From Pseudomonas nitroreducens TX1 (GTDB lineage: Bacteria > Pseudomonadota > Gammaproteobacteria > Pseudomonadales > Pseudomonadaceae): a DNA stretch of 64,000 nt. A program made the position numbers and the translations under genes. Below are positions 1-64,000 of this stretch, piece by piece. The DNA is taken from assembly GCF_000313755.1 (NCBI RefSeq), contig NZ_AMZB01000135.1, positions 62,001-126,000 of the forward strand, in the 5' to 3' direction. The notes under the pieces are model-generated. The model was not told where the DNA came from and did not search any database. It saw only the letters and a program-made list of their open reading frames with translations. The first letter of the stretch is position 1; the number at the start of each line of letters is the position of its first letter.

Positions 1-2
1 CC

Positions 3-62
3 TCTCTCTTCGAGGGCATGCGCGCTTCGGTGCTGCCCGCGGGAGATGGCGCTGAAGGATGA
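3..62 (+). CDS. possible 3' end of an upstream gene (partial)
   Basis: The third frame is open from the window edge and stops with TGA at 60-62, giving about 19 residues (SLFEGMRASVLPAGDGAEG). This could be the C-terminal tail of a gene that starts outside the window. The stretch is too short to name, and chance openness cannot be excluded. Confidence 0.22.
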   Translation, partial: SLFEGMRASVLPAGDGAEG

Positions 63-72
63 ACACGAATAC

Positions 73-108
73 CCCCTCTCCCTTCAGGGAGAGGGCTGGG
101 GAGAGGGT
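73..108. repeat. CCCTCTCCC palindromic repeat unit
   Basis: An imperfect palindrome built on CTCCCTTCAGGGAG followed by a GGGGAGAGGG tail. The same unit recurs near 21,925-22,039, 53,951-54,084 and 59,436-59,565, always between genes, so it is a dispersed intergenic repeat of this genome. Confidence 0.75.
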
Positions 109-161
109 GCCGAGCCAGCACACCGATCCGCCAGGTACCGCCTTTCTGGCCAGGAACTCAC

Positions 162-866
162 ATGAACGTACTGATCGTCCACGCCCACAACGAACCGCAA
201 TCCTTCAGCACCGCACTGTACCAGCTCGCCGAGGAAACCCTGCGCGGCCAAGGGCACGAAGTGCAGGTCTCCGACCTCTATGCGATGAACTGGAATCCGG
301 TGGCCAGCGCCGCCGACTTCGGCGCGCGCAGCAACCCGGACTATCTCGTCTACGCGCTGGAGCAGCGCGAAGGCGCCAAGAGCCAGACCATTGCCGCCGA
401 CATCCAGGCCGAGCTGGACAAGCTGCTCTGGGCAGACCTTGTGATCTTCAACTTCCCGATCTACTGGTTCTCCGCGCCGGCCATCCTCAAGGGCTGGTTC
501 GACCGCGTGCTGGTTTCGGGCATCTGCTACGGCGGCAAGCGCTTCTACGACCAGGGCGGGCTGGCCGGCAAGAAGGCGCTGGTCACCGTGACCCTCGGCG
601 GGCGCGACCACATGTTCGGCGAAGGCGCCATCCACGGCCCGCTGGAAGACATGCTGCGGCCGATCCTGCGCGGCACCCTGGCCTACACCGGCATGAGCGT
701 GCTGCCGCCCTTCGTCGCCTGGCACGTGCCCTACATCAGCAACGACGCGCGCCAGGACTTCCTGCGCCAGTATCAGGAGCGCCTGCAGCACCTGGACGAC
801 GACCAGCCGCTGGAATTCGTGCGCCTGGACCAGTTCGACGAGCGCCTCTACCCGCTGCCGCGCTGA
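162..866 (+). CDS. NAD(P)H dehydrogenase (quinone), flavodoxin-like fold
   Basis: A 234-residue soluble oxidoreductase of the flavodoxin-2 / NQO1-MdaB type, expected to pass two electrons from NAD(P)H through FMN or FAD to quinones. The N-terminal beta strand NVLIVHAHNEPQSFS (residues 2-16) and the flavin-contact stretch FPIYWFSAPAILKGWF (98-113) are typical, and the length matches the family. The start is supported by AGGA six bases upstream. A LysR gene follows on the same strand and may control it, which is an inference from adjacency. The exact substrate is unknown. Confidence 0.85.
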   Translation: MNVLIVHAHNEPQSFSTALYQLAEETLRGQGHEVQVSDLYAMNWNPVASAADFGARSNPDYLVYALEQREGAKSQTIAADIQAELDKLLWADLVIFNFPIYWFSAPAILKGWFDRVLVSGICYGGKRFYDQGGLAGKKALVTVTLGGRDHMFGEGAIHGPLEDMLRPILRGTLAYTGMSVLPPFVAWHVPYISNDARQDFLRQYQERLQHLDDDQPLEFVRLDQFDERLYPLPR

Positions 867-875
867 CGGCTTTTC

Positions 876-968
876 TGTAGGACCGAGGGGGGCGCCCAGC
901 CCTTGCTCGCGAACAGATTCCCGGCGACTCCGCAGTGAAGCGGATTTGCGAGCCAGCTCGCTCCTGCA
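876..968. repeat. REP pair, one long variant arm and one canonical arm
   Basis: Two inverted REP arms. The left arm (876-914) begins TGTAGGACCGAGG, carries a GC-rich insertion, and ends TTGCTCGCGAAC. The right arm (945-968) is a slightly diverged canonical arm ending AGCTCGCTCCTGCA. Together with the hairpin at 993-1023 it fills most of the 397-bp gap between the quinone reductase and the LysR gene; no coding sequence is convincing there. Confidence 0.75.
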
Positions 969-992
969 AGGGCTGCAAGCGCCGGAGAAACG

Positions 993-1023
993 AAAAAGGG
1001 CGGCCATCCGCAGAAGGCCGCCC
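993..1023 (-). terminator. intrinsic terminator acting on the minus strand
   Basis: GGGCGGCC (998-1005) pairs with GGCCGCCC (1016-1023). The five A residues at 993-997 become a T run after the hairpin when read on the minus strand. No minus-strand gene lies upstream of it before position 3940, so its client transcript is unknown. Confidence 0.55.
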
Positions 1024-1264
1024 CAGGAGAAAAAGTCAGTCGCTGCAGCGGATATGCGCGGGGGAGAAGGCCGTCGATGGGTGTATCGGCGGCCGTACGA
1101 TGAGCCTGGTATGCCCAACGTTGCTGCAGCGACTTGTCCGGCACTATACGTGGTAACAATCGGCAAAAAACGACCCTATACTGCGATTCAGTTTTGCGGC
1201 GCGGACAACAATGGTTGTCGTCTCCTACAGGCGCCTACGACAAGATCAACAGGCAGGGGGAAGC

Positions 1265-2200
1265 ATGGACGTACTTCACGCGATGCGGGCATTCGTCCGG
1301 GTGGTGGATGCCGGCAGTTTCACCGCTGCCGCCAACGCCCTGGGGCTATCCACAGCCCAGGTCTCGCGCGTGGTCTCCGATCTTGAAGCCCAACTCGAAG
1401 CACGTCTGCTGCACCGCACCACAAGACGCCTGGCGCTGACCGAAACCGGCGAGCGCTACCTGCTGCGCTGCCGGGAAATCCTCGCCGATGTCGAAGAAGC
1501 CGAAGCCGAGGCCAGCGGGGCGCATCTCAAGCCACGCGGCCGCCTGCGCGTACATTCGCTGACCGGTCTGGGCCAGCAGCACCTGATCCCGCTGATCTCC
1601 CGCTACTGCGAGTCCTTCCCCGAGGTCTACATCGAGCTGACCCTGGCCCAGCGCCAGCCGGACATTCTCGAAGAAGGCCAGGACGTGGTGATCACCCGCG
1701 ACCGCGAGCTGCCCGACTCGGAGTTCGTCGCCCAGACCCTGGGCACCATCTACAGCGTGCTCTGCGCCAGCCCCGAGTACCTCAAGCGGCGCGGCACCCC
1801 GACCAGCGTCGCCGACCTGCACCAGCACCAGTGCCTGCGCCTGCAGGACCCGACCTTCCCCGAGGGCTGGGCGTTCGAGGAGGGCAACGAGGAAAGCGTG
1901 ATCCGCCCGCGCGACACCTTCATGGTCAACGTCGCCGAAGCGCTGACCGGGGCCGCCGCCGCCGGCATGGGCATCTGCCTGTTGCCCAGCTACGTCGCCG
2001 CGCCGGCATTGCGCCGCCGTTCGCTGGTACGCGTGCTGCCCGGTCACAGCCTGCATGTGCGGCAGATCTATGCGCTGTACCCGTCGCGGCGCTTCCTCGA
2101 CGCGAAGATCCGAACCTGGGTCGAGTTCCTCAAGGCGGAGTTGCCCAGGGTCTTCGAGGACGACGAAGCAGCGCTCAACGATCCCGTCAACTGGGCGTAA
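1265..2200 (+). CDS. LysR-family transcriptional regulator
   Basis: A 311-residue LysR regulator. It has an N-terminal winged helix-turn-helix (residues about 15-45, AAANALGLSTAQVSRVVSDL) and a periplasmic-binding-like effector domain (about 90-290). I chose the ATG at 1265 because AGGGGGAA lies just before it and the protein then begins MDVLHAMRAFVRVVDAGSF, the usual spacing before the HTH; the frame is open further upstream without a better site. It resembles regulators paired with quinone reductases and lies downstream of one here. The effector is unknown. Confidence 0.88.
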   Translation: MDVLHAMRAFVRVVDAGSFTAAANALGLSTAQVSRVVSDLEAQLEARLLHRTTRRLALTETGERYLLRCREILADVEEAEAEASGAHLKPRGRLRVHSLTGLGQQHLIPLISRYCESFPEVYIELTLAQRQPDILEEGQDVVITRDRELPDSEFVAQTLGTIYSVLCASPEYLKRRGTPTSVADLHQHQCLRLQDPTFPEGWAFEEGNEESVIRPRDTFMVNVAEALTGAAAAGMGICLLPSYVAAPALRRRSLVRVLPGHSLHVRQIYALYPSRRFLDAKIRTWVEFLKAELPRVFEDDEAALNDPVNWA

Positions 2201-2381
2201 GGCGAAGGGCTAGCGTGGCGGATCGTCGCAGCTGCTCTATGTCGGCATTCTCGGACGATCGACGTGGATTGTTGCTTTTTAGGCAATGCTTTGTTGGTTA
2301 GCTAGCTATTTTTCGATCCACTGTTGCGCCGTAACCTTTCTTCAACCCCGCCCAATCGGGTGTTCAGAAAGGATCACCGTC

Positions 2382-2576
2382 ATGTCCCGTTCGCTTTATG
2401 TTGCTGCCCTGCTGTCCGTCTGCTCGCTGTCCTTCACCCAGCTGAGCTTCGCCGAAGAATCGCGCCTGATGACCAACAAGATGGTCAAGGCCAACGAAGC
2501 CGTGATTGCCCAGCAGCAGGCCCAGTCCGCCGAGCAGACCGCCAAGGCCGCCGCCGGCAGCAACGCCGATTCCTGA
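2382..2576 (+). CDS. small secreted protein of unknown function
   Basis: A 64-residue protein with a clear Sec signal peptide (MSRSLYVAALLSVCSLSFTQ, cleavage likely after SFA at residue 24). The mature part is about 40 residues, rich in Ala, Gln and Lys, and probably helical. AAGGAT at about 2369-2374 supports the ATG at 2382. The gene is monocistronic, with a strong terminator shortly after it. It resembles the many short exported proteins of Pseudomonas, but I cannot assign a family. Confidence 0.6.
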   Translation: MSRSLYVAALLSVCSLSFTQLSFAEESRLMTNKMVKANEAVIAQQQAQSAEQTAKAAAGSNADS

Positions 2577-2593
2577 TCGGCCGCTTCCCCCGG

Positions 2594-2619
2594 GAGGCCC
2601 GGAGCGTGAGCCGGGCCTC
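2594..2619 (+). other. GC-rich hairpin after the small secreted protein
   Basis: GAGGCCCGG (2594-2602) pairs perfectly with CCGGGCCTC (2611-2619). It is not followed by a T run. It may protect the 3' end of the upstream mRNA or act together with the terminator just downstream. Confidence 0.5.
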
Positions 2620-2630
2620 TCAACACCTTG

Positions 2631-2660
2631 CGCCGCATAAGACATGCGGCGTTTTTTTTT
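2631..2660 (+). terminator. strong intrinsic terminator
   Basis: CGCCGCAT (2631-2638) pairs with ATGCGGCG (2644-2651) across a five-base loop and is followed by nine T residues (2652-2660). It ends the transcript of the small secreted protein. Confidence 0.9.
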
Positions 2661-2751
2661 GCCTGCGCTCCTGGCCGCTCGCCGCACTTTTACAAAAGCT
2701 GCAACAGTCTTTCCCTGGTAGCTCTGTATCCCTGTCCGTTCGGTCAATATA

Positions 2752-2882
2752 CTTGACCCACCAGTGCCGCTTTCGAGCGGCGCCGTTCCCGGCCTCATTG
2801 CCGGCAAGCTTCCCGACGTCGATTCTTGATTGCTCCAGATCGACGTCCGTCTCAAGGCCGCTGCTTTCAGCGGCCTTTTTTT
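2752..2882 (+). ncRNA. candidate structured small RNA ending in its own terminator
   Basis: No ORF fits this stretch, yet it holds consecutive perfect hairpins. GCCGCT pairs with AGCGGC around TTCG (about 2766-2781). CCGGC and GCCGG pair next (about 2789-2804). A nine-bp stem GACGTCGAT (2815-2823) pairs with ATCGACGTC (2839-2847). The last is a Rho-independent terminator, AAGGCCGCT (2854-2862) with AGCGGCCTT (2869-2877) followed by a T run to 2882. The previous gene already ends at the terminator at 2660, so this second terminator needs its own transcript. A start near 2752 is a guess: the promoter is not clear, although CAATAT at 2745-2750 could be part of a -10. I do not recognise a named sRNA. 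Confidence 0.45.
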
Positions 2883-2953
2883 ATGTCCGTGGAAAAGCGG
2901 TGGTAGGCTGAGGCCATTGCGCGCCGCAGCGCGGATTCGACAAGGATGCCGAG

Positions 2954-3958
2954 ATGACCACTGACAATCCCTTCGCGACACCCCATGCGCCCCTCACTGC
3001 TCCCGCTGCCGTTGCGAGTTCGGCTGGCAGGCAGCCCCTGCTGTTCGTCGTCGCCATGACAGTCGCGGCAGCGCTGCTGTTCTTCGGCAGCAATGCCGTG
3101 CAGTGGATCGCTGACCTGGGCAGCTATCGCGAGCGTCTGCCGCAGTATCTGCCGACGATGCTGGCGAGCTGGCTGGGCGGGCTGCTCCTGTATGCAGCTG
3201 CGGTCCTGCTGCTGGTGCATTACCTGCGCGAGCGCCAGGGCATCCTGCGCTTCCAGCCGCAGGCCGGGTTGCTGGCGGGCTTCGGCGTGGCCTATCTGAT
3301 CGCCACCCTGGTCGTGAGCACGCTGGTGTCCTACCTGAGCGTGTCGTTCTATCAATGGGCGTTCGAGCAGGACACCCGGACCCTCTGGATGATTCTCTAC
3401 GGCCAGGCCAACTCGCTGATCAACCTGACACTGGGTTGCCTGCTGCCGTTGTGGCTGGTGCTGCTTGTGGGACGCTCGCGCTCCGAGCGGTTGGCGCCGG
3501 GGCAAGGCTTCGCCCTGCCGTCCTGGCAGGTGGCGTTGGGCGTGGCGCTTACCTTCACCGCATTGATCTACAAGCTGCTCGCCGCGCTCAGCTACGGGGC
3601 TCTCTACCTTTACAGCGGCGCGGATGGCTGGCAGTCGGTTTTGCTGCTGTCGAGTTGTGCGCTGCCGTTTGCCATCGTCATGGCGGCTGTGCAGACACGC
3701 CTTCCGCCGCAGCTGTCGCGCTTTGCCGCCGGCCAGGTGCTGGCGTGCGCGGCGATCCTGCTGGTGATGTGGGCGGTGGCGATCGTGCTGGTTTCGATCC
3801 TGGTGGCCTTCGCCGCCTACAGCTCACTGAATTCCAGTAGCCTGCCGCTCTACCTGCTGCCGCCGGCGATCCTGCTGCTGGCGCTGCTCTGGCCGCTGGC
3901 GCGCTGGTGCACCGGCTGGTTCTTCGCCGAACAGCTGGTTCAGTCCTCGGCCAGGTAA
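2954..3958 (+). CDS. multi-pass inner-membrane protein of unknown function
   Basis: A 334-residue protein with a short polar N-terminus and about eight predicted membrane segments (roughly residues 27-45, 68-90, 100-125, 152-172, 190-215, 225-245, 258-290 and 298-320). There is no recognisable transporter or enzyme motif. It converges with the response-regulator gene, and the two overlap by 19 bp at their 3' ends. Function is not assigned. Confidence 0.7.
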   Translation: MTTDNPFATPHAPLTAPAAVASSAGRQPLLFVVAMTVAAALLFFGSNAVQWIADLGSYRERLPQYLPTMLASWLGGLLLYAAAVLLLVHYLRERQGILRFQPQAGLLAGFGVAYLIATLVVSTLVSYLSVSFYQWAFEQDTRTLWMILYGQANSLINLTLGCLLPLWLVLLVGRSRSERLAPGQGFALPSWQVALGVALTFTALIYKLLAALSYGALYLYSGADGWQSVLLLSSCALPFAIVMAAVQTRLPPQLSRFAAGQVLACAAILLVMWAVAIVLVSILVAFAAYSSLNSSSLPLYLLPPAILLLALLWPLARWCTGWFFAEQLVQSSAR

Positions 3959-5270
3959 TCCCCGCGGCTCAGCCCATGGCGCTGCATCTTCTCGTTGAGG
4001 GTGCGGCGCGGCAGGCCGAGCAGTTCCATCACCGCCTTGATGTCGCCCTTGCACTGCCCCAGCGCCTGGCGGATGCACTGCGCCTCGTAGGCTTCCATGC
4101 GTTCGAACAGGCCGTTGCCGGCGGGCTCGATCGGCAGCTCGGCGCGGTCCAGGCCGAGCACGTGGCGCTCGGCGGCGTTGGCCAGTTCGCGCACGTTGCC
4201 CGGCCAGTCGTGGGCAAGCAGGCGCGCCAGCTCCGTCGCGGATAGCGGTGCGGCTTCGCGGCCGAACTTCTCGCTGGCCAGCCCGGCGTAGTGCTCGAAC
4301 AGCAGCGGGATGTCCTCGCGGCGTTCGCGCAGCGGCGGCAGGCGCAGCTCGGCGACGTTCAGGCGGTACACCAGGTCTTCGCGGAAGCGTCCGGCGCGGG
4401 CCTCTTCCAGCAGGTCCGGCTTGGTCGCGGCGATCACCCGCAGGTCGACCTTGATGCTCTGGTTCGAACCCAGGCGTTCCAGTTGCTGCTCCTGCAGCAC
4501 GCGCAGCAGCTTCACTTGCTGGGCCAGCGGCATGCTCTCGATCTCGTCGAGGAACAGGCTGCCGCCGTTGGAATGCTCCAGCTTGCCGATGCGCTTGCCC
4601 TGGGCGCCGGTAAAGGCACCGCTTTCATGGCCGAACAGCTCGGTCTCGAACAACTGCTCGGGGATCGCCGCACAGTTCAGCGCGACGAAGGGCTTGCCGG
4701 CGCGCGGGCCGAAGTCGTGCAGGCAGCGTGCGACCAGCTCCTTGCCGCTGCCGGTGTCGCCGCGAATCAACACGTTCACCGGTGTGCCGGCCAGCGCCAT
4801 GATCTGCCGGCGCAAGGTTTCCATCGGCCGCGAGACGCCGAGCAGGCGCGATTCGATCTGGTCCTTGAGCGCCGCCTGTTCGCGCAGCTGGCGATTCTCC
4901 TGCACCAGCCGGCGTTTCTCCAGGGCACGGCGCAGGCTGTCGAGCAGGCGTTCGGGGGTGAAGGGTTTCTCGATGAAGTCGTAGGCGCCCTGGCGCATCG
5001 CCTGCACCGCCATGGGCACGTCGCCATGGCCGGTGACCATGATCACCGGCAGGTCGCGGTCGATCTGCTGCAGGCGCTCGAGCAGGGCCAGGCCGTCGGT
5101 GCCGGGCATGCGCACATCGCTGATGACTACGCCGGGCAGCTCGCGGGAGACGCTTTTCAGGCACTCGTCGGCGCTGCTGCACAGGCGCACCTCGAAGCCG
5201 GAGAGTTGCAGCCACTGCTGCACGGCCTCGCGGATGGCGGCTTCGTCGTCGACGAAGAGAATGGTCTCGC

Positions 5271-5274
<4 letters not shown>
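3940..5274 (-). CDS. mifR: sigma-54-dependent response regulator, DctD/MifR type
   Basis: A 444-residue NtrC-family activator. The receiver domain (about residues 5-115) has the phospho-acceptor D53 in ISDVRMPG. The central AAA+ domain has Walker A (GDTGSGKE) and the sigma-54 contact motif GAFTGA. A Fis-type HTH closes the protein (GLPRRTLNEKMQRHGL). I chose the ATG at 5274, which overlaps the kinase stop codon by four bases; the frame is open upstream but is antisense-like there. The DctB/DctD family answers to C4-dicarboxylates. The neighbourhood (pdxY, CPA2 antiporter and thioesterase downstream) matches my memory of PA5511-PA5519 in P. aeruginosa, where this pair is MifS/MifR and controls alpha-ketoglutarate uptake. 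DctD is the alternative name. Confidence 0.8.
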
Positions 5275-7034
<1,760 letters not shown>

Positions 7035-7138
7035 GTTCGACGGGGTTCGACCAATGGTCGGCGACAATAGCACGTCTTCTGGCTGGTCCGGCGCCCCGCC
7101 GCCTCGCTAAACTGCCGGCATCCCGATGGAGAGCTCCG

Positions 7139-8017
7139 ATGCAGTTGTCGTCCTGGACCCACGAAGGGTCCGCCGGTTTCACCCTGCGCGGCTGGCGCAG
7201 CGAGCCCAGCGGCAAGCCGCTGCTGCACTTCCTGCACGGTAACGGCTTCTGCGGCCGTGCCTACGAGCCGATGCTGAAAATCCTCGCGGAGGATTTCGAC
7301 CTCTGGCTGTGCGACGTCCAGGGCCATGGTGACAGCGACCACGGTGGGCGCTTCCACGGTTGGAACCGCAACGCGGAGATGGCGGTGGAAGCTTTCCAGG
7401 CCGGCAGCAAGATGTTCGGTGACGTGCCGCATTACGCCGGCGGGCACAGTTTTGGTGGCGTGCTCAGCAGCCTGATCCTCGGTCGTCATCCCGCGCTGTT
7501 CCGTCGTGCCGTGCTGCTCGATCCGGTGCTCTTCACTCCGGCGATGATCGGCGTGATGGCGCTCTCCGAGGTGCTCGGCCTGCACAAGCGCCGCACCATG
7601 GTGCAGAAGGCGCGCTCGCGGCGCAGCCAGTGGCCGGACCGCGAGGCGGCCTACGCCGGCCTGCACGGCCGCGGCATCTTCAAGGGCTGGACCGATGCGG
7701 CGCTGTGGGCCTACGTGGAGCACGCGATGAAGCGCACCGAGGCCGGCGTCGAGCTGAAATGCCGGCCCAGCCGCGAGGCAGAAATCTTCAGCTCCTTCCC
7801 CAAGCGCCTGTGGCCGTCGCTGAACAAGGTGGTGACGCCGACCCAGGTGCTGTTCGGCGAGCGCACCTATCCCTTCGTGCCCAAGTCCGTGGCGCGCTGG
7901 TGTGCTTCGAACATCGTGGTGAGCGGCCAGTGCGTCGACGGCGGCCACTGCTTCATGCAGGAATTCCCCGAGGACAGCGCCGCGCGCGTCTCGCGCTTCC
8001 TGCTGGGCCACGAATGA
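7139..8017 (+). CDS. alpha/beta-hydrolase
   Basis: A 292-residue alpha/beta-fold hydrolase. The oxyanion region is FLHGNGFCGRAYE (about residues 31-43), the nucleophile elbow is GGHSFGG with Ser104, and the catalytic His is probably in DGGHCFMQ near residue 268. The length is typical of esterase/lipase-like members. It is divergent from the kinase gene and overlaps the next gene by four bases, so those two are co-translated. The substrate cannot be inferred. Confidence 0.82.
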   Translation: MQLSSWTHEGSAGFTLRGWRSEPSGKPLLHFLHGNGFCGRAYEPMLKILAEDFDLWLCDVQGHGDSDHGGRFHGWNRNAEMAVEAFQAGSKMFGDVPHYAGGHSFGGVLSSLILGRHPALFRRAVLLDPVLFTPAMIGVMALSEVLGLHKRRTMVQKARSRRSQWPDREAAYAGLHGRGIFKGWTDAALWAYVEHAMKRTEAGVELKCRPSREAEIFSSFPKRLWPSLNKVVTPTQVLFGERTYPFVPKSVARWCASNIVVSGQCVDGGHCFMQEFPEDSAARVSRFLLGHE

Positions 8018-8403
8018 ACGATCCGGCCCGCAAGTCCGTCTGGCTGGCGCTGTCGGAGCTGTGGCTGGATACCGAGACGACCGAGACGGACATCAACTAC
8101 ATCGCCCGGACCCTGGCAGTCAGCGACTTTCCCCTGGGCGAACTGGAAGCCATCTATCGCCTGGAGGTGGTCCCGGTGGTCTACCCGAATGCCCTGGCGA
8201 CAGCGGGAGAGTGGACCGGCTTCGATGCCGACTGGCTGTTCGAGAAATGCCGGCGCAATCAGCAACGCCGTACGTTCTTCCTTTATCGCTGGCGGTGCTG
8301 GTTCCTCGGTCGGACTGTCGGCGCACTGATGAATGCGCACCTGCGCCAGGTGCTGGCGCGAGTCGTCGAACTTCGTGAACTGACTGAGGACGAACCGGGC
8401 TGA
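8014..8403 (+). CDS. conserved hypothetical protein, 129 aa
   Basis: The ATG at 8014 overlaps the hydrolase stop (ATGA), giving a 129-residue protein beginning MNDPARKSVWLALSELWLD. It is acidic and soluble, with a Trp/Tyr-rich middle (RRTFFLYRWRCWFLG). I think it belongs to a small Pseudomonas DUF family (possibly DUF7079), but no function is known to me. Translational coupling suggests it works with the hydrolase. Confidence 0.7.
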   Translation: MNDPARKSVWLALSELWLDTETTETDINYIARTLAVSDFPLGELEAIYRLEVVPVVYPNALATAGEWTGFDADWLFEKCRRNQQRRTFFLYRWRCWFLGRTVGALMNAHLRQVLARVVELRELTEDEPG

Positions 8404-8409
8404 TCGCGC

Positions 8410-8901
8410 TCAGTCGCCGACCTTCTTGCCCTGGTGCGCGCGGCGCCATTCGTCCAGGCGGATCACTTCACCCTTGGGGCGTGGCGGCGTTGGGGTGTCG
8501 TCGAATACGGCGTCGACGATCTCTTCCTCCACCGGCGCGGCGGCAGGATGGAAAGTAGCGACCGGCGATACCGGCATGCGCGGCTCGGGCTCCATGCGGA
8601 ACGGCGCCAGTTCGACGCGGCCCAGGTGCTGGCCGAACATGGCGATGCTGCCGGCGTAGCGTTCCTGCCCGGTGGCGGTGAACTCGAAGGCGTATTCGCG
8701 GGCCAGGCGCAGGTTGCCCCGGCCGTCGCGCTGGAAGCGGAAACGCTGCAGGGCCATGGCGTCATCGAGCAGTTCCACGCCCTCGCGCGCGCAGTGCTGC
8801 TTGGCCAGGGCCAGGGCGCGCTCGCGGATGCCATGGGCGCGCCACCACCAGGCGGCGCCCGCAATGACCAGCATGAAGATGAAAAGATTGCCCAGGTCCA
8901 C
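8410..8901 (-). CDS. DUF3301-type membrane-anchored protein
   Basis: A 163-residue protein with one N-terminal membrane helix (LFIFMLVIAGAAWWW) and a basic segment after it. The conserved core contains CAREGVELLDDAMALQRFRF and the motif REYAFEFTATGQERYAGSIAM, the pattern of DUF3301. The proline-rich tail is variable. It converges with the preceding gene, leaving six bases between stops. Function is unknown. Confidence 0.75.
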   Translation of the reverse strand: MDLGNLFIFMLVIAGAAWWWRAHGIRERALALAKQHCAREGVELLDDAMALQRFRFQRDGRGNLRLAREYAFEFTATGQERYAGSIAMFGQHLGRVELAPFRMEPEPRMPVSPVATFHPAAAPVEEEIVDAVFDDTPTPPRPKGEVIRLDEWRRAHQGKKVGD

Positions 8902-9022
8902 TTCGGCTTCCTCGGAATCGGCGCACCAGCTTACTCACTCCGCCGTCGGGCGGCGAGAGGCCGGATGTTCACAGCCTGTGAATTGCGCCCCATACTGCCC
9001 CATTCTGTAGCAGGACACCGTT

Positions 9023-9892
9023 ATGCGTCGCACTCCCCACGTTCTCGCCATCCAGTCCCACGTCGTCTTCGGCCACGCCGGCAACAGCGCCGCCGAGTTC
9101 CCCATGCGACGCGTCGGGGTCAACGTCTGGCCGCTGAACACCGTGCAGTTCTCCAACCATACCCAGTATGGCCACTGGACCGGCCAGGTGCTGCCGCCGG
9201 AGCAGATTCCCGCACTGGTGGATGGCATCGCCGCCATCGGCGAGCTGGGCAACTGCGATGCGGTGCTCTCGGGGTACCTGGGCAGTGCCGCGCAGGGCCG
9301 TTCGATCCTCGAGGTGGTGCGCCGCATCCGCCAGGTGAACCCGCGTGCCGTGTACCTGTGCGACCCGGTGATGGGCCACCCGGAGAAAGGCTGCATCGTC
9401 GCCCCGGAAGTCAGCGAGTTCCTGCTGCATGAGGCCGCCGCCGTGGCCGACTACCTGTGCCCCAACCAGCTGGAGCTGGACAGCTTCTGCGATCGCCAGC
9501 CGTCCTCCCTGGAAGACTGCGCCGAGATGGCCCGCGGCCTGTTGGTGCGCGGCCCGAAGGCGGTGCTGGTGAAGCACCTGAACTACCCCGGCAAGCCGGC
9601 GGATGCCTTCGAGATGCTGCTGGTGACCCTGGACGAGACCTGGCACCTGCGCCGCCCACTGCTGGCCTTCCCGCGCCAGCCGGTGGGCGTGGGCGACCTG
9701 ACGTCCGGGGTGTTCCTTGCCCGCCTGCTGCTGGGCGACGACCTGCGCAGTGCCTTCGAATTCTGCGCCGCTGCCGTGCACGAGGTGCTGCTGGAAACCC
9801 AGGCCTGCGGCAGCTATGAGCTGGAGCTGGTAAGGGCGCAGGACCGCATTGCCCATCCGCGGGTGAAGTTCGAGGCGGTGAAGCTGGGGTGA
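9023..9892 (+). CDS. pdxY: pyridoxal kinase PdxY
   Basis: A 289-residue ribokinase-fold vitamin B6 salvage kinase that phosphorylates pyridoxal to PLP. The N-terminus ([20 protein letters not shown]) is the conserved substrate loop. VKHLNYPG lies in the middle, and the phosphate-binding/catalytic motif GVGDLTSG sits near residue 225. The length is usual for PdxY. AGGA lies ahead of the ATG. It converges with the antiporter gene. Confidence 0.92.
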
Positions 9893-9914
9893 GGGGAAGG
9901 CCCCGTGTCTGGGG

Positions 9915-11618
9915 TCAGGCCGACTGCGGCAACTCGTCGTCGCTGCTGGCCCTTTCGGCCCCCTGACGCTCCACCCGCTCGACCATCCCTCGGGCGATTT
10001 CCCGCTCGCCCATGATCACCAGGCTGGCGCCGTTCTGCTCCAGGTAATCCACCTCGGCGTCGAAGTGGGCGCGGGCGATGACGTCCAGGTTCGGGTTGAT
10101 CGCCCGCGCGTGGCTGGAGATCGTCCCGGCCTCGAAGCCGTTGGGGATGGCGATCAGCAGCCAGCGCGCCGAGGTGATGTTGGCCTGGGCCAGGACATCG
10201 GGATTGGCGGCATTGCCGACTACCACGCAGAGCCCGTGTTCGCGCAGTTCGGCGGCTTTTTCGCGCTTGTCCTCGATCACCACCAGCGGGACCTTGGCCT
10301 TGCGCAGGCGCTCGCTGACCAGCGCGCCGACGCGGCCGTGGCCGATGAGGATCGCGTGATTCTGCTCCAGTACCGGTGGCGGTAGATCCGGAGCTTCCAC
10401 CTGGACCACGCCCGGATCGGCTTCGGCCTTCTGCTCCTGGCGTGCCTGCAGGCGATCGATGGCGATGAACAGCAGCGGGTTGACCAGGATTGACAGGATC
10501 GCGCCAGCCAGCACCAGGTCGCGGCCGGCTTCGGGCAGCAGGTTCAGGGTCACGCCCAGGCCGACCAGGATGAAGGAGAACTCGCCGATCTGCGCCAGGC
10601 TCGCGGCGATGGTCAACGCGGTGCTGTTGGGGTGGCCGAACATCCGCACGATGATGTAGGCCGCGACCGACTTGCCGAAGACGATGACCAGGAAGGTCGC
10701 CAGCACCGGCAGGGGCTCGTGGATCAGGATGGCCGGGTTGAACAGCATGCCGACGGAGACGAAGAACAGCACGGCGAAGGCGTCGCGCAGCGGCAGCGAG
10801 TTTTCCGCCGCCTCGTGGCTGAGCTCGGATTCGTTGAGGATCATCCCGGCGAAGAAGGCACCCAGGGCGAAGGACACGCCGAAGATCACCGCCGAGCCGT
10901 AGGCGATGCCCAGCGCGATGGCCAGCACGGCCAGCGTGAAGAGTTCGCGCGAGCCGGTCTTGGCCACGCGCTCCAGCACCCAGGGCACGAAGCGGCGACC
11001 GCCCAGGATCATCACCGCGACGAAGGCGGCGACCTTGCCCAGGGTCAGCAGGATCGGCATCAGCAGGCCGCCGTCGCCACCGTCGGAGGTGCCGCCCAGC
11101 GAGCCGGCCAGCGCGGGCAGCAGGACCAGGGTGAGGACCATGGCGAGGTCTTCGACGATCAGCCAGCCGATGGCGATGCGCCCGCGCTTGGTGTCGATCA
11201 GCTGGCGCTGCTCCAGCGCCCGCAGCAGCACGACGGTACTGGCCACCGACAGCGCGAGGCCGAAGACCAGGCCGCCGCCGAAGTTCCATCCCATCATCCA
11301 GGCGAGGCCCAGGCCGAGCAGGGTGGCGACGCCGATCTGCACCACCGCGCCGGGGATGGCGATGGCTTTTACCGACAGCAGGTCTTTCAGCGAGAAGTGC
11401 AGGCCGACGCCGAACATCAGCAGGATCACGCCCAGTTCGGCGATTTCCGTGGACAGCGCCTGGTCGGCGACGTAACCGGGGGTGAAGGGGCCGGCCAGTA
11501 CGCCGGCGAGCAGGTAGCCCACCAGCGGCGAAATACGCAGGCGGTTGGCCAGGGCGCCGAGGACGAAGGCCAGCACAAAGCCGACGGCGAGTGTGGTCAG
11601 TAATGGGGTGTGATGCAT
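9915..11618 (-). CDS. CPA2 cation/proton antiporter with C-terminal TrkA-N domain (YbaL/RosB type)
   Basis: A 567-residue Kef-type antiporter. The first about 390 residues form the Na+/H+ exchanger membrane domain (RISPLVGYLLAGVLAGPF, LGVILLMFGVGLHFSLKDL). A Rossmann RCK/TrkA-N domain follows (ILIGHGRVGALVSERL, about 415-530). I chose the ATG at 11618, giving MHHTPLL, because E. coli YbaL starts almost identically. It probably exchanges K+ or Na+ for protons under nucleotide or thiol control. Ion specificity cannot be read from the sequence. Confidence 0.88.
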   Translation of the reverse strand: MHHTPLLTTLAVGFVLAFVLGALANRLRISPLVGYLLAGVLAGPFTPGYVADQALSTEIAELGVILLMFGVGLHFSLKDLLSVKAIAIPGAVVQIGVATLLGLGLAWMMGWNFGGGLVFGLALSVASTVVLLRALEQRQLIDTKRGRIAIGWLIVEDLAMVLTLVLLPALAGSLGGTSDGGDGGLLMPILLTLGKVAAFVAVMILGGRRFVPWVLERVAKTGSRELFTLAVLAIALGIAYGSAVIFGVSFALGAFFAGMILNESELSHEAAENSLPLRDAFAVLFFVSVGMLFNPAILIHEPLPVLATFLVIVFGKSVAAYIIVRMFGHPNSTALTIAASLAQIGEFSFILVGLGVTLNLLPEAGRDLVLAGAILSILVNPLLFIAIDRLQARQEQKAEADPGVVQVEAPDLPPPVLEQNHAILIGHGRVGALVSERLRKAKVPLVVIEDKREKAAELREHGLCVVVGNAANPDVLAQANITSARWLLIAIPNGFEAGTISSHARAINPNLDVIARAHFDAEVDYLEQNGASLVIMGEREIARGMVERVERQGAERASSDDELPQSA

Positions 11619-11827
11619 GGTCTGGGCTCCGGGCACTCAGGGAGCGACCGGACTGCGCATCAGCACCGGGTCGCTCGACGGTGGGTCACGGGGGCAAACC
11701 CGCGTATGAAAAGTCTAGGCGTAGTAATGAATTCCTACCTTGCTTTCACGCAAGGGTAACCTGTTGACGCATCGGGAAATTTCCGCGGCACGAAGGATTT
11801 CTTTTCAGGAAATGTCGGGAACGTCTG

Positions 11828-12307
11828 TCATTCGTGGCGAAGCTCGGCGTAGCGCTGTTCCAGCTCCTGACGAATTTGCCGACGCTGCTGGGCCTGGGCA
11901 AAACGACGTTTCTCATCCTTGGTCTGTGGGACCAGCTGCGGCACCTCGATCGGTTTACGCTCGTCGTCCAGCGCCACCATGGTGAAGAAGCAGCTGTTGG
12001 TGTGGCGCACGGACTTCTCGCGGATGTTCTCGGTGACCACTTTCACGCCGATCTCCATGGAGGTGCGGCCGGTGTAGTTCACCGAGGCGAGGAAGGTGAC
12101 CAGTTCGCCGACATGGATGGGCTGGCGGAAGATCACCTGGTCCACCGACAGGGTCACCACGTAGTAGCCGGCGTAGCGGCTGGCACAGGCGTAGGCGACC
12201 TCGTCGAGGTACTTGAGCAGGGTGCCCCCGTGGACATTGCCGGAGAAGTTGGCCATGTCGGGAGTCATCAGGACGGTCATGCTGAGCTGGTGGTTGCCAG
12301 GTTCCAT
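11828..12307 (-). CDS. acyl-CoA thioesterase, YciA-like hotdog family
   Basis: A 159-residue hotdog-fold thioesterase that hydrolyses acyl-CoA. The signature region is MANFSGNVHGGTLLKYLDE (residues 18-36), with the catalytic-site Asp in the last residues, followed by ASVNYTGRTSMEIG. The C-terminus is a charged, probably coiled-coil helix. The frame is open upstream, but the ATG at 12307 gives the conserved N-terminus. The length is typical. Confidence 0.85.
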   Translation of the reverse strand: MEPGNHQLSMTVLMTPDMANFSGNVHGGTLLKYLDEVAYACASRYAGYYVVTLSVDQVIFRQPIHVGELVTFLASVNYTGRTSMEIGVKVVTENIREKSVRHTNSCFFTMVALDDERKPIEVPQLVPQTKDEKRRFAQAQQRRQIRQELEQRYAELRHE

Positions 12308-12467
12308 GGAATTCTCTTCGGAATCGTCTGGGGAAAAGGAAAGGGCCTTACTCTGGACAACCTGAGCGCGGCGCGCGACACAGTTTTTTCTATACCGCCG
12401 ATTGGCGGCCGGCACCAGTAGACCCTTCGCCAGTGGCATTTCCGCCGTTCGATCAACGCCCGTAACG

Positions 12468-12492
12468 AAAACGGGCGACCCCTGGCCGCCCG
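12468..12492 (-). terminator. intrinsic terminator after the SDR gene
   Basis: CGGGCG (12472-12477) pairs with CGCCCG (12487-12492). The A run at 12468-12471 gives a T run when read on the minus strand, directly after the SDR stop at 12509. Confidence 0.55.
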
Positions 12493-12508
12493 CTCGTTAA
12501 CTGCCGGC

Positions 12509-13267
12509 TCAGCGGCCGGCGGAAAGACCGAAGTCGATGGCCAGGTCCGCGCCGGTGATGGCTTCGGATTCCGGCTTGCACAGGTACCAGACCAGTTCGG
12601 CGACTTCCTCGGGGCGGATGAAGCGCGCCACCTTGCCCTGTGGATAGTCCTTGAGCAGCTCAAGTTTGTAGGCTGCCGGATTGCCCTGGCCATAGCGTTC
12701 GGCCTGATAGTCGAGCATCGGTGTGGCGATGTCGGCCGGGGAGATGGCGTTGACCCGCACGCCGGATTCGGCCAGTTCCAGCGCCAGGGTACGGGTGAGC
12801 ATGGTCAATGCCGCCTTGCTCGCGCAGTAGGCTGCCGAGCCGCGATAGGCCTGGCGCCCGGAATCGCTGGAGATGTTGACGATGCAGCCGTGGTTTTCCT
12901 TGAGGTACGGCGTCGCCGCCTGGCACATGTAGAAGGCGGCCTTCAGGTTCACGCCCATGACCAGGTCGAAGTCATCTTCGTTGAAGTCTTCCACCGGGCC
13001 TTCGCGCCAGACGCCGGCGGCGTTCACCAGGGCATCGAGGCGGCCGGTGCGGGCGAGGATGTCGGACATCAGGCTGTGGCAGTTGTCGGCGCGTCGCAGG
13101 TCGCCGACGGCGGTGGCGTCCAGCGGAACCTGGGCGTTGAGCGCATGCAGGCCGGCTTTGTCCACGTCGGTTGCGGCGATGCGCCAGTGGCTTTGGGCGA
13201 AACGTTTGGCGATGGCTTTTCCGAGGCCACCGGCGGCGCCGGTGATCAGTACGACGGGAGTGCTCAT
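12509..13267 (-). CDS. short-chain dehydrogenase/reductase
   Basis: A 252-residue classical SDR. The NAD(P)-binding motif is TGAAGGLGKAIA (residues 9-20), the NAG motif is VNAAGVW, the catalytic Ser is in NISSDSG, and YCASK carries the catalytic Tyr and Lys. An Asp after the second strand (ATDVDKAG) favours NAD+. It has its own long leader (13268-13420) and precedes the amine-catabolism genes on the same strand. The substrate is unknown. The order resembles PA5521-PA5525 of P. aeruginosa as I remember it. Confidence 0.85.
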   Translation of the reverse strand: MSTPVVLITGAAGGLGKAIAKRFAQSHWRIAATDVDKAGLHALNAQVPLDATAVGDLRRADNCHSLMSDILARTGRLDALVNAAGVWREGPVEDFNEDDFDLVMGVNLKAAFYMCQAATPYLKENHGCIVNISSDSGRQAYRGSAAYCASKAALTMLTRTLALELAESGVRVNAISPADIATPMLDYQAERYGQGNPAAYKLELLKDYPQGKVARFIRPEEVAELVWYLCKPESEAITGADLAIDFGLSAGR

Positions 13268-13425
13268 TGTCTACGGGTTCTCCCTGCCTGAGAGAGGACG
13301 GCGGCCGGCAGGCAGTACCGGCGGCGCCGAAAGGACCACGAGGCGCGTCTGCGCCCCGTGCAATTACAGACCAAGAAAAGACCAGATTCTTCAGTCTGAC
13401 AGGGTAAATTTTTCGTAAGGCTTTC
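13268..13425 (-). promoter_or_regulatory. possible structured leader of the SDR gene
   Basis: Read on the minus strand, this leader can fold with an outer ACGGG/CCCGT stem, a GGCGC-GTCT-GCGCC hairpin and a seven-bp CTGCCTG/CAGGCAG stem. Just before the start codon it carries CTCTCAGGCA, the phrase that closes glycine riboswitch aptamers. The conserved P3 core of that riboswitch (GCCGAAGG-AGCAA) is not present, so I do not call it one. Confidence 0.25.
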
Positions 13426-13511
13426 GCGTGTCGGCGGGTGAGCCGATCGGCGGCCCCGCGGGTTGCTGCCCCTACAAGAGCCGTTTTGCTTCCGCCGATT
13501 CGGTCATCCCA

Positions 13512-14879
13512 TCACGCGTGATGCAGGTACCAGCGCCAATCCTGCTCGCCGACCTCGCCCATGAACTGGCGGTATTCCTCCCACTTGATCGCCAGGAACA
13601 CCTTGAGGAAGTCCTCGCCCAGCGCTTCGCGGGCCCAGGTGGAAGCCTCCAGGGCGCGCAGCGCGGTGAGCCAGTCGGTGGGAAGAAACTCGGTGGCCTG
13701 CTCGTAGCCGTTGCCGACGACGGGCGCGCCCGGGTCGATCTGCTCGCGGATACCTTCGTGGATGGCCGCGAGGATCGCCGCCGCCGCGAGATACGGGTTG
13801 GCATCGGCGCCGCAGATGCGGTGCTCGATGTGCCGGCTCTTGGCCGGGCCCCCGGGCACGCGGAACGACACGGTGCGGTTGTTCACGCCCCAGCTCTTGG
13901 CCAGCGGTGCGTAGCTGTTGGCCTGGAAGCGGCGGAAGGAGTTGGCGTTGGGGCAGAAGATCGCCAGCGAATCCAGCAGGCGCGCCATCATGCCGCCGAT
14001 GGAGTGGCGCAGCAGCGCCGTGCCATGGATGTCTTCGCTGGCGTAGAGGTTGTTGCCCTGCTCGTCGGCCAGGCTGACGTGCAGGTGCATGCCGGAGCCG
14101 GCGCGGTCGCCGAACGGCTTGGCCATGAAGCAGGCCTGCAGCCCGTGCTTGTTCGCCACGCCCTTCACCAGGCGTTTGTAGCGCACGCCTTCGTCGATGG
14201 CCTGCATGACGTCGAAGCGGTGTTCCAGGGTCAGTTCGACCTGGCCCGGCGCGTACTCGGAGATCGCCGTGCGCACGGGAAGGCCCTGCACTTCGCAGGC
14301 GGCGTAGAGGTCGTCGAGGAACGGCTGCAGTTGTTCCAGCTCGTAGACGCCATAGACCTGCGGCGCTTCCGGGCGGATGCCGTTCATTTGCAGCGCCGGT
14401 TGCGGGCGACCGTTGGCGTCGCGTTGCTTGTCCAGCAGGTAGAACTCCAGCTCCACGGCCATCACCGGGTGCAAGCCGTCGGCCTTCAGCCGGTCGACCA
14501 CACGGGAAAGCGCATGGCGCGGATCGGCTGGCGTGGCGGGCAGGCCCTGGGTCGGGTGCATGCTCACCTGCAGTTGGCCGGTGGGGCTGGTGCGCCAGGG
14601 TTGCAGCGTCAGGCTGCCGGGCAGCGGGTAGGTCCAGCAATCGGCGTCGGCCACTTCCCAGACCAACCCGGTGCCTTCGACGTCTTCGCCCTGCACGGTC
14701 AGCGCGAGGATCGAGCTGGGCAGCGGACGGCCGTTGTCGTAGATCGCCAGGAGCTCGTCACGGTGCAGCAGCTTGCCGCGGGGGATGCCGTTGGAGTCGA
14801 TGATGAAGAGTTCGATGCTGCGCACGTCCGGGTGGGCGGCGAGGAAGGCTTCGGCTTCCTTTCGATCGGCGAATTGCAT
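13512..14879 (-). CDS. glutamine synthetase-like gamma-glutamyl-amine ligase (PuuA/PauA family)
   Basis: A 455-residue GS-fold enzyme, shorter than GlnA. Active-site motifs are present: AVELEFYLLD, GSGMHLHVSL (the His/Gly loop), NSFRRFQANSYAP and ADANPYLAAAA. GlnA's adenylylation site is not evident. The subgroup condenses glutamate with polyamines or other amines as the first step of the gamma-glutamylation route; in P. aeruginosa several PauA paralogues exist, one at this syntenic place (PA5522 from memory). It is followed on the minus strand by the SDR and preceded by the aminotransferase, so a role in amine catabolism is likely. The exact amine is unknown. Confidence 0.85.
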   Translation of the reverse strand: MQFADRKEAEAFLAAHPDVRSIELFIIDSNGIPRGKLLHRDELLAIYDNGRPLPSSILALTVQGEDVEGTGLVWEVADADCWTYPLPGSLTLQPWRTSPTGQLQVSMHPTQGLPATPADPRHALSRVVDRLKADGLHPVMAVELEFYLLDKQRDANGRPQPALQMNGIRPEAPQVYGVYELEQLQPFLDDLYAACEVQGLPVRTAISEYAPGQVELTLEHRFDVMQAIDEGVRYKRLVKGVANKHGLQACFMAKPFGDRAGSGMHLHVSLADEQGNNLYASEDIHGTALLRHSIGGMMARLLDSLAIFCPNANSFRRFQANSYAPLAKSWGVNNRTVSFRVPGGPAKSRHIEHRICGADANPYLAAAAILAAIHEGIREQIDPGAPVVGNGYEQATEFLPTDWLTALRALEASTWAREALGEDFLKVFLAIKWEEYRQFMGEVGEQDWRWYLHHA

Positions 14880-14921
14880 GATGGTCCTCGGTGGCGCGGT
14901 GCGCCGGAGTATGTGCTCTTC

Positions 14922-14997
14922 GTAGGAGCGAGCTTGCTCGCGAACCAGCTCCGCTGCGGACCCGCAGGAGAACGTTCGCGAGCAAGCTCGCTCCTAC
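14922..14997. repeat. REP pair, two canonical inverted arms
   Basis: The 24-nt arm starting GTAGGAGCGAGCTTGC (14922-14945) is matched by its exact inverse at 14974-14997. It sits in the 133-bp gap between the aminotransferase and glutamine-synthetase-like genes, where it may stabilise or separate their transcripts. Confidence 0.9.
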
Positions 14998-15012
14998 AGG
15001 GTCAGGTGTCGA

Positions 15013-16407
15013 TCAGGCCTCACGCGCGCCAGGAATCGCCAGCAGCTCGCTGATGCCGGCATCCAGCGTCGCGATCAGGCGATCCACGTCGTCGGCGGTG
15101 GTGTCCGGGCAGCACAGGGTCATGTTGTGGAACGGCGTGATCAGGATGCCGCGGTTGATCAGGTACAGGTGCAGGGCCATCTGCAGCTCGTCGTGGAAGG
15201 CGGCTTCGGCCTCGGCGCCGGTGCGCGGGGAGACGGGGCAGAACTGGAATTCGCTGCGCGCGCCCAGTTCGGTCACCGACCACTTCAGCTCGTGCTTGGC
15301 GATCAGCGCGCGGAAGCCGTCGGCCAGGCGCTTGGCCAGCGGCAACATGTGGTCATAGGCTGCCTGGGTCATGACCTGCTCCAGGTTGGCGCGCATGCAG
15401 TGCATGGCCAGGGCGTTGGCCGAGAGCGTGGTGCCCATGCCGCTGTGGCCGTGGCCATGGCTGTCTTCCTGGGCATTCTTGCGCGAGGCGGCCATGCGTT
15501 CGGCCATCTCCGCACTGCAGCCGAAAATGCCGCACGGCACGCCGCCGGCGATCGGCTTGCCGACCACGAAGAAGTCCGGGTCGAGGTTCCACAGCTGGGT
15601 GCAACCGCCGATGTTGGTGGAGATGGTGTGGGTTTCGTCGATGATCAGCAGTGAACCGTACTTGCGTGTCAGTTCGCGGCACTTCTGCATGAAGCCCGGA
15701 TCGGGCAGGACCATGCCGATGTTGGTCATCGCCGGCTCGCACAGCAGGGCGCAGACGTCGCCCTGGGCCAGCGCGGCTTCCAGCGCCTCGACGTCGTTGA
15801 AGGGGATGGAACGGCTGTGCTGGGTCAGGTCGTAGGCCTGGCCGACCAGGCCGGAGCGGTGCACGGTCTCGCCATCGCGGTAGCGCACCATCACGTCGTC
15901 GACGGTGCCGTGGTAGCAGCCGTCGAACACCAGCAGGGTCTTGCGCTGGGTCACCGCACGGGCCCAGCGCAGCACATAGCGGTTGGAGTCGGTGGCGGTG
16001 GCGGTCACCTGCCAGTAAGGCAGGCCGAAGCGCGCGGCGAGCAGTTCGCCGCAGACCACCGCATCTTCCCCCGGAAGCATGGTGGTCAGGCCCCGCGCAC
16101 CTTGTTCGGCGAGGGCGCGGGCAATGGGCGCCGGCGAGTGGCCGAACATGCTGCCGGTGTCGCCCAGGCAGAAGTCCACGTAGTCATGGCCGTCCACGTC
16201 ATGGAAGCGGGCGCCCTGGGCGCGTTCGACGAACAGCGGGCAGGGCGTGGACCAGTCGGCCATCCAGTGCATCGGCACGCCAGCGTACAGCGACTTGCGC
16301 GCGCGCTCGGCGAGGGCGACGGACTTGGGATTCTGTTCCAGGAAGCGCTGGCGCTCGCGGGCGGTGAAGAGATCCACGGCCGGTTGGGCGATTCCGCTGG
16401 CGGTCAT
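15013..16407 (-). CDS. class-III PLP-dependent aminotransferase
   Basis: A 464-residue aminotransferase of the class-III (omega/GSA) fold. The PLP lysine lies in FVVGKPIAGGVP, the cofactor Asp in LLIIDETHTIS, and VFDGCYHGTVDDV matches the substrate/phosphate loop. I chose the ATG at 16407 (MTASGIAQPAV) because a GAGGTG sequence precedes it; the frame is open a few codons further. It is divergent from the SDR/GntR operon with two palindromes between them. It probably transaminates an amine or amino acid in the same pathway as the glutamine-synthetase-like ligase. The substrate is unknown. Confidence 0.82.
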   Translation of the reverse strand: MTASGIAQPAVDLFTARERQRFLEQNPKSVALAERARKSLYAGVPMHWMADWSTPCPLFVERAQGARFHDVDGHDYVDFCLGDTGSMFGHSPAPIARALAEQGARGLTTMLPGEDAVVCGELLAARFGLPYWQVTATATDSNRYVLRWARAVTQRKTLLVFDGCYHGTVDDVMVRYRDGETVHRSGLVGQAYDLTQHSRSIPFNDVEALEAALAQGDVCALLCEPAMTNIGMVLPDPGFMQKCRELTRKYGSLLIIDETHTISTNIGGCTQLWNLDPDFFVVGKPIAGGVPCGIFGCSAEMAERMAASRKNAQEDSHGHGHSGMGTTLSANALAMHCMRANLEQVMTQAAYDHMLPLAKRLADGFRALIAKHELKWSVTELGARSEFQFCPVSPRTGAEAEAAFHDELQMALHLYLINRGILITPFHNMTLCCPDTTADDVDRLIATLDAGISELLAIPGAREA

Positions 16408-16445
16408 GTTGCACACCTCGTTTGTTATTTCACACATCATCCGTT

Positions 16446-16455
16446 TGTGATCACA
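16446..16455. promoter_or_regulatory. palindromic operator candidate TGTGATCACA (aminotransferase side)
   Basis: TGTGATCACA, extended to TTTGTGA/TCACAAA at 16444-16457, lies 39 bp before the aminotransferase start. An identical core recurs 63 bp away on the other side of the divergent promoter region. It is a candidate site for the GntR regulator encoded at 17,398. Confidence 0.6.
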
Positions 16456-16508
16456 AAAATGTCAATACAGCGGACCAAACGCCTGATAATCTGCCCTGTA
16501 ACGAATTC

Positions 16509-16518
16509 TGTGATCACA
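16509..16518. promoter_or_regulatory. palindromic operator candidate TGTGATCACA (SDR side)
   Basis: The second copy, extended to TCTGTGA/TCACAGA at 16507-16520, lies 17 bp before the SDR start codon and just ahead of its Shine-Dalgarno AGGGAGGG. That position suits repression of the SDR-GntR operon. Confidence 0.6.
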
Positions 16519-16534
16519 GATAGGGAGGGTACCG

Positions 16535-17323
16535 ATGACCGATGTCAGGAATGAGTCCATCTGGGCGGGTCAGGTCGCGCTGGTGAGTGGCGCCGGCAGC
16601 GAGTCCGGCATCGGCTTCGCCAGCGCCCGCCGGCTGGCGCGCAATGGTGTGAAACTGCTGCTCACCGCCAGCAGCGAGCGCGTCCTGCAGCGGGCGCAGG
16701 AGCTGCGTGCCGAAGGCTTCGAAGCCCGCGCACTGGCAGCCGACCTGACCCGCGAGGACGACGTCCGCGCCCTGGCCGAATGGGGGCAGGCGCAATGGGG
16801 AAGGGTAGACGTACTGGTGAACAACGCCGGCATGGCCATGCAGGGCAGCCCGGAACCCTTCGCCGATCTGGCGGCAATGGACCTGGCGACCTGGAACCTG
16901 TCGCTGGCGCGCAACCTGACCAGCGCCTTCCTGCTCACCCGCGCGTTGCTGCCGGGGATGCTGGAGCGCGGCTATGGGCGCATCGTCAACATCAGTTCCA
17001 CCACCGGCGTGCGCGGAAGCAATCCGGGCGAATCGGCGTACAGCGCGGCCAAGGCCGGGATGCTCGGCATGAGTATGGGCCTGGCGCTGGAAGTGGCGCG
17101 CCGCGGAGTGACGGTGAACAGCGTGGCGCCGGGCTGGATTGCCACCGGTTCCAGCAGCGACGAAGAAATCCAGGCCGGACGGCGCACGCCGCTCGGCCGT
17201 TCCGGGCGACCGGAGGAGGTGGCGGCCGCCATCGCCTTCCTGGCCTCGCCCGAAGCCAGCTACATCACCGGCGAAGTGCTGGTGGTGGATGGCGGCAACT
17301 GTCTGATCGAGAACAAGGGATAA
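16535..17323 (+). CDS. short-chain dehydrogenase/reductase, FabG-like
   Basis: A 262-residue SDR. The nucleotide motif is VSGAGSESGIGFASA (residues about 16-30), with VNNAGMA, NISSTTG and the catalytic Tyr/Lys in YSAAKAGM. A very good ribosome site (AGGGAGGG) lies seven bases before the ATG. It is divergent from the aminotransferase and upstream of the GntR gene, so it is probably the first gene of a self-regulated operon. The substrate is not predictable; a hydroxy or oxo intermediate of amine breakdown is a reasonable guess. Confidence 0.87.
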   Translation: MTDVRNESIWAGQVALVSGAGSESGIGFASARRLARNGVKLLLTASSERVLQRAQELRAEGFEARALAADLTREDDVRALAEWGQAQWGRVDVLVNNAGMAMQGSPEPFADLAAMDLATWNLSLARNLTSAFLLTRALLPGMLERGYGRIVNISSTTGVRGSNPGESAYSAAKAGMLGMSMGLALEVARRGVTVNSVAPGWIATGSSSDEEIQAGRRTPLGRSGRPEEVAAAIAFLASPEASYITGEVLVVDGGNCLIENKG

Positions 17324-17328
17324 GCACG

Positions 17329-17391
17329 ATGAAACACGACTGCAGCCTGACCTTCGCCCAACTGCCGGCGCCGCCGGCCGGCCGGGAGTGA
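17329..17391 (+). CDS. possible 20-aa small ORF between SDR and GntR genes
   Basis: An ATG five bases after the SDR stop opens a 20-codon frame (MKHDCSLTFAQLPAPPAGRE). Its stop overlaps the probable ribosome site of the GntR gene (GGGAGTGA). The spacing would suit translational coupling, but nothing else supports it as a real product. Confidence 0.25.
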   Translation: MKHDCSLTFAQLPAPPAGRE

Positions 17392-17397
17392 ATCGCG

Positions 17398-18063
17398 ATG
17401 GCCGACAACCTTCAGGAACAGCTGTACCAGAATCTGCGCCAGGCCCTGCTGAGCGGGCGCTTCCAGCCCGGCGAGCGGCTCAAGATCCGCGACCTGGCCG
17501 ATGAATGGGGCACCAGCCCGATGCCGGTTCGCGCCGCCCTGCAACGGCTGGTGGCAGAGGGGGCGCTCGAAGGCGAGCCACAGCGCTCGCTACGGGTGCC
17601 GGTGATGACCCGCGAGCGCTACCTGCAGATCCTGCAGGTGCGGCAATCCCTGGAGGGGCTGGCAGTGGAAGACGCGGCCCGGCATCTGACGCCCGCCGAC
17701 CTGGCGCTGCTGCGCGATTGCACCGAACGCATGGAAAGCGCGCTGAATGCCCGCGACGTCCACGGCTACCTGGAGGCCAACAGCCTGTTCCACCTGACGC
17801 TCTACCGCGCCTGTGGCAATCCCACGCTGCTGCGGATGATCGAGGCGCTGTGGCTGCAGGTCGGGCCCTTCTTCAACCGGCTGTTCACCGAGGCCGACCT
17901 GTCGCTGCGCCTGAACGACTTCCACGAAGACACCCTGCAGGCGCTGGAGCGCGGCGATGGCGCGGGCGCGCGCAAAGCCATCGAACAGGACCTGGGCTAC
18001 TGTGGCCAGTACCTGCTCAACCTGCTGGAGCTGGAAAGCGGGGGAAGGCTCGGGGCGCGCTAG
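17398..18063 (+). CDS. GntR-family regulator, FadR/FCD subgroup
   Basis: A 221-residue regulator. The winged HTH spans about residues 10-70 (GERLKIRDLADEWGTSPMPV), and the all-helical FCD ligand domain spans about 75-210 with metal-ligand His residues in NSLFHLTLYRACGN and LNDFHEDTLQAL. FCD proteins bind small carboxylates. Position at the end of the SDR operon and the twin palindromes at 16,446 and 16,509 suggest local autoregulation. Confidence 0.88.
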   Translation: MADNLQEQLYQNLRQALLSGRFQPGERLKIRDLADEWGTSPMPVRAALQRLVAEGALEGEPQRSLRVPVMTRERYLQILQVRQSLEGLAVEDAARHLTPADLALLRDCTERMESALNARDVHGYLEANSLFHLTLYRACGNPTLLRMIEALWLQVGPFFNRLFTEADLSLRLNDFHEDTLQALERGDGAGARKAIEQDLGYCGQYLLNLLELESGGRLGAR

Positions 18064-18071
18064 GGCGCCCT

Positions 18072-18284
18072 TCACGGGGTCTTGATGAAGCGGACGTTGT
18101 CCTTCTTGATCAGGATCGTCTCGCCGTTGAGCTGTTCGAATTCGTAGTAGTCATTGTATTTGTCGTAGTCGGAGTGATCCTTCACCAGGATTTCGCTGCC
18201 GTCCTGCAGCGTCACCACGGCCTTGTCGGCGCATCCGGCGAGGCCGAGCAGCAACAGGCAGGTGAACAAGGCTTTCAACTTCAT
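18072..18284 (-). CDS. small lipoprotein, YgdI/YgdR (DUF903) family
   Basis: A 70-residue lipoprotein. The signal peptide MKLKALFTCLLLLGLAGC ends in the lipobox LAGC with Cys18. The mature part (VTLQDGSEILVKD, ETILIKKDNVRFI) is the small beta-rich SH3-like DUF903 domain. I chose the ATG at 18284. It is anchored in the cell envelope; its role is unknown. It converges with the GntR gene, nine bases apart. Confidence 0.85.
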   Translation of the reverse strand: MKLKALFTCLLLLGLAGCADKAVVTLQDGSEILVKDHSDYDKYNDYYEFEQLNGETILIKKDNVRFIKTP

Positions 18285-18387
18285 AGTTTCTCCACGGGGC
18301 ATCGTACCCGCCCGGGCAGCAAGGGCTGGAGGTACGCTGGGTTGCCTGTGTGACCATGGAAGTTTCAGGAAATTCCGACACCCCCCT

Positions 18388-18789
18388 TCAAGTATCGAGC
18401 CATACGTCGCGTGCCCAGGTCCATACCGAGTCCCAGGTCTCCTCGGTGAGCTCGCCGTCGGCCCAGAGGATCACCTCGCCGTCCTCTGCGACCGCGTAAT
18501 AGTCGTCACCGTCGGCGCAGAGCGGAATCAGCTCGCGGGGCAGGCCGCTGGCCCAGGCAACGGCGGCCACTTCCGGCAGGTAGGTGTGGGACTGCGGATC
18601 GGCCACGGTGACCGGCTCCAGTCGACCGTAGACGACGTCGCTCACCAGCAGGAGGAACTCGCGGAATTCCGACGGAATGCCGATCAGCAGGGCTTCTTCG
18701 ATTTCCACCAGCAGTTCTTCGTCTGGTAGTTCCAGCGGTACCGGAACCGGCTCGTTTGCTTCACGCAGTTTCTCGATCACATCTTCCAC
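18388..18789 (-). CDS. SMI1/KNR4-family protein
   Basis: A 133-residue acidic protein. I start it at the GTG at 18789 (VEDVIEKLREANEP) because GAGAGG precedes it by nine bases and the upstream open frame looks non-coding. The SMI1/KNR4 features are a helix leading to IPSEFREFLLLVSDVVYG and the core PLCADGDDYYAVAEDGEVILW. The family includes immunity proteins and regulatory scaffolds; no toxin partner is nearby, so an immunity role is not supported here. Confidence 0.75.
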   Translation of the reverse strand: MEDVIEKLREANEPVPVPLELPDEELLVEIEEALLIGIPSEFREFLLLVSDVVYGRLEPVTVADPQSHTYLPEVAAVAWASGLPRELIPLCADGDDYYAVAEDGEVILWADGELTEETWDSVWTWARDVWLDT

Positions 18790-18938
18790 AGGCGGGGCCT
18801 CTCTGAAATTCGACGAATGGCGCGCTTTATACAGTAGTAGCCGGCCATCCGGGCAAGACCACTGCACCGGCGTTGTCCGGACGAGCGGCGGGCCCGCGGG
18901 CACGGTTGTGCTGCTGTTCACCGAGGGCTGCAGAAACG

Positions 18939-18966
18939 AAAAAGCCCGGCAATCGCCGGGCTTTTT
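18939..18966 (-). terminator. intrinsic terminator of the Tim44-domain gene (bidirectional shape)
   Basis: AGCCCGGC (18943-18950) pairs with GCCGGGCT (18955-18962), with A residues before and T residues after. It lies right after the minus-strand stop at 18984. Confidence 0.8.
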
Positions 18967-18983
18967 CAGTGTTGCGGGCAGGA

Positions 18984-19865
18984 TCAGTTCTGGCGGATGC
19001 CCGCCACCAGCCAGGGCTGGTTCTCGCCCTGGGCACGCTCCATGCGCCAGCTTTCACTGAAGGGCTCGCCCTGGTCGAAGCGCGAGGACTTCGACACGCC
19101 GCTGAAGGTCAGGGTGGCGATGGTCTTCTCGGCCTGGTCGTCCACGCCCTCGAGCTGCACGTCGAGGTTGTCGATGTAGGTGGACTGGTAGCCGTCGCCC
19201 AGGTCAGCACGCTCCTGCTTGAGGAACTGCAGCATCTGCGGGGTGACGAACTCGGCGATCTTGTCCATCTCGTTGGCGTCCCAGTGCTGCTGCAGGGACA
19301 TGAAATGCTCGCGGGCGGCCGCAACGAAACGGGTCTCGTCGAACCAGCTCGGCGCGTTGATCACCGGGCAGCTGTCCATCACCGGACGGGAAGCACCACC
19401 GAAGATCGACGGCGGGGCGGCCGGCATTTCGCGCTGCATCGGCGCGTGTCCACCGGCCATGGCGGGCTGGCCCTGCTGCTGGCGGCGACGGGAGGCGATG
19501 AAGCGGAAGGCGATGAAGGCGATCAGCGCGATGATCAGGATGTCGAGGAACTGCATGCCCTGGAAGCCGTCGCCCATGAACATGGAGGCGAGCAGGCCGC
19601 CGGCGGCGAGGCCGGCCAGCGGGCCGAGCCAGCGCGAAGCACCGCTCTTGGCGGCGGCGCCGGCAGCGCCTGCGGCGGCGCCCGTCGCGGCTGGGCCAGC
19701 AGCGGTCGGGGAGTTCGGGGCGGCGCTGGGTTGCGCCTGGCGGGTCTGGTGGCTCGGCGCAGAGCCCATGCTCTTGCCGCCACCGAAACGCTTGGCGGCA
19801 TTGACGTCGAGGCTGAGCGTCACGGCGACACAGAAGGCCATTGCAAGGCTGAGAAAGCGCTTCAT
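18984..19865 (-). CDS. Tim44-domain membrane protein
   Basis: A 293-residue protein. It has a signal or anchor segment (MKRFLSLAMAFCVAVTLSLDVNA), a low-complexity Ala/Gly/Pro region to about residue 85, a hydrophobic pair of helices (FLDILIIALIAFIAFRFIA), and a C-terminal Tim44-like domain (about 180-293, NEMDKIAEFVTPQMLQFL). I prefer the ATG at 19865; one at 19874 is also possible. The bacterial role is unknown, presumably envelope-associated. Confidence 0.8.
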   Translation of the reverse strand: MKRFLSLAMAFCVAVTLSLDVNAAKRFGGGKSMGSAPSHQTRQAQPSAAPNSPTAAGPAATGAAAGAAGAAAKSGASRWLGPLAGLAAGGLLASMFMGDGFQGMQFLDILIIALIAFIAFRFIASRRRQQQGQPAMAGGHAPMQREMPAAPPSIFGGASRPVMDSCPVINAPSWFDETRFVAAAREHFMSLQQHWDANEMDKIAEFVTPQMLQFLKQERADLGDGYQSTYIDNLDVQLEGVDDQAEKTIATLTFSGVSKSSRFDQGEPFSESWRMERAQGENQPWLVAGIRQN

Positions 19866-20123
19866 CGTTGTCATTCTCTTGATGGGGTATACGACGCACA
19901 TCATGTTGCCGGCCGGAGCCTGGGAGGGCCAGCCGGATTTTGTTTCGTGCTGTTGCCCTGTCCTGGGCACACCCCTGATATGAGGGCGGATGAATCCCTT
20001 TCCAAATCAGTCTGTTACTGATTCTTTCAGAGCCGCCTGTCGGAGAACTCGGGTGGTAGGCTTCGCTGAGCGAGGCCGTCAGCCGCGCGATCCCCTGACC
20101 CCACGCCGCGAGGACCGCCGACC

Positions 20124-21884
20124 ATGCATGCCATCGACTTCATCCAGGACCTCGCGGTGATCATGCTGATCGCCGGTTTCGTCACCATTCTCTGCCACCG
20201 TTTCAAGCAGCCGGTGGTGCTGGGCTACATCATCGCCGGGGTGATCATCGGCCCGCACACCCCGCCCTTCGCCCTGGTGCATGACGAGGAGACCATCAAG
20301 ACCCTCGCCGAGCTGGGGGTGATCTTCCTGATGTTCTGCCTGGGCCTGGAATTCTCCCTGCGCAAGCTGTTCCAGGTCGGCGCCACGGCGTTCATCGCCG
20401 CGTTCCTGGAAATCACCCTGATGATCTGGGCCGGCTTCGAGATCGGCCGCCTGTTCGACTGGAGCACCATGGATTCGCTGTTCCTCGGCGCGATCCTGGC
20501 GATGTCCTCCACCACCATCATCATCAAGGTCCTGGGCGACCTGAAGATGAAGAACGAGCGCTTCGCCCAGCTGATCTTCGGCGTGCTGATCATCGAGGAC
20601 ATCCTCGGCATCGGTATCATCGCGCTGTTCTCCGGCATTGCCGTGAGCGGCACGGTGGAGGCCGACCAGGTGTTCTCCACGGTCGGCAAGCTCAGCCTGT
20701 TCATGGTTGTCGCACTGGTCGTCGGCATCCTGCTGGTGCCGCGCCTGCTGGCCTACGTGGCGAAGTTCGAAAGCAACGAGATGCTGCTGGTGACGGTGCT
20801 CGGGCTGTGCTTCGGCTTCTGCCTGCTGGTGGTGAAGCTGGAATACAGCATGATCCTGGGCGCCTTCCTGATCGGCGCGATCATGGCCGAGTCGCGCCAG
20901 TTGGTGCAGATCGAACGGCTGATGGAGCCGGTGCGTGACATGTTCAGCGCGATCTTCTTCGTCGCCATCGGCCTGACCATCGACCCTCGGGTGCTGGTGG
21001 ACTACGCCGCGCCGATCCTGGTGATCACCCTGGTGGTGGTCGCCGGCAAGCTGGTGTCCTGCGGTGCCGGCGCCTTCATCGCCGGCAACGACGGGCGCAC
21101 CTCGATGCGCGTGGGCATGGGACTTTCGCAGATCGGCGAGTTCTCCTTCATCATCGCCGCGCTGGGCATGAGCCTGGGCGTGACCAGCGACTTCCTCTAC
21201 CCGGTGGTGGTGGGGGTGTCGGCCATCACCACGCTGCTGACGCCCTACCTGATCCGCTCGGCCGACCCGCTGGCGCTGTACCTGGGCCGCAGCCTGCCAT
21301 CGCCCATGGTGCGGGTGTTCAGCCTGTACGGCGAATGGCTGCGCAGCATCAAGCCGCGCGGCGACAAGGCGATCCTAGCCGGGATGATCCGCCGCATCCT
21401 GCTGCAGGTCGGGGTCAACCTGACCCTGGTGATCGCGATCTTCTTCGCCCTGGCATTCTTCGCCGGGCAGATCGGCCAGTGGCTGGCGCAGTTCGTCGAA
21501 CAGGAAGCGCTGCACAAGGCGCTGATCTGGGGCGCCGCGCTGCTGCTGTCGCTGCCGTTCCTGATTGCCGCCTACCGCAAGCTCAAGGCGCTGGCGATGC
21601 TGCTGGCGGAAATGGGCGTCAAGGCGGAAAGCGCCGGGCGTCACACCGCCCGCGTGCGCCGGGTGATTTCCGAGCTGATCCCGCTGCTGTCGCTGGGCGG
21701 CATGATGCTGCTCTTGGCGGCGCTCAGTTCGAGCATCCTGCCGCCGGGCGAGCTGCTTGTGGTGGTGGCGCTGATCGCCGCGCTGGTGATCGCGGTGTTC
21801 TGGCGCTGGTTCATCCGCGTGCATTCGCGGATGCAGGTGGCGCTGATCGAGACCTTCGAGCAGAACGGCGGCGGGCATCACTGA
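20124..21884 (+). CDS. CPA2 monovalent cation/proton antiporter (KefB-like, no RCK domain)
   Basis: A 586-residue membrane protein. The exchanger domain covers about residues 1-385 (PVVLGYIIAGVIIGPHTPPF, LGVIFLMFCLGLEFSLRKL, MSSTTIIIKVLGDLK). No TrkA-N domain follows; instead the C-terminal 200 residues contain further hydrophobic helices. This differs from the YbaL-type paralogue at 9.9 kb. It resembles PA5529 of P. aeruginosa by position. Ion specificity is unknown. Confidence 0.85.
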   Translation: MHAIDFIQDLAVIMLIAGFVTILCHRFKQPVVLGYIIAGVIIGPHTPPFALVHDEETIKTLAELGVIFLMFCLGLEFSLRKLFQVGATAFIAAFLEITLMIWAGFEIGRLFDWSTMDSLFLGAILAMSSTTIIIKVLGDLKMKNERFAQLIFGVLIIEDILGIGIIALFSGIAVSGTVEADQVFSTVGKLSLFMVVALVVGILLVPRLLAYVAKFESNEMLLVTVLGLCFGFCLLVVKLEYSMILGAFLIGAIMAESRQLVQIERLMEPVRDMFSAIFFVAIGLTIDPRVLVDYAAPILVITLVVVAGKLVSCGAGAFIAGNDGRTSMRVGMGLSQIGEFSFIIAALGMSLGVTSDFLYPVVVGVSAITTLLTPYLIRSADPLALYLGRSLPSPMVRVFSLYGEWLRSIKPRGDKAILAGMIRRILLQVGVNLTLVIAIFFALAFFAGQIGQWLAQFVEQEALHKALIWGAALLLSLPFLIAAYRKLKALAMLLAEMGVKAESAGRHTARVRRVISELIPLLSLGGMMLLLAALSSSILPPGELLVVVALIAALVIAVFWRWFIRVHSRMQVALIETFEQNGGGHH

Positions 21885-21924
21885 GGTTTCGCCGCTGCTA
21901 CCTGAGATATCGCGAGGGGGCATG

Positions 21925-22039
21925 CCCTCTCCCCCGCCCTCTCCCTGAAGGGAGAGGGAGCCTTCTGGTGCCTCCGGCCAACTCAATGCTTCGCTTGATG
22001 CCGCTCAGTCCCCTCTCCCTTCAGGGAGAGGGGTAGGGA
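21925..22039. repeat. inverted pair of CCCTCTCCC repeat units
   Basis: One unit (21925-21959, containing CTCCCTGAAGGGAG) and a second in opposite orientation (about 22010-22039, CTCCCTTCAGGGAG) face each other in the gap between the antiporter and uvrD. They belong to the same family as the repeats at 73, 53,951 and 59,436. Confidence 0.8.
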
Positions 22040-22099
22040 GTGGGAAATCCGGGCACGCAGTTCCCGAAGAGGACAGCTGCTATTACAGGTGTCGACGCG

Positions 22100-24280
22100 T
22101 CAGATCGCTTCCAGCTTCGCGTAACCCATCATCAGCCACTTGCTACCCTCGCTGTCGAAGTTCACCTGCACCCGCGCCTGGGCGCCGGAACCTTCGAAGT
22201 TGAGGATCACGCCGTCGCCGAACAGCGGGTGGCGCACGGACTGGCCGAGGCTGAACGGAGTGTCCGGCACGCTGGCGCCGCTGAACAGGTTGCCGCTGCG
22301 CTGGTTGCCCGACAACGGGCGGCTCACCGAGTTGGACAGGCGCACTTCCTGGATCAGGCTCGGCGGGATTTCGCGGACGAAGCGCGACACCTTGTTGTAG
22401 GTCTCGCTGCCATACAGCCGTCGGGTTTCGGCATAGGTCATGACCAGGCGGTGCATGGCGCGGGTGATGCCGACATACGCCAGGCGGCGTTCTTCTTCCA
22501 GGCGGCCGGGTTCTTCCAGGCTCATCTTGTGCGGGAACAGGCCTTCTTCCACGCCGGCGAGGAACACCAGCGGGAACTCCAGGCCCTTGGCGCTGTGCAG
22601 CGTCATCAGCTGCACGCTGTCCTCGAAGGCGTCGGCCTGGGTATCGCCGGACTCCAGCGCGGTGTGGTCGAGGAAGGCCACCAGCGGCGGGGTGTCCTCG
22701 TCGTCCGGATTCTCGAAGGCGCGGGCGGCGCTGACCAGTTCTTCCAGGTTTTCCACCCGGGCCTGGCCTTTCTCGCCCTTCTCTTCCTTGTGGTAGGTGA
22801 TCAGCCCGGACTGCTCGATGACGATCTGGGTCATCTGGTGCAGCGGCATGCCCTCGACCTTCACCGCGAGCAGGTCGACGGTTTCCAGGAAGCCGTTGAG
22901 CGCACTCGCGGCGCGGCCGGTCACGGCCTTGGCGGCGATCACGTCGTTGATCGCACGCCACATGGAGGTGCCGTTGTGGCGCGCGGCGTTGCGGATCGCC
23001 TCGACGGTCTTCTCGCCGATGCCGCGTGGCGGCACATTGATCACCCGTTCCAGCGCGGCGTCGTCGTCGCGCAGGCGGATCAGGCGCAGGTAGGCGAGGG
23101 CGTTCTTGATCTCGGCCCGCTCGAAGAAGCGCTGGCCGCCATAGATGCGGTAGGGAATCTTCTCGCGCAGCAGCCCCTCTTCCAGCACGCGGGACTGGGC
23201 GTTGGAGCGGTAGAGGATGGCGATTTCGCTGCGCTTCAAGCCGTCCTTGCGCAGGGCGTCCTCGATGGTTTCGACGATATAGCGCGCCTCGTCGTGCTCG
23301 TTGAAGCCGGCGTAGAGGGTGATCGGGTCGCCGTCGACGCCGTCGGTCCACAGTTCCTTGCCCAGGCGCCCGCTGTTATTGGCGATCAGCGCATTGGCGG
23401 CCTTGAGGATGGTGCCGGTGGAGCGGTAGTTCTGCTCCAGGCGGATGTCCTCGGTGCCGGCGAAGTCATCGCCGAACTGCTGGATGTTCTCGATCTTCGC
23501 GCCGCGCCAGCCGTAGATCGACTGGTCGTCGTCGCCCACCACCATCAGGCTCTCGCCGCCCTTGCCGAGCAAGCGCAGCCAGGCGTACTGCACGGCGTTG
23601 GTGTCCTGGAACTCGTCCACCAGGATGTGGCGGAAGCGCCGCTGGTAGTGCTCCAGCAGGCTCGGGCGGTCGCGCCAGAGGTCCAGCGAGCGCAGCAGGA
23701 GCTCGGCGAAGTCCACCACGCCGGCACGGGCGCAGGCTTCTTCATAGGCCTGGTAGACGCTGACCATGGTGGACAGGTACAGGTCGCCGCCGGCCTGGAT
23801 GTTCTGCGGGCGGTTGCCCTCGTCCTTCTGGCCGTTGATGAACCACTGCGCCTGGCGCGGCGGCCAGCGCTGCTCATCGAGGCCCAGCTCGCGCACCACG
23901 CGTTTGACCAGGCGCAGCTGGTCGTCGCTGTCGAGGATCTGGAAGTTTTCCGGCAATCCGGCTTCCTGCCAGTGCGCGCGCAGCAGGCGGTGCGCCAGTC
24001 CGTGGAAGGTGCCGACCCACATGCCGGCCGGGTTGATGCCCAGCAGCTGCTCGATCCGCGCGCGCATCTCGGCGGCGGCCTTGTTGGTGAAGGTCACGGC
24101 CAGGATGCTGTGCGGCGAGGCGTTCTCGACCTGGATCAGCCAGGCGATACGGTGCACCAGCACGCGGGTCTTGCCGGACCCGGCGCCAGCGAGCACGCGC
24201 TGGCGCCCCAGCGGCGCGGCCACGGCCTGGCGCTGCGGGTCATTGAGGGAGTTGAGCAGGTAGGAGATGTCATCGTTCAT
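22100..24280 (-). CDS. uvrD: DNA helicase II, UvrD
   Basis: A 726-residue SF1A 3'-5' helicase acting in nucleotide excision and mismatch repair. Walker A is AGAGSGKTR (31-39), the Q motif is LNDPQRQAV (12-20), motif II is LVDEFQDTNAVQY, motif III is VVGDDDQSIYGWRGA, and motif VI is VGITRAMHRL. The C-terminal SH3-like UvrD domain is present (VRHPLFGDGVILNFEG). I chose the ATG at 24280; the longer frame lacks conservation. The length agrees with Pseudomonas UvrD. No LexA box is visible upstream. Confidence 0.95.
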   Translation of the reverse strand: MNDDISYLLNSLNDPQRQAVAAPLGRQRVLAGAGSGKTRVLVHRIAWLIQVENASPHSILAVTFTNKAAAEMRARIEQLLGINPAGMWVGTFHGLAHRLLRAHWQEAGLPENFQILDSDDQLRLVKRVVRELGLDEQRWPPRQAQWFINGQKDEGNRPQNIQAGGDLYLSTMVSVYQAYEEACARAGVVDFAELLLRSLDLWRDRPSLLEHYQRRFRHILVDEFQDTNAVQYAWLRLLGKGGESLMVVGDDDQSIYGWRGAKIENIQQFGDDFAGTEDIRLEQNYRSTGTILKAANALIANNSGRLGKELWTDGVDGDPITLYAGFNEHDEARYIVETIEDALRKDGLKRSEIAILYRSNAQSRVLEEGLLREKIPYRIYGGQRFFERAEIKNALAYLRLIRLRDDDAALERVINVPPRGIGEKTVEAIRNAARHNGTSMWRAINDVIAAKAVTGRAASALNGFLETVDLLAVKVEGMPLHQMTQIVIEQSGLITYHKEEKGEKGQARVENLEELVSAARAFENPDDEDTPPLVAFLDHTALESGDTQADAFEDSVQLMTLHSAKGLEFPLVFLAGVEEGLFPHKMSLEEPGRLEEERRLAYVGITRAMHRLVMTYAETRRLYGSETYNKVSRFVREIPPSLIQEVRLSNSVSRPLSGNQRSGNLFSGASVPDTPFSLGQSVRHPLFGDGVILNFEGSGAQARVQVNFDSEGSKWLMMGYAKLEAI

Positions 24281-24456
24281 GGGTCGGCATTCTACCGACG
24301 GGCGGTTTTCCCCGGCAAACCCGCCCGCCGTCCGGCGTCTTCCCGACGAAAGTTGGGCCGGCGGCCAGCCAATTGCCATCATCCTGCTTGGGTGGGGCAA
24401 CCTCCTCGGGTATGCTCCGCCGACGCCTAGGCCTGACACCTACAAGAAAAACGCCT

Positions 24457-27300
24457 ATGACCGCTTATGTAGAGCCTTCGGCGATCCCGGTGAGCCATGC
24501 CGAGATCCGCCAGCAGTACGCTCACGAAATTGCCGTCGAACGCACGCGTCTCCTCTACCAGGGCTCGCGCGTGCCGACCCTGCTCATGCTGCTCAATGGC
24601 CTGGCCTGCGCCGGCCTGCTGTGGGATTACGTGAAGCTGGGGCTGCTCGCCGGATGGCTGATCTGGCTGGTAATGCTGGCCATGCTGCGACTGATCCAGG
24701 TCAGCGCCTTCAATGCCGCTTCCGCCGAACGCCAGGCCAGTCCGCACTGGCAGCGCACCTTCCTGTTCGGTGCAGGCGCTTCGGGGCTGACACTGGCCTT
24801 CGCCGCCATCGCCCTGGTGCCGCCGGACGCCTTCCTCCAGCAGTCCCTGGTCTTCGGCCTGATTGCCGCGGCCATCCTGTCCGCCAGCGTTGCCTATGCG
24901 GTGAGCCTGCCGGCCTTCCTCACGTTTGCCTTGCCCTGTCTGTTCCCCTCCATTGCCTATTTATTGATCAGTGATAACCCACTGCAGCAGGGCTGGGGCG
25001 TGCTCGGGGTGATCCTGCTGGCGGCGCTGCTGGTGGTGGCCTGGCAGATCCACCGGGTCGTGCATGTCGGCCTGCTGCGGCGCTTCCAGGCCCAGGCGCT
25101 GGTGGCGCACCTGGAGCGCGCCAAGGCACAGACCGAGGCGCTGAACCAGGACCTGGAGCGTGAAGTCGAGCAGCGTCGCCGTGCCGAGCGTGAACTGTGC
25201 CGCGCCCGTGACGCCCTGCAGGAGCGGGTCGAGGCCGGCAGCGTGCAACTGACCCATACCGAGGCACGTCTGGCCCTGGCGCTGGAAGCCAGCGAGCTGG
25301 GGCTGTGGGACTGGAACCTGCTGACCGACGAAGTGCACCACTCGCACCTGGAGGAAATCTTCGGCATCACCCAGGACGCCGTGAAGAGCGTGCGAAACGA
25401 CCTGCGCCCGCGCCTGCACCCCGACGACCTTCCGCTGCTGCGCCGCGCGCTGGTCGAGCACCTCAAGGGACGCACCGACGGCTACCGCATCGAGTACCGC
25501 GTGCGCCATGCGGCTGGCCACTGGGTCTGGGTGGAAGACCGTGGCCGGGTGATGGAGCGTGACAGCCGCGGGCAGGTCACGCGGATGGTCGGCACCCGTG
25601 CCGACATCTCCACGCGCAAGCTGCGCGAAGAGGAGCAGCGCCTGGCGGCCACGGTGTTCGAGGCCGCCAGCGAAGGCATCATCATCCTCGACCCGGATTA
25701 CCGCCTGATCGCCCTCAACGAGGCCTTCACCCGCCTCACCGGCTATCGCCGCGAAGAGGTGCTGGGGCACAACGTCGCGCGCCTGATGGGCTCCTCGGAA
25801 GCCCTGCGCCGGTACCAGTCGATCCGCGCCGACCTGGAGCGCCTGGGCTCCTGGCAGGGCGAACTGATCGAGACGCGCAAGAACGGCGAACTCTACCCGC
25901 AATGGCTGCAACTCAACGTGGTGCGCGACAGCCGCGGCCAGGTCGCCCACGTGGTCGGCTTCTTCGCCGACCTCACTGCCCGCCGCGATGCCGAGGAGCG
26001 CTTGCGCTACCTGTCGCACTACGACGAACTCACGGGCCTGGCCAACCGCACCTTGTTCAAGGAACGCCTGCACGAGGCCAGCCAGCGCGCCCGCCAGGAA
26101 GGCCGCACGGCGGCGCTGCTGCTGATCGACCTGGATCGCTTCAAGCTGCTCAATGACAGCCTCGGCCACGAAGTCGCCGACCAGCTGCTGAGGCAGATGT
26201 CGCGGCGCATGACCCAGACCGTGCCCGAGGCCGACACCATCGCCCGGCTGTCCGGCGACGAGTTCGCCGTGCTGATCGACTCCTACGCCAGCCTCGCCGC
26301 GCTGGCTCGGCTGTCCAGCCGCCTGCTGGCCAAGCTGCGCACGCCGATGACCGTGGGTGGCCACGAACTGATGATCAGCGCCTCGGTGGGCATCAGCCTG
26401 TTGCCGGAGAACGCCTGGGAAATCTCCGCGCTGATGAGCCAGGCGAACATGGCCATGCAGCACGCCAAGCATCTGGGCGGAAATACCTTCCAGTTCTTCA
26501 CCGACAACCTGCAGGCCTGCACCCTGGAGCGCCTGCAGCTGGAAACCCGCCTGCGCAAGGCCATCGACGAAGGCCAGCTGGACGTGCACTACCAGCCCAA
26601 GCTGAACCTCGCCAACGAGCGCCTGGACAGCGCCGAGGCGCTGGTGCGCTGGCGTCATCCGGAAATGGGCATGGTGCCGCCCAGCGACTTCATCGGCCTC
26701 GCCGAGGAAACCGGGCTGATCGGCGCCATCGGCGAATTCGTCCTGCGCCGCGCCTGCCAGCAGGCCCGCGCGTGGCAGAAGCTTGGGCGCGAACTGCGGG
26801 TGTCGGTGAACCTCTCGGTGCACCAGCTGCGCACCGGCAACCTGGTCGACCTGGTGCGTACCGTGCTGGAGGACACCGGCCTGCCGCCGCATCTGCTGGA
26901 GCTGGAGCTCACCGAAAGCCAGCTGCTGGATAACGTCGAGAGCGTCACCGCGACCTTCCGCCAGCTGCGCGAGATGGGCGTGAAGCTGGCCATCGACGAT
27001 TTCGGCACCGGCTATTCCTCGCTCAGCTACCTCAAGCGTTTCCCGGTGGACTACGTGAAGATCGACCAGACCTTCATCCGCGACCTGTCCGAGCGCGGCG
27101 AAGACGCGGCCATCACCCGGGCCATCATCGCCATGGCACACAGCCTGGAACTGAAGGTGGTGGCCGAAGGCGTCGAGCACGCCGAACAGCTGCGCTTCCT
27201 GCGCGCCCACGGCTGCGACGAGATACAGGGCTACCTGATCAGCCAGCCGGTACCGGCGGAGGCCTGCCTGGCGCTGCTGGAGAGAAGCGACCGGCTCTGA
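24457..27300 (+). CDS. membrane PAS-PAS-GGDEF-EAL cyclic-di-GMP protein
   Basis: A 947-residue protein. N-terminal membrane segments (about residues 30-190) are followed by a coiled coil (about 215-265), two PAS/PAC units (about 267-390 and 395-515), a GGDEF domain (about 525-690) and an EAL domain (about 700-945). The cyclase signature is SGDEF, a tolerated variant of GGDEF. The EAL domain keeps EALVRWRHP, ELTES, IDDFGTGYSSL and VVAEGVE, so phosphodiesterase activity is plausible. The neighbouring uvrD matches the PA5442-PA5443 order of P. aeruginosa from memory. The ATG at 24457 was chosen. Confidence 0.9.
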   Translation: MTAYVEPSAIPVSHAEIRQQYAHEIAVERTRLLYQGSRVPTLLMLLNGLACAGLLWDYVKLGLLAGWLIWLVMLAMLRLIQVSAFNAASAERQASPHWQRTFLFGAGASGLTLAFAAIALVPPDAFLQQSLVFGLIAAAILSASVAYAVSLPAFLTFALPCLFPSIAYLLISDNPLQQGWGVLGVILLAALLVVAWQIHRVVHVGLLRRFQAQALVAHLERAKAQTEALNQDLEREVEQRRRAERELCRARDALQERVEAGSVQLTHTEARLALALEASELGLWDWNLLTDEVHHSHLEEIFGITQDAVKSVRNDLRPRLHPDDLPLLRRALVEHLKGRTDGYRIEYRVRHAAGHWVWVEDRGRVMERDSRGQVTRMVGTRADISTRKLREEEQRLAATVFEAASEGIIILDPDYRLIALNEAFTRLTGYRREEVLGHNVARLMGSSEALRRYQSIRADLERLGSWQGELIETRKNGELYPQWLQLNVVRDSRGQVAHVVGFFADLTARRDAEERLRYLSHYDELTGLANRTLFKERLHEASQRARQEGRTAALLLIDLDRFKLLNDSLGHEVADQLLRQMSRRMTQTVPEADTIARLSGDEFAVLIDSYASLAALARLSSRLLAKLRTPMTVGGHELMISASVGISLLPENAWEISALMSQANMAMQHAKHLGGNTFQFFTDNLQACTLERLQLETRLRKAIDEGQLDVHYQPKLNLANERLDSAEALVRWRHPEMGMVPPSDFIGLAEETGLIGAIGEFVLRRACQQARAWQKLGRELRVSVNLSVHQLRTGNLVDLVRTVLEDTGLPPHLLELELTESQLLDNVESVTATFRQLREMGVKLAIDDFGTGYSSLSYLKRFPVDYVKIDQTFIRDLSERGEDAAITRAIIAMAHSLELKVVAEGVEHAEQLRFLRAHGCDEIQGYLISQPVPAEACLALLERSDRL

Positions 27301-27340
27301 GCGTGCCGGTCGCGGGGGGGCGTGAAGCCGCGGGGATGGA

Positions 27341-27646
27341 TTACTTGAGGGTGACGATCCACTCGGCGAGGGTCTTGGCCTCGTCCGGGCTGACGGCGTT
27401 CGCCGGCATCGGGATCGGCCCCCAGACGCCCTTGCTGCCGGCCTTGATGCTGTTGCTGATGTGCGCAACGCCGTTGGCCCCGTACTTCGTCGCAACTTCC
27501 TTGAAGGCCGGGCCGACCACCGTCTTGTTGACGGCGTGACAGGCCACGCAGGCCTTGGCCTTGAACAGCTCCTCGCCGGTGCTGGCCATCGCGGTGGTCT
27601 GCACGAGCAAGCCGCCGAACAGCAGGGCAACCAGGGCTTTGTTCAT
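27341..27646 (-). CDS. nirM: periplasmic cytochrome c-551-like, NirM type
   Basis: A 101-residue class-I cytochrome c. The signal peptide covers 1-21, heme binding is by CVACH (Cys33, Cys36, His37), and the axial Met is Met80 in WGPIPMPANAV. The sequence is close to P. aeruginosa cytochrome c-551 (NirM), electron donor to nitrite reductase. Here it would serve NirK or the NO reductase. A perfect FNR/DNR box lies 107 bp upstream with a fitting -10 (TAGAAT on the minus strand, 27729-27724). In P. aeruginosa nirM follows nirS; here no nirS is present. The symbol is by similarity. Confidence 0.82.
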   Translation of the reverse strand: MNKALVALLFGGLLVQTTAMASTGEELFKAKACVACHAVNKTVVGPAFKEVATKYGANGVAHISNSIKAGSKGVWGPIPMPANAVSPDEAKTLAEWIVTLK

Positions 27647-27752
27647 GAACGTCTCTCCTCACAGGCTGGGCGCTTCGAGGCGCCGATCGTTTTCGCCGGC
27701 TTCCCGCCCGGCTTCTGGGGGCGATTCTAGGAGCGGCCCGAGCGGCCCTGGC

Positions 27753-27766
27753 TTGATGGCAATCAA
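27753..27766. promoter_or_regulatory. perfect FNR/ANR/DNR box
   Basis: TTGATGGCAATCAA matches TTGAT-N4-ATCAA exactly. It lies between the divergent nirM-like and nirQ genes. On the nirM side the centre is about 42 bp from the start point implied by the TAGAAT -10, a class-II activator position; it may also serve nirQ. Confidence 0.85.
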
Positions 27767-27847
27767 GAACTCCTCTCGGCGCGCTTGAGGGAGGGGGCCT
27801 GGCTGATTAGCTTGCCTACCGAAACTTCCTACAGAGATATCCTCGCC

Positions 27848-28645
27848 ATGAACGCTCCCGCCCAGCACATCGAGCCGCTCTTCTACCAGGCGACCGGCAA
27901 CGAGGTGGCGCTGTTCAGCCACGCCTCCGCGCAGGGCATGCCGGTGCTGATCAAGGGCCCGACCGGCTGCGGCAAGACGCGCTTCGTCCAGCACATGGCG
28001 CAGCGCCTGAACCTGCCGCTTTACACCGTGGCCTGCCATGACGACCTGTCGGCGGCGGACCTGGTCGGCCGCCACCTGATCGGCAGCGACGGCACCTGGT
28101 GGCAGGACGGCCCGCTGACCCGCGCGGTGCGCGAGGGCGGCATCTGCTACCTGGACGAGGTGGTGGAAGCGCGCCAGGACACCGTCGTGGTGCTGCACCC
28201 GCTGGCGGACGATCGCCGCGAGCTGTTCATCGAGCGCACCGGTGAATCCCTGGTGGCGCCGCCGGGCTTCATGCTGGTGGTGTCCTACAACCCCGGCTAT
28301 CAGAACCTGCTGAAGGGCATGAAGCCCAGTACGCGCCAGCGCTTCGTCGCCCTGCGCTTCGATTACCCGACACCGGACGTGGAAGCCGACATCATCGCCG
28401 GCGAGGCCGGCGTTTCCCCTGAGCTGGCGCAGCGCCTGGCGCAACTGGGCGTGGCCCTGCGCCGCCTGGGCCGGCAGGAGCTGGAAGAGGTCTGCTCGAC
28501 GCGCCTGCTGGTACTCACTGCGCGCCTGCTGCAGGCCGGCGTGGCGCCGCGTGATGCCTGCCGCGTCGGGCTGGCCGAGCCGCTGTCGGACGACGAGGCC
28601 ACGGTCGCCGCGCTGATGGACCTGGTCGATGTCCACTTCGCCTGA
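27848..28645 (+). CDS. nirQ: NirQ/NorQ MoxR-family AAA+ ATPase
   Basis: A 265-residue AAA+ chaperone needed to activate NO reductase (and nitrite reductase in some species), normally acting with the VWA protein NorD. Walker A is GPTGCGKT (37-44) and Walker B is ICYLDEV. YNPGYQNLLKGMKPSTRQRF is the typical sensor region. I chose the ATG at 27848. It overlaps nirO by 17 bp. norD lies downstream in the same block. Confidence 0.92.
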   Translation: MNAPAQHIEPLFYQATGNEVALFSHASAQGMPVLIKGPTGCGKTRFVQHMAQRLNLPLYTVACHDDLSAADLVGRHLIGSDGTWWQDGPLTRAVREGGICYLDEVVEARQDTVVVLHPLADDRRELFIERTGESLVAPPGFMLVVSYNPGYQNLLKGMKPSTRQRFVALRFDYPTPDVEADIIAGEAGVSPELAQRLAQLGVALRRLGRQELEEVCSTRLLVLTARLLQAGVAPRDACRVGLAEPLSDDEATVAALMDLVDVHFA

Positions 28646-29222
28646 GGCGACGCTCAGCGCCCGGCACCTGCCGGGCGACCTGGCGATGTGGTTCTTCATC
28701 CTCGCCGAGCTGACGGTCTTCGCCATCCTCGTCATCGTCTTCGCCGTGACCCAGCACCTGGACGTCGAAGGCTTTCGCGCCGGGCGCGCGCAGCTGGATC
28801 TCTCCACCGCCCTGGCGCTGACCCTGACCCTGCTTACCGCTGGCTTCTGCGCGGCGCTGGCGGTGGAGCAGGTGCGCCACGGCCGCCAGCGCCGAGCGGC
28901 CGTATTGCTGGGCGTTGCCGTGCTGCTGGGACTGGCCCATGTGGTGCTCAAGTCCGCCGAATACCATCACCTCGCCTCGCGCGGTCTGGACCTGGAATAC
29001 AGCACCTTCTTCACCCTGTTCTGGCTGATCACCGGCTTCCATTTCCTGCACGTCCTGCTGGGGCTGGTGATCCTCGGCTGGATGACCCTGCGCTGCCTGC
29101 GTGGCGCCTACCGCAGCGACGCCCTGGGCGGGCTGGAGTCCGGCGCACTTTACTGGCACATGGTCGACCTGGTCTGGGTGGTGCTGTTCCCGCTGGTCTA
29201 CGTGCTGGCGCCCGGCTCATGA
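28629..29222 (+). CDS. nirO: NirO/NorE, cytochrome oxidase subunit III-like membrane protein
   Basis: A 197-residue protein with five or six membrane helices and the subunit-III hallmarks GDLAMWFFILAELTVF and HFLHVLLGLVILGW. It has no catalytic centre of its own. NorE-type proteins are accessory to NO reductase. It overlaps nirQ upstream and nirP downstream (ATGA), so the three are translated together. Confidence 0.85.
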   Translation: MSTSPEATLSARHLPGDLAMWFFILAELTVFAILVIVFAVTQHLDVEGFRAGRAQLDLSTALALTLTLLTAGFCAALAVEQVRHGRQRRAAVLLGVAVLLGLAHVVLKSAEYHHLASRGLDLEYSTFFTLFWLITGFHFLHVLLGLVILGWMTLRCLRGAYRSDALGGLESGALYWHMVDLVWVVLFPLVYVLAPGS

Positions 29223-29467
29223 AGACGCTGTTGTTCGCCTGGCTGGCGATGCTGCCGATGTCGGTGGCGGCGGTGTGGCTGGGCCACCACGCACCCGACG
29301 CGCTGCTGCCGGTGGCAGCGATCCTGCTGCTGGGCCTGGGCAAGGCCTGGCTCATCGTGCTGCGCTTCATGGAGCTCAGCCACGGCCCGCGCCTGTGGCA
29401 AGGGGTGCTGCTCGGCTGGCCGCTGGTGATCACCAGCGTGATTCTGGCCCTGCATGCAACTCACTGA
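29219..29467 (+). CDS. nirP: NirP/NorF, small cytochrome oxidase subunit IV-like membrane protein
   Basis: An 82-residue protein with three membrane helices (about residues 3-20, 28-48 and 60-80) and the short motif LRFMELSHGP between helices, as in subunit-IV-like NorF/NirP proteins. The ATG overlaps the nirO stop. It is an accessory of the denitrification block, and its exact role is not established. Confidence 0.82.
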   Translation: MKTLLFAWLAMLPMSVAAVWLGHHAPDALLPVAAILLLGLGKAWLIVLRFMELSHGPRLWQGVLLGWPLVITSVILALHATH

Positions 29468-29509
29468 TTTTCCATTGGAAAAATACCTGACTGAAAGCAT
29501 TGGTCTTTC

Positions 29510-29523
29510 TTGATTGCCATCAA
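29510..29523 (+). promoter_or_regulatory. perfect FNR/DNR box and promoter of norCBD
   Basis: TTGATTGCCATCAA matches the consensus exactly. A good -10 (TACAAT, 29547-29552) follows at the distance expected for a start point near 29559, placing the box at about -42. This is a class-II DNR/ANR-activated promoter for norC. Confidence 0.9.
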
Positions 29524-29580
29524 GCGAGACGTCCTAGGACGGTTCCTACAATGGCGCCGACCGTGACCTAGGAGGGCCCC

Positions 29581-31448
<1,868 letters not shown>

Positions 31449-31464
31449 TCGATACCGTCCACCC

Positions 31465-31496
31465 GGGCCCGACCGCTTTGCGGCGGGCCCTTTTTT
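31465..31496 (+). terminator. intrinsic terminator/attenuator between norB and norD
   Basis: GGGCCC (31465-31470) pairs with GGGCCC (31485-31490), with CCGC/GCGG pairing inside, followed by six T residues. It sits 17 bp after norB and would lower norD transcription relative to norCB. Confidence 0.85.
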
Positions 31497-31514
31497 CGTT
31501 CTGCAGGGGGCGCC

Positions 31515-33362
31515 ATGACCATCCACCTCGAAATCGAAGAAGGCTTTGGCCGCGCCTGGCACCGGTTCATCACCCGTCGCGCCAGCCCGGAGTTCGACGA
31601 GGCGGCGGTGACCCTGGATGACATGCGCCGCAGCCTGCTGCTGTTGTTCCGCGGCACCGGCGGCGAGGCCGGGGTCGGCGTGGAGGCGGCCAGCGCCCGC
31701 GAACTGCTGGTGCGCCGCAGCCTGCTGCAGCAGGTGGCCGGTACCTGCCAGCAATTGCCGGTGGCCTGGTTCGACGCCGATTCCCTGCGCCTGCCCGCGC
31801 AACTGGCGGTGTTCCCCAATGCCGAGCTGAACCGCGAGCTCTACCGCTGGCTGGCGCTGCTGGCCGCGCACAGCCAGCCGATGCGCCATTGGGCGCGCGA
31901 CAACCAGGCCTGGACCTGCGCCGTGCTGGAGCGCTACCCGCTGCTGCGCCCCCGCTACCGTCGATTGGTGGAAGCGTTGCTCAGTCTGCGTCCCGATCCC
32001 GCTGATCTGCCACCGGCGGAAGCGGAGCTGGAACTGGCACTGCAATGTGCGCTGCGCGATCCGGGCAGCGTCGAGCGCCTGCCGCGCAGTGAAAAGGCGC
32101 CCTGGCCGGTGCCACTGTGGCTCTACCCGCCGCAACGACTGGCCGCGCCGCAGCACACCGACCTGATCGACGGCGACGAGCAGGGCCGTTCCGCCCACAG
32201 CGAAGCCAAGGGCCCGACGCGCAAGCGTGCCGAGCGGGTCGGGCAGGATCCCGGCCGGGGCGGCCTGCTGCTGTTCCGCCTGGAGAACCTGTTCAGCTGG
32301 TCCGAGCACATCGAATTGGACCGTGCCGGTGACGACAGCGAGGACCTGGACGCGGCCAAGGTTGCCGATGACCTCGATCACCTGAGCCTGTCCCGGCAAC
32401 GGCAGAAGAAGGGCGGCGGGCTGAAGCTCGACCTCGACCTGCCGGCCGCCGACTTCGACGACGTGCCGCTGGGCGAGGGTATTCGCCTGCCGGAATGGGA
32501 CTACCGTCGCCAACAGCTGACGGAAGACCACGTCTGCCTGCAGCCGATGCTGCCGCGCGACGCTCTGCCGGCACCGCTGCCGGATGCCCTGGCGCCGATT
32601 GCGCGGCGCTTGCGCCGGCAGTTCGAGAGCCTGCGCCAGCAGCCCCAATGGCTGCGCCGGCAACCCCAGGGCGCGGAGCTGGACCTGGAAGCCTGGCTGG
32701 ACTTCAGCGTCGAGCGGCGCCTCGGCGCCTGCGGCGAGCCCGGGCTGTTCCTCGAGCGCCGGCAGACCCGCCGCGACCTTGCGTGCCTGCTGCTGGCGGA
32801 CCTGTCGATGTCCACCGACGCGCACATCGACAACGACCACCGGGTGATCGACCTGATCAGCGACAGCCTGCTGCTGTTCGGCGAGGCGCTGCAGGCGGTG
32901 GGCGATCGTTTCGCGCTGTACGGTTTCTCCTCGCTGCGTCGGCGGCAGGTGCGCCTGACCCAGTTGAAGACCTTCGATGAGCGCCACAACGATGTGGTGC
33001 GCGGGCGCATCCGCGCGCTGCGGCCGGGCTACTACACGCGCATGGGCGCGGCGATCCGCCGGGCCACGCAGTTGCTGCTGGAGCGCAAGGAGCGCCAGCG
33101 GGTGCTGCTGATCCTCACCGACGGCAAGCCCAATGACCTCGACCTGTATGAGGGGCGCTACGGTGTCGAGGACACCCGCCAGGCCGTGCTGGAAGCCCGT
33201 CGCGCGGGGCTGGTGCCGTTCTGCATCACCATCGACCGCGAGGCGGCGGACTACCTGCCGCATCTGTTTGGCAGTCAGGGCTATCTGTTGATCAACGATC
33301 CGGCACAGCTGCCGGTGCAGTTGCCGCAGCTCTACCGGCAGCTCACCCGCCGCCAAGGCTGA
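31515..33362 (+). CDS. norD: NorD, VWA-domain NO reductase activation protein
   Basis: A 615-residue cytoplasmic protein. The first 400 residues are helical and charged. A von Willebrand A domain occupies the C-terminal third, with a MIDAS motif LLADLSMSTDAH near residue 427 and later LLILTDGKPNDLD. Together with NirQ/NorQ it inserts or activates the non-heme iron of NorB. The length matches P. aeruginosa NorD. It is separated from norB by an attenuating hairpin. Confidence 0.93.
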   Translation: MTIHLEIEEGFGRAWHRFITRRASPEFDEAAVTLDDMRRSLLLLFRGTGGEAGVGVEAASARELLVRRSLLQQVAGTCQQLPVAWFDADSLRLPAQLAVFPNAELNRELYRWLALLAAHSQPMRHWARDNQAWTCAVLERYPLLRPRYRRLVEALLSLRPDPADLPPAEAELELALQCALRDPGSVERLPRSEKAPWPVPLWLYPPQRLAAPQHTDLIDGDEQGRSAHSEAKGPTRKRAERVGQDPGRGGLLLFRLENLFSWSEHIELDRAGDDSEDLDAAKVADDLDHLSLSRQRQKKGGGLKLDLDLPAADFDDVPLGEGIRLPEWDYRRQQLTEDHVCLQPMLPRDALPAPLPDALAPIARRLRRQFESLRQQPQWLRRQPQGAELDLEAWLDFSVERRLGACGEPGLFLERRQTRRDLACLLLADLSMSTDAHIDNDHRVIDLISDSLLLFGEALQAVGDRFALYGFSSLRRRQVRLTQLKTFDERHNDVVRGRIRALRPGYYTRMGAAIRRATQLLLERKERQRVLLILTDGKPNDLDLYEGRYGVEDTRQAVLEARRAGLVPFCITIDREAADYLPHLFGSQGYLLINDPAQLPVQLPQLYRQLTRRQG

Positions 33363-33447
33363 CCATTGTGGGGGCGCGCCCTGCACGCGAGCGCGGGCAT
33401 GGCCCGCTCCTACAGGGTGTTCCACAGGTAGCGGCGAAAAGCGGGAA

Positions 33448-33630
33448 TCAGCGCGGCAACCACACCATCATTACCCCGCAGAACACCGCGAGGATGGCGC
33501 AGTACCAGGCGAAGCGCCGCAGCCGGCGCTGCTTCGCCAGCGCCTGGTCCACTGGCAGGGGCATCCCGCACTGCGCGCAATCTGCGGCATCCTCGGGGCT
33601 CTCGTGCTGGCAGTACAGGCACTGGCGCAT
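33448..33630 (-). CDS. dnrP: DnrP, small zinc-ribbon membrane protein
   Basis: A 60-residue protein with a four-Cys zinc ribbon (CLYC, then CAQC; residues about 4-20) and one C-terminal membrane helix (FAWYCAILAVFCGVMMVWLP). Proteins of this size directly after dnr are named DnrP in denitrifying Pseudomonas. It starts three bases after the dnr stop, so it is co-transcribed. Its function is not settled. Confidence 0.85.
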   Translation of the reverse strand: MRQCLYCQHESPEDAADCAQCGMPLPVDQALAKQRRLRRFAWYCAILAVFCGVMMVWLPR

Positions 33631-33633
33631 GGC

Positions 33634-34317
33634 CTACTCGAACTGCTCCAGCCGCGCGACGTCGAGCACCTGCACGGTGCGGCCGTTGAGGTCGATGATG
33701 TCTTCGTCGATCAGTCGCCGTAGTACGCGAGAGAAGGTCTCCGGCTGGATCGACAGGTGCCCGGCCACCAGTTGCTTGGCCATTGGCAGCTCAAAGCGGT
33801 GGTCCTCGCTGCCCTGGCGGTTCAGCTGCGTGATCAGGTAGCGCACCACGCGGTGGGTGGAGTTCTTCAGCGACAGCGTCTCGATCTCGTTGATCCGCCG
33901 ATGCAGGCGCACGCAGAGCGTGGCGAGCAGCGAGAAGGGCAGCTGCGGGTTGCTGTGCAGCAGCTCCATGTAGGTGCGGTTGGCGAAGCGATAGACCTGC
34001 GTGGGCTCCAGCGCCTGGGCCGAGGCCACGTAGTCGGAGGTGTCCATCAGCATCATGGCTTCGGCGAAGGTCTGCCGGCTGCCGACGACCTCCAGCACCT
34101 TTTCCTGCCCCTCCGGTGTCAGACGGTAGATCTTCACCGCACCGGAAATCACGAAGTAGAAGGCGTGGGCCGGCTCACCCTGGAGGAACAGCTTGTCGCC
34201 CTTCTCCAGGTTGAGCAGCGTGCTGGTGGCGAGCAGTTGCTCCAGCTGTTCTTCGTTGAGCACGTTGAACAGATGGTGGCCGCACAGAATCTGGTGGTGG
34301 ACGCGATGCGCGAGCAT
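33634..34317 (-). CDS. dnr: Dnr, Crp/Fnr-family regulator of denitrification
   Basis: A 227-residue regulator, the same length as P. aeruginosa Dnr. It has a cNMP-binding-like sensor domain (LNLEKGDKLFLQGEPAHAFY) that in Dnr binds heme and senses NO, and no Fnr-type N-terminal Cys cluster. The HTH is VAGHLSIQPETFSRVLRRL, with the E-x-x-S-R recognition pattern that reads TTGAT half sites. I chose the ATG at 34317, with AGGAG nine bases before. It should activate the FNR-type promoters of this island. Confidence 0.92.
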   Translation of the reverse strand: MLAHRVHHQILCGHHLFNVLNEEQLEQLLATSTLLNLEKGDKLFLQGEPAHAFYFVISGAVKIYRLTPEGQEKVLEVVGSRQTFAEAMMLMDTSDYVASAQALEPTQVYRFANRTYMELLHSNPQLPFSLLATLCVRLHRRINEIETLSLKNSTHRVVRYLITQLNRQGSEDHRFELPMAKQLVAGHLSIQPETFSRVLRRLIDEDIIDLNGRTVQVLDVARLEQFE

Positions 34318-34425
34318 GGCGGAGCGCTCCTGGGCGGGGACAATCCCGCCAGTATGCGCGATGCCGCTGGGCAGCGTGGTGAGACAAGCTGTCACTGGTC
34401 GCCCTCCTGGCTCCAGGGCCGGCGC

Positions 34426-35097
34426 TCAGGCCGGGTGGTTGGCGCCCAGGAACAGCAGGTTGTTCTCCAGGTGGATGTGCTGCATCAGGTCGCGGCGCAG
34501 CTCTTCCAGGCCACTGTAGAGCCGGCGCCAGCTGTTGCAGCCGTCCGCCGGCACGGTGAGGTCGTCGGTCAGGTCGGCCAGCGCGGCGAGGGATTGTGAG
34601 TGTTCGTCGTGCTCATGGCGCATCACGCCGATCGGGCCCTGCACGTGGGTCAGCGGGATGCCCTGGCGCAGCCAGGGGAACAACACGCTTTCCTCCTTGC
34701 ACATGTGCCATTCCAGTTCTTCCTGCATCTTCTTCAGGTGCGCGGTCAGCCCGGTGGGGCATTGCGGATGCGCGGCGTGGGTCTTCTCGACGCGTTCGGC
34801 CAGCGGAATCAGCGCCGGCAGCTGCTCGCGATGGACCTTGTGGTAGCGCTCGAGGATGTGGTCGATCAACTGGTCGTTGCTGGTCAGGCGCCAGTCGGTC
34901 TGATCATTGGCCGGCGGTAGCGCTTGCAGTTCGTCGGCAATGCGCTGGACGTCGATTCCCTGCTCGCTGGCCGCATCGGCCAGGCTGCGCTGACCAGCGC
35001 AGCAGAAGTCGAGTTTGTAGTCGTGGAACAGCGCGCTGCTGCCCGGCAGGCTGAAGGCCAGGTCGCTCAGGGTGCGTTCGGTAAGGTTGTCGGTCAT
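34426..35097 (-). CDS. dnrN: DnrN/YtfE (RIC), di-iron iron-sulfur-cluster repair protein
   Basis: A 223-residue protein. The N-terminal ScdA domain has the Cys pair in DFCCAGQRSL. A hemerythrin-like domain follows with di-iron ligands in ERYHKVHREQL, WHMCKEESVLFPWL, MRHEHDEHS and QHIHLENNLLF. YtfE/RIC proteins repair NO-damaged iron-sulfur centres. A DNR box with a matching -10 lies upstream, and dnr follows on the same strand. Confidence 0.92.
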   Translation of the reverse strand: MTDNLTERTLSDLAFSLPGSSALFHDYKLDFCCAGQRSLADAASEQGIDVQRIADELQALPPANDQTDWRLTSNDQLIDHILERYHKVHREQLPALIPLAERVEKTHAAHPQCPTGLTAHLKKMQEELEWHMCKEESVLFPWLRQGIPLTHVQGPIGVMRHEHDEHSQSLAALADLTDDLTVPADGCNSWRRLYSGLEELRRDLMQHIHLENNLLFLGANHPA

Positions 35098-35195
35098 GGC
35101 GGGCCTCGGGTGGAGTGGGGCACGGCGGCCGCTGTCGTCGCCGTCAATCTGGGGAAGGTGGCGATCAGTCTAGGGATGCGCGTGCGCCCCGCTCC

Positions 35196-35209
35196 TTGAT
35201 TGCAGTCAA
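35196..35209 (-). promoter_or_regulatory. FNR/DNR box of dnrN
   Basis: TTGATTGCAGTCAA has one mismatch to TTGAT-N4-ATCAA. A minus-strand -10 (TAGACT, 35172-35167) lies at the class-II distance. The box overlaps the stop codon of the Crp/Fnr gene at 35206. Confidence 0.82.
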
Positions 35210-35934
35210 GCGCCCAGGGAGGTCGCTTCCCGTTCGTCGCCGCCGGCCACCCGCATCAGTTGCTGCGGGTCGCGCACCAGCAGCTTCTGCCGGCCGCCGA
35301 CCACCAGGCCGCGCTCTTCCCAGGCGCTGAGGATGCGCGAGACGGTGTGCAGGGTGGTGCCGGTCATCTCGGCGATGTCCTGGCGGGTGACCGGGAAATC
35401 GATGCGGATGCCATCGGCCTCCGGCCGGCCGGACTGCTGCACCAGGCGCAGCACGGTGTGGGCGACGCGCCGTTCGACCTCTTCGGTAGCCAGTTCGCAG
35501 AAGCGCACGTGGGCTTCCTGCAGGCGTTCGCCGATGGCCTGTACGGTGTTCAGGGCGAAGCCGGGGTGGCAGGCGAGCAACGGTTCCCACTGGCTGGTGG
35601 GCCAGGCCAGCGCCAGGCTGTCCTGGCTGGCCGTGGCGGTGGCGGGATAGTCGCGCCGGCCGAGCGCGCGGACGAAGCCGAACAGGTCGCCCGGGTTGAC
35701 CACGCGCACCAGCACGCGCTGGCCATCGCCAGTGAGCTGGGTGGCCTTGAGTCGGCCGTGCACCAGCAGGTAGAAGCGGGTCGCCGGCGCACCTTGCTCG
35801 AACACGGCCACGCCGCTGTTCAGGCGCAGGATGCTGGCCTGGCGGAGGATATCGTCCTGTTCCTCGCGGCTGCTGTTGGCGAAGGGCGGCAGACTGCCCA
35901 GCCAGGCGCGGTTGAGGGAGAGATCGGCGGTCAC
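35206..35934 (-). CDS. second Crp/Fnr-family regulator with an unusual recognition helix
   Basis: A 242-residue Crp/Fnr regulator. The sensor domain spans about 20-130 (SGVAVFEQGAPATRFYLLVH). There is no N-terminal Fe-S Cys cluster, so it is not Fnr or Anr. The HTH reads VTRQDIAEMTGTTLHTVSRI: a His stands where Fnr, Crp and Dnr have the base-contacting Glu, while Ser-Arg are kept. It therefore probably recognises a different site. Its own promoter has an imperfect DNR box at about -42. It may be a nitrite, nitrate or NO-linked regulator of P. stutzeri DnrE/DnrS type, but this is uncertain. Confidence 0.85.
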   Translation of the reverse strand: MTADLSLNRAWLGSLPPFANSSREEQDDILRQASILRLNSGVAVFEQGAPATRFYLLVHGRLKATQLTGDGQRVLVRVVNPGDLFGFVRALGRRDYPATATASQDSLALAWPTSQWEPLLACHPGFALNTVQAIGERLQEAHVRFCELATEEVERRVAHTVLRLVQQSGRPEADGIRIDFPVTRQDIAEMTGTTLHTVSRILSAWEERGLVVGGRQKLLVRDPQQLMRVAGGDEREATSLGA

Positions 35935-35990
35935 GTCAATGATTTCCCTGGGTCCCGCCGCAGCATAAGGGTTATGGGCCGCGGTGGAAC

Positions 35991-36004
35991 TTGAGGGGAA
36001 TCAA
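35991..36004 (-). promoter_or_regulatory. imperfect FNR/DNR box upstream of the second Crp/Fnr gene
   Basis: TTGAGGGGAATCAA differs from the consensus at one half-site base. A minus-strand -10-like TATGCT (35967-35962) sits at class-II spacing. The box overlaps the nirV stop codon (36001-36003). Confidence 0.65.
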
Positions 36005-36813
36005 GGGATGTCCCTGACCAGGCGGAAACCCAGGTTATCCGGCGGCTGCCCCGCGCTGCAGCCACCGCCGCGGGCATCGCGGACAAAATCGTTGATCGCC
36101 GCGCGGTGGCGCCCTTCGGCGATGCGGATCGAACAGTACTCGGCGCGGTGGGTCGGGGTGCCCTGGGCGTCGAGGTTGACCCGCTGATGGCAGCTCTGTG
36201 TCCACTCCCAGACGTTGCCGCCCAGATCGGCCACGCCGTACTCGTTCAGCCCGTGGTTGCCGCGCGCCTGGGGCAGCGCCGAGGTGCTGGTGCGGGACTC
36301 CGCTTCCAGGCGGTAGCGCGCGAGCCAGCGCCGGGCAGGGTTGCTGCCATCGTCGTCTTCGATGCGCAGGGCGTCGTCGGCCCAGCGCGTGCCGGCGAAG
36401 AAGGCCCACTCGCGGTCGGTCGGCAGCCGCCATTTCTGGCCGGTGCGCTTGGACAGCCAATCGGCATAGAGCTGCGCATCCAGCAGGCTGGCGCCGGTCA
36501 GCGGCATGTCGTCGCGAGGGGCGCTGGCGTCCAGGGCCAGGCAAGCGCCCTCGGCTACGCAGCGGGCGTATTCGCCCTGGCTGACCTGGTACTTCATGAC
36601 TTCGAAGCGCGGGGCGAGATGCTCACGTTGCGACGGTGCATCCACGGCCTGCTTTTCCAGCCAGTAGTCGCCCGCCGGGCGGAAGTCGAAGTCGCGGGGT
36701 TCGAGTCGCACGGTTTGTGGCGCGAGCTCGGGTGCGTACTGTGGCCGCAGCAGGAGGAGGGCTCCGCCCAGCAGCAGTACGGCAGGTACGCCGATCAGGA
36801 TGGTCTTGCGCAT
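36001..36813 (-). CDS. nirV: NirV, formylglycine-generating-enzyme-like protein
   Basis: A 270-residue protein with an N-terminal hydrophobic signal anchor (TILIGVPAVLLLGGALLLL) and an FGE-sulfatase/SUMF1 fold. Hallmarks are KYQVSQGEYARC, WRLPTDREWAFFA, NEYGVADLGGNVWEWTQSC and DNLGFRLVRD at the end. NirV commonly follows nirK, its biochemical role is unproven, and it is probably periplasmic. It lies 65 bp after nirK. Confidence 0.9.
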   Translation of the reverse strand: MRKTILIGVPAVLLLGGALLLLRPQYAPELAPQTVRLEPRDFDFRPAGDYWLEKQAVDAPSQREHLAPRFEVMKYQVSQGEYARCVAEGACLALDASAPRDDMPLTGASLLDAQLYADWLSKRTGQKWRLPTDREWAFFAGTRWADDALRIEDDDGSNPARRWLARYRLEAESRTSTSALPQARGNHGLNEYGVADLGGNVWEWTQSCHQRVNLDAQGTPTHRAEYCSIRIAEGRHRAAINDFVRDARGGGCSAGQPPDNLGFRLVRDIP

Positions 36814-36845
36814 GGTCTGCCTGGTCGCCGGTATCGATTAGGGGG

Positions 36846-36871
36846 AAAGGGCCGGCCCGGATGGGCCGGCC
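36846..36871 (-). terminator. hairpin between nirK and nirV (weak terminator or attenuator)
   Basis: A nine-bp perfect stem, GGCCGGCCC (36850-36858) with GGGCCGGCC (36863-36871). Read on the minus strand it is followed by only three T residues (36848-36846), so read-through into nirV is expected. Confidence 0.6.
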
Positions 36872-36878
36872 TCGGCGC

Positions 36879-38030
36879 TCACTTGATCGCAGTCGGTGGC
36901 TGGATCTGGCTCATCAGGTCGTTGTTCCATTGGCCTTCGACCTGGATGTGCGCTGCAGCGCCCAGCAGCACAGCCTCGATGAGGTTGTGGTTGAGGTAGG
37001 TGTACAGGCCCGGCTGCAGGAAGGTGTACAGCGCAGCGCCGGCCGCGCCGCCCGGGATGAACCAGGTTTCCAGGTCTTCCTCCGGCGGGTTGTGGAACTT
37101 GCCGGTGGCCCAGACGTGGTCGCCGTGGCCGCCGATGAGGTGCGGGCGGGTGTCGCGGTTGGCCTGGGAGTGGACGATCAGCACGGTCTCGCCGACGTTG
37201 GCCTTGAGCGCGTTCTTGCCGGTGAGGGCGCCGACCTTGCCGTTGAACACGATGTGGCTGGGGATCAGCCCCTTCATGACTTCCTGCATGTCGTTGTAGC
37301 TTTCCATCGGCGTTGCGTAGCGCTTGAACTTGCCGTCCTTGTCACGCGGGACGTAGTAGTCCTGCTCGCCGATGTAGACCACCTTGTCGTACTTCAGGGA
37401 CTTGCCTTCGCGGTCCTTCAGGCCGTCGCGCGGCAGCACCATGATCGCGCCGTTCATGCCCGAGACCACGTGCCATGGGATCATCGCGCCGCCCGGTGCG
37501 CAGTGGTAGACGAACACGCCGGGGCGGGTGGCCTTGAAGCGCAGCTTCACTTCCTCGCCGGGCTGGATGATGGTCAGCGCGCCGCCGCCCAGGGCGCCAG
37601 TGGAGGCATGGAAGTCGATGTTGTGGGTCAGGGTGTTGGTCGCCGGGTTAACCAGGGTGAGTTCCAGGTAGTCGTCCTGGTGCACCACCATCATCGGGCC
37701 GGGCACCGAGCCGTTGAAGGTCATGGCGTGGATCTCGGTGCCATCGTCGTCGATGACCAGCTTCTTCTCCTCGATCACCATGCGGAACTGCACGACCTTG
37801 GGCTTGCCCTTGGCGCGCTGCTCATGGGCATGGACGAAGGGCGGAGCGACCAGCTCGACCTGGACGTGCTCCAGCTTCGAGAGGTCCAGGGCCGGACCCA
37901 TATTCTTCGGCGCTGCCTCCCCGTCGGCCATGGCCTTGCCGCTGCCGAGCATGCTGCCGGTAACGCCCAGCACCACGGCGCCGGCCAGCAGGGTGCGGCG
38001 GGAAAGCGAAATCTCTTCCTGATCAAACAT
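36879..38030 (-). CDS. nirK: copper-containing nitrite reductase NirK
   Basis: A 383-residue two-domain cupredoxin that reduces nitrite to NO in the periplasm. The Tat-type leader is [13 protein letters not shown] (residues 10-22). Type-1 copper ligands are His136, Cys177, His187 and Met192 ([21 protein letters not shown]). Type-2 ligands include His141 and His176, with catalytic Asp139. All key residues are intact. The frame is open far upstream by chance; the ATG at 38030 gives the signal peptide. P. aeruginosa uses the unrelated NirS instead. Confidence 0.96.
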
Positions 38031-38083
38031 GGGCAACTCTCCGTAATCGACGAACTGTCGTTGGCTACAGAAATACCCGGTCG

Positions 38084-38123
38084 GCAGATTCCTTCTTTGA
38101 GCCGGAACAAAGAAGGAATCTGC
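38084..38123 (-). promoter_or_regulatory. perfect 16-bp inverted repeat centred on a weak DNR-like box, upstream of nirK
   Basis: GCAGATTCCTTCTTTG (38084-38099) is followed by an eight-base centre and its exact inverse at 38108-38123. At the centre, TTGAGCCGGAACAA (38097-38110) matches an FNR/DNR box at 8 of 10 defined positions, 74 bp before the nirK ATG. A weak -10 (TATTTC, 38075-38070) would place the centre near -42. No T run follows, so it is not a terminator. Confidence 0.7.
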
Positions 38124-38273
38124 TGGACAACGTGTCGCAGGCTCTGTTGTGCGGCAGATCGCGTTTACAGTCTTGTACCCATGCAGGCGGGCAAGACCGG
38201 GCGCGGCGAGGTAAGATTCTCCCTGCTCTGAATTCCGGCCCGGCGTGCGGGCTGCAACGGACAAGGATCCTTC

Positions 38274-40451
38274 ATGCGTCTGTACGGACTGACCCTGCTG
38301 GCCCTGATCACCGGCTGCCTTGGCGTGCAGGAAGCGCGCGCGAGCAGCGACGACTCCTGCTATCCGAGCTGGAACCTCAAGCGCGACTCGCTGGACGTGT
38401 GCAACAGCTTGCCGTTCCTCAGCCCGGGCAACGACAGCCGGGTCAACCTGCAGCTGCTGCTGGCGGATGCGGGGCAGGCCAGCATTCCCAATCGCGCGCT
38501 GACCGACGATGAGCAGCAACTGGGCTACGGTCAGGTGCCGTTCCCGCTGGCGCGCTGGCTGGAAGGTGCCGCGCCTGGGGATTCGACCGACAGCGCCAGC
38601 GCTGCCAGCACCGCACCGCTGGCCGACCTCGCCGCGCGCATCGGCCTGCCGGCGGATGCCGTGCAGTCCTCCGCCGACAGCTTCGCCAGCGGCGAAGGCA
38701 GCCGCTGTCGCAGCAACAACGCAGGCACCGCGCAGGACTTCCTCTCCCAGCTGTTGCTGGTCGACAGCCTTTCCGCTGACGAACGCCAGGGCCTGGCCCG
38801 TGCGCGCCTGACCCTGCTGGGCGCCTGCCAATGGGACGAAACACAGCTCAGCGTGCTGTTGCCCAATGACCTGCAGAGCGCCCCGGCCAAGGCCTACCGC
38901 AGCTACCTCAAGGGCGCCGCGGACTTCTACAGCGGGCGCTTCGCCGACGCGCTGAAATCCTTCCGCGCCCTGCAGGACAGCGACCAGGCCTGGCTGAAGG
39001 AAACCTCGCGCTACATGGTCGCCCGTGCGCTGCTCAACCAGGCGCAGCAGAACGCCTTCGACGAGATGGGCTACCCGGACCTGCGCAAGGTCGACAAGAA
39101 GATCCTCGCCCAGGCCGAATCCGCGCTGGGCGACTACCTCAAGGCTTATCCACAGGGCCGCTTCAGCGCCTCGGCCAGGGGGCTGACGCGCCGCGTCTAC
39201 TGGCTGATGAGCGATGAGAGCCGGCTGGCCGGCGAGTACGCCGAACTGTTCGCCCGCGAGGATGCCGACGATCTCGCCCAACTGGTGCAGGAAGTCGACA
39301 ACAAGCTGCTGGTCACCGCACACCCGGCCGACGTGCGCGACGCGCGCCTGCTGGCGGTGCTCGACCTGATGCAGATGCGCCACCACGAACCCAACGAACC
39401 CCGTGCCCTCGACGCCGCCGGCCTGGCCGCGCAGAAGGACCTGTTCGCCAGGAATCCCGGCCTGCACGACTACCTGACGGCGGCCTACCGGCTGTACGTC
39501 GAGGAAAAGCCCACCGAAGCGCTGAAATCCCTGCCCGAGGACCTGCCGGCCAGGCTCGACTACCTCGCCTTCAGCCAGCAGACCCTGCGCGGCTTTGCTC
39601 TGGAAGCCGGTAACGACTGGATCGCCGCCGAGAAACTCTGGCTGCGCCTGCTGCCGCTGGCCGAGCAGCCGCTGCAGCGCGAGCAGCTGGAGCTGGCGCT
39701 GGCTTTCAACTACGAGCGCAGCGACCGCCTGGTCAAGGTCTTCGCCGAAGGCTCGCCGGTGCATACGCCGATCATCCGCGAGATTCTCCTGCGCCACGTC
39801 GCCGGCCCCGACCTGCTGCGCCAGCAGGCGAAGTCCACCAGCGTCTCGGTGGAAGAGCGCGATACCGCGCTGTTCGCGCTGCTCTACAAGGACCTGCTGC
39901 ACGGCCAGTACCAGGCCTATATCGACGACCTCGCGCTGTTGCCCACCGACGGCAGCGGCAAGCCGCTGGGCGCCAGCATCGGCTATCTCTACGGCAGCAT
40001 GCCGCTGTCGCTGTTCCAGTGGCCGGGCGGCAAGAACGACAGCGGCTACGAATGCCCGGCGATCGTCGACGTCGCGCGCGACCTGCTGCAGAGTCCGCAG
40101 CCGCCCAAGGCGCTGAACTGCCTGGGCGAGTTCATCCTGCGCAACGGCCTGGATGGCTTCCCGCTGGACACCCAACCCAGCGAGCGCGAACTGGGCGGCG
40201 GTGAATCGCTGTTCCCCGGTTCGGCCTATTCGCGCATGGACGGCTATCTCAAGGTCATCGCCGACAAGCAGGCTGTGGAAGAGGACCGCGCCTACGCGCT
40301 GTTCCGCGCCATCAACTGCTTCGCGCCCAGCGGCTACAACGGCTGCGGCAGCCAGGACATCGCCCCGTCGCAGCGCAAGCAGTGGTTCCGCACCCTCAAG
40401 GGGCAGTATTCCGGCACGCCCTGGGCGAAGTCCCTGAAGTACTACTGGTAA
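38274..40451 (+). CDS. large exported protein of unknown function (probable lipoprotein)
   Basis: A 725-residue protein. The N-terminus [15 protein letters not shown] could be a lipoprotein signal (ITGC lipobox); a Sec cleavage after EARA is the alternative. The mature part is helical, with tetratricopeptide-like stretches ([19 protein letters not shown]). It is likely periplasmic or outer-membrane associated. By position it resembles PA5441 of P. aeruginosa, which is uncharacterised as far as I know. The next gene follows within six bases. Confidence 0.75.
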
Positions 40452-40456
40452 GCCCC

Positions 40457-41164
40457 GTGCGGCGTTTACTGGCGCTGGCGCTGGTGTTGCTCGCGGGCAA
40501 CGCTTCGGCGGCCGGCGTGGACGCCGCGGACCACGACGCCTTCTGGCTCTGGAGCGGCGTCTCGCCCCAGCCGGCGCTGGCCCGGGCGCGCACCCTCTAT
40601 GTGCTGCAAGGGCAGATCAGTGCGCCGCGCTATGGCCACGGCTACCCCCGGCTGATCGCCCAGGGCATCGCCATCCCCCGCTTGAGGCAGGGCGAGGTAT
40701 GGATGGTCTACCGCGCGCATACCCTGCGCTGGAACGAGGACATCTACCGCACCGTGCTTTCGCAACTGCGCCGCTGGCGTGCCGCCGGCAATCCGGTGGT
40801 CGGCGTGCAGATCGACTTCGATGCGCGCACGCGCTACCTGCACGAGTACGTCGACTTTCTCCAGGACCTTCGCACGCGCCTGCCTGCGGGCAGTAAGCTG
40901 AGCATTACCGGGCTGATGGACTGGGGCAGCAATGCCGCGCCGGAAACCATCAATCGACTGGCCGGCGTGGTGGACGAGGTGGTGGTGCAGACCTACCAGG
41001 GGCGCCAGACCATTCCCAACTACCAGGCGTACCTGCCGCGCGTGGCCCGTTTGCAGTTGCCCTTCCGCATCGGGTTGGCCCAGTACGGGGAGTGGCAGGC
41101 GCCGGATTATCTGGCCCGGAGCCCGTGGTTCAGGGGGTATGTGGTGTTCTTGCAGAATCCCTGA
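40457..41164 (+). CDS. DUF3142-type exported protein
   Basis: A 235-residue protein. I start it at the GTG at 40457, which gives the signal peptide [18 protein letters not shown]; the longer frame overlaps the previous gene. The conserved stretch [23 protein letters not shown] and [11 protein letters not shown] resemble a glycoside-hydrolase-like TIM barrel of the DUF3142 family. It is co-transcribed with the large exported protein. The substrate is unknown. Confidence 0.72.
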
Positions 41165-41189
41165 ATGGCCGGCGTGGATTGGAACATTG

Positions 41190-41253
41190 ATCGCGGACGG
41201 AGTCCGCTCCTAGGCAGGTTGGAGGTTCCGTAGGAGCGGACCCCGTCCGCGAT
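41190..41253. repeat. inverted repeat of the 'CGCGGACGG...CCGTCCGCG' type
   Basis: ATCGCGGACGGAGTCCGCTCC is mirrored by GGAGCGGACCCCGTCCGCGAT across a short spacer. It is a dispersed intergenic palindrome distinct from the main REP family. Confidence 0.7.
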
Positions 41254-41260
41254 GCTTTTG

Positions 41261-41297
41261 GTAGGGCGGATAACCCGTTCCGGGTTATGCGCCCTAC
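41261..41297. repeat. GTAGGGCGGATAACCCG palindromic repeat
   Basis: GTAGGGCGGATAACCCG is mirrored, with one substituted base, by CGGGTTATGCGCCCTAC. This is a third kind of intergenic palindrome, next to the previous one and before trhP. Confidence 0.7.
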
Positions 41298-41318
41298 GCA
41301 TCTACGGTTGAGATCGGG

Positions 41319-42722
41319 TCAGGCTCCGCCACACCCGCATTTGCCGCAGTCGTTCCCGCAACCCCCGGCTGACGCGGGCTCTCGCGCATCGCGGGACGTA
41401 CCGCCTTTCAGATTGCGCATCAGCAGGGCGTATTGCAGGTCAAGCGCGTCGGGCACCGGGATATGGACGACGTGGCCGTCGCCCGGCGCAACGCCGATAG
41501 ACTCGCCACGGGCGTTCTCCATGGCGTGCAGGCGGAAGGTGCGGTTACCTGCCGGGGTCATCAGCTCGACGCTGTCGCCCACTTCGAAGCGGTTCTTCAC
41601 CCGCACCTCGGCCAGGCCGTGGCGGCGCTCGCCGGTGAACTCGCCGACGAACTGCTGGCGCTCGGACAGCGAATGGCCGTACTGGTAATTCTGGTATTCG
41701 TCATGCACGTGGCGGCGCAGGAACCCCTCTGTGTAGCCGCGATGGGCCAGGGACTCCAGGGTGTCCATCAGGCCGAGGTCGAAGGCGCGCCCCGCGACGG
41801 CGTCGTCGATGGCCTTGCGGTAGGCCTGGGCGGTACGCGCGACGTAGTAGTGGGACTTGGTTCGGCCTTCGATCTTCAGGGAATGCACGCCCATCTGCGT
41901 CAAACGTTGCACATGCTGGATGGCGCGCAGGTCCTTGGAGTTCATGATGTAGGTGCCGTGCTCGTCCTCGTACGCCTCCATCAGCTCGCCGGGGCGGTTG
42001 GCTTCTTCGAGCAGGACGATTTCCCTGCTCGGCGCGCCGATGCCCAGGGTCGGCTCGACGTTGCGCACCGCGTGGCCCAGCTCGTCTTCGTGGGCGGCGT
42101 GGGTCTGGTATTCCCAGCGGCAGGCGTTGGTGCAAGTGCCCTGGTTGGGGTCGCGGCGGTTGATGTAGCCCGACAGCAGGCAGCGGCCGGAGTAGGCCAT
42201 GCACAGCGCGCCGTGGACGAAGACCTCCAGTTCCATGCCCGGCACGCGTTCGCGAATCTCGCCGATCTCCTCCAGCGACAGTTCGCGGGACAGGATCACC
42301 CGCTTGAGTCCCTGCTGGCGCCAGAACTCCACGCTGGCCCAGTTCACCGCGTTGGCCTGCACCGAGAGGTGGATATCAATCTCCGGGAAATGCTGGCGAA
42401 CCAGCATGATCAGGCCCGGATCGGACATGATCAGCGCGTCCGGTCCGAGGGCGATCACCGATGCCACGTCCTGCAGGAAGGTCTTCAGCTTGGCGTTGTG
42501 CGGGGCGATGTTCACCACCACGTAGAGGCGCTTGCCCTGGGCGTGGGCCTCGTTGATGCCGGTGGCGAGGTTGGCGTGGTCGAATTCGTTGTTGCGCACC
42601 CGCAGGCTGTAGCGCGGCTGGCCGGCGTAGACGGCATCGGCGCCATAGGCGAAGGCGTGGCGCAGGCTTTTCAGCGAGCCGGCGGGGCAGAGCAGTTCCG
42701 GGGAAAACGAAGTGTGGGACAT
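41319..42722 (-). CDS. trhP: U32-family tRNA hydroxylation protein TrhP (YegQ)
   Basis: A 467-residue U32 peptidase-family protein. The N-terminus is ELLCPAGSLKSLRHAFAYGA; ELEVFVHGALCMAYSGRCLLS is the family signature with its Cys residues, and a further Cys pair lies in GTCTNACRWEY. The C-terminus is Cys-rich (GGCGNDCGKCGC), probably metal binding. TrhP acts in 5-hydroxyuridine formation at the tRNA wobble base. PrtC-type annotation is the older name. Its length is close to that of YegQ. Confidence 0.85.
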   Translation of the reverse strand: MSHTSFSPELLCPAGSLKSLRHAFAYGADAVYAGQPRYSLRVRNNEFDHANLATGINEAHAQGKRLYVVVNIAPHNAKLKTFLQDVASVIALGPDALIMSDPGLIMLVRQHFPEIDIHLSVQANAVNWASVEFWRQQGLKRVILSRELSLEEIGEIRERVPGMELEVFVHGALCMAYSGRCLLSGYINRRDPNQGTCTNACRWEYQTHAAHEDELGHAVRNVEPTLGIGAPSREIVLLEEANRPGELMEAYEDEHGTYIMNSKDLRAIQHVQRLTQMGVHSLKIEGRTKSHYYVARTAQAYRKAIDDAVAGRAFDLGLMDTLESLAHRGYTEGFLRRHVHDEYQNYQYGHSLSERQQFVGEFTGERRHGLAEVRVKNRFEVGDSVELMTPAGNRTFRLHAMENARGESIGVAPGDGHVVHIPVPDALDLQYALLMRNLKGGTSRDAREPASAGGCGNDCGKCGCGGA

Positions 42723-42813
42723 GATGGCGCAGCGGGAAGTGGGAAAAAGGCCGCCACTCTAGGAAATCCGCCGGCTGCGCGTGCTGAGCGAGGTCAACGC
42801 CAGGGCGCTTTTC

Positions 42814-42906
42814 GTAGGAGCGAGGGGGACGCCTAGTTCTTGCTCGCGAACAGAGCCTACCGGCAGCTCTGGCGTCGGGTGGTTCGCGAGCAAGCTCGCT
42901 CCTGCA
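42814..42906. repeat. REP pair, long variant arm plus canonical arm
   Basis: The left arm (42814-42851) starts GTAGGAGCGAGGGGGACGCC and ends TTGCTCGCGAAC. The right arm (42882-42906) is nearly canonical and ends CTCGCTCCTGCA. It lies between trhP and zwf. Confidence 0.85.
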
Positions 42907-42930
42907 ACTCAGTCATGAAGCCGCAACGCA

Positions 42931-44406
42931 TCACTCCAGCCAGCGTCGTCCCTGTAGTTCCAGCAGCGTCTGCGCCTGCTCCGGCCCATTGCTGCCGGCC
43001 GCGTAGGGGCGCGGGCTCAGGTAGTGCTCGTGCCAGCCCTTGATGATCGGGTCGACCCAGCTCCAGGCCGCTTCCACCTCGTCGCGGCGCATGAACAGTG
43101 TCGAGTCGCCCTCGATCACGTCCAGCAGCAGGCGCTCGTAGGCATCCCAGCGGCGCTTGTTGCGGCTGAAGGCCTCGGCCAGGTTGAGGTCCAGTTCCAC
43201 CGGCTCCAGCTGCATGCCCTTGCCCGGCGCCTTGGCCATCAGTTGCACGCTGATGCGTTCTTCCGGCTGCAACCTTATCCACAGGCGGTTGGCCGGGTTG
43301 CCAGCACCGCCGATCAGGCCGTTGGGCGCCGGCTTGAACTGGATGACGATCTCCGAACATTTCTTCGCCATGCGCTTGCCGGTGCGCAGGTAGAACGGCA
43401 CGCCGGACCAGCGCCAGTTGTCGATCTCGGCCTGTACGGCGACAAAGGTCTCCGTATCGCTGTCGTTGTCGACATTTTTCTCGAACCAGTAGGCGGGCAC
43501 TTCCTGCCCGCCGATATGCCCGGCGGTGTACTGGCCGCGCACGGTCTTGTCCTGCACGTCCTGCCCGGAAATCGGCTTGAGCGCCTGAAGAATCTTCACC
43601 TTCTCGTTGCGCACGGCCTCGGCGTCGAAGCGCACCGGCGCTTCCATGGTCACCAGGCAGAGCAGCTGCAGCAGGTGGTTCTGCACCATGTCGCGCATGG
43701 CGCCGGCGTGGTCGTAGTAGGCACCGCGGTTTTCCACGCCCAGGGTCTCGTTGACGGTGATCTGCACGTGGTCGATGTGCCCGTTGCGCCATACCGGCTC
43801 GAACAGGGTGTTGGCGAAGCGCAGGGCCATCAGGTTCTGCACGGTTTCCTTGCCCAGGTAGTGGTCGATGCGGAACACCCGCGATTCGTCGAACACTTCG
43901 CCGATGGCCTGGTTGATCGCCAGCGCCGAGTCCAGCGAGTGGCCCAGCGGCTTCTCCAGCACGATGCGCGCCAGCGGGCCGGCGAGCCCGGAGACCTTGA
44001 GGTTCTGCGCGATGGGGGCGAACAGGCTCGGCGCGGTGGCCAGGTAATGCACCAGCACGCGGCCTTCCGTGCGCTTGAGAGCCTTGGCCAGGCGGCCGAA
44101 GTCGGCGCTCTGCGAGGCATCCATCGCCACGTATTCCAGGCGCTGCGAGAAGCTGCGCCAGGCCTCGGCGGAGAAGTCACTGCGCGCTACCTGGGCACGG
44201 CAGTTGCGTTCGGCCAGGGCGAGGTAGGAGGCGTTATCGCGCTGGCTGCGGGCGAGGGCGAAGATTCGCGTGTCGGCCGGCAGGCGGTTCTCCCGGTGCA
44301 GGTGGTAGAGCGCCGGCAGCAGTTTATGTAGCGCCAGATCACCGCTGCCGCCAAATACCAGAATGTCGCAAGAGCTTGGCAAACCGTGGCTCGCAGACGT
44401 ATTCAC
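42931..44406 (-). CDS. zwf: glucose-6-phosphate 1-dehydrogenase
   Basis: A 491-residue enzyme oxidising glucose-6-phosphate to 6-phosphogluconolactone, the entry to the Entner-Doudoroff and pentose-phosphate routes. The NADP motif is FGGSGDLALHKL, the active-site motif is RIDHYLGKE, and ITVNETLGVENR is also present. I place the start at the GTG at 44406, with AGGGAA eight bases before; the longer frame would need a TTG and runs into the HexR operator region. It is divergent from hexR. Confidence 0.93.
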   Translation of the reverse strand: MNTSASHGLPSSCDILVFGGSGDLALHKLLPALYHLHRENRLPADTRIFALARSQRDNASYLALAERNCRAQVARSDFSAEAWRSFSQRLEYVAMDASQSADFGRLAKALKRTEGRVLVHYLATAPSLFAPIAQNLKVSGLAGPLARIVLEKPLGHSLDSALAINQAIGEVFDESRVFRIDHYLGKETVQNLMALRFANTLFEPVWRNGHIDHVQITVNETLGVENRGAYYDHAGAMRDMVQNHLLQLLCLVTMEAPVRFDAEAVRNEKVKILQALKPISGQDVQDKTVRGQYTAGHIGGQEVPAYWFEKNVDNDSDTETFVAVQAEIDNWRWSGVPFYLRTGKRMAKKCSEIVIQFKPAPNGLIGGAGNPANRLWIRLQPEERISVQLMAKAPGKGMQLEPVELDLNLAEAFSRNKRRWDAYERLLLDVIEGDSTLFMRRDEVEAAWSWVDPIIKGWHEHYLSPRPYAAGSNGPEQAQTLLELQGRRWLE

Positions 44407-44436
44407 AGACTTATTCCCTGGGCGCGAAGGCAAGTT

Positions 44437-44453
44437 TTGTAGTATAACTACAA
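44437..44453. promoter_or_regulatory. HexR operator in the zwf-hexR divergent promoter
   Basis: TTGTAGTATAACTACAA is a perfect seven-bp inverted repeat around ATA and fits the known HexR site (TTGT-N7/8-ACAA type). It lies 31 bp before zwf and 45 bp before hexR. In Pseudomonas HexR is released by KDPG. Confidence 0.88.
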
Positions 44454-44497
44454 CAAGACTACATAAATTTCAGACAACTATCACCGAGCCTATCCCT

Positions 44498-45382
44498 GTG
44501 AACCTTTTGCAGCACATTGCCCAGTCGCGTCATCTGCTCCGCAAGTCGGAGCTCAAGGTTGCCGATCACGTGATGCAGGACCCTGCATCGGTCATGCACA
44601 GCTCCATGGCGGACCTCGCTCACAGCGTGGGCGTCAGTGAGCCGACCATCGTTCGCTTCTGCCGCGCCATCGGCTGCAGCGGCTTCCAGGACCTCAAGCT
44701 CAAGCTGGCGCAGAGCCTGGCCGCCGGCGCCAGTTTCGGCCAGTTTTCGATCAACGAGAGCGATTCGGTGGCGGACTTCAGCCTGAAGATCTTCGACACC
44801 ACCCTGCATTCGCTGATGGAAGTGCGCGAACACCTCGACACCCACGCCCTGGAGCGCGCCATCGCGGCCATTGCCCATGCCCAGCGTGTCGAGTTCTACG
44901 GCTTCGGCGCATCCGGCGCGGTGGCGGCGGATGCCCAGCACAAGTTCTTCCGCCTGCTGCTCTCGGCGGCGGCCTATTCCGACCCGCACATGCAGGCCAT
45001 GTCGGCGGTGACCCTGAAGCCGTCGGACGTGGCCATCTGCATCTCTCAGTCGGGCCGCTCCAAGGACCTGCTGGTGACCGCCAACCTGGTGCGCGAGGCC
45101 GGCGCCACGCTGATCACCCTGTGCCCCAGTCAGACCCCGCTGGCAGACCTGGCCACGGTGAACCTGGCGGTGGATGTACACGAAGACACCGACATCTACA
45201 CGCCGCTGACCTCGCGGATCGCCCACCTGGTGGTGATCGACGTGCTGGCGATGGGCGTGGCCATGGCCCGCGGCCCGGACCTGGTGAATCACCTCAAGAG
45301 CGTTAAACGCAGCCTGCGCAGCCTGCGCCTGTCGCCGAAAGTGGTGAAGAACCACGAGGAGCGCCCGGAAGAGGCGTCCTAA
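44498..45382 (+). CDS. hexR: HexR, RpiR-family regulator of glucose metabolism
   Basis: A 294-residue RpiR regulator. The N-terminal HTH (residues about 5-75, VADHVMQDPASVMHSSMADL, SEPTIVRFCRAIGCSGF) precedes a SIS sugar-phosphate domain (about 125-260, EFYGFGASGAVAADAQHK, ISQSGRSKDL). The start is the GTG at 44498 (VNLLQHIAQSRHLLRKSELK), as in known HexR. It represses zwf and related genes until KDPG accumulates. Confidence 0.93.
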   Translation: MNLLQHIAQSRHLLRKSELKVADHVMQDPASVMHSSMADLAHSVGVSEPTIVRFCRAIGCSGFQDLKLKLAQSLAAGASFGQFSINESDSVADFSLKIFDTTLHSLMEVREHLDTHALERAIAAIAHAQRVEFYGFGASGAVAADAQHKFFRLLLSAAAYSDPHMQAMSAVTLKPSDVAICISQSGRSKDLLVTANLVREAGATLITLCPSQTPLADLATVNLAVDVHEDTDIYTPLTSRIAHLVVIDVLAMGVAMARGPDLVNHLKSVKRSLRSLRLSPKVVKNHEERPEEAS

Positions 45383-45392
45383 GCGCTTTGGT

Positions 45393-45470
45393 GTAGGAGC
45401 GAGCTTGCTCGCGAACCGCCCAGCCGCCGAGTCGCCGGTTGAATCCGTTCGCGAGCAAGCTCGCTCCTAC
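45393..45470. repeat. REP pair, two canonical inverted arms
   Basis: Canonical arm at 45393-45416 and its exact inverse at 45447-45470, ten bases after the hexR stop. A GC hairpin (45482-45504, GCGCCTCGG/CCGAGGCGC) follows. Confidence 0.9.
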
Positions 45471-45613
45471 GAAGAGCAAAGGCGCCTCGGGTTATCCGAG
45501 GCGCGACGCCAACCGCTCGTCGCGGTCATCGGTGCTTCACCCCGGCGTCGTCAAACGGTCATCCGTCGTCAGCATGCTGGCGTCTCCAGCCCTTCGGCCT
45601 TGGGAGATGCGAG

Positions 45614-45829
45614 ATGCCCCGCCATATCGACGACACCCAGCTCCAACTGGACGCCAAGACCCGCCGCAAGCTTGAAGATCAGCGGCGCATGCAGTTCCGT
45701 CGCGCCATCGAAGACCGCATGGAGGCGCAACGCCTCGCCGTGGAAACCTCCGATTACCCCGATCTGATTGCCGCTGCCTATCTCACTTCTGCACGGGTGG
45801 GCCGGCGAAACGTTCAGCCAGCTGGCTGA
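45614..45829 (+). CDS. small basic protein of unknown function
   Basis: A 71-residue charged protein. The start is supported by GGGAG eight bases upstream. The core LDAKTRRKLEDQRRMQFRRAIEDRMEAQRLAVE is a long basic helix, similar as far as I remember to the short PA3496-like Pseudomonas proteins; this family match is unsure. Its 3' end overlaps the convergent pycR gene by 47 bp. Confidence 0.55.
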   Translation: MPRHIDDTQLQLDAKTRRKLEDQRRMQFRRAIEDRMEAQRLAVETSDYPDLIAAAYLTSARVGRRNVQPAG

Positions 45830-46733
45830 TCAGCGCCCGCTCTTCACGGATGAAGGCGACGAACGCCTGGGCGACAGGGCTCAGGCGTTTGCCGCGGGCG
45901 TGCACCAGACACCAGCTACGGTAGAGCGGCAGCTCTTCCACCGGCAGCTCATGCAGCAGCCCGGACTGCAGTTCGCGACTCACCGCATGGCGCGGTAGCA
46001 GCGCCAATCCCAGCCCAGCCAATACGCCTTCCCGCGATCCCTCCAGCGAGGCGAATTCCAGCGTCTGCGGGAAGTGCGCGCGCTTCTGCTGGAAGTGTTC
46101 CTCGCAGGCCTTGCGCGTGCCCGAGCCGGGCTCGCGGATCAGCAGCGGGTAAGGCTCCAGGTCCTTCAGCGACAGCTTGGCGGCATTGCACAGCGGGTGA
46201 TCCGGCGGCGCCACCGCGATGATCGGGTTGTTCAGGAAGGGCAGGAACTCCAGGGCCATGTCCTGGGGCACCAGGGACATGATCACCAGATCGTCACGGT
46301 TGTCCGACAGGCGCTTGATCGCCTGGGCGCGGTTGACCACGGTGAGGTTCAGGCTGACGTCCGGGTGCTGCGCGTGGAAGGCGGCGAACAGGTGCGGGGT
46401 GATGTACTTGGCGCTGGATTCCACTGCCAGGCGCAACTGGCCCTGCAGCGAGCCCTTGAGGTCGGAGAGGTTCATGTCCAGCACTTCCAGGCGCTGGAAA
46501 ATGTCGTTGGTGGCGCGCAGCAGGGCGTCGGCGGCATCGGTCTGGTAAAGCTTCTTACCGATGTACTCGAACAGCGGCTGGCCAACCAATTCTTCAAGCT
46601 GGCGAATCTGCAGGCTGACCGCAGGCTGGGTCAGCGCCATTTCCTCCGCTGCCCGGCTGTAGGAACGGCTTTCGCACACAGCGCGAAAAACCTGCAGCTG
46701 GCGAAGTGTCATACGCATCAATGACTTACGCAT
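45783..46733 (-). CDS. pycR: PycR, LysR-family regulator divergent from pyruvate carboxylase
   Basis: A 316-residue LysR regulator. The HTH is ESRSYSRAAEEMALTQPAVS, followed by the co-inducer domain (about 95-300). Start candidates are 46733, 46718 and 46712; I chose 46733 (MRKSLMRMTLRQLQVF), as I recall for PA5437. It is divergent from pycA with an inverted repeat ATAAAG-CATT-CTTTAT between them. PycR in P. aeruginosa regulates pyruvate carboxylase and affects lung virulence. Confidence 0.88.
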   Translation of the reverse strand: MRKSLMRMTLRQLQVFRAVCESRSYSRAAEEMALTQPAVSLQIRQLEELVGQPLFEYIGKKLYQTDAADALLRATNDIFQRLEVLDMNLSDLKGSLQGQLRLAVESSAKYITPHLFAAFHAQHPDVSLNLTVVNRAQAIKRLSDNRDDLVIMSLVPQDMALEFLPFLNNPIIAVAPPDHPLCNAAKLSLKDLEPYPLLIREPGSGTRKACEEHFQQKRAHFPQTLEFASLEGSREGVLAGLGLALLPRHAVSRELQSGLLHELPVEELPLYRSWCLVHARGKRLSPVAQAFVAFIREERALISQLAERFAGPPVQK

Positions 46734-46768
46734 AGAAGCCTGCCTGATGAGGACATTTTTCAAGAACT

Positions 46769-46784
46769 ATAAAGCATTCTTTAT
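46769..46784. promoter_or_regulatory. LysR-type operator between pycR and pycA
   Basis: ATAAAGCATTCTTTAT is a perfect six-bp inverted repeat with a four-base spacer. Its centre is about 66 bp before the pycA start point predicted from the promoter at 46808-46836, the usual LysR recognition position. Confidence 0.7.
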
Positions 46785-46807
46785 GGCTACCCCAATAATT
46801 ATTGATT

Positions 46808-46836
46808 TTGGTTAATCCTCCCTCCCGCGCTAGGGT
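46808..46836 (+). promoter_or_regulatory. probable pycA promoter
   Basis: TTGGTT (46808-46813) and TAGGGT (46831-46836) are separated by 17 bases. Each is a partial match to the sigma-70 hexamers, and the pair fits the upstream LysR operator spacing. Confidence 0.4.
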
Positions 46837-46945
46837 AAATCCCACGCCGGAACCCGCTCCGGCCAACATATCCAGCTGCCGTTTGCAGAGCTGCCGATTG
46901 GTTTTACGCCGGGGCCCTCGAGGTCCGGGCCGAGGGAAAGCCGCA

Positions 46946-48361
46946 GTGATCAAGAAAATCCTGATCGCCAACCGTGGGGAGATCGCTGTCCGGATCGTGC
47001 GCGCCTGCGCCGAGATGGGCATCCGTTCGGTGGCCGTCTATTCCGACGCCGACCGCCACGCCCTGCATGTGAAGCGTGCCGACGAAGCACACAGCCTGGG
47101 CGCCGATCCTCTGGCGGGTTATCTGAACCCCCGCGCCCTGGTGAACCTGGCGGTGGAAACCGGCTGCGACGCCCTGCACCCGGGCTACGGCTTCCTCTCC
47201 GAGAACGCCGAGCTGGCCGATATCTGCGCCGAACGCGGGATCAAGTTCATCGGCCCGTCGGCGGAAGTGATCCGCCGCATGGGCGACAAGACCGAAGCGC
47301 GCCGCAGCATGATCGCCGCCGGCGTGCCCTGCACCCCGGGCACCGAAGGCAACGTCGCCGACCTGGCCGAAGCCATTTCCGAAGCCGAGCGCATCGGTTA
47401 CCCGGTGATGCTCAAGGCCACCTCCGGCGGTGGCGGCCGCGGCATCCGTCGCTGCAACAGTCGCGAAGAGCTGGAGCAGAACTTCCCCCGCGTCATCTCC
47501 GAAGCCACCAAGGCCTTCGGCAGCGCGGAAGTCTTCCTCGAGAAGTGCATCGTCAACCCGAAGCACATCGAAGCCCAGGTGCTGGCCGACTCCTTCGGCA
47601 ACACCGTGCACCTGTTCGAGCGCGATTGCTCGATCCAGCGCCGTAACCAGAAGCTCATCGAGATCGCCCCCAGCCCGCAGCTGACCCCCGAGCAGCGCGC
47701 CTACATCGGCGACCTGTCGGTGCGCGCGGCCAAGGCCGTGGGCTATGAGAACGCCGGCACCGTGGAGTTCCTGCTCGCCGATGGCGAGGTGTACTTCATG
47801 GAGATGAACACCCGCGTGCAGGTGGAGCACACCATCACCGAGGAAATCACCGGCATCGACATCGTCCGCGAGCAGATCCGCATCGCCTCCGGCCTGCCAC
47901 TCTCGGTCAAGCAGGAAGACATCATTCACCGTGGCTTCGCGTTGCAGTTCCGGATCAACGCCGAAGACCCGAAGAACAATTTCCTGCCGTCCTTCGGCAA
48001 GATCACGCGCTACTACGCACCCGGTGGCCCCGGCGTGCGCACCGACACCGCGATCTACACCGGCTACACCATCCCGCCGTACTACGACTCGATGTGCCTG
48101 AAGCTGGTGGTCTGGGCGCTGACCTGGGAAGAGGCGCTGGACCGTGGTCTGCGTGCGCTGGACGACATGCGCGTGCAGGGCGTGAAGACTACCGCGGCCT
48201 ATTACCAGGAAATCCTCAAGAACCCGGAATTCCGTAACGGCCAGTTCAACACCAGCTTCGTCGAAAGCCACCCGGAACTGACCCAGTACTCGATCAAGCG
48301 CACCCCGTCGCACCTGGCCATCGCCATCGCTACCGCCATTGCCGCCCACGCTGGCCTGTGA
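46946..48361 (+). CDS. pycA: pyruvate carboxylase subunit A (biotin carboxylase)
   Basis: A 471-residue biotin-dependent ATP-grasp enzyme that carboxylates biotin using bicarbonate and ATP. The start is the GTG at 46946 (VIKKILIANRGEIAVRIVR). The ATP loop is ATSGGGGRGIRR, the catalytic stretch is YFMEMNTRVQVEHTITEE, and the C-terminal domain includes GFALQFRINAEDPKN. AccC is the paralogue in fatty-acid synthesis; adjacency to pycB makes this the PycA form. pycB follows after 11 bases. Confidence 0.93.
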   Translation: MIKKILIANRGEIAVRIVRACAEMGIRSVAVYSDADRHALHVKRADEAHSLGADPLAGYLNPRALVNLAVETGCDALHPGYGFLSENAELADICAERGIKFIGPSAEVIRRMGDKTEARRSMIAAGVPCTPGTEGNVADLAEAISEAERIGYPVMLKATSGGGGRGIRRCNSREELEQNFPRVISEATKAFGSAEVFLEKCIVNPKHIEAQVLADSFGNTVHLFERDCSIQRRNQKLIEIAPSPQLTPEQRAYIGDLSVRAAKAVGYENAGTVEFLLADGEVYFMEMNTRVQVEHTITEEITGIDIVREQIRIASGLPLSVKQEDIIHRGFALQFRINAEDPKNNFLPSFGKITRYYAPGGPGVRTDTAIYTGYTIPPYYDSMCLKLVVWALTWEEALDRGLRALDDMRVQGVKTTAAYYQEILKNPEFRNGQFNTSFVESHPELTQYSIKRTPSHLAIAIATAIAAHAGL

Positions 48362-48372
48362 GGAATTCGTCC

Positions 48373-49761
48373 ATGACCGTTTCCAAGAAAGTCACCGTCA
48401 CCGATACCATCCTGCGCGACGCCCACCAGTCGCTGCTGGCGACCCGGATGCGCACCGAAGACATGCTGCCGATCTGCGACAAGCTCGACCAGGTCGGCTA
48501 CTGGTCGCTGGAAGTCTGGGGCGGCGCCACCTTCGACGCCTGCGTGCGCTTCCTCAAGGAAGACCCCTGGGAGCGCCTGCGCAAGCTCAAGGCCGCGCTG
48601 CCCAACACCCGCCTGCAGATGCTTCTGCGCGGGCAGAACCTGCTGGGCTACCGCCACTACAGCGACGACGTGGTGCGCGCCTTCGTCGCCAAGGCGGCGG
48701 TCAACGGCATCGATGTGTTCCGCATCTTCGACGCGATGAACGACGTGCGTAACCTGCGCGTCTCCATCGAGGCTGTGAAGGCCGCCGGCAAGCACGCCCA
48801 GGGCACCATCGCCTACACCACCAGCCCGGTGCATACCATCGACGCCTTCGTGGCCCAGGGCAAAGCGATGGCCGACATGGGCGTGGATTCCATCGCCATC
48901 AAGGACATGGCCGGTCTGCTGACCCCCTACGCCACCGGCGAACTGGTCAAGGCGCTGAAGGACGCGCTGCCGCTGGACGTGGTGGTGCACTCCCACGACA
49001 CTGCCGGTGTTGCCAGCATGTGCCAGCTGAAAGCTGTCGAGAATGGCGCCGACCGCATCGACACCGCCATCTCCAGCATGGCCTGGGGCACCAGCCACCC
49101 GGGTACCGAATCCATGGTCGCCGCCCTGCGCGACACCCCGTTCGACACCGGCCTGGACTTGGAACTGATCCAGGAAATCGGCATGTACTTCCACGCCGTG
49201 CGCAAGAAGTACCACCAGTTCGAGAGCGAGTTCACCGGCGTGGATACCCGCGTGCAGGTCAACCAGGTGCCGGGCGGGATGATTTCCAACCTGGCCAACC
49301 AGCTCAAGGAACAGGGCGCGCTGAACCGCATGCCGGAAGTGCTGGCGGAGATCCCGCGGGTTCGCGAAGACCTCGGCTTCCCGCCCCTGGTCACCCCGAC
49401 CTCGCAGATCGTCGGCACCCAGGCGTTCTTCAACGTGCTGGCCGGCGAGCGCTACAAGACCATCACCAACGAGGTGAAGCTCTACCTGCAGGGCCGCTAT
49501 GGCAAGGCGCCGGGCACCATCAACGAAGCGCTGCGCCGCCAGGCCATCGGTAACGAGGAAGTCATCGACGTGCGCCCGGCCGACCTGCTCAAGCCGGAGC
49601 TGAACAAGCTGCGCGAAGAGATCGGCAGCCTGGCCAAGTCCGAAGAGGTCGAGCCGCTCAGCAGGTTCAGGTTGCCGGTCACGTGGGCGGCGCCGGTTGC
49701 CGGCGAGGCGATCAGGGTACCGGCGACATTCAGGCCGCCGACGCTGCCGCTGCCCGAGTAG
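48373..49761 (+). CDS. pycB: pyruvate carboxylase subunit B (OadA-type), 3'-truncated
   Basis: The frame encodes 462 residues. Residues 1 to about 425 are a normal carboxyltransferase: start TDTILRDAHQSLLATRMR, metal-site HSHDTAG, and carbamylated-Lys context SIAIKDMAG. Intact homologues have about 600 residues and end in a biotinyl domain with the MKM lysine. Here similarity stops after SLAKSEE near 49,648, and the next 37 residues come from the antisense of a neighbouring autotransporter-like gene. The rest of the PYC/OADA domain and the whole biotin carrier are missing, so the product should be inactive. This is a deletion or an assembly error. Confidence 0.85.
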   Translation: MTVSKKVTVTDTILRDAHQSLLATRMRTEDMLPICDKLDQVGYWSLEVWGGATFDACVRFLKEDPWERLRKLKAALPNTRLQMLLRGQNLLGYRHYSDDVVRAFVAKAAVNGIDVFRIFDAMNDVRNLRVSIEAVKAAGKHAQGTIAYTTSPVHTIDAFVAQGKAMADMGVDSIAIKDMAGLLTPYATGELVKALKDALPLDVVVHSHDTAGVASMCQLKAVENGADRIDTAISSMAWGTSHPGTESMVAALRDTPFDTGLDLELIQEIGMYFHAVRKKYHQFESEFTGVDTRVQVNQVPGGMISNLANQLKEQGALNRMPEVLAEIPRVREDLGFPPLVTPTSQIVGTQAFFNVLAGERYKTITNEVKLYLQGRYGKAPGTINEALRRQAIGNEEVIDVRPADLLKPELNKLREEIGSLAKSEEVEPLSRFRLPVTWAAPVAGEAIRVPATFRPPTLPLPE

Positions 49762-51212
49762 GTGGCGCCCTGGTCGATCTGCAGGGTGCCCAGCAGGCTG
49801 CCGGTGTTGCTCAGGCTGGCGCCGCTGAAGACTTCGCCGCCTTCGCTGAAATCGTCGGTGCTGGAGAGCGTCCAGCTGCCCTGTTTCACGTCCAGCCATT
49901 CGAAGTTGGCGCTGTTGCCGAAGCGGCCGCCAGCGGCATCGTCGAGGGTCACGCTATCGCGGCCGCTACCGCCGTCCACCAGGCCTTCGAAGCGGCTGCC
50001 GGAGAGCAGGACCAGCGAGTCGTTGCCGCCGCCCATTTCCAGGGCCACGCCGTTGCCGCCGTGGATCAGACCGTCGTTGATCACGCTGTCGTCGAGGTCA
50101 CCGGAGAAGGTCACGCCCGAGGAGGATTCGCCGCTGATGCTGCCGTGGTTTTCCAGGTAGGTGGCGCTGAAGCCGCTGTTGCCGTTGCCGTCGTCGACCA
50201 GGATGCCGCGGTCCACGCTGCGGATGACCGCGCCGGCGTAATTGATGAGGGTGCCGCCGCCCATGGCGATACCTTCGCTGCCGTTGGGCGAGCCGTCCTT
50301 CGAGCCGGCGGCGCCGGTGCCTTCGATGATGCCGTGGTTTTCGATGTGGCCGGTGTAGTCGATGTCGACGCCATCGCCGTCGCCGTTTGGCACCAGGCCG
50401 TTGTAGGCGCCACTGATGCGCCCGTAGTTGATCACCGTGCCATCGCCGTCGGAGCCGAAGCCTGAGCCATTGCGGCCGATGATCACGCCGTCCGCGTAGT
50501 TGATCAGGGTGGCGCCGACGTCGGTGGTAATGCCATGGCGGCCGCCACTGATGAGACCGTGGTTTTCCACTTGGCCGCCCGAGGCGCCCTGGAAGTCGAT
50601 GCCGTCGTTCTTGGTGTCGGCGGTGATCATGTCCGAGCTGCTGATCTCGCCGTAGTTGCTGATCGTCGCATTGCCGCCGGGACGGATAGCGTCGTTGCCG
50701 TCACTGTGGATCACGCCGCTGGCGCGGTTGATGATCGTGACCGTCGCCGCGCTTTGCAGCTTGTCCAGGTCCAGCGCCTGGCCGGTGGCAGAGGTGATGC
50801 TGCCGGCGTTGTCGATCAGCACGTTGCCGGCGCTGAACGGGTTGTTCATGCGGATGGCGTCGTCGTAGCCGACGATCCGCCCGTCTTCGCGGTTGATGAT
50901 CTGGTAGAAGCGCGTGGTGCTGTCACTCCCGGAGGTGTCGACCACGCGGCCGGTGGTGGACTGCATCAGGCCGCTGTTGTCGATGACCACGCCCGTGCCG
51001 GTGGCCGCGCCCTTGAGGTCGATGCTCTTGCCGCGGGTGACCAGGCTGCCTGTGCGGGTGACGGTCAGGGTGTCCTGGTTGGCCAGGGTGCGGCTGGCGG
51101 TCTGTGCGTCGGTGATGATCGGCGAGACCGACACGGCCTGGGCAGATTCGGTGGCCAGGGTCGCCAGGACCACGGCGATGCTCAGGGCGAGCGGGGTGGG
51201 CGTGTGCAGCAT
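49497..51212 (-). CDS. autotransporter-like exported passenger protein, 3'-truncated
   Basis: A 571-residue frame with a signal peptide ([22 protein letters not shown]) and a repetitive beta-helix passenger (many NHG-I-G and NYG-I-SG repeats, for example [18 protein letters not shown]). Residues to about 521 are passenger. The last 50 are the antisense of pycB and not genuine. The rest of the passenger and the C-terminal beta-barrel that secretes it are absent, so it cannot reach the surface as drawn. The start at 51212 is clear from the signal peptide. Confidence 0.75.
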
Positions 51213-51375
51213 GGTACGGGCGTCCTTTCTTATCGAATTGGCCGCCTGTTATAGCGATGGATTCTTACGCTTTTGTAACGCTGCCGGCCTTGTGCCTTGC
51301 CTTCGCGCCCAGCGGGAAAGCGAGAAACCTTATATACTCTGCGGTCTTTTTACCGTTTCCACTGTGAGAACCGCC

Positions 51376-51717
51376 GTGAGCCAGCTGCCGCCCTGCCCCA
51401 AATGCAACTCCGAATACACCTACGAAGACGGCGCTCAGCTGGTCTGCCCCGAGTGCGCCCACGAGTGGTCCGCTGACGGCTCGGGCGAGTCCGACGGCGA
51501 TGCTCGCGTGATCAAGGACTCGGTCGGCAACCTGCTGCAGGACGGCGATACCGTCACCGTGATCAAGGACCTCAAGGTCAAGGGCTCGTCCCTGGTGGTG
51601 AAGGTCGGTACCAAGGTGAAGAACATCCGCCTGGTGGACGGCGACCACGACATCGACTGCAAGATCGACGGCATCGGCGCGATGAAGCTGAAGTCGGAGT
51701 TCGTGAAGAAGGTCTGA
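51376..51717 (+). CDS. yjdM: YjdM/PhnA-family zinc-ribbon protein
   Basis: A 113-residue protein. The start is the GTG at 51376 ([19 protein letters not shown]). It has an N-terminal zinc ribbon (CPKC and CPEC) and the PhnA beta domain ([38 protein letters not shown]). The family was once linked to alkylphosphonate use, but its actual role is unclear. It is monocistronic with a terminator after it. Confidence 0.9.
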
Positions 51718-51734
51718 GCCTTCTCGCCTCCATG

Positions 51735-51764
51735 AAAAAGCCCGGCTATGTGCCGGGCTTTTTT
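51735..51764 (+). terminator. intrinsic terminator after yjdM
   Basis: AAAGCCCGGC (51737-51746) pairs with GCCGGGCTTT (51752-51761), followed by T residues to 51764. The A run on the left makes it work in both directions. Confidence 0.88.
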
Positions 51765-51772
51765 GTGCTCTT

Positions 51773-51866
51773 TGCAGGAGCGAGCTTGCTCGCGAACCGC
51801 CCAGCTTCAGTACATGCCCGGGGCCCTGTTCGCGAGCTAGGACTGGGCGTCCCCCTCGCTCCTGCA
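51773..51866. repeat. REP pair, canonical arm plus inverted long variant arm
   Basis: The canonical-type arm is at 51773-51797. The second arm (51838-51866) is the long variant in reverse, beginning GTTCGCGAGCTAGG and ending CCCCCTCGCTCCTGCA. Confidence 0.82.
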
Positions 51867-51903
51867 GGTGACCCATGCCCCTCCGAGAACGGGTCAGAGG
51901 CAC

Positions 51904-52743
51904 TTATTCCTTGTAGTAAACGATCTGGTTGCTGGTCGCCAGCAGCGCGCCGGATTCGCTCCACAGCTGCGCGCTCTGGTCGAAGAAGCCGTTGCGGAAC
52001 TCCTGTGCGCGGGCATCGCCGAGCAGGTAGCCCGCGCCGACTTCGGCCATCTGCGCGGCGTCGCTGTGGAAGTAGGTGGTGATCGACACGGTGCCGGCCG
52101 GCACTGGAGTGGCGCGGCGCAGCCAGACGCGCGGATAGAAGATGTCGCTCATCGCCGCCAGGGACAGGAAATCCAGCGGGCGGTCCTGGGCGTCACGCAG
52201 CCAGAGCTGGCTGCGGCTGGTCTCGCCAGTGCCGTCCCACTTGGTCGGAAAGGCGCCGGAAACCGGGCGCATCTCGTACTGCTTTGGCCAGGCCACGCCC
52301 TTGGCGGCCGGGCTCATCGGTTCGAAGTCGCTGGGCGGGGCGAAAGCCGGCGTGGGGATGTCGGTCAGGCTCCAGGTTTCGCGGCGCAGCGCGGTGACCA
52401 GGGTGGCGGTGGTGGTGACCTGCTGTTCACCGGTTCCATCGGCCTGGGTCAGTTGCAGCAGCCAGTGTTGGGTGGAGCGGTTGGTGCGCACCGGCACGGC
52501 TTCGACCTGGAAGGCGCCGGCGACGACTGCCGCGGCGTAGTTCACCGTCAGCGACAGCGGGCTGCCGAGCAGCTGCGGATGGCGCAGCGCACCCTGCAGC
52601 AGGACCGCGGCCGTGACGCCACCGAAGGGGCCGACCATGTTCCAGTAGTCCTGGCTGGTGTGGCCTTCATAGAGGTTGGGCTGGCCGGCCACGGGTTGCA
52701 GGGCCACGGCGCGGTCGAACGGGTGCAAGGCAGTATCGGTCAT
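51904..52743 (-). CDS. double-hotdog acyl-CoA thioesterase
   Basis: A 279-residue protein of the TesB-like/thioesterase-3 type. The first hotdog has NMVGPFGGVTAAVLLQGAL, and the second has the C-terminal HSDAAQMAEVGAGYLLGDARAQ. I chose the ATG at 52743 (MTDTALHPFDRAV). It would hydrolyse acyl-CoA esters; chain-length preference is unknown. It is probably monocistronic. Confidence 0.82.
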   Translation of the reverse strand: MTDTALHPFDRAVALQPVAGQPNLYEGHTSQDYWNMVGPFGGVTAAVLLQGALRHPQLLGSPLSLTVNYAAAVVAGAFQVEAVPVRTNRSTQHWLLQLTQADGTGEQQVTTTATLVTALRRETWSLTDIPTPAFAPPSDFEPMSPAAKGVAWPKQYEMRPVSGAFPTKWDGTGETSRSQLWLRDAQDRPLDFLSLAAMSDIFYPRVWLRRATPVPAGTVSITTYFHSDAAQMAEVGAGYLLGDARAQEFRNGFFDQSAQLWSESGALLATSNQIVYYKE

Positions 52744-52822
52744 GACTCTCTCGGCGCTTTTTGTTCTCGGGAGAGGCTCTATGTAGAGGAAAGCGCCGAG
52801 CCGGGTCAAGGATACCGGGCGG

Positions 52823-53866
52823 TCAGGGCGTGACCTCGAATCTCAATGTGCCGATGACTTGTCCGGCCTCCGTCAGCACCTGAACCTGCCACTTGCCGCT
52901 GGGATCGGTAGGGAAGTTCTGCTTGTGCGTCCAGGCGCGGTAGCCGGCTTCGCGGCCGCCCTTGATGTCCAGGGCGATGCGGTCGACTTCCTGGCCGTCC
53001 TGGCGCCACGCGTGGTAGATGCGCTCGTTCAGCCCGCGCGGGGCGCTGATCGCGGTGTAGGCATAGAGCCCCTGGGCTTTGATTTGCGCGACGCTGACCG
53101 TCTCCAGGCTGTCGCCGGGGGTGCGCTGGGCGTTGTCGAAACTCTCGGTCACTGCCATCTCGGTCATCCACAGGGTCGACGGCGGCACCCAGGCTCGGGC
53201 GAACCAGCCCACCGCGCCGATGGACAGGGTCAGGCCGACGAGGGCAAACCAGCGCCACCATTTGTGGATCTTCACCGTCACCGCAAGGCTCGGGAAGGAC
53301 AGCAGCACGGCGATGCCCAGCGCCGCCTGGTAGCTCTGCGGGGTGCTCAGGTGGAGGATGATCGGCAGCGCGGTGAGCAGCACCGCGAACAGCGTCAGGG
53401 TGTGATAGCCCAGGAAGGTCCAGCGCCGCACCGACAGCCACTTGTAGTAGATGGGGTCGGTGATCGCCGCCAGCCCCGCGAGTGTCAGCACGCCGGTGAA
53501 CAGGGCCTGGCCGCTGTTCCAGGTGGTGGTGACGAAGAAGAACGGCAGGCAGAAGAACAGGCTTTCCTGGTGGATCAGCTGGGTCCCGTAGCGCAGCAGG
53601 CCCGGCGGCACTTCCCAGCCGAAGCGGCTCTTGAAGCGCTTGGTCAGCAGGTTCTCCAGCATCAGCCAGATCCAGCTGATCAGCATGACGATGGCCATGG
53701 CGCGGGCGAAGCCGGCGCGGTGACGGTCCACCATGATGAAGCTGAACACCCCGGAGCAGAAGCCGAACAGGGCGATGACGCGCGGGTAGCGCTGCAGCAG
53801 GCCGACGACGAGGGTGATGAGGCGCTGCACGCGCTCTTTCCAGATCAGCATGGGGCGGGAAGGCAT
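52823..53866 (-). CDS. membrane protein, DUF5924/DUF2914 type
   Basis: A 347-residue protein with about seven or eight membrane helices up to residue 240 (FGFCSGVFSFIMVD, FFCLPFFFVTTTWNSGQAL), followed by a periplasmic-type beta domain with YAYTAISAPRGLNERIYHAW and WQVQVLTEAGQVIG, the DUF2914 pattern. Function is unknown. Confidence 0.75.
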   Translation of the reverse strand: MPSRPMLIWKERVQRLITLVVGLLQRYPRVIALFGFCSGVFSFIMVDRHRAGFARAMAIVMLISWIWLMLENLLTKRFKSRFGWEVPPGLLRYGTQLIHQESLFFCLPFFFVTTTWNSGQALFTGVLTLAGLAAITDPIYYKWLSVRRWTFLGYHTLTLFAVLLTALPIILHLSTPQSYQAALGIAVLLSFPSLAVTVKIHKWWRWFALVGLTLSIGAVGWFARAWVPPSTLWMTEMAVTESFDNAQRTPGDSLETVSVAQIKAQGLYAYTAISAPRGLNERIYHAWRQDGQEVDRIALDIKGGREAGYRAWTHKQNFPTDPSGKWQVQVLTEAGQVIGTLRFEVTP

Positions 53867-53950
53867 TACGGGTTGGGGGCGAGATTGTAACGCCGGATGT
53901 CGCTGAGGGGCATGGGGAGTGACGGGAGGGGCTCGGAACTTGGGCGTGGA

Positions 53951-54128
53951 CCCTCTCCCTAACCCTGGCTGCGCGCCCCGCTCCGAAGGGACAGGGAACT
54001 GACCGGAATTGCCTGGAAATACGGAGCTCGCCGGGCGATCCGAACGGCTCCCTCTCCCTTCAGGGAGAGGGCGGGGGAGAGGGCAAGTCCCTGCGCCGAA
54101 GTCGGTTCGCGAGCAAGCTCGCTCCTAC
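53951..54128 (+). repeat. composite repeat A (CCCTCTCCC units plus REP arm)
   Basis: It begins CCCTCTCCCTAACCCTGGCT, passes a second CTCCCTTCAGGGAG unit (about 54050-54084), and ends with a canonical REP arm (54105-54128). Copy B with the same order and orientation lies at 59436-59608. A divergent spacer separates the units in each copy. Confidence 0.82.
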
Positions 54129-54142
54129 AAAAGCAGCGGAGA

Positions 54143-55051
54143 TCAGTGCTTCCCGCTCAACTCCTCCCGCGCAAAGTCGACGAACAGCTGCGCCGGCTTG
54201 GTCAACTGGGCGCGCTTGAGCCAGGCGGCGACCAGGCCTGATGTGCTGACTTCTTCGGCAATGTCCACCGTCACCACCTTCTTGCCGTCGTAGGTGCATT
54301 CCGAATGCGGGCGGGTGACCAGCAGGGAGAAGCCGAAACCCTGGCCGACCATGCCGCGCACCATCTCGATCGACGGCGAGCTGAAGGCGATGTGCGGGCT
54401 CAGCCCCAGTTCCTCGAAGATGCGCACGAAGTAGGTACGGCTAGGCTGCACATCCAGCAGGATCATCGGCTCCAGCACCAGGTCGCGCAGGGACACCTTG
54501 TCCTGCTTGGCGAAGCGGTGGTTCTCCGGCAGCAGCGCATAGGGGCGCTGGGCCGGCATCAGCGGGTCGGTGGCGATGGTGGCGTCGAGGTCGTGTTCGT
54601 AGAGCAGCGCCAGGTCGAAGCGGCCGGCGGTCAGGCCCTGCACCAGCTCCTGCTGCTCGCCGTCGCTGATGCGGATTTCCACGCCAGGGTAGCGTTCGCG
54701 GAACCCCGAGATCAGGCGCGGCAGGTAGAGCGGGGCGACGGTCTCGAAGCAGCCGATGTCGATCTGCCCTGCCACCACGTCGTTGTCGGCCAGGGCGTTC
54801 TGCTCGAATTCGTGGGCCATGCGCAGCAGTTCCTGCGCCTTGCGGTAGAAGCGCGCGCCGCTGGGAGTGAGTGACACGCCCTGGGCGTGGTGGCGGATGA
54901 ACAGCTGCACGCCGAAGCTCTCTTCCAGCCCCTTGATTGCCGTGGAAATGGACGGCTGCGCGATGTACAGCTTGCGCGAGGCCTCGGCCACGCTGCCGCA
55001 TTCCACGGTGGTCACGAAATACTTCAATTGCCGCAAGGTATAGGAAGCCAC
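54143..55051 (-). CDS. LysR-family regulator of the adjacent amine-catabolism genes
   Basis: A 302-residue LysR regulator. The HTH is CGSVAEASRKLYIAQPSIST, and the effector domain spans about 90-290. The start is the GTG at 55051 with GAGG before it (VASYTLRQLKYFVTTVE). It is divergent from the DavA-like amidase at 205 bp, so it probably controls the amidase-dehydrogenase-aminotransferase block. The effector is unknown. Confidence 0.85.
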   Translation of the reverse strand: MASYTLRQLKYFVTTVECGSVAEASRKLYIAQPSISTAIKGLEESFGVQLFIRHHAQGVSLTPSGARFYRKAQELLRMAHEFEQNALADNDVVAGQIDIGCFETVAPLYLPRLISGFRERYPGVEIRISDGEQQELVQGLTAGRFDLALLYEHDLDATIATDPLMPAQRPYALLPENHRFAKQDKVSLRDLVLEPMILLDVQPSRTYFVRIFEELGLSPHIAFSSPSIEMVRGMVGQGFGFSLLVTRPHSECTYDGKKVVTVDIAEEVSTSGLVAAWLKRAQLTKPAQLFVDFAREELSGKH

Positions 55052-55255
55052 TGCACGCCTCGTTGTTGCTTTTTTATACAAGATACCGCGTTGGGCCGGC
55101 CGGCGGGGGCGGCCCGTGGCGAAGATTTTCCTCGCCGGGGACCACATTTTTCATGGCCTTGGCCACCTGCTGCATCCCTCCGGGCGCGGGCATACTCCAG
55201 CGCAGTCGATGAAAACGCCCTGCAAATCCCGTACACGCAGCCTGGAGTACAACTC

Positions 55256-56053
55256 ATGCGCCTGGCCCTTTGGCAGACCTGCGGCCTCCCCGGCGATGTC
55301 GCCGGCAACCTCGACCAACTGGAGCGCCAGGCCGGCGCCGCCGCCGCTGTCGGCGCGCAACTGCTGCTCTGCCCGGAGCTGTGGCTGGGCGGCTACCACG
55401 TGCCGCAGCGCATGAACGAGCTGGCCGAAGCGGCGGACGGGCCGTCGGCCGCACGCATTGGCGAGCTGGCGCAACGCTTCGGGCTGGCCATCGCCTACGG
55501 CTACGCGGAAAGCCATCCGCAGGGCGGCAGGCCGTACAACTCGGTGCAGGTCATCGGCCCGTCCGGCGGTGCACTGGGCCACTACCGCAAGGCGCACCTG
55601 TTCGGTGCCATGGAGCGGGAAGTGTTCAGTGCCGGCGATGTGCTGGAAGCGCCGTTCGACTACGCCGGCTGGCGTATCGGCCTGCTGATCTGCTTCGACG
55701 TGGAGTACCCCGAGGCGGTGCGCACCCACGCGCTGAACGGTGCCGGGCTGGTCCTCATCCCTACCGCGCTGACGCCCGAATACGGCGCGGTGCCACGCGT
55801 GATAGTGCCGGCGCGCGCGGTGGAGAACCAGCTGTTCATCGCCTACTGCAACCACTGCGGCGTGGAGGACGGGCTGGCCTTCCTCGGCGGCTCCTGCATC
55901 GTCGCGCCGGACGGCGAGCGCCTGGCTGCCGCCGGGCCCGCGGAGAGCCTGCTGATCGTCGACCTGGACCCCGAGCAGCGTGCCCGCCAGGCCGCGACTT
56001 TCCCTTACCTGCCATGCCGCCGCCCCGAGCTGTACGGTGTCCTGACCCGCTGA
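55256..56053 (+). CDS. nitrilase-superfamily amidase, DavA-like
   Basis: A 265-residue carbon-nitrogen hydrolase with an intact catalytic triad: Glu41 (LLLCPELW), Lys112 (YRKAHLF) and Cys146 (LLICFDVEYPE). Length and sequence resemble the P. putida 5-aminovaleramidase DavA (5-aminovaleramide to 5-aminovalerate plus ammonia). The start ATG at 55256 follows TGGAGT. Being upstream of an omega-aldehyde dehydrogenase and an amine aminotransferase fits an omega-amino-amide substrate. N-carbamoylputrescine amidase and omega-amidase are alternatives. Confidence 0.85.
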   Translation: MRLALWQTCGLPGDVAGNLDQLERQAGAAAAVGAQLLLCPELWLGGYHVPQRMNELAEAADGPSAARIGELAQRFGLAIAYGYAESHPQGGRPYNSVQVIGPSGGALGHYRKAHLFGAMEREVFSAGDVLEAPFDYAGWRIGLLICFDVEYPEAVRTHALNGAGLVLIPTALTPEYGAVPRVIVPARAVENQLFIAYCNHCGVEDGLAFLGGSCIVAPDGERLAAAGPAESLLIVDLDPEQRARQAATFPYLPCRRPELYGVLTR

Positions 56054-56248
56054 GTACGGGCCCTGCAGCGGTGCGCAGGCGTGCACCGCCATGGCGCGAC
56101 ATGCGCCGGGCCGGTGCGTGGCTGCCCAGCTTTTTCATATATCCCGAAGACAAATTTAATAATTTTCCTTGGCAGGGCCTTGGGCGACCATCCAATCCAC
56201 ATTCGAACAACAACGTCCCTCGAGGGCGAGCGAAGCAGGAGTGCCCTG

Positions 56249-57742
56249 GTGTACGAGCTCAACGATTGGCGGCAGCGTGCTGCCCGGCAGACCTTCATCG
56301 ACAGCGCGCTGATCGGCGGCCGCCGCGTGGCCGCGCAGGATGGCGCGACCTTCGCGTCCATCGACCCGGCGACCAATCGCCTGCTGGCCAATGTCGCCGC
56401 CTGTGGCGCGGCCGAGATCGACGCTGCCGTGCGCATCGCTCGCCAGGCCTTCGAGTCCGGCCCCTGGGCGCGCATGGCGCCGCGTGAGCGCAAGGCAGTG
56501 CTGCAGAAGCTGGCCGAGCTGATGATGACCCACCGCGACGAGCTGGCTCTGCTCGACACCCTGAACATGGGCAAGCCGGTAATGGACGCCTGGAATATCG
56601 ACGTGCCCGGCGCCGCCGGCGTGTTCTCCTGGTACGCCGAAAGCCTCGACAAGCTCTATGACCAGGTCGCCCCGACCGCGCAGAACGCCCTCGCCACCAT
56701 CACCCGCACGCCGCTGGGCGTGATCGGCGCCGTGGTGCCGTGGAACTTCCCCCTCGACATGGCCGCCTGGAAGCTGGCGCCCGCGTTGGCCGCCGGCAAT
56801 TCCGTGGTGCTCAAGCCCGCCGAACAGTCGCCGTTCTCCGCCTTGCGCCTGGCCGAGCTGGCGCTGGAAGCCGGCATTCCCGAAGGCGTGCTGAACGTCG
56901 TACCGGGCCTGGGCGAAGCCGCCGGCAAGGCGCTGGGCCTGCACCCGGACGTGGACGCGCTGGTGTTCACCGGCTCGACCCAGGTCGGCAAGTACTTCAT
57001 GCAGTATTCCGCGCAATCCAACCTCAAGCAGGTCTGGCTGGAATGCGGCGGCAAGAGCCCGAACCTGGTGTTCGCCGACTGCCGCGACCTCGACCTGGCC
57101 GCTGAAAAAGCTGCCTTCGGCATCTTCTTCAACCAGGGCGAAGTCTGCTCGGCCAACTCGCGCCTGCTGGTGGAGCGTTCGATCCACGACGAGTTCGTCG
57201 AACGCCTGATCGCCAAGGCCCGCGACTGGACGCCGGGCGACCCGCTGGACCCGGCCAGCCGCGCCGGCGCCATCGTCGACAACAAGCAGACCGCCGGCAT
57301 CATGGCCTGCATCGACCGCGCCCAGGGCGATGGCGCGCAGCTCGCCTGCGGTGGCCGCCAGCTGAGCTTCAACGGTTCGGACAACTTCATCGAACCGACC
57401 ATCTTCACCGGCGTGCGCCCGCAGCAGTCCCTGGCCCGCGACGAAGTGTTCGGCCCGGTGCTTGCAGTCATCCCCTTCGACAGCGAAGAAGAAGCCGTGC
57501 GCCTGGCCAACGACAGCATCTATGGCCTCGCCGCTTCGCTGTGGAGCGATGACCTGCACCGCGCCCACCGCGTGGCCCGCAAGCTCAATGCCGGCACCGT
57601 GTCGGTGAACACCGTGGACGCGCTGGACCCGGCGATTCCGTTCGGCGGCGGCAAGCAGTCGGGCTTCGGCCGCGATCTCTCGCTGCATTCCTTCGATAAA
57701 TACACGCAGCTCAAGACCACCTGGTTCCAGCTGCGCGACTAA
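56249..57742 (+). CDS. NAD(P)-dependent aldehyde dehydrogenase, KauB/PuuC type
   Basis: A 497-residue ALDH. Catalytic Cys300 is in GEVCSAN, general base Glu265 in LECGGKS, and VVPWNFPLDM (163-172) and the Rossmann FTGSTQVGKYF are present. I chose the GTG at 56249 because AGGAG sits seven bases before it and the length then equals KauB; the frame is open upstream without conserved sequence. It should oxidise gamma-glutamyl-aminobutyraldehyde, aminobutyraldehyde or related omega-aminoaldehydes from polyamines. Confidence 0.88.
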   Translation: MYELNDWRQRAARQTFIDSALIGGRRVAAQDGATFASIDPATNRLLANVAACGAAEIDAAVRIARQAFESGPWARMAPRERKAVLQKLAELMMTHRDELALLDTLNMGKPVMDAWNIDVPGAAGVFSWYAESLDKLYDQVAPTAQNALATITRTPLGVIGAVVPWNFPLDMAAWKLAPALAAGNSVVLKPAEQSPFSALRLAELALEAGIPEGVLNVVPGLGEAAGKALGLHPDVDALVFTGSTQVGKYFMQYSAQSNLKQVWLECGGKSPNLVFADCRDLDLAAEKAAFGIFFNQGEVCSANSRLLVERSIHDEFVERLIAKARDWTPGDPLDPASRAGAIVDNKQTAGIMACIDRAQGDGAQLACGGRQLSFNGSDNFIEPTIFTGVRPQQSLARDEVFGPVLAVIPFDSEEEAVRLANDSIYGLAASLWSDDLHRAHRVARKLNAGTVSVNTVDALDPAIPFGGGKQSGFGRDLSLHSFDKYTQLKTTWFQLRD

Positions 57743-57969
57743 ATGCAAGACAGGCCGCCGGGTCGAGCCCGGCGCCTGAGCAACACGCGAATCCCAAGAG
57801 CCTGTTTTTAACGCTGCCATGCCGACGCGCAGCAGATCGTAAGCAGGTTCTAACCGAACCGCTCGAGACGGCCGATGAGACTGCCCAGGTAAGTCCGTCG
57901 CCCTCGATCCCCTGAAGACCCCTCAGGCCGGCTGCCGGAGCACCGCCGAGGGATAGAGGAGAAAAGTCG

Positions 57970-59352
57970 ATGACCGACAAGACCCGCGCGCCACGTGATA
58001 CCCGCGACTACCAGAAAGCGGACGCCGCGCACCACATCCATGCCTTCCTCGACCAGAAGGCGCTGAACGCCGAAGGCCCCCGCGTGATGGTGCGCGGCGA
58101 AGGCCTGCACCTCTGGGACAACGACGGCAACCAGTACATCGACGGCATGTCCGGCCTGTGGTGCACCAACCTGGGTTACGGCCGCAAGGACCTGACCGCC
58201 GCTGCCACCGCCCAGCTCGACGAGCTGCCGTACTACAACATGTTCTTCCACACCACCCACCCGGCGGTGATCGAGCTCTCCGAAACCCTCTTCAGCCTGC
58301 TGCCCGACCACTACAGCCACGCGATCTACACCAACTCCGGCTCCGAGGCCAACGAGGTGCTGATCCGTACCGTGCGCCGCTTCTGGCAGATCGAAGGCAA
58401 GCCGCAGAAGAAGATCATGATCGGCCGCTGGAACGGCTACCACGGCTCCACCCTGGCGGCCACCGCCCTGGGCGGCATGAAGTTCATGCACGAGATGGGC
58501 GGCCTGATCCCGGACATCGCGCACATCGACGAACCCTACTTCTTCGCCGCCGGCGGTGACCTGACCCCGGCCGAATTCGGCCGTCGCTGCGCCCTGCAGC
58601 TGGAAGAGAAGATCCTCGAGCTGGGCGCCGACAACGTTGCCGGCTTCATCGCCGAGCCGTTCCAGGGCGCTGGCGGCATGATCTTCCCGCCGGAAAGCTA
58701 CTGGCCGGAAATCCAGCGCATCTGCCGTCAGTACGACGTGCTGCTGTGCGCCGACGAAGTGATCGGCGGCTTCGGCCGCACCGGCGAGTGGTTCGCCCAC
58801 CAGCACTTCGGCTTCCAGCCCGACACCCTGTCCATCGCCAAGGGCCTGACCAGCGGCTACATCCCCATGGGCGGCCTGGTGCTGAGCAAGCGCATCGCCC
58901 AGGCGCTGGTGGAAGAAGGCGGTGTGTTCGCCCACGGCCTGACCTACTCCGGCCACCCGGTGGCGGCAGCGGTGGCGGTGGCCAACCTGCGCGCGCTGCG
59001 CGACGAGGGCTGGGTGAATGCGGTGAAGAACGACACCGGCCCGTACCTGCAGCAGTGCCTGCGTGAAGTCTTCGGCAGCCACCCGCTGGTGGGCGACATC
59101 CAGGGCGCCGGCTTCGTCGCCGCGCTGCAGTTCGTCCAGGACAAGGCCAGCCGCAAGCGCTTCGACAACGAGAACGACATCGCCTGGCGCTGCCGCACCA
59201 TCGGCTTCGAGGAGGGCGTGATCATCCGTTCCACCCTCGGCCGCATGATCATGGCCCCGGCGCTGGTCGCCGGCCGTGCCGAGATCGACGAGCTGGTCGA
59301 CAAGACCCGCCGTGCGGTAGATCGCACGGCCCAGGAAATCGGTGTGCTGTAA
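57970..59352 (+). CDS. class-III aminotransferase, SpuC/GabT2-like (polyamine:pyruvate)
   Basis: A 460-residue PLP enzyme. GMSGLWCTNLGYG, NSGSEANEVLIRTVRRFW and GRWNGYHGSTLAA are typical of the SpuC group. The cofactor Asp is in LLCADEVIGGFGRTGEW and the PLP lysine in LSIAKGLTSGYIP. It would transaminate putrescine, cadaverine or an omega-amino acid with pyruvate. GGGATAGAGGAGAA lies before the ATG. It is 227 bp after the aldehyde dehydrogenase, with no promoter evident to me. Confidence 0.88.
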   Translation: MTDKTRAPRDTRDYQKADAAHHIHAFLDQKALNAEGPRVMVRGEGLHLWDNDGNQYIDGMSGLWCTNLGYGRKDLTAAATAQLDELPYYNMFFHTTHPAVIELSETLFSLLPDHYSHAIYTNSGSEANEVLIRTVRRFWQIEGKPQKKIMIGRWNGYHGSTLAATALGGMKFMHEMGGLIPDIAHIDEPYFFAAGGDLTPAEFGRRCALQLEEKILELGADNVAGFIAEPFQGAGGMIFPPESYWPEIQRICRQYDVLLCADEVIGGFGRTGEWFAHQHFGFQPDTLSIAKGLTSGYIPMGGLVLSKRIAQALVEEGGVFAHGLTYSGHPVAAAVAVANLRALRDEGWVNAVKNDTGPYLQQCLREVFGSHPLVGDIQGAGFVAALQFVQDKASRKRFDNENDIAWRCRTIGFEEGVIIRSTLGRMIMAPALVAGRAEIDELVDKTRRAVDRTAQEIGVL

Positions 59353-59374
59353 CGGCACGCGCTTCCGCTTTTTT

Positions 59375-59411
59375 GTAGGAGCGAGGGGGACGCCTAGTTC
59401 TTGCTCGCGAA
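59375..59411. repeat. REP long variant arm
   Basis: GTAGGAGCGAGGGGGACGCC followed by TAGTTCTTGCTCGCGAA. Its canonical partner is further away than usual, at 59585-59608, with other repeats between. Confidence 0.8.
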
Positions 59412-59435
59412 TGGTGACGCGGAGCTCGGCAAGAG

Positions 59436-59608
59436 CCCCTCTCCCTAACCCTGGCTGCGCGCCCCGCTCCGAAGGGAGAGGGGACTGGTTCGGTGCAGGT
59501 CGATGCCAAGGTGTCAGCCGGCACGAATAGCTCCCTCTCCCTTCAGGGAGAGGGCGGGGGAGAGGGAACCCGCTGGCGCCGATGTTTCGCGAGCAAGCTC
59601 GCTCCTAC
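59436..59608 (+). repeat. composite repeat B (CCCTCTCCC units plus REP arm)
   Basis: The same order as copy A: CCCTCTCCCTAACCCTGGCT start, a second CTCCCTTCAGGGAG unit (about 59532-59565), and a canonical REP arm (59585-59608). With the long REP arm it fills the 389-bp gap between the aminotransferase and the solute-binding protein; no gene is present there. Confidence 0.82.
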
Positions 59609-59741
59609 GAAGAGCTGAAATACCCAACAACAACGCCGCGAGCGCGAAGACGCCCGCGCGATGGAACCCTTTTGCCCGGCTTCTGGCCGGGGGTACTGCC
59701 CAGCAACACAACAACGCCAATCCGGCTGTGGGAGTCGTTCC

Positions 59742-60788
59742 ATGAAAGTGTCCTTGCTCACGCGCATCTCCATCACCTGTGCTCTTGCTGCCGCTGGCGG
59801 TAGTGCTCACGCGCAGTCCCAAAGCATCACCGTCATCTCCTTCGGCGGCGCCACCAAGGCGGCCCAGGAGCAGGCCTACTTCAAGCCCTTCGAAGCCAGC
59901 GGCGCCGGCAAGATCGTCGCCGGCGAATACAACGGCGAGATGGCCAAGGTGAAAGCCATGGTCGACGTCGGCAAGGTCACCTGGGACGTCGTCGAAGTGG
60001 AAAGCCCCGAGCTGCTGCGCGGCTGCGAGGAAGGCCTGTTCGAGCGTATCGACCCGGCAGCCATCGGCGAAGAGAAGAACTTCGTCCCTGGCACCCTCAG
60101 CGAATGCGGCGTGGCCACCTACGTCTGGTCCATGGTCATGGCCTACAACGGCGCCAAGGTCGCCAAGGCTCCACAGTCTTGGGCGGATTTCTGGAACACC
60201 AGCGAATACCCGGGCAAGCGCGGCCTGCGCAAAGGCGCCAAGTACACCCTGGAAATCGCCCTGCTGGCTGACGGCGTGAAACCCGAAGATCTCTACAAGG
60301 TGCTCGGCACGAAAGAGGGCGTCGATCGCGCCTTCGCCAAGCTCGACCAGCTCAAGGGCAACATCCAGTGGTGGGAAGCCGGCGCGCAACCGCCGCAGTG
60401 GCTGGCCGCCGGCGACGTGGTAATGAGCGCGGCCTACAACGGCCGCATCGCCGCCGCGCAGAAGGAAGGCGTAAAGCTGGGCATCGTCTGGCCGGGCAGC
60501 CTGTACGACCCGGAATACTGGGCCGTGGTGAAAGGTACCCCGAACAAGGCGTTGGCCGAGAAGTTCATCGCCTTCGCCAGCCAGCCGCAAACCCAGAAGA
60601 CCTTCTCCGAGAACATCCCCTACGGCCCAGTGCACAAGGGCACCCTGGACCTGCTGCCGGCGGACGTGCGCGATGCGCTGCCCACCGCGCCGGCCAACCT
60701 CGAAGGCGCCCGCTCGGTGGACGCAGCCTTCTGGGTCGACCACGGCGAAGAGCTCGAGCAGCGCTTCAACGCCTGGGCCGCCCGCTGA
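59742..60788 (+). CDS. periplasmic solute-binding protein, PotD/PotF (polyamine) type
   Basis: A 348-residue protein with a signal peptide (LTRISITCALAAAGGSAHA). The mature part is a type-II periplasmic binding protein (TVISFGGATKAAQEQAYFKP, NIQWWEAGAQPPQWLAAGDV, AAYNGRIAAAQKEG). I chose the ATG at 59742 with GGGAG before it. No ABC permease or ATPase genes adjoin it, so it is an orphan here, and the next gene is an NCS1 permease. A hairpin at 60805-60824 follows. Confidence 0.87.
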   Translation: MKVSLLTRISITCALAAAGGSAHAQSQSITVISFGGATKAAQEQAYFKPFEASGAGKIVAGEYNGEMAKVKAMVDVGKVTWDVVEVESPELLRGCEEGLFERIDPAAIGEEKNFVPGTLSECGVATYVWSMVMAYNGAKVAKAPQSWADFWNTSEYPGKRGLRKGAKYTLEIALLADGVKPEDLYKVLGTKEGVDRAFAKLDQLKGNIQWWEAGAQPPQWLAAGDVVMSAAYNGRIAAAQKEGVKLGIVWPGSLYDPEYWAVVKGTPNKALAEKFIAFASQPQTQKTFSENIPYGPVHKGTLDLLPADVRDALPTAPANLEGARSVDAAFWVDHGEELEQRFNAWAAR

Positions 60789-60804
60789 TCCTTTCCTGAT
60801 CCAC

Positions 60805-60824
60805 GCCCGGCGTCCGCGCCGGGC
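60805..60824 (+). other. intercistronic hairpin after the binding-protein gene
   Basis: GCCCGGCG (60805-60812) pairs with CGCCGGGC (60817-60824) without a T run. Such hairpins commonly stabilise binding-protein mRNA relative to downstream transport genes. Confidence 0.55.
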
Positions 60825-60854
60825 CTGCCTTGCCAACGACGCGTGAGAAACACA

Positions 60855-62246
60855 ATGACAACGACGCAAAACCAGGCGACGACGCTGGAGCTGAGCACCA
60901 TCCAGCCCATCGCTGCACATGAACGACACGGCCGCGCCCGCGACCTCTTCACCATCTGGTTCGGCAGCAACATCATGCTGCTGACCGTGGTTACCGGCGC
61001 CCTGGCGGTCACCGTGTTCAAGCTGCCGTTCTTCGCCGCCGTGCTGGCGCTGGTGCTCGGCAACCTGGTGGGTGGCGTGTTCATGGCGCTGCACTCGGCC
61101 CAGGGCCCGCAGCTGGGCGTGCCGCAGATGGTGCAGACCCGCGGCCAGTTCGGCTCCTTCGGATCCTTGCTGGTAGTCGCCCTGGTGGTGATCATGTACC
61201 TGGGCTTCTTCGCCTCGAACCTGGTGCTCGGCGGCCAGGCGCTGCACGCACGCTTCGAGGTGATCGGCACCAACACCGGCATCCTGCTGGTCGGCGCGAT
61301 CAGCGTGATCGCCACGGTGTTCGGCTACCGCCTGATCCACGGCTACACCCGCGTGATGTCCTGGCTGTCCGGCGCGGTGCTGCTGGTCAGCTTCGTCTGG
61401 CTGGTGTTCGTCCACGGCCTGCCGGCGGACCTGCTTGAGCGCAACGAGAACAACATCCCCGGCTTCCTCGGCGCGCTGTCCATCGCCGCGCTGTGGCAAC
61501 TGGCCTACGCGCCCTACGTCTCCGACTACTCGCGCTACATGCCGCAGGGCACCGGCGCGCGCACCGCGTTCTGGTCCAGCTACTGGGGCTGCTGCCTGGG
61601 CTCGATCCTGCCGATGCTGCTGGGTGTGCTGGTCGGCCTGTCGGTGGGCGAGGGCGACGTCATCGCCGGCCTGATCGAAATGACCGGCGGCTTCAGCGCC
61701 ATCATGGTCGCGGTGTTCTCCATCGGCATCGCCGCCACCAACTCGATGAACCTGTACTGCGGCACGCTCTCGGCCATCACCGTCGGCCAGACGCTGATCC
61801 CGGCCTGGTCGGCCAAGGCCGGCTGGCGCGCGGTGATCGCCTTGGCGCTGTTCGGCGGCTCGCTGGCCATCGCCCTGCTCGGCCAGGACAACTTCATGGC
61901 CAACTACACCAACTTCATCCTGCTGCTGCTCTACGTGCTGGTGCCCTGGAGCGCGATCAACCTGGTCGACTACTACCTGGTGGCCCACGGCGAATACGAC
62001 GTGCTGTCGTTCTTCCGTCGTGACGGCGGCATCTACGGCACCTTCAACTGGACTGCGGTGAACTGCTACATCCTCGGCATCCTGGTGCAGGTGCCGTTCA
62101 TGTCCACCGCGCTCTACACCGGCGCCGCCGCGCAGGCCATGAACGGCGCGGACATCTCCTGGGTGGTCGGCCTGGGCGTGGTCTCGCCGGTCTACTGGCT
62201 GTTCAGCCGCAAGCGCCAGCGCGCCCTGAAGGCGGCCCGCGCATGA
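60855..62246 (+). CDS. NCS1-family permease (CodB/cytosine-permease-like)
   Basis: A 463-residue carrier with about twelve helices. Typical NCS1 stretches are TIWFGSNIMLLTVVTGALAV, YAPYVSDYSRYMP and PWSAINLVDYYLV. The family imports nucleobases and related nitrogen compounds by symport. The ATG at 60855 is preferred over a GTG four codons earlier. It overlaps the deacetylase start by four bases, so the substrate may be whatever that enzyme processes. Confidence 0.87.
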   Translation: MTTTQNQATTLELSTIQPIAAHERHGRARDLFTIWFGSNIMLLTVVTGALAVTVFKLPFFAAVLALVLGNLVGGVFMALHSAQGPQLGVPQMVQTRGQFGSFGSLLVVALVVIMYLGFFASNLVLGGQALHARFEVIGTNTGILLVGAISVIATVFGYRLIHGYTRVMSWLSGAVLLVSFVWLVFVHGLPADLLERNENNIPGFLGALSIAALWQLAYAPYVSDYSRYMPQGTGARTAFWSSYWGCCLGSILPMLLGVLVGLSVGEGDVIAGLIEMTGGFSAIMVAVFSIGIAATNSMNLYCGTLSAITVGQTLIPAWSAKAGWRAVIALALFGGSLAIALLGQDNFMANYTNFILLLLYVLVPWSAINLVDYYLVAHGEYDVLSFFRRDGGIYGTFNWTAVNCYILGILVQVPFMSTALYTGAAAQAMNGADISWVVGLGVVSPVYWLFSRKRQRALKAARA

Positions 62247-63355
62247 GCCGTCGTACCGGGTTCTTCTTCGACGAACGCTGCTTCTGGCACGCAACGGGGC
62301 TGCATGCGCTGATCCTTCCTGTCGGGGGCTGGCTGCAGCCGCCGGTAGGCGGCGGCCATGCCGAATCGCCGGAGAGCAAGCGCCGGTTGAAAAGCCTGAT
62401 GGATGTTTCCGGCCTGAGCAGCCAGCTGCACCTGTCCAGCGCGCCCCTGGCCAGCGAGGAAGACCTGCTGCGGGTGCATCCGGCGAGCTACCTGGAGCGC
62501 TTCAAGGCCTACAGCGAAGTCGGCCATGGCGACATGGGCGAGGAAACCATGGTCAGCCATGGCACCTACGACATCGCCCGGCAGTCCGCCGGCCTGACCA
62601 TTGCCGCCGTGGACGCGGTGCTGCGCGGCGAGCTGGACAATGCCTACGCGCTGTCGCGTCCGCCGGGCCACCACTGCCTGCCGGATCGCGGCATGGGCTT
62701 CTGCTACCTGGCCAACATCGCCGTGGCGGTGGAGACGGCCAAGGCGCGCCACGGCATCAAGCGCGTGGCGGTGCTGGACTGGGACGTGCACCACGGCAAC
62801 GGCACCGAGGCGATCTTCTACGGTCGCGACGACGTGCTGACCCTGTCGATCCACCAGGCCGACTGCTATCCCACCGGCACCGGCGCGGTGGACGACATCG
62901 GCGAGGGCGCGGGCAAGGGTTACAACCTCAACGTGCCGCTCTATCCCGGCAGTGGCGACGACGCTTATCGCGTGGCCATGGAAACCATCATCGTGCCGGC
63001 GCTGGAGCGCTTCCAGCCGGAGCTGATCGTGGTCGCCAGCGGCTTCGACGCCAACGGCGTGGACCCGCTGGCGCGTATGCTCGCCCACAGCGAGACCTTC
63101 CGCTTCATGACCGCCGCCGTGCGCGACGCCGCCGAGCGCCTGTGCGCTGGGAAGCTGGTGGTGGTGCATGAGGGCGGTTACGCGGAAGCCTACGTGCCGT
63201 TCTGCGGTCATGCGGTGATCGAGGAAATGGCCGGCGTGCGTACCGAGGTGGTCGATCCCTTCCTGCCGATGCTCGAAGGCCAGCAGCCAGATGCGGACTT
63301 CCGCGCCTTCCAGCGCCAGGCGCTGCAGCGGATGGCGGCGAAGCTGCTGGGCTGA
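62243..63355 (+). CDS. hdaH: HdaH-type histone-deacetylase-like amidohydrolase
   Basis: A 370-residue zinc deacetylase of the class-II HDAC/acetylpolyamine amidohydrolase superfamily. The catalytic His pair is His143-His144 (RPPGHHCLP), zinc ligands are Asp181, His183 (DWDVHHGN) and Asp269 (SGFDANG), and Tyr313 (EGGYAEAY) is the transition-state Tyr. The sequence closely resembles HdaH (PA3774), whose natural substrate is not settled to my knowledge. Coupling to a permease and a polyamine-type binding protein suggests an imported N-acetylated amine. All catalytic residues are intact. Confidence 0.88.
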   Translation: MSRRTGFFFDERCFWHATGLHALILPVGGWLQPPVGGGHAESPESKRRLKSLMDVSGLSSQLHLSSAPLASEEDLLRVHPASYLERFKAYSEVGHGDMGEETMVSHGTYDIARQSAGLTIAAVDAVLRGELDNAYALSRPPGHHCLPDRGMGFCYLANIAVAVETAKARHGIKRVAVLDWDVHHGNGTEAIFYGRDDVLTLSIHQADCYPTGTGAVDDIGEGAGKGYNLNVPLYPGSGDDAYRVAMETIIVPALERFQPELIVVASGFDANGVDPLARMLAHSETFRFMTAAVRDAAERLCAGKLVVVHEGGYAEAYVPFCGHAVIEEMAGVRTEVVDPFLPMLEGQQPDADFRAFQRQALQRMAAKLLG

Positions 63356-63769
63356 GGCCACCGCCCGCGGCGGCAGCGGGCGGATCGAACCTGATGGTCG
63401 ATCCGTCCGTGACTCCTCTGCTTTTCCCCTCTCGCAGCTGCCTCTTGCAGTGCCGGTCGATGACTGCGTGGACAGCCAGGTCCGGGGCGAAGCCAGCACC
63501 CCTCTCGATGCAGTACTGATGCCCTCCCTGGTGGTGGAGCCCTACCCGCTCAGTACGAATAGTTCGTTCGAACGACGCTGGCATGGTTGGCGCGGCACAG
63601 AATGTCCGGGCCGCCGTTGCGCTGGTAGTTCAATCATTCCATGACACCGAACCAAGGCGGCATCAGGCGAGAGGCGACGCAACCTCGTCGTACAGCGCTG
63701 AGGGGCCTTTCAACGCCCCTCAACAGCGTTACCCATCCTCTACAACAATCAGAACAGGGGACCAGGTTC
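63356..63769 (+). other. 414-bp intergenic region with a palindrome but no gene
   Basis: No coding frame is convincing in either direction. It starts with a GC hairpin (CCGCCCG pairing with CGGGCGG, about 63361-63383) and contains a perfect 12-bp palindrome TCGTTCGAACGA at 63564-63575, about 195 bp before the next gene, which may be a TetR- or LysR-type operator. Confidence 0.45.
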
Positions 63770-64000
63770 ATGGACACGGAATACCTCGCGACGCTGCCCA
63801 GCGCGATTCGCCACTTCGCCCGGGAACGGGCGGGGGCCATTGCCTATGCCTTCGAAGGCCGCGAAACCACCTTTGCCGATCTGGACCGCCATACCGACCG
63901 CGTGGCCCAGGCCCTGCTGGCCGACGGGGTGAAGGCTGGCGACCGCATCGCCTACATCGGCAAGAACAGCGATCACTATTTCGAGCTGTTCTTTGGCGCG
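63770..64000 (+). CDS. AMP-forming acyl-CoA synthetase/ligase (5' part only)
   Basis: Seventy-seven codons are visible before the window ends. The start is supported by AGGGGACCAGG before the ATG. MDTEYLATLPSAIRHFARER and TTFADLDRHTDRVAQALL followed by GVKAGDRIAYIGKNSDHYFE are the standard N-terminal pattern of the ANL superfamily. The catalytic motifs lie outside the window, so the substrate is unknown. Confidence 0.8.
   Translation, partial: MDTEYLATLPSAIRHFARERAGAIAYAFEGRETTFADLDRHTDRVAQALLADGVKAGDRIAYIGKNSDHYFELFFGA

Follow-up and report, generated by a model that had tools for sequence, protein, structure and literature searches.

The pycB locus of strain TX1

The DNA analysed here, hereafter the window, is a 64,000-nucleotide stretch of a contig from Pseudomonas nitroreducens TX1. 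Within it, pycR, encoding a LysR-type regulator, and pycA, encoding the biotin carboxylase subunit of pyruvate carboxylase, lie beside pycB, which is shortened and joined tail to tail to a convergent, likewise shortened autotransporter gene; a gene for a phnA/yjdM-like zinc ribbon protein lies on the far side (Table 1). The true start of pycA may lie downstream of the longest-ORF start. A regulator named PycR appears in an extract of PMC9765439.

Table 1. Features at the pycB locus, in window coordinates
Feature	Positions	Strand	Remarks
pycR	45783..46763	-	LysR-type regulator; ORF intact; name taken from the earlier note
pycA	46802..48361	+	Biotin carboxylase subunit, intact; Pfam Biotin_carb_N, CPSase_L_D2, Biotin_carb_C
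Truncated pycB	48373..49761	+	425 native residues, then 37 foreign ones; retains the carboxyltransferase domain but not the carrier domain
Joint of the proposed deletion	49646..49648	.	About 3.2 kb missing; 2-bp overlap (GG) at 49647-49648
Truncated autotransporter gene	49497..51212	-	About 520 native passenger residues and about 50 foreign ones; beta-barrel lost
phnA/yjdM-like zinc ribbon gene	51376..51717	+	Flanks the event; GTG start read from the sequence; collinear with relatives

Judging from the sequence and from comparison with relatives, pycB switches to the antisense of the autotransporter gene between positions 49646 and 49647, one or two bases away from the abrupt change that an earlier note on this DNA, made from the sequence only, had put at about 49,648. 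The pycB frame opens at 48373, carries native residues up to 49647 and reaches its stop codon at 49759-49761, while the autotransporter ORF on the minus strand runs from 51212 to 49497, its roughly 50 foreign residues being the antisense of pycB. The two tails of about 37 and 50 residues, through which both frames stay open, are present as that note had described them, but they are not remarkable: when joints were placed at random between the same two genes of the relative G007, tails of at least 37 and at least 50 residues arose in both frames in 43% of 5,000 trials. A 27-base pattern running across the joint, with up to three mismatches allowed, was matched in one of 25 genomes of the genus, that of TX1 itself.

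The flanking phnA/yjdM-like gene shares 85% DNA identity with plasmid genes annotated yjdM. When the locus was compared with plasmids by megablast, 18 of 72,556 records matched, none of them over more than 80% of the query, and the annotated pieces within these matches were phnA/yjdM and biotin carboxylase genes. In the spacer that separates phnA from the following gene, about 100 bp (window 51768-51863) match another spot of the G007 locus, inverted and at 84% identity, and may be a dispersed intergenic repeat.

DNA present in close relatives is absent from the window

The PycB and autotransporter remnants were searched for in 56 genomes, that of TX1 included. Some match to the PycB remnant was found in 54 of them; three of these matches (in G042, G048 and G054) are weak and, by the look of it, represent other enzymes. 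The autotransporter was matched in 14 genomes: TX1 itself, nine at 90-92% identity, three at 65-67%, in which the gene sits on a different contig from pycB, and one with a weak match. The nine genomes at 90-92% were taken as the close relatives, and the locus was fetched from each.

In all nine, pycB and the autotransporter gene are both open and convergent, with a cytochrome c gene between them; PycB reaches residue 604 and the autotransporter frames span 996-1008 residues. Every one of these relatives holds, between the arms that match the window, 2,898-3,451 bp that the window lacks. Measured against G007, the missing piece is 3,234 bp long and comprises the end of pycB, the cytochrome c gene and the 3' half of the autotransporter gene with its barrel. 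Across the genus, PycB is full-length in all 24 other genomes compared, and that of TX1 alone stops, at residue 426.

A copy of the missing DNA of about 3.2 kb was also sought in the 6.69-Mb TX1 assembly. Of 277 initial candidates 40 were scored, and they gave only five matches, 57-107 bp long with 70-81% identity. With no match longer than 107 bp among those scored, neither the 3' end of pycB nor the barrel, both of which the earlier note had counted as missing, was found elsewhere in the genome. We therefore favour one deletion event, recent and about 3.2 kb in size, within the lineage of the strain, which would have removed the 3' part of pycB together with a terminator-like hairpin behind it, the cytochrome c gene and the 3' half of the autotransporter gene (rough probability 0.86). 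The earlier note had proposed a deletion of more than 1.5 kb between two convergent genes; a deletion is indeed what the comparison points to, at about 3.2 kb, but it would have taken a third gene, that for the cytochrome c, as well.

Domains and genes affected

In the truncated PycB, Pfam finds the HMGL-like carboxyltransferase domain and an incomplete PYC_OADA domain (positions 1-144 of 201) but no Biotin_lipoyl domain, whereas the intact PycB of G007 matches PYC_OADA at 1-198 and carries Biotin_lipoyl at 537-602. Relative to G007, 179 of 604 residues are missing, including the biotin carrier domain with the lysine of its AMKM motif (K569 in G007), in good agreement with the loss of about 180 residues and the biotin lysine that had been read from the sequence. 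The comparison with relatives likewise bears out that the carrier domain is lost while pycR and pycA are kept. The remnant resembles the two-subunit pyruvate carboxylase PycA/PycB of Pseudomonas in the pycA-pycB gene order, in its carboxyltransferase domain and in its 98-99% identity to the nine close relatives, and differs from it in lacking the carrier domain and the end of PYC_OADA. The Pseudomonas enzyme is of the alpha4-beta4 type according to the title of a reference in the extract of PMC9765439.

A second pyruvate carboxylase was sought in the TX1 genome through the PYC_OADA family, and none was found besides the remnant, the single gene that this search returned. The gene for PEP carboxylase is whole. 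Many database relatives of the PycB encoded at 48373-49761 have been named sodium-extruding oxaloacetate decarboxylase subunit alpha by their sources, and the intact PycB of G007 scores above the TIGR01108 cut-off; with pycA next door, this naming looks misleading.

The cytochrome c ORF within the missing piece of G007 has 248 codons. Two CXXCH motifs can be seen in it by eye, and Pfam, queried with the last 234 codons, reports one Cytochrom_C domain. An orthologue lies behind pycB in 18 of the 24 other genomes of the genus, including all nine close relatives, and the best match to the lost gene within the TX1 genome, at 37% identity, lies elsewhere. In the relatives G001 and G011, the cytochrome c match behind pycB contains one in-frame TGA each, and the gene may be decaying there too.

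The truncated autotransporter protein has no Pfam match, and the C-terminal beta-barrel (PF03797) is absent from it; in the intact G007 protein the Autotransporter barrel occupies residues 723-973 of 993. With the 3' half of the gene missing, the proposal that the autotransporter had lost both the rest of its passenger and its barrel was correct. Its first 520 residues, which are 90-92% identical to those of the nine intact relatives, are like an autotransporter of type V secretion, from which the window gene departs in having no barrel. In one of the other genomes searched, that of Pseudomonas sp. CAN1, a second partial copy of the passenger, about 55 residues at 91-93% identity, lies at the extreme end of a separate contig (L086, 3-167).

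The joint carries no long homology

With the nine relatives standing in for the direct ancestor, the two arms overlap exactly at the joint by 2 bp (GG) in five and not at all in four. The GAGG microhomology suggested earlier is thus not supported by these relatives, in which the overlap is at most 2 bp (GG). A repeat was also sought within 50 bp of both ends: the longest direct word shared was 5-7 bases in all nine relatives, no more than between random pairs of places. The word CCGAAG occurs near both ends in four of the nine, but it is four bases out of register and so did not give the observed joint.

The joint is without long homology, the assembly yielded no copy of the missing DNA elsewhere, and a gene for the end-joining protein Ku is present in the strain. 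The ends were probably joined without long homology, either by end joining or by slippage. In P. aeruginosa, large chromosomal deletions by end joining have been reported (Shen et al., 2018, as described in an extract of PMC7719229). The proposed deletion resembles that case in its kilobase scale, in its joint without a long repeat and in the Ku gene; end joining is a candidate mechanism here.

In G007, a terminator-like hairpin with eight T stands just behind pycB (consensus-match scan; 4 sites found, 1.3 expected) and forms part of the lost DNA. Scanning the window itself for terminators gave two minus-strand sites where 3.2 would be expected, a result that is uninformative alone. Because the hairpin belongs to the lost DNA, the pycAB transcript may now run on as an antisense to the autotransporter remnant.

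Deletion, assembly artefact or mixed culture

A chimeric read or a wrong join that fused points about 3.2 kb apart and omitted the DNA between them would leave the same arrangement. The TX1 assembly is a draft of 138 contigs, which favours such an error, yet it is rated 100% complete and the missing DNA was found on none of its contigs; moreover, the joint lies well inside a contig of 182,452 bp and shows no repeat, beyond what chance would give, to lead an assembler astray. A search of the protein database with residues 400-462 of the PycB fusion gave 388 matches, the best 120 of which were listed. Among these 120, the tail is present in one only, P0121, which is 100% identical to the 462-aa fusion protein of the window, and the others cover about 41% of the query, that is, its native part. 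Since the longest contig for P0121 measures 4,395 bp, this copy of the fusion protein belongs to a different contig record, although this contig is possibly a separate assembly of the same reads.

The autotransporter side of the joint counts against the deletion: among the best 120 of 583 matches to that fusion protein, none exceeds 91% identity, and neither the fusion nor the window's own protein is included. Two of these 120 cover 100% of the query, but they are 990 residues long at 53-54% identity and are not the fusion. An artefact would also suit the lack of decay in the pycB remnant (see below), which fits a very recent event as well. Since no copy of the missing DNA was found, no repeat beyond chance lies at the joint and the fusion protein occurs on a different contig, we consider an assembly error unlikely.

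A very recent event also resembles a sweep during cultivation, as if the stock contained cells with and without the deletion and the former had become dominant. Against this, the search of the assembly turned up no copy of the missing 3.2 kb, and we regard a mixed culture as very unlikely.

The proposed deletion appears recent

For the preferred reading, a deletion in the lineage of the strain, the constraint on the remaining genes bears on its age. The pycB remnant gave dN/dS values of 0.021-0.057 against the nine relatives, compared with 0.008-0.105 (median 0.047) for the 36 pairs of relatives, and the autotransporter remnant gave 0.187-0.230, compared with a median of 0.204 among the relatives (0.111-0.289). 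Values for pycA (0.010-0.025) are somewhat high but within the range of the relatives (median 0.006, range 0 to 0.032), and those for pycR against the nine relatives are 0.048-0.064.

At positions invariant in the nine relatives, residues unique to TX1 number zero in pycA and one in the pycB remnant, at residue 382. We rejected this residue as a sign of decay, for it is present in 3 of the 21 intact 604-residue PycB proteins compared (those among P0121-P0146 within the best 120 of 388 matches). TX1 has the most unique residues of the ten genomes both in pycR (5; others 0-1) and in the autotransporter remnant (11; others 1-10). This excess is read as a longer branch, because the TX1 lineage also has the most unique synonymous changes in pycR; it could hint at slight relaxation.

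One of the three intact proteins that share residue 382, P0132 (source name Pseudomonas sp. NY15436), matches the remnant at every one of the 425 native residues; the event therefore looks recent. Taken together, these comparisons show no decay of pycB since the loss, and the event is probably one at the level of the strain.

Could the truncated PycB still work, either as a carboxyltransferase served by the biotin carrier of another protein (for example, that of acetyl-CoA carboxylase) or as a plain oxaloacetate decarboxylase? Its HMGL-like domain is whole, PycA is conserved, and 12 stretches with a biotin/lipoyl domain in the TX1 genome provide candidate carriers. However, the PYC_OADA match ends at position 144 of 201, with foreign sequence after it, and recency alone accounts for the lack of decay. 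We find it extremely improbable that the protein works in this way, and equally so that it has been kept, as a biotin-free or borrowed-carrier enzyme with an intact PycA, in a rewired anaplerotic step.

Other segments absent from the window

Two further gaps were seen elsewhere in the window. At 27296-27343, four of five relatives compared (G007, G009, G024 and G018) have about 7.7 kb that the window and G011 lack. In G007 this stretch encodes nitrous oxide reductase (nosZ), NosD, an ABC transporter and an FMN/4Fe-4S protein, which we take to be NosR, and the nosZ match of G009, G024 and G018 falls in the same stretch. Distribution of nosZ in the genus is patchy, with the gene in 12 of 25 genomes and none in that of TX1, and loss of nitrous oxide reductase at 27,296 is therefore unsupported as the mark of a shrinking region. 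At 21884-22102, about 9 kb present in G007 and G018 is absent from the window; in G007 it encodes a sulfatase, an acyltransferase, glycosyltransferases and a sulfotransferase.

Predicted consequences for the strain

A PycB without its biotin carrier would have no means of handing the carboxyl group from PycA on to pyruvate, so that pyruvate carboxylase would be lost. Oxaloacetate could still be made by way of PEP carboxylase. According to an extract of PMC9765439, mutants of P. aeruginosa with defects in pyruvate carboxylase (pycA and pycB) do not grow on propionate; by analogy with these mutants, we predict that TX1 has no pyruvate carboxylase and grows poorly on propionate. Growth on lactate or pyruvate is perhaps also impaired, although this is a guess. 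On the other side of the joint, the autotransporter passenger would no longer be displayable, because the barrel is gone.

The assembly is unsuitable as a reference for pycB, for the neighbouring cytochrome c and for the autotransporter. The locus offers a clear example of a strain without an anaplerotic enzyme that all 24 other genomes of the genus compared have kept, with a simple testable phenotype in growth on propionate; it is otherwise an ordinary gene-inactivating deletion that hits pyruvate carboxylase and two of its neighbours.
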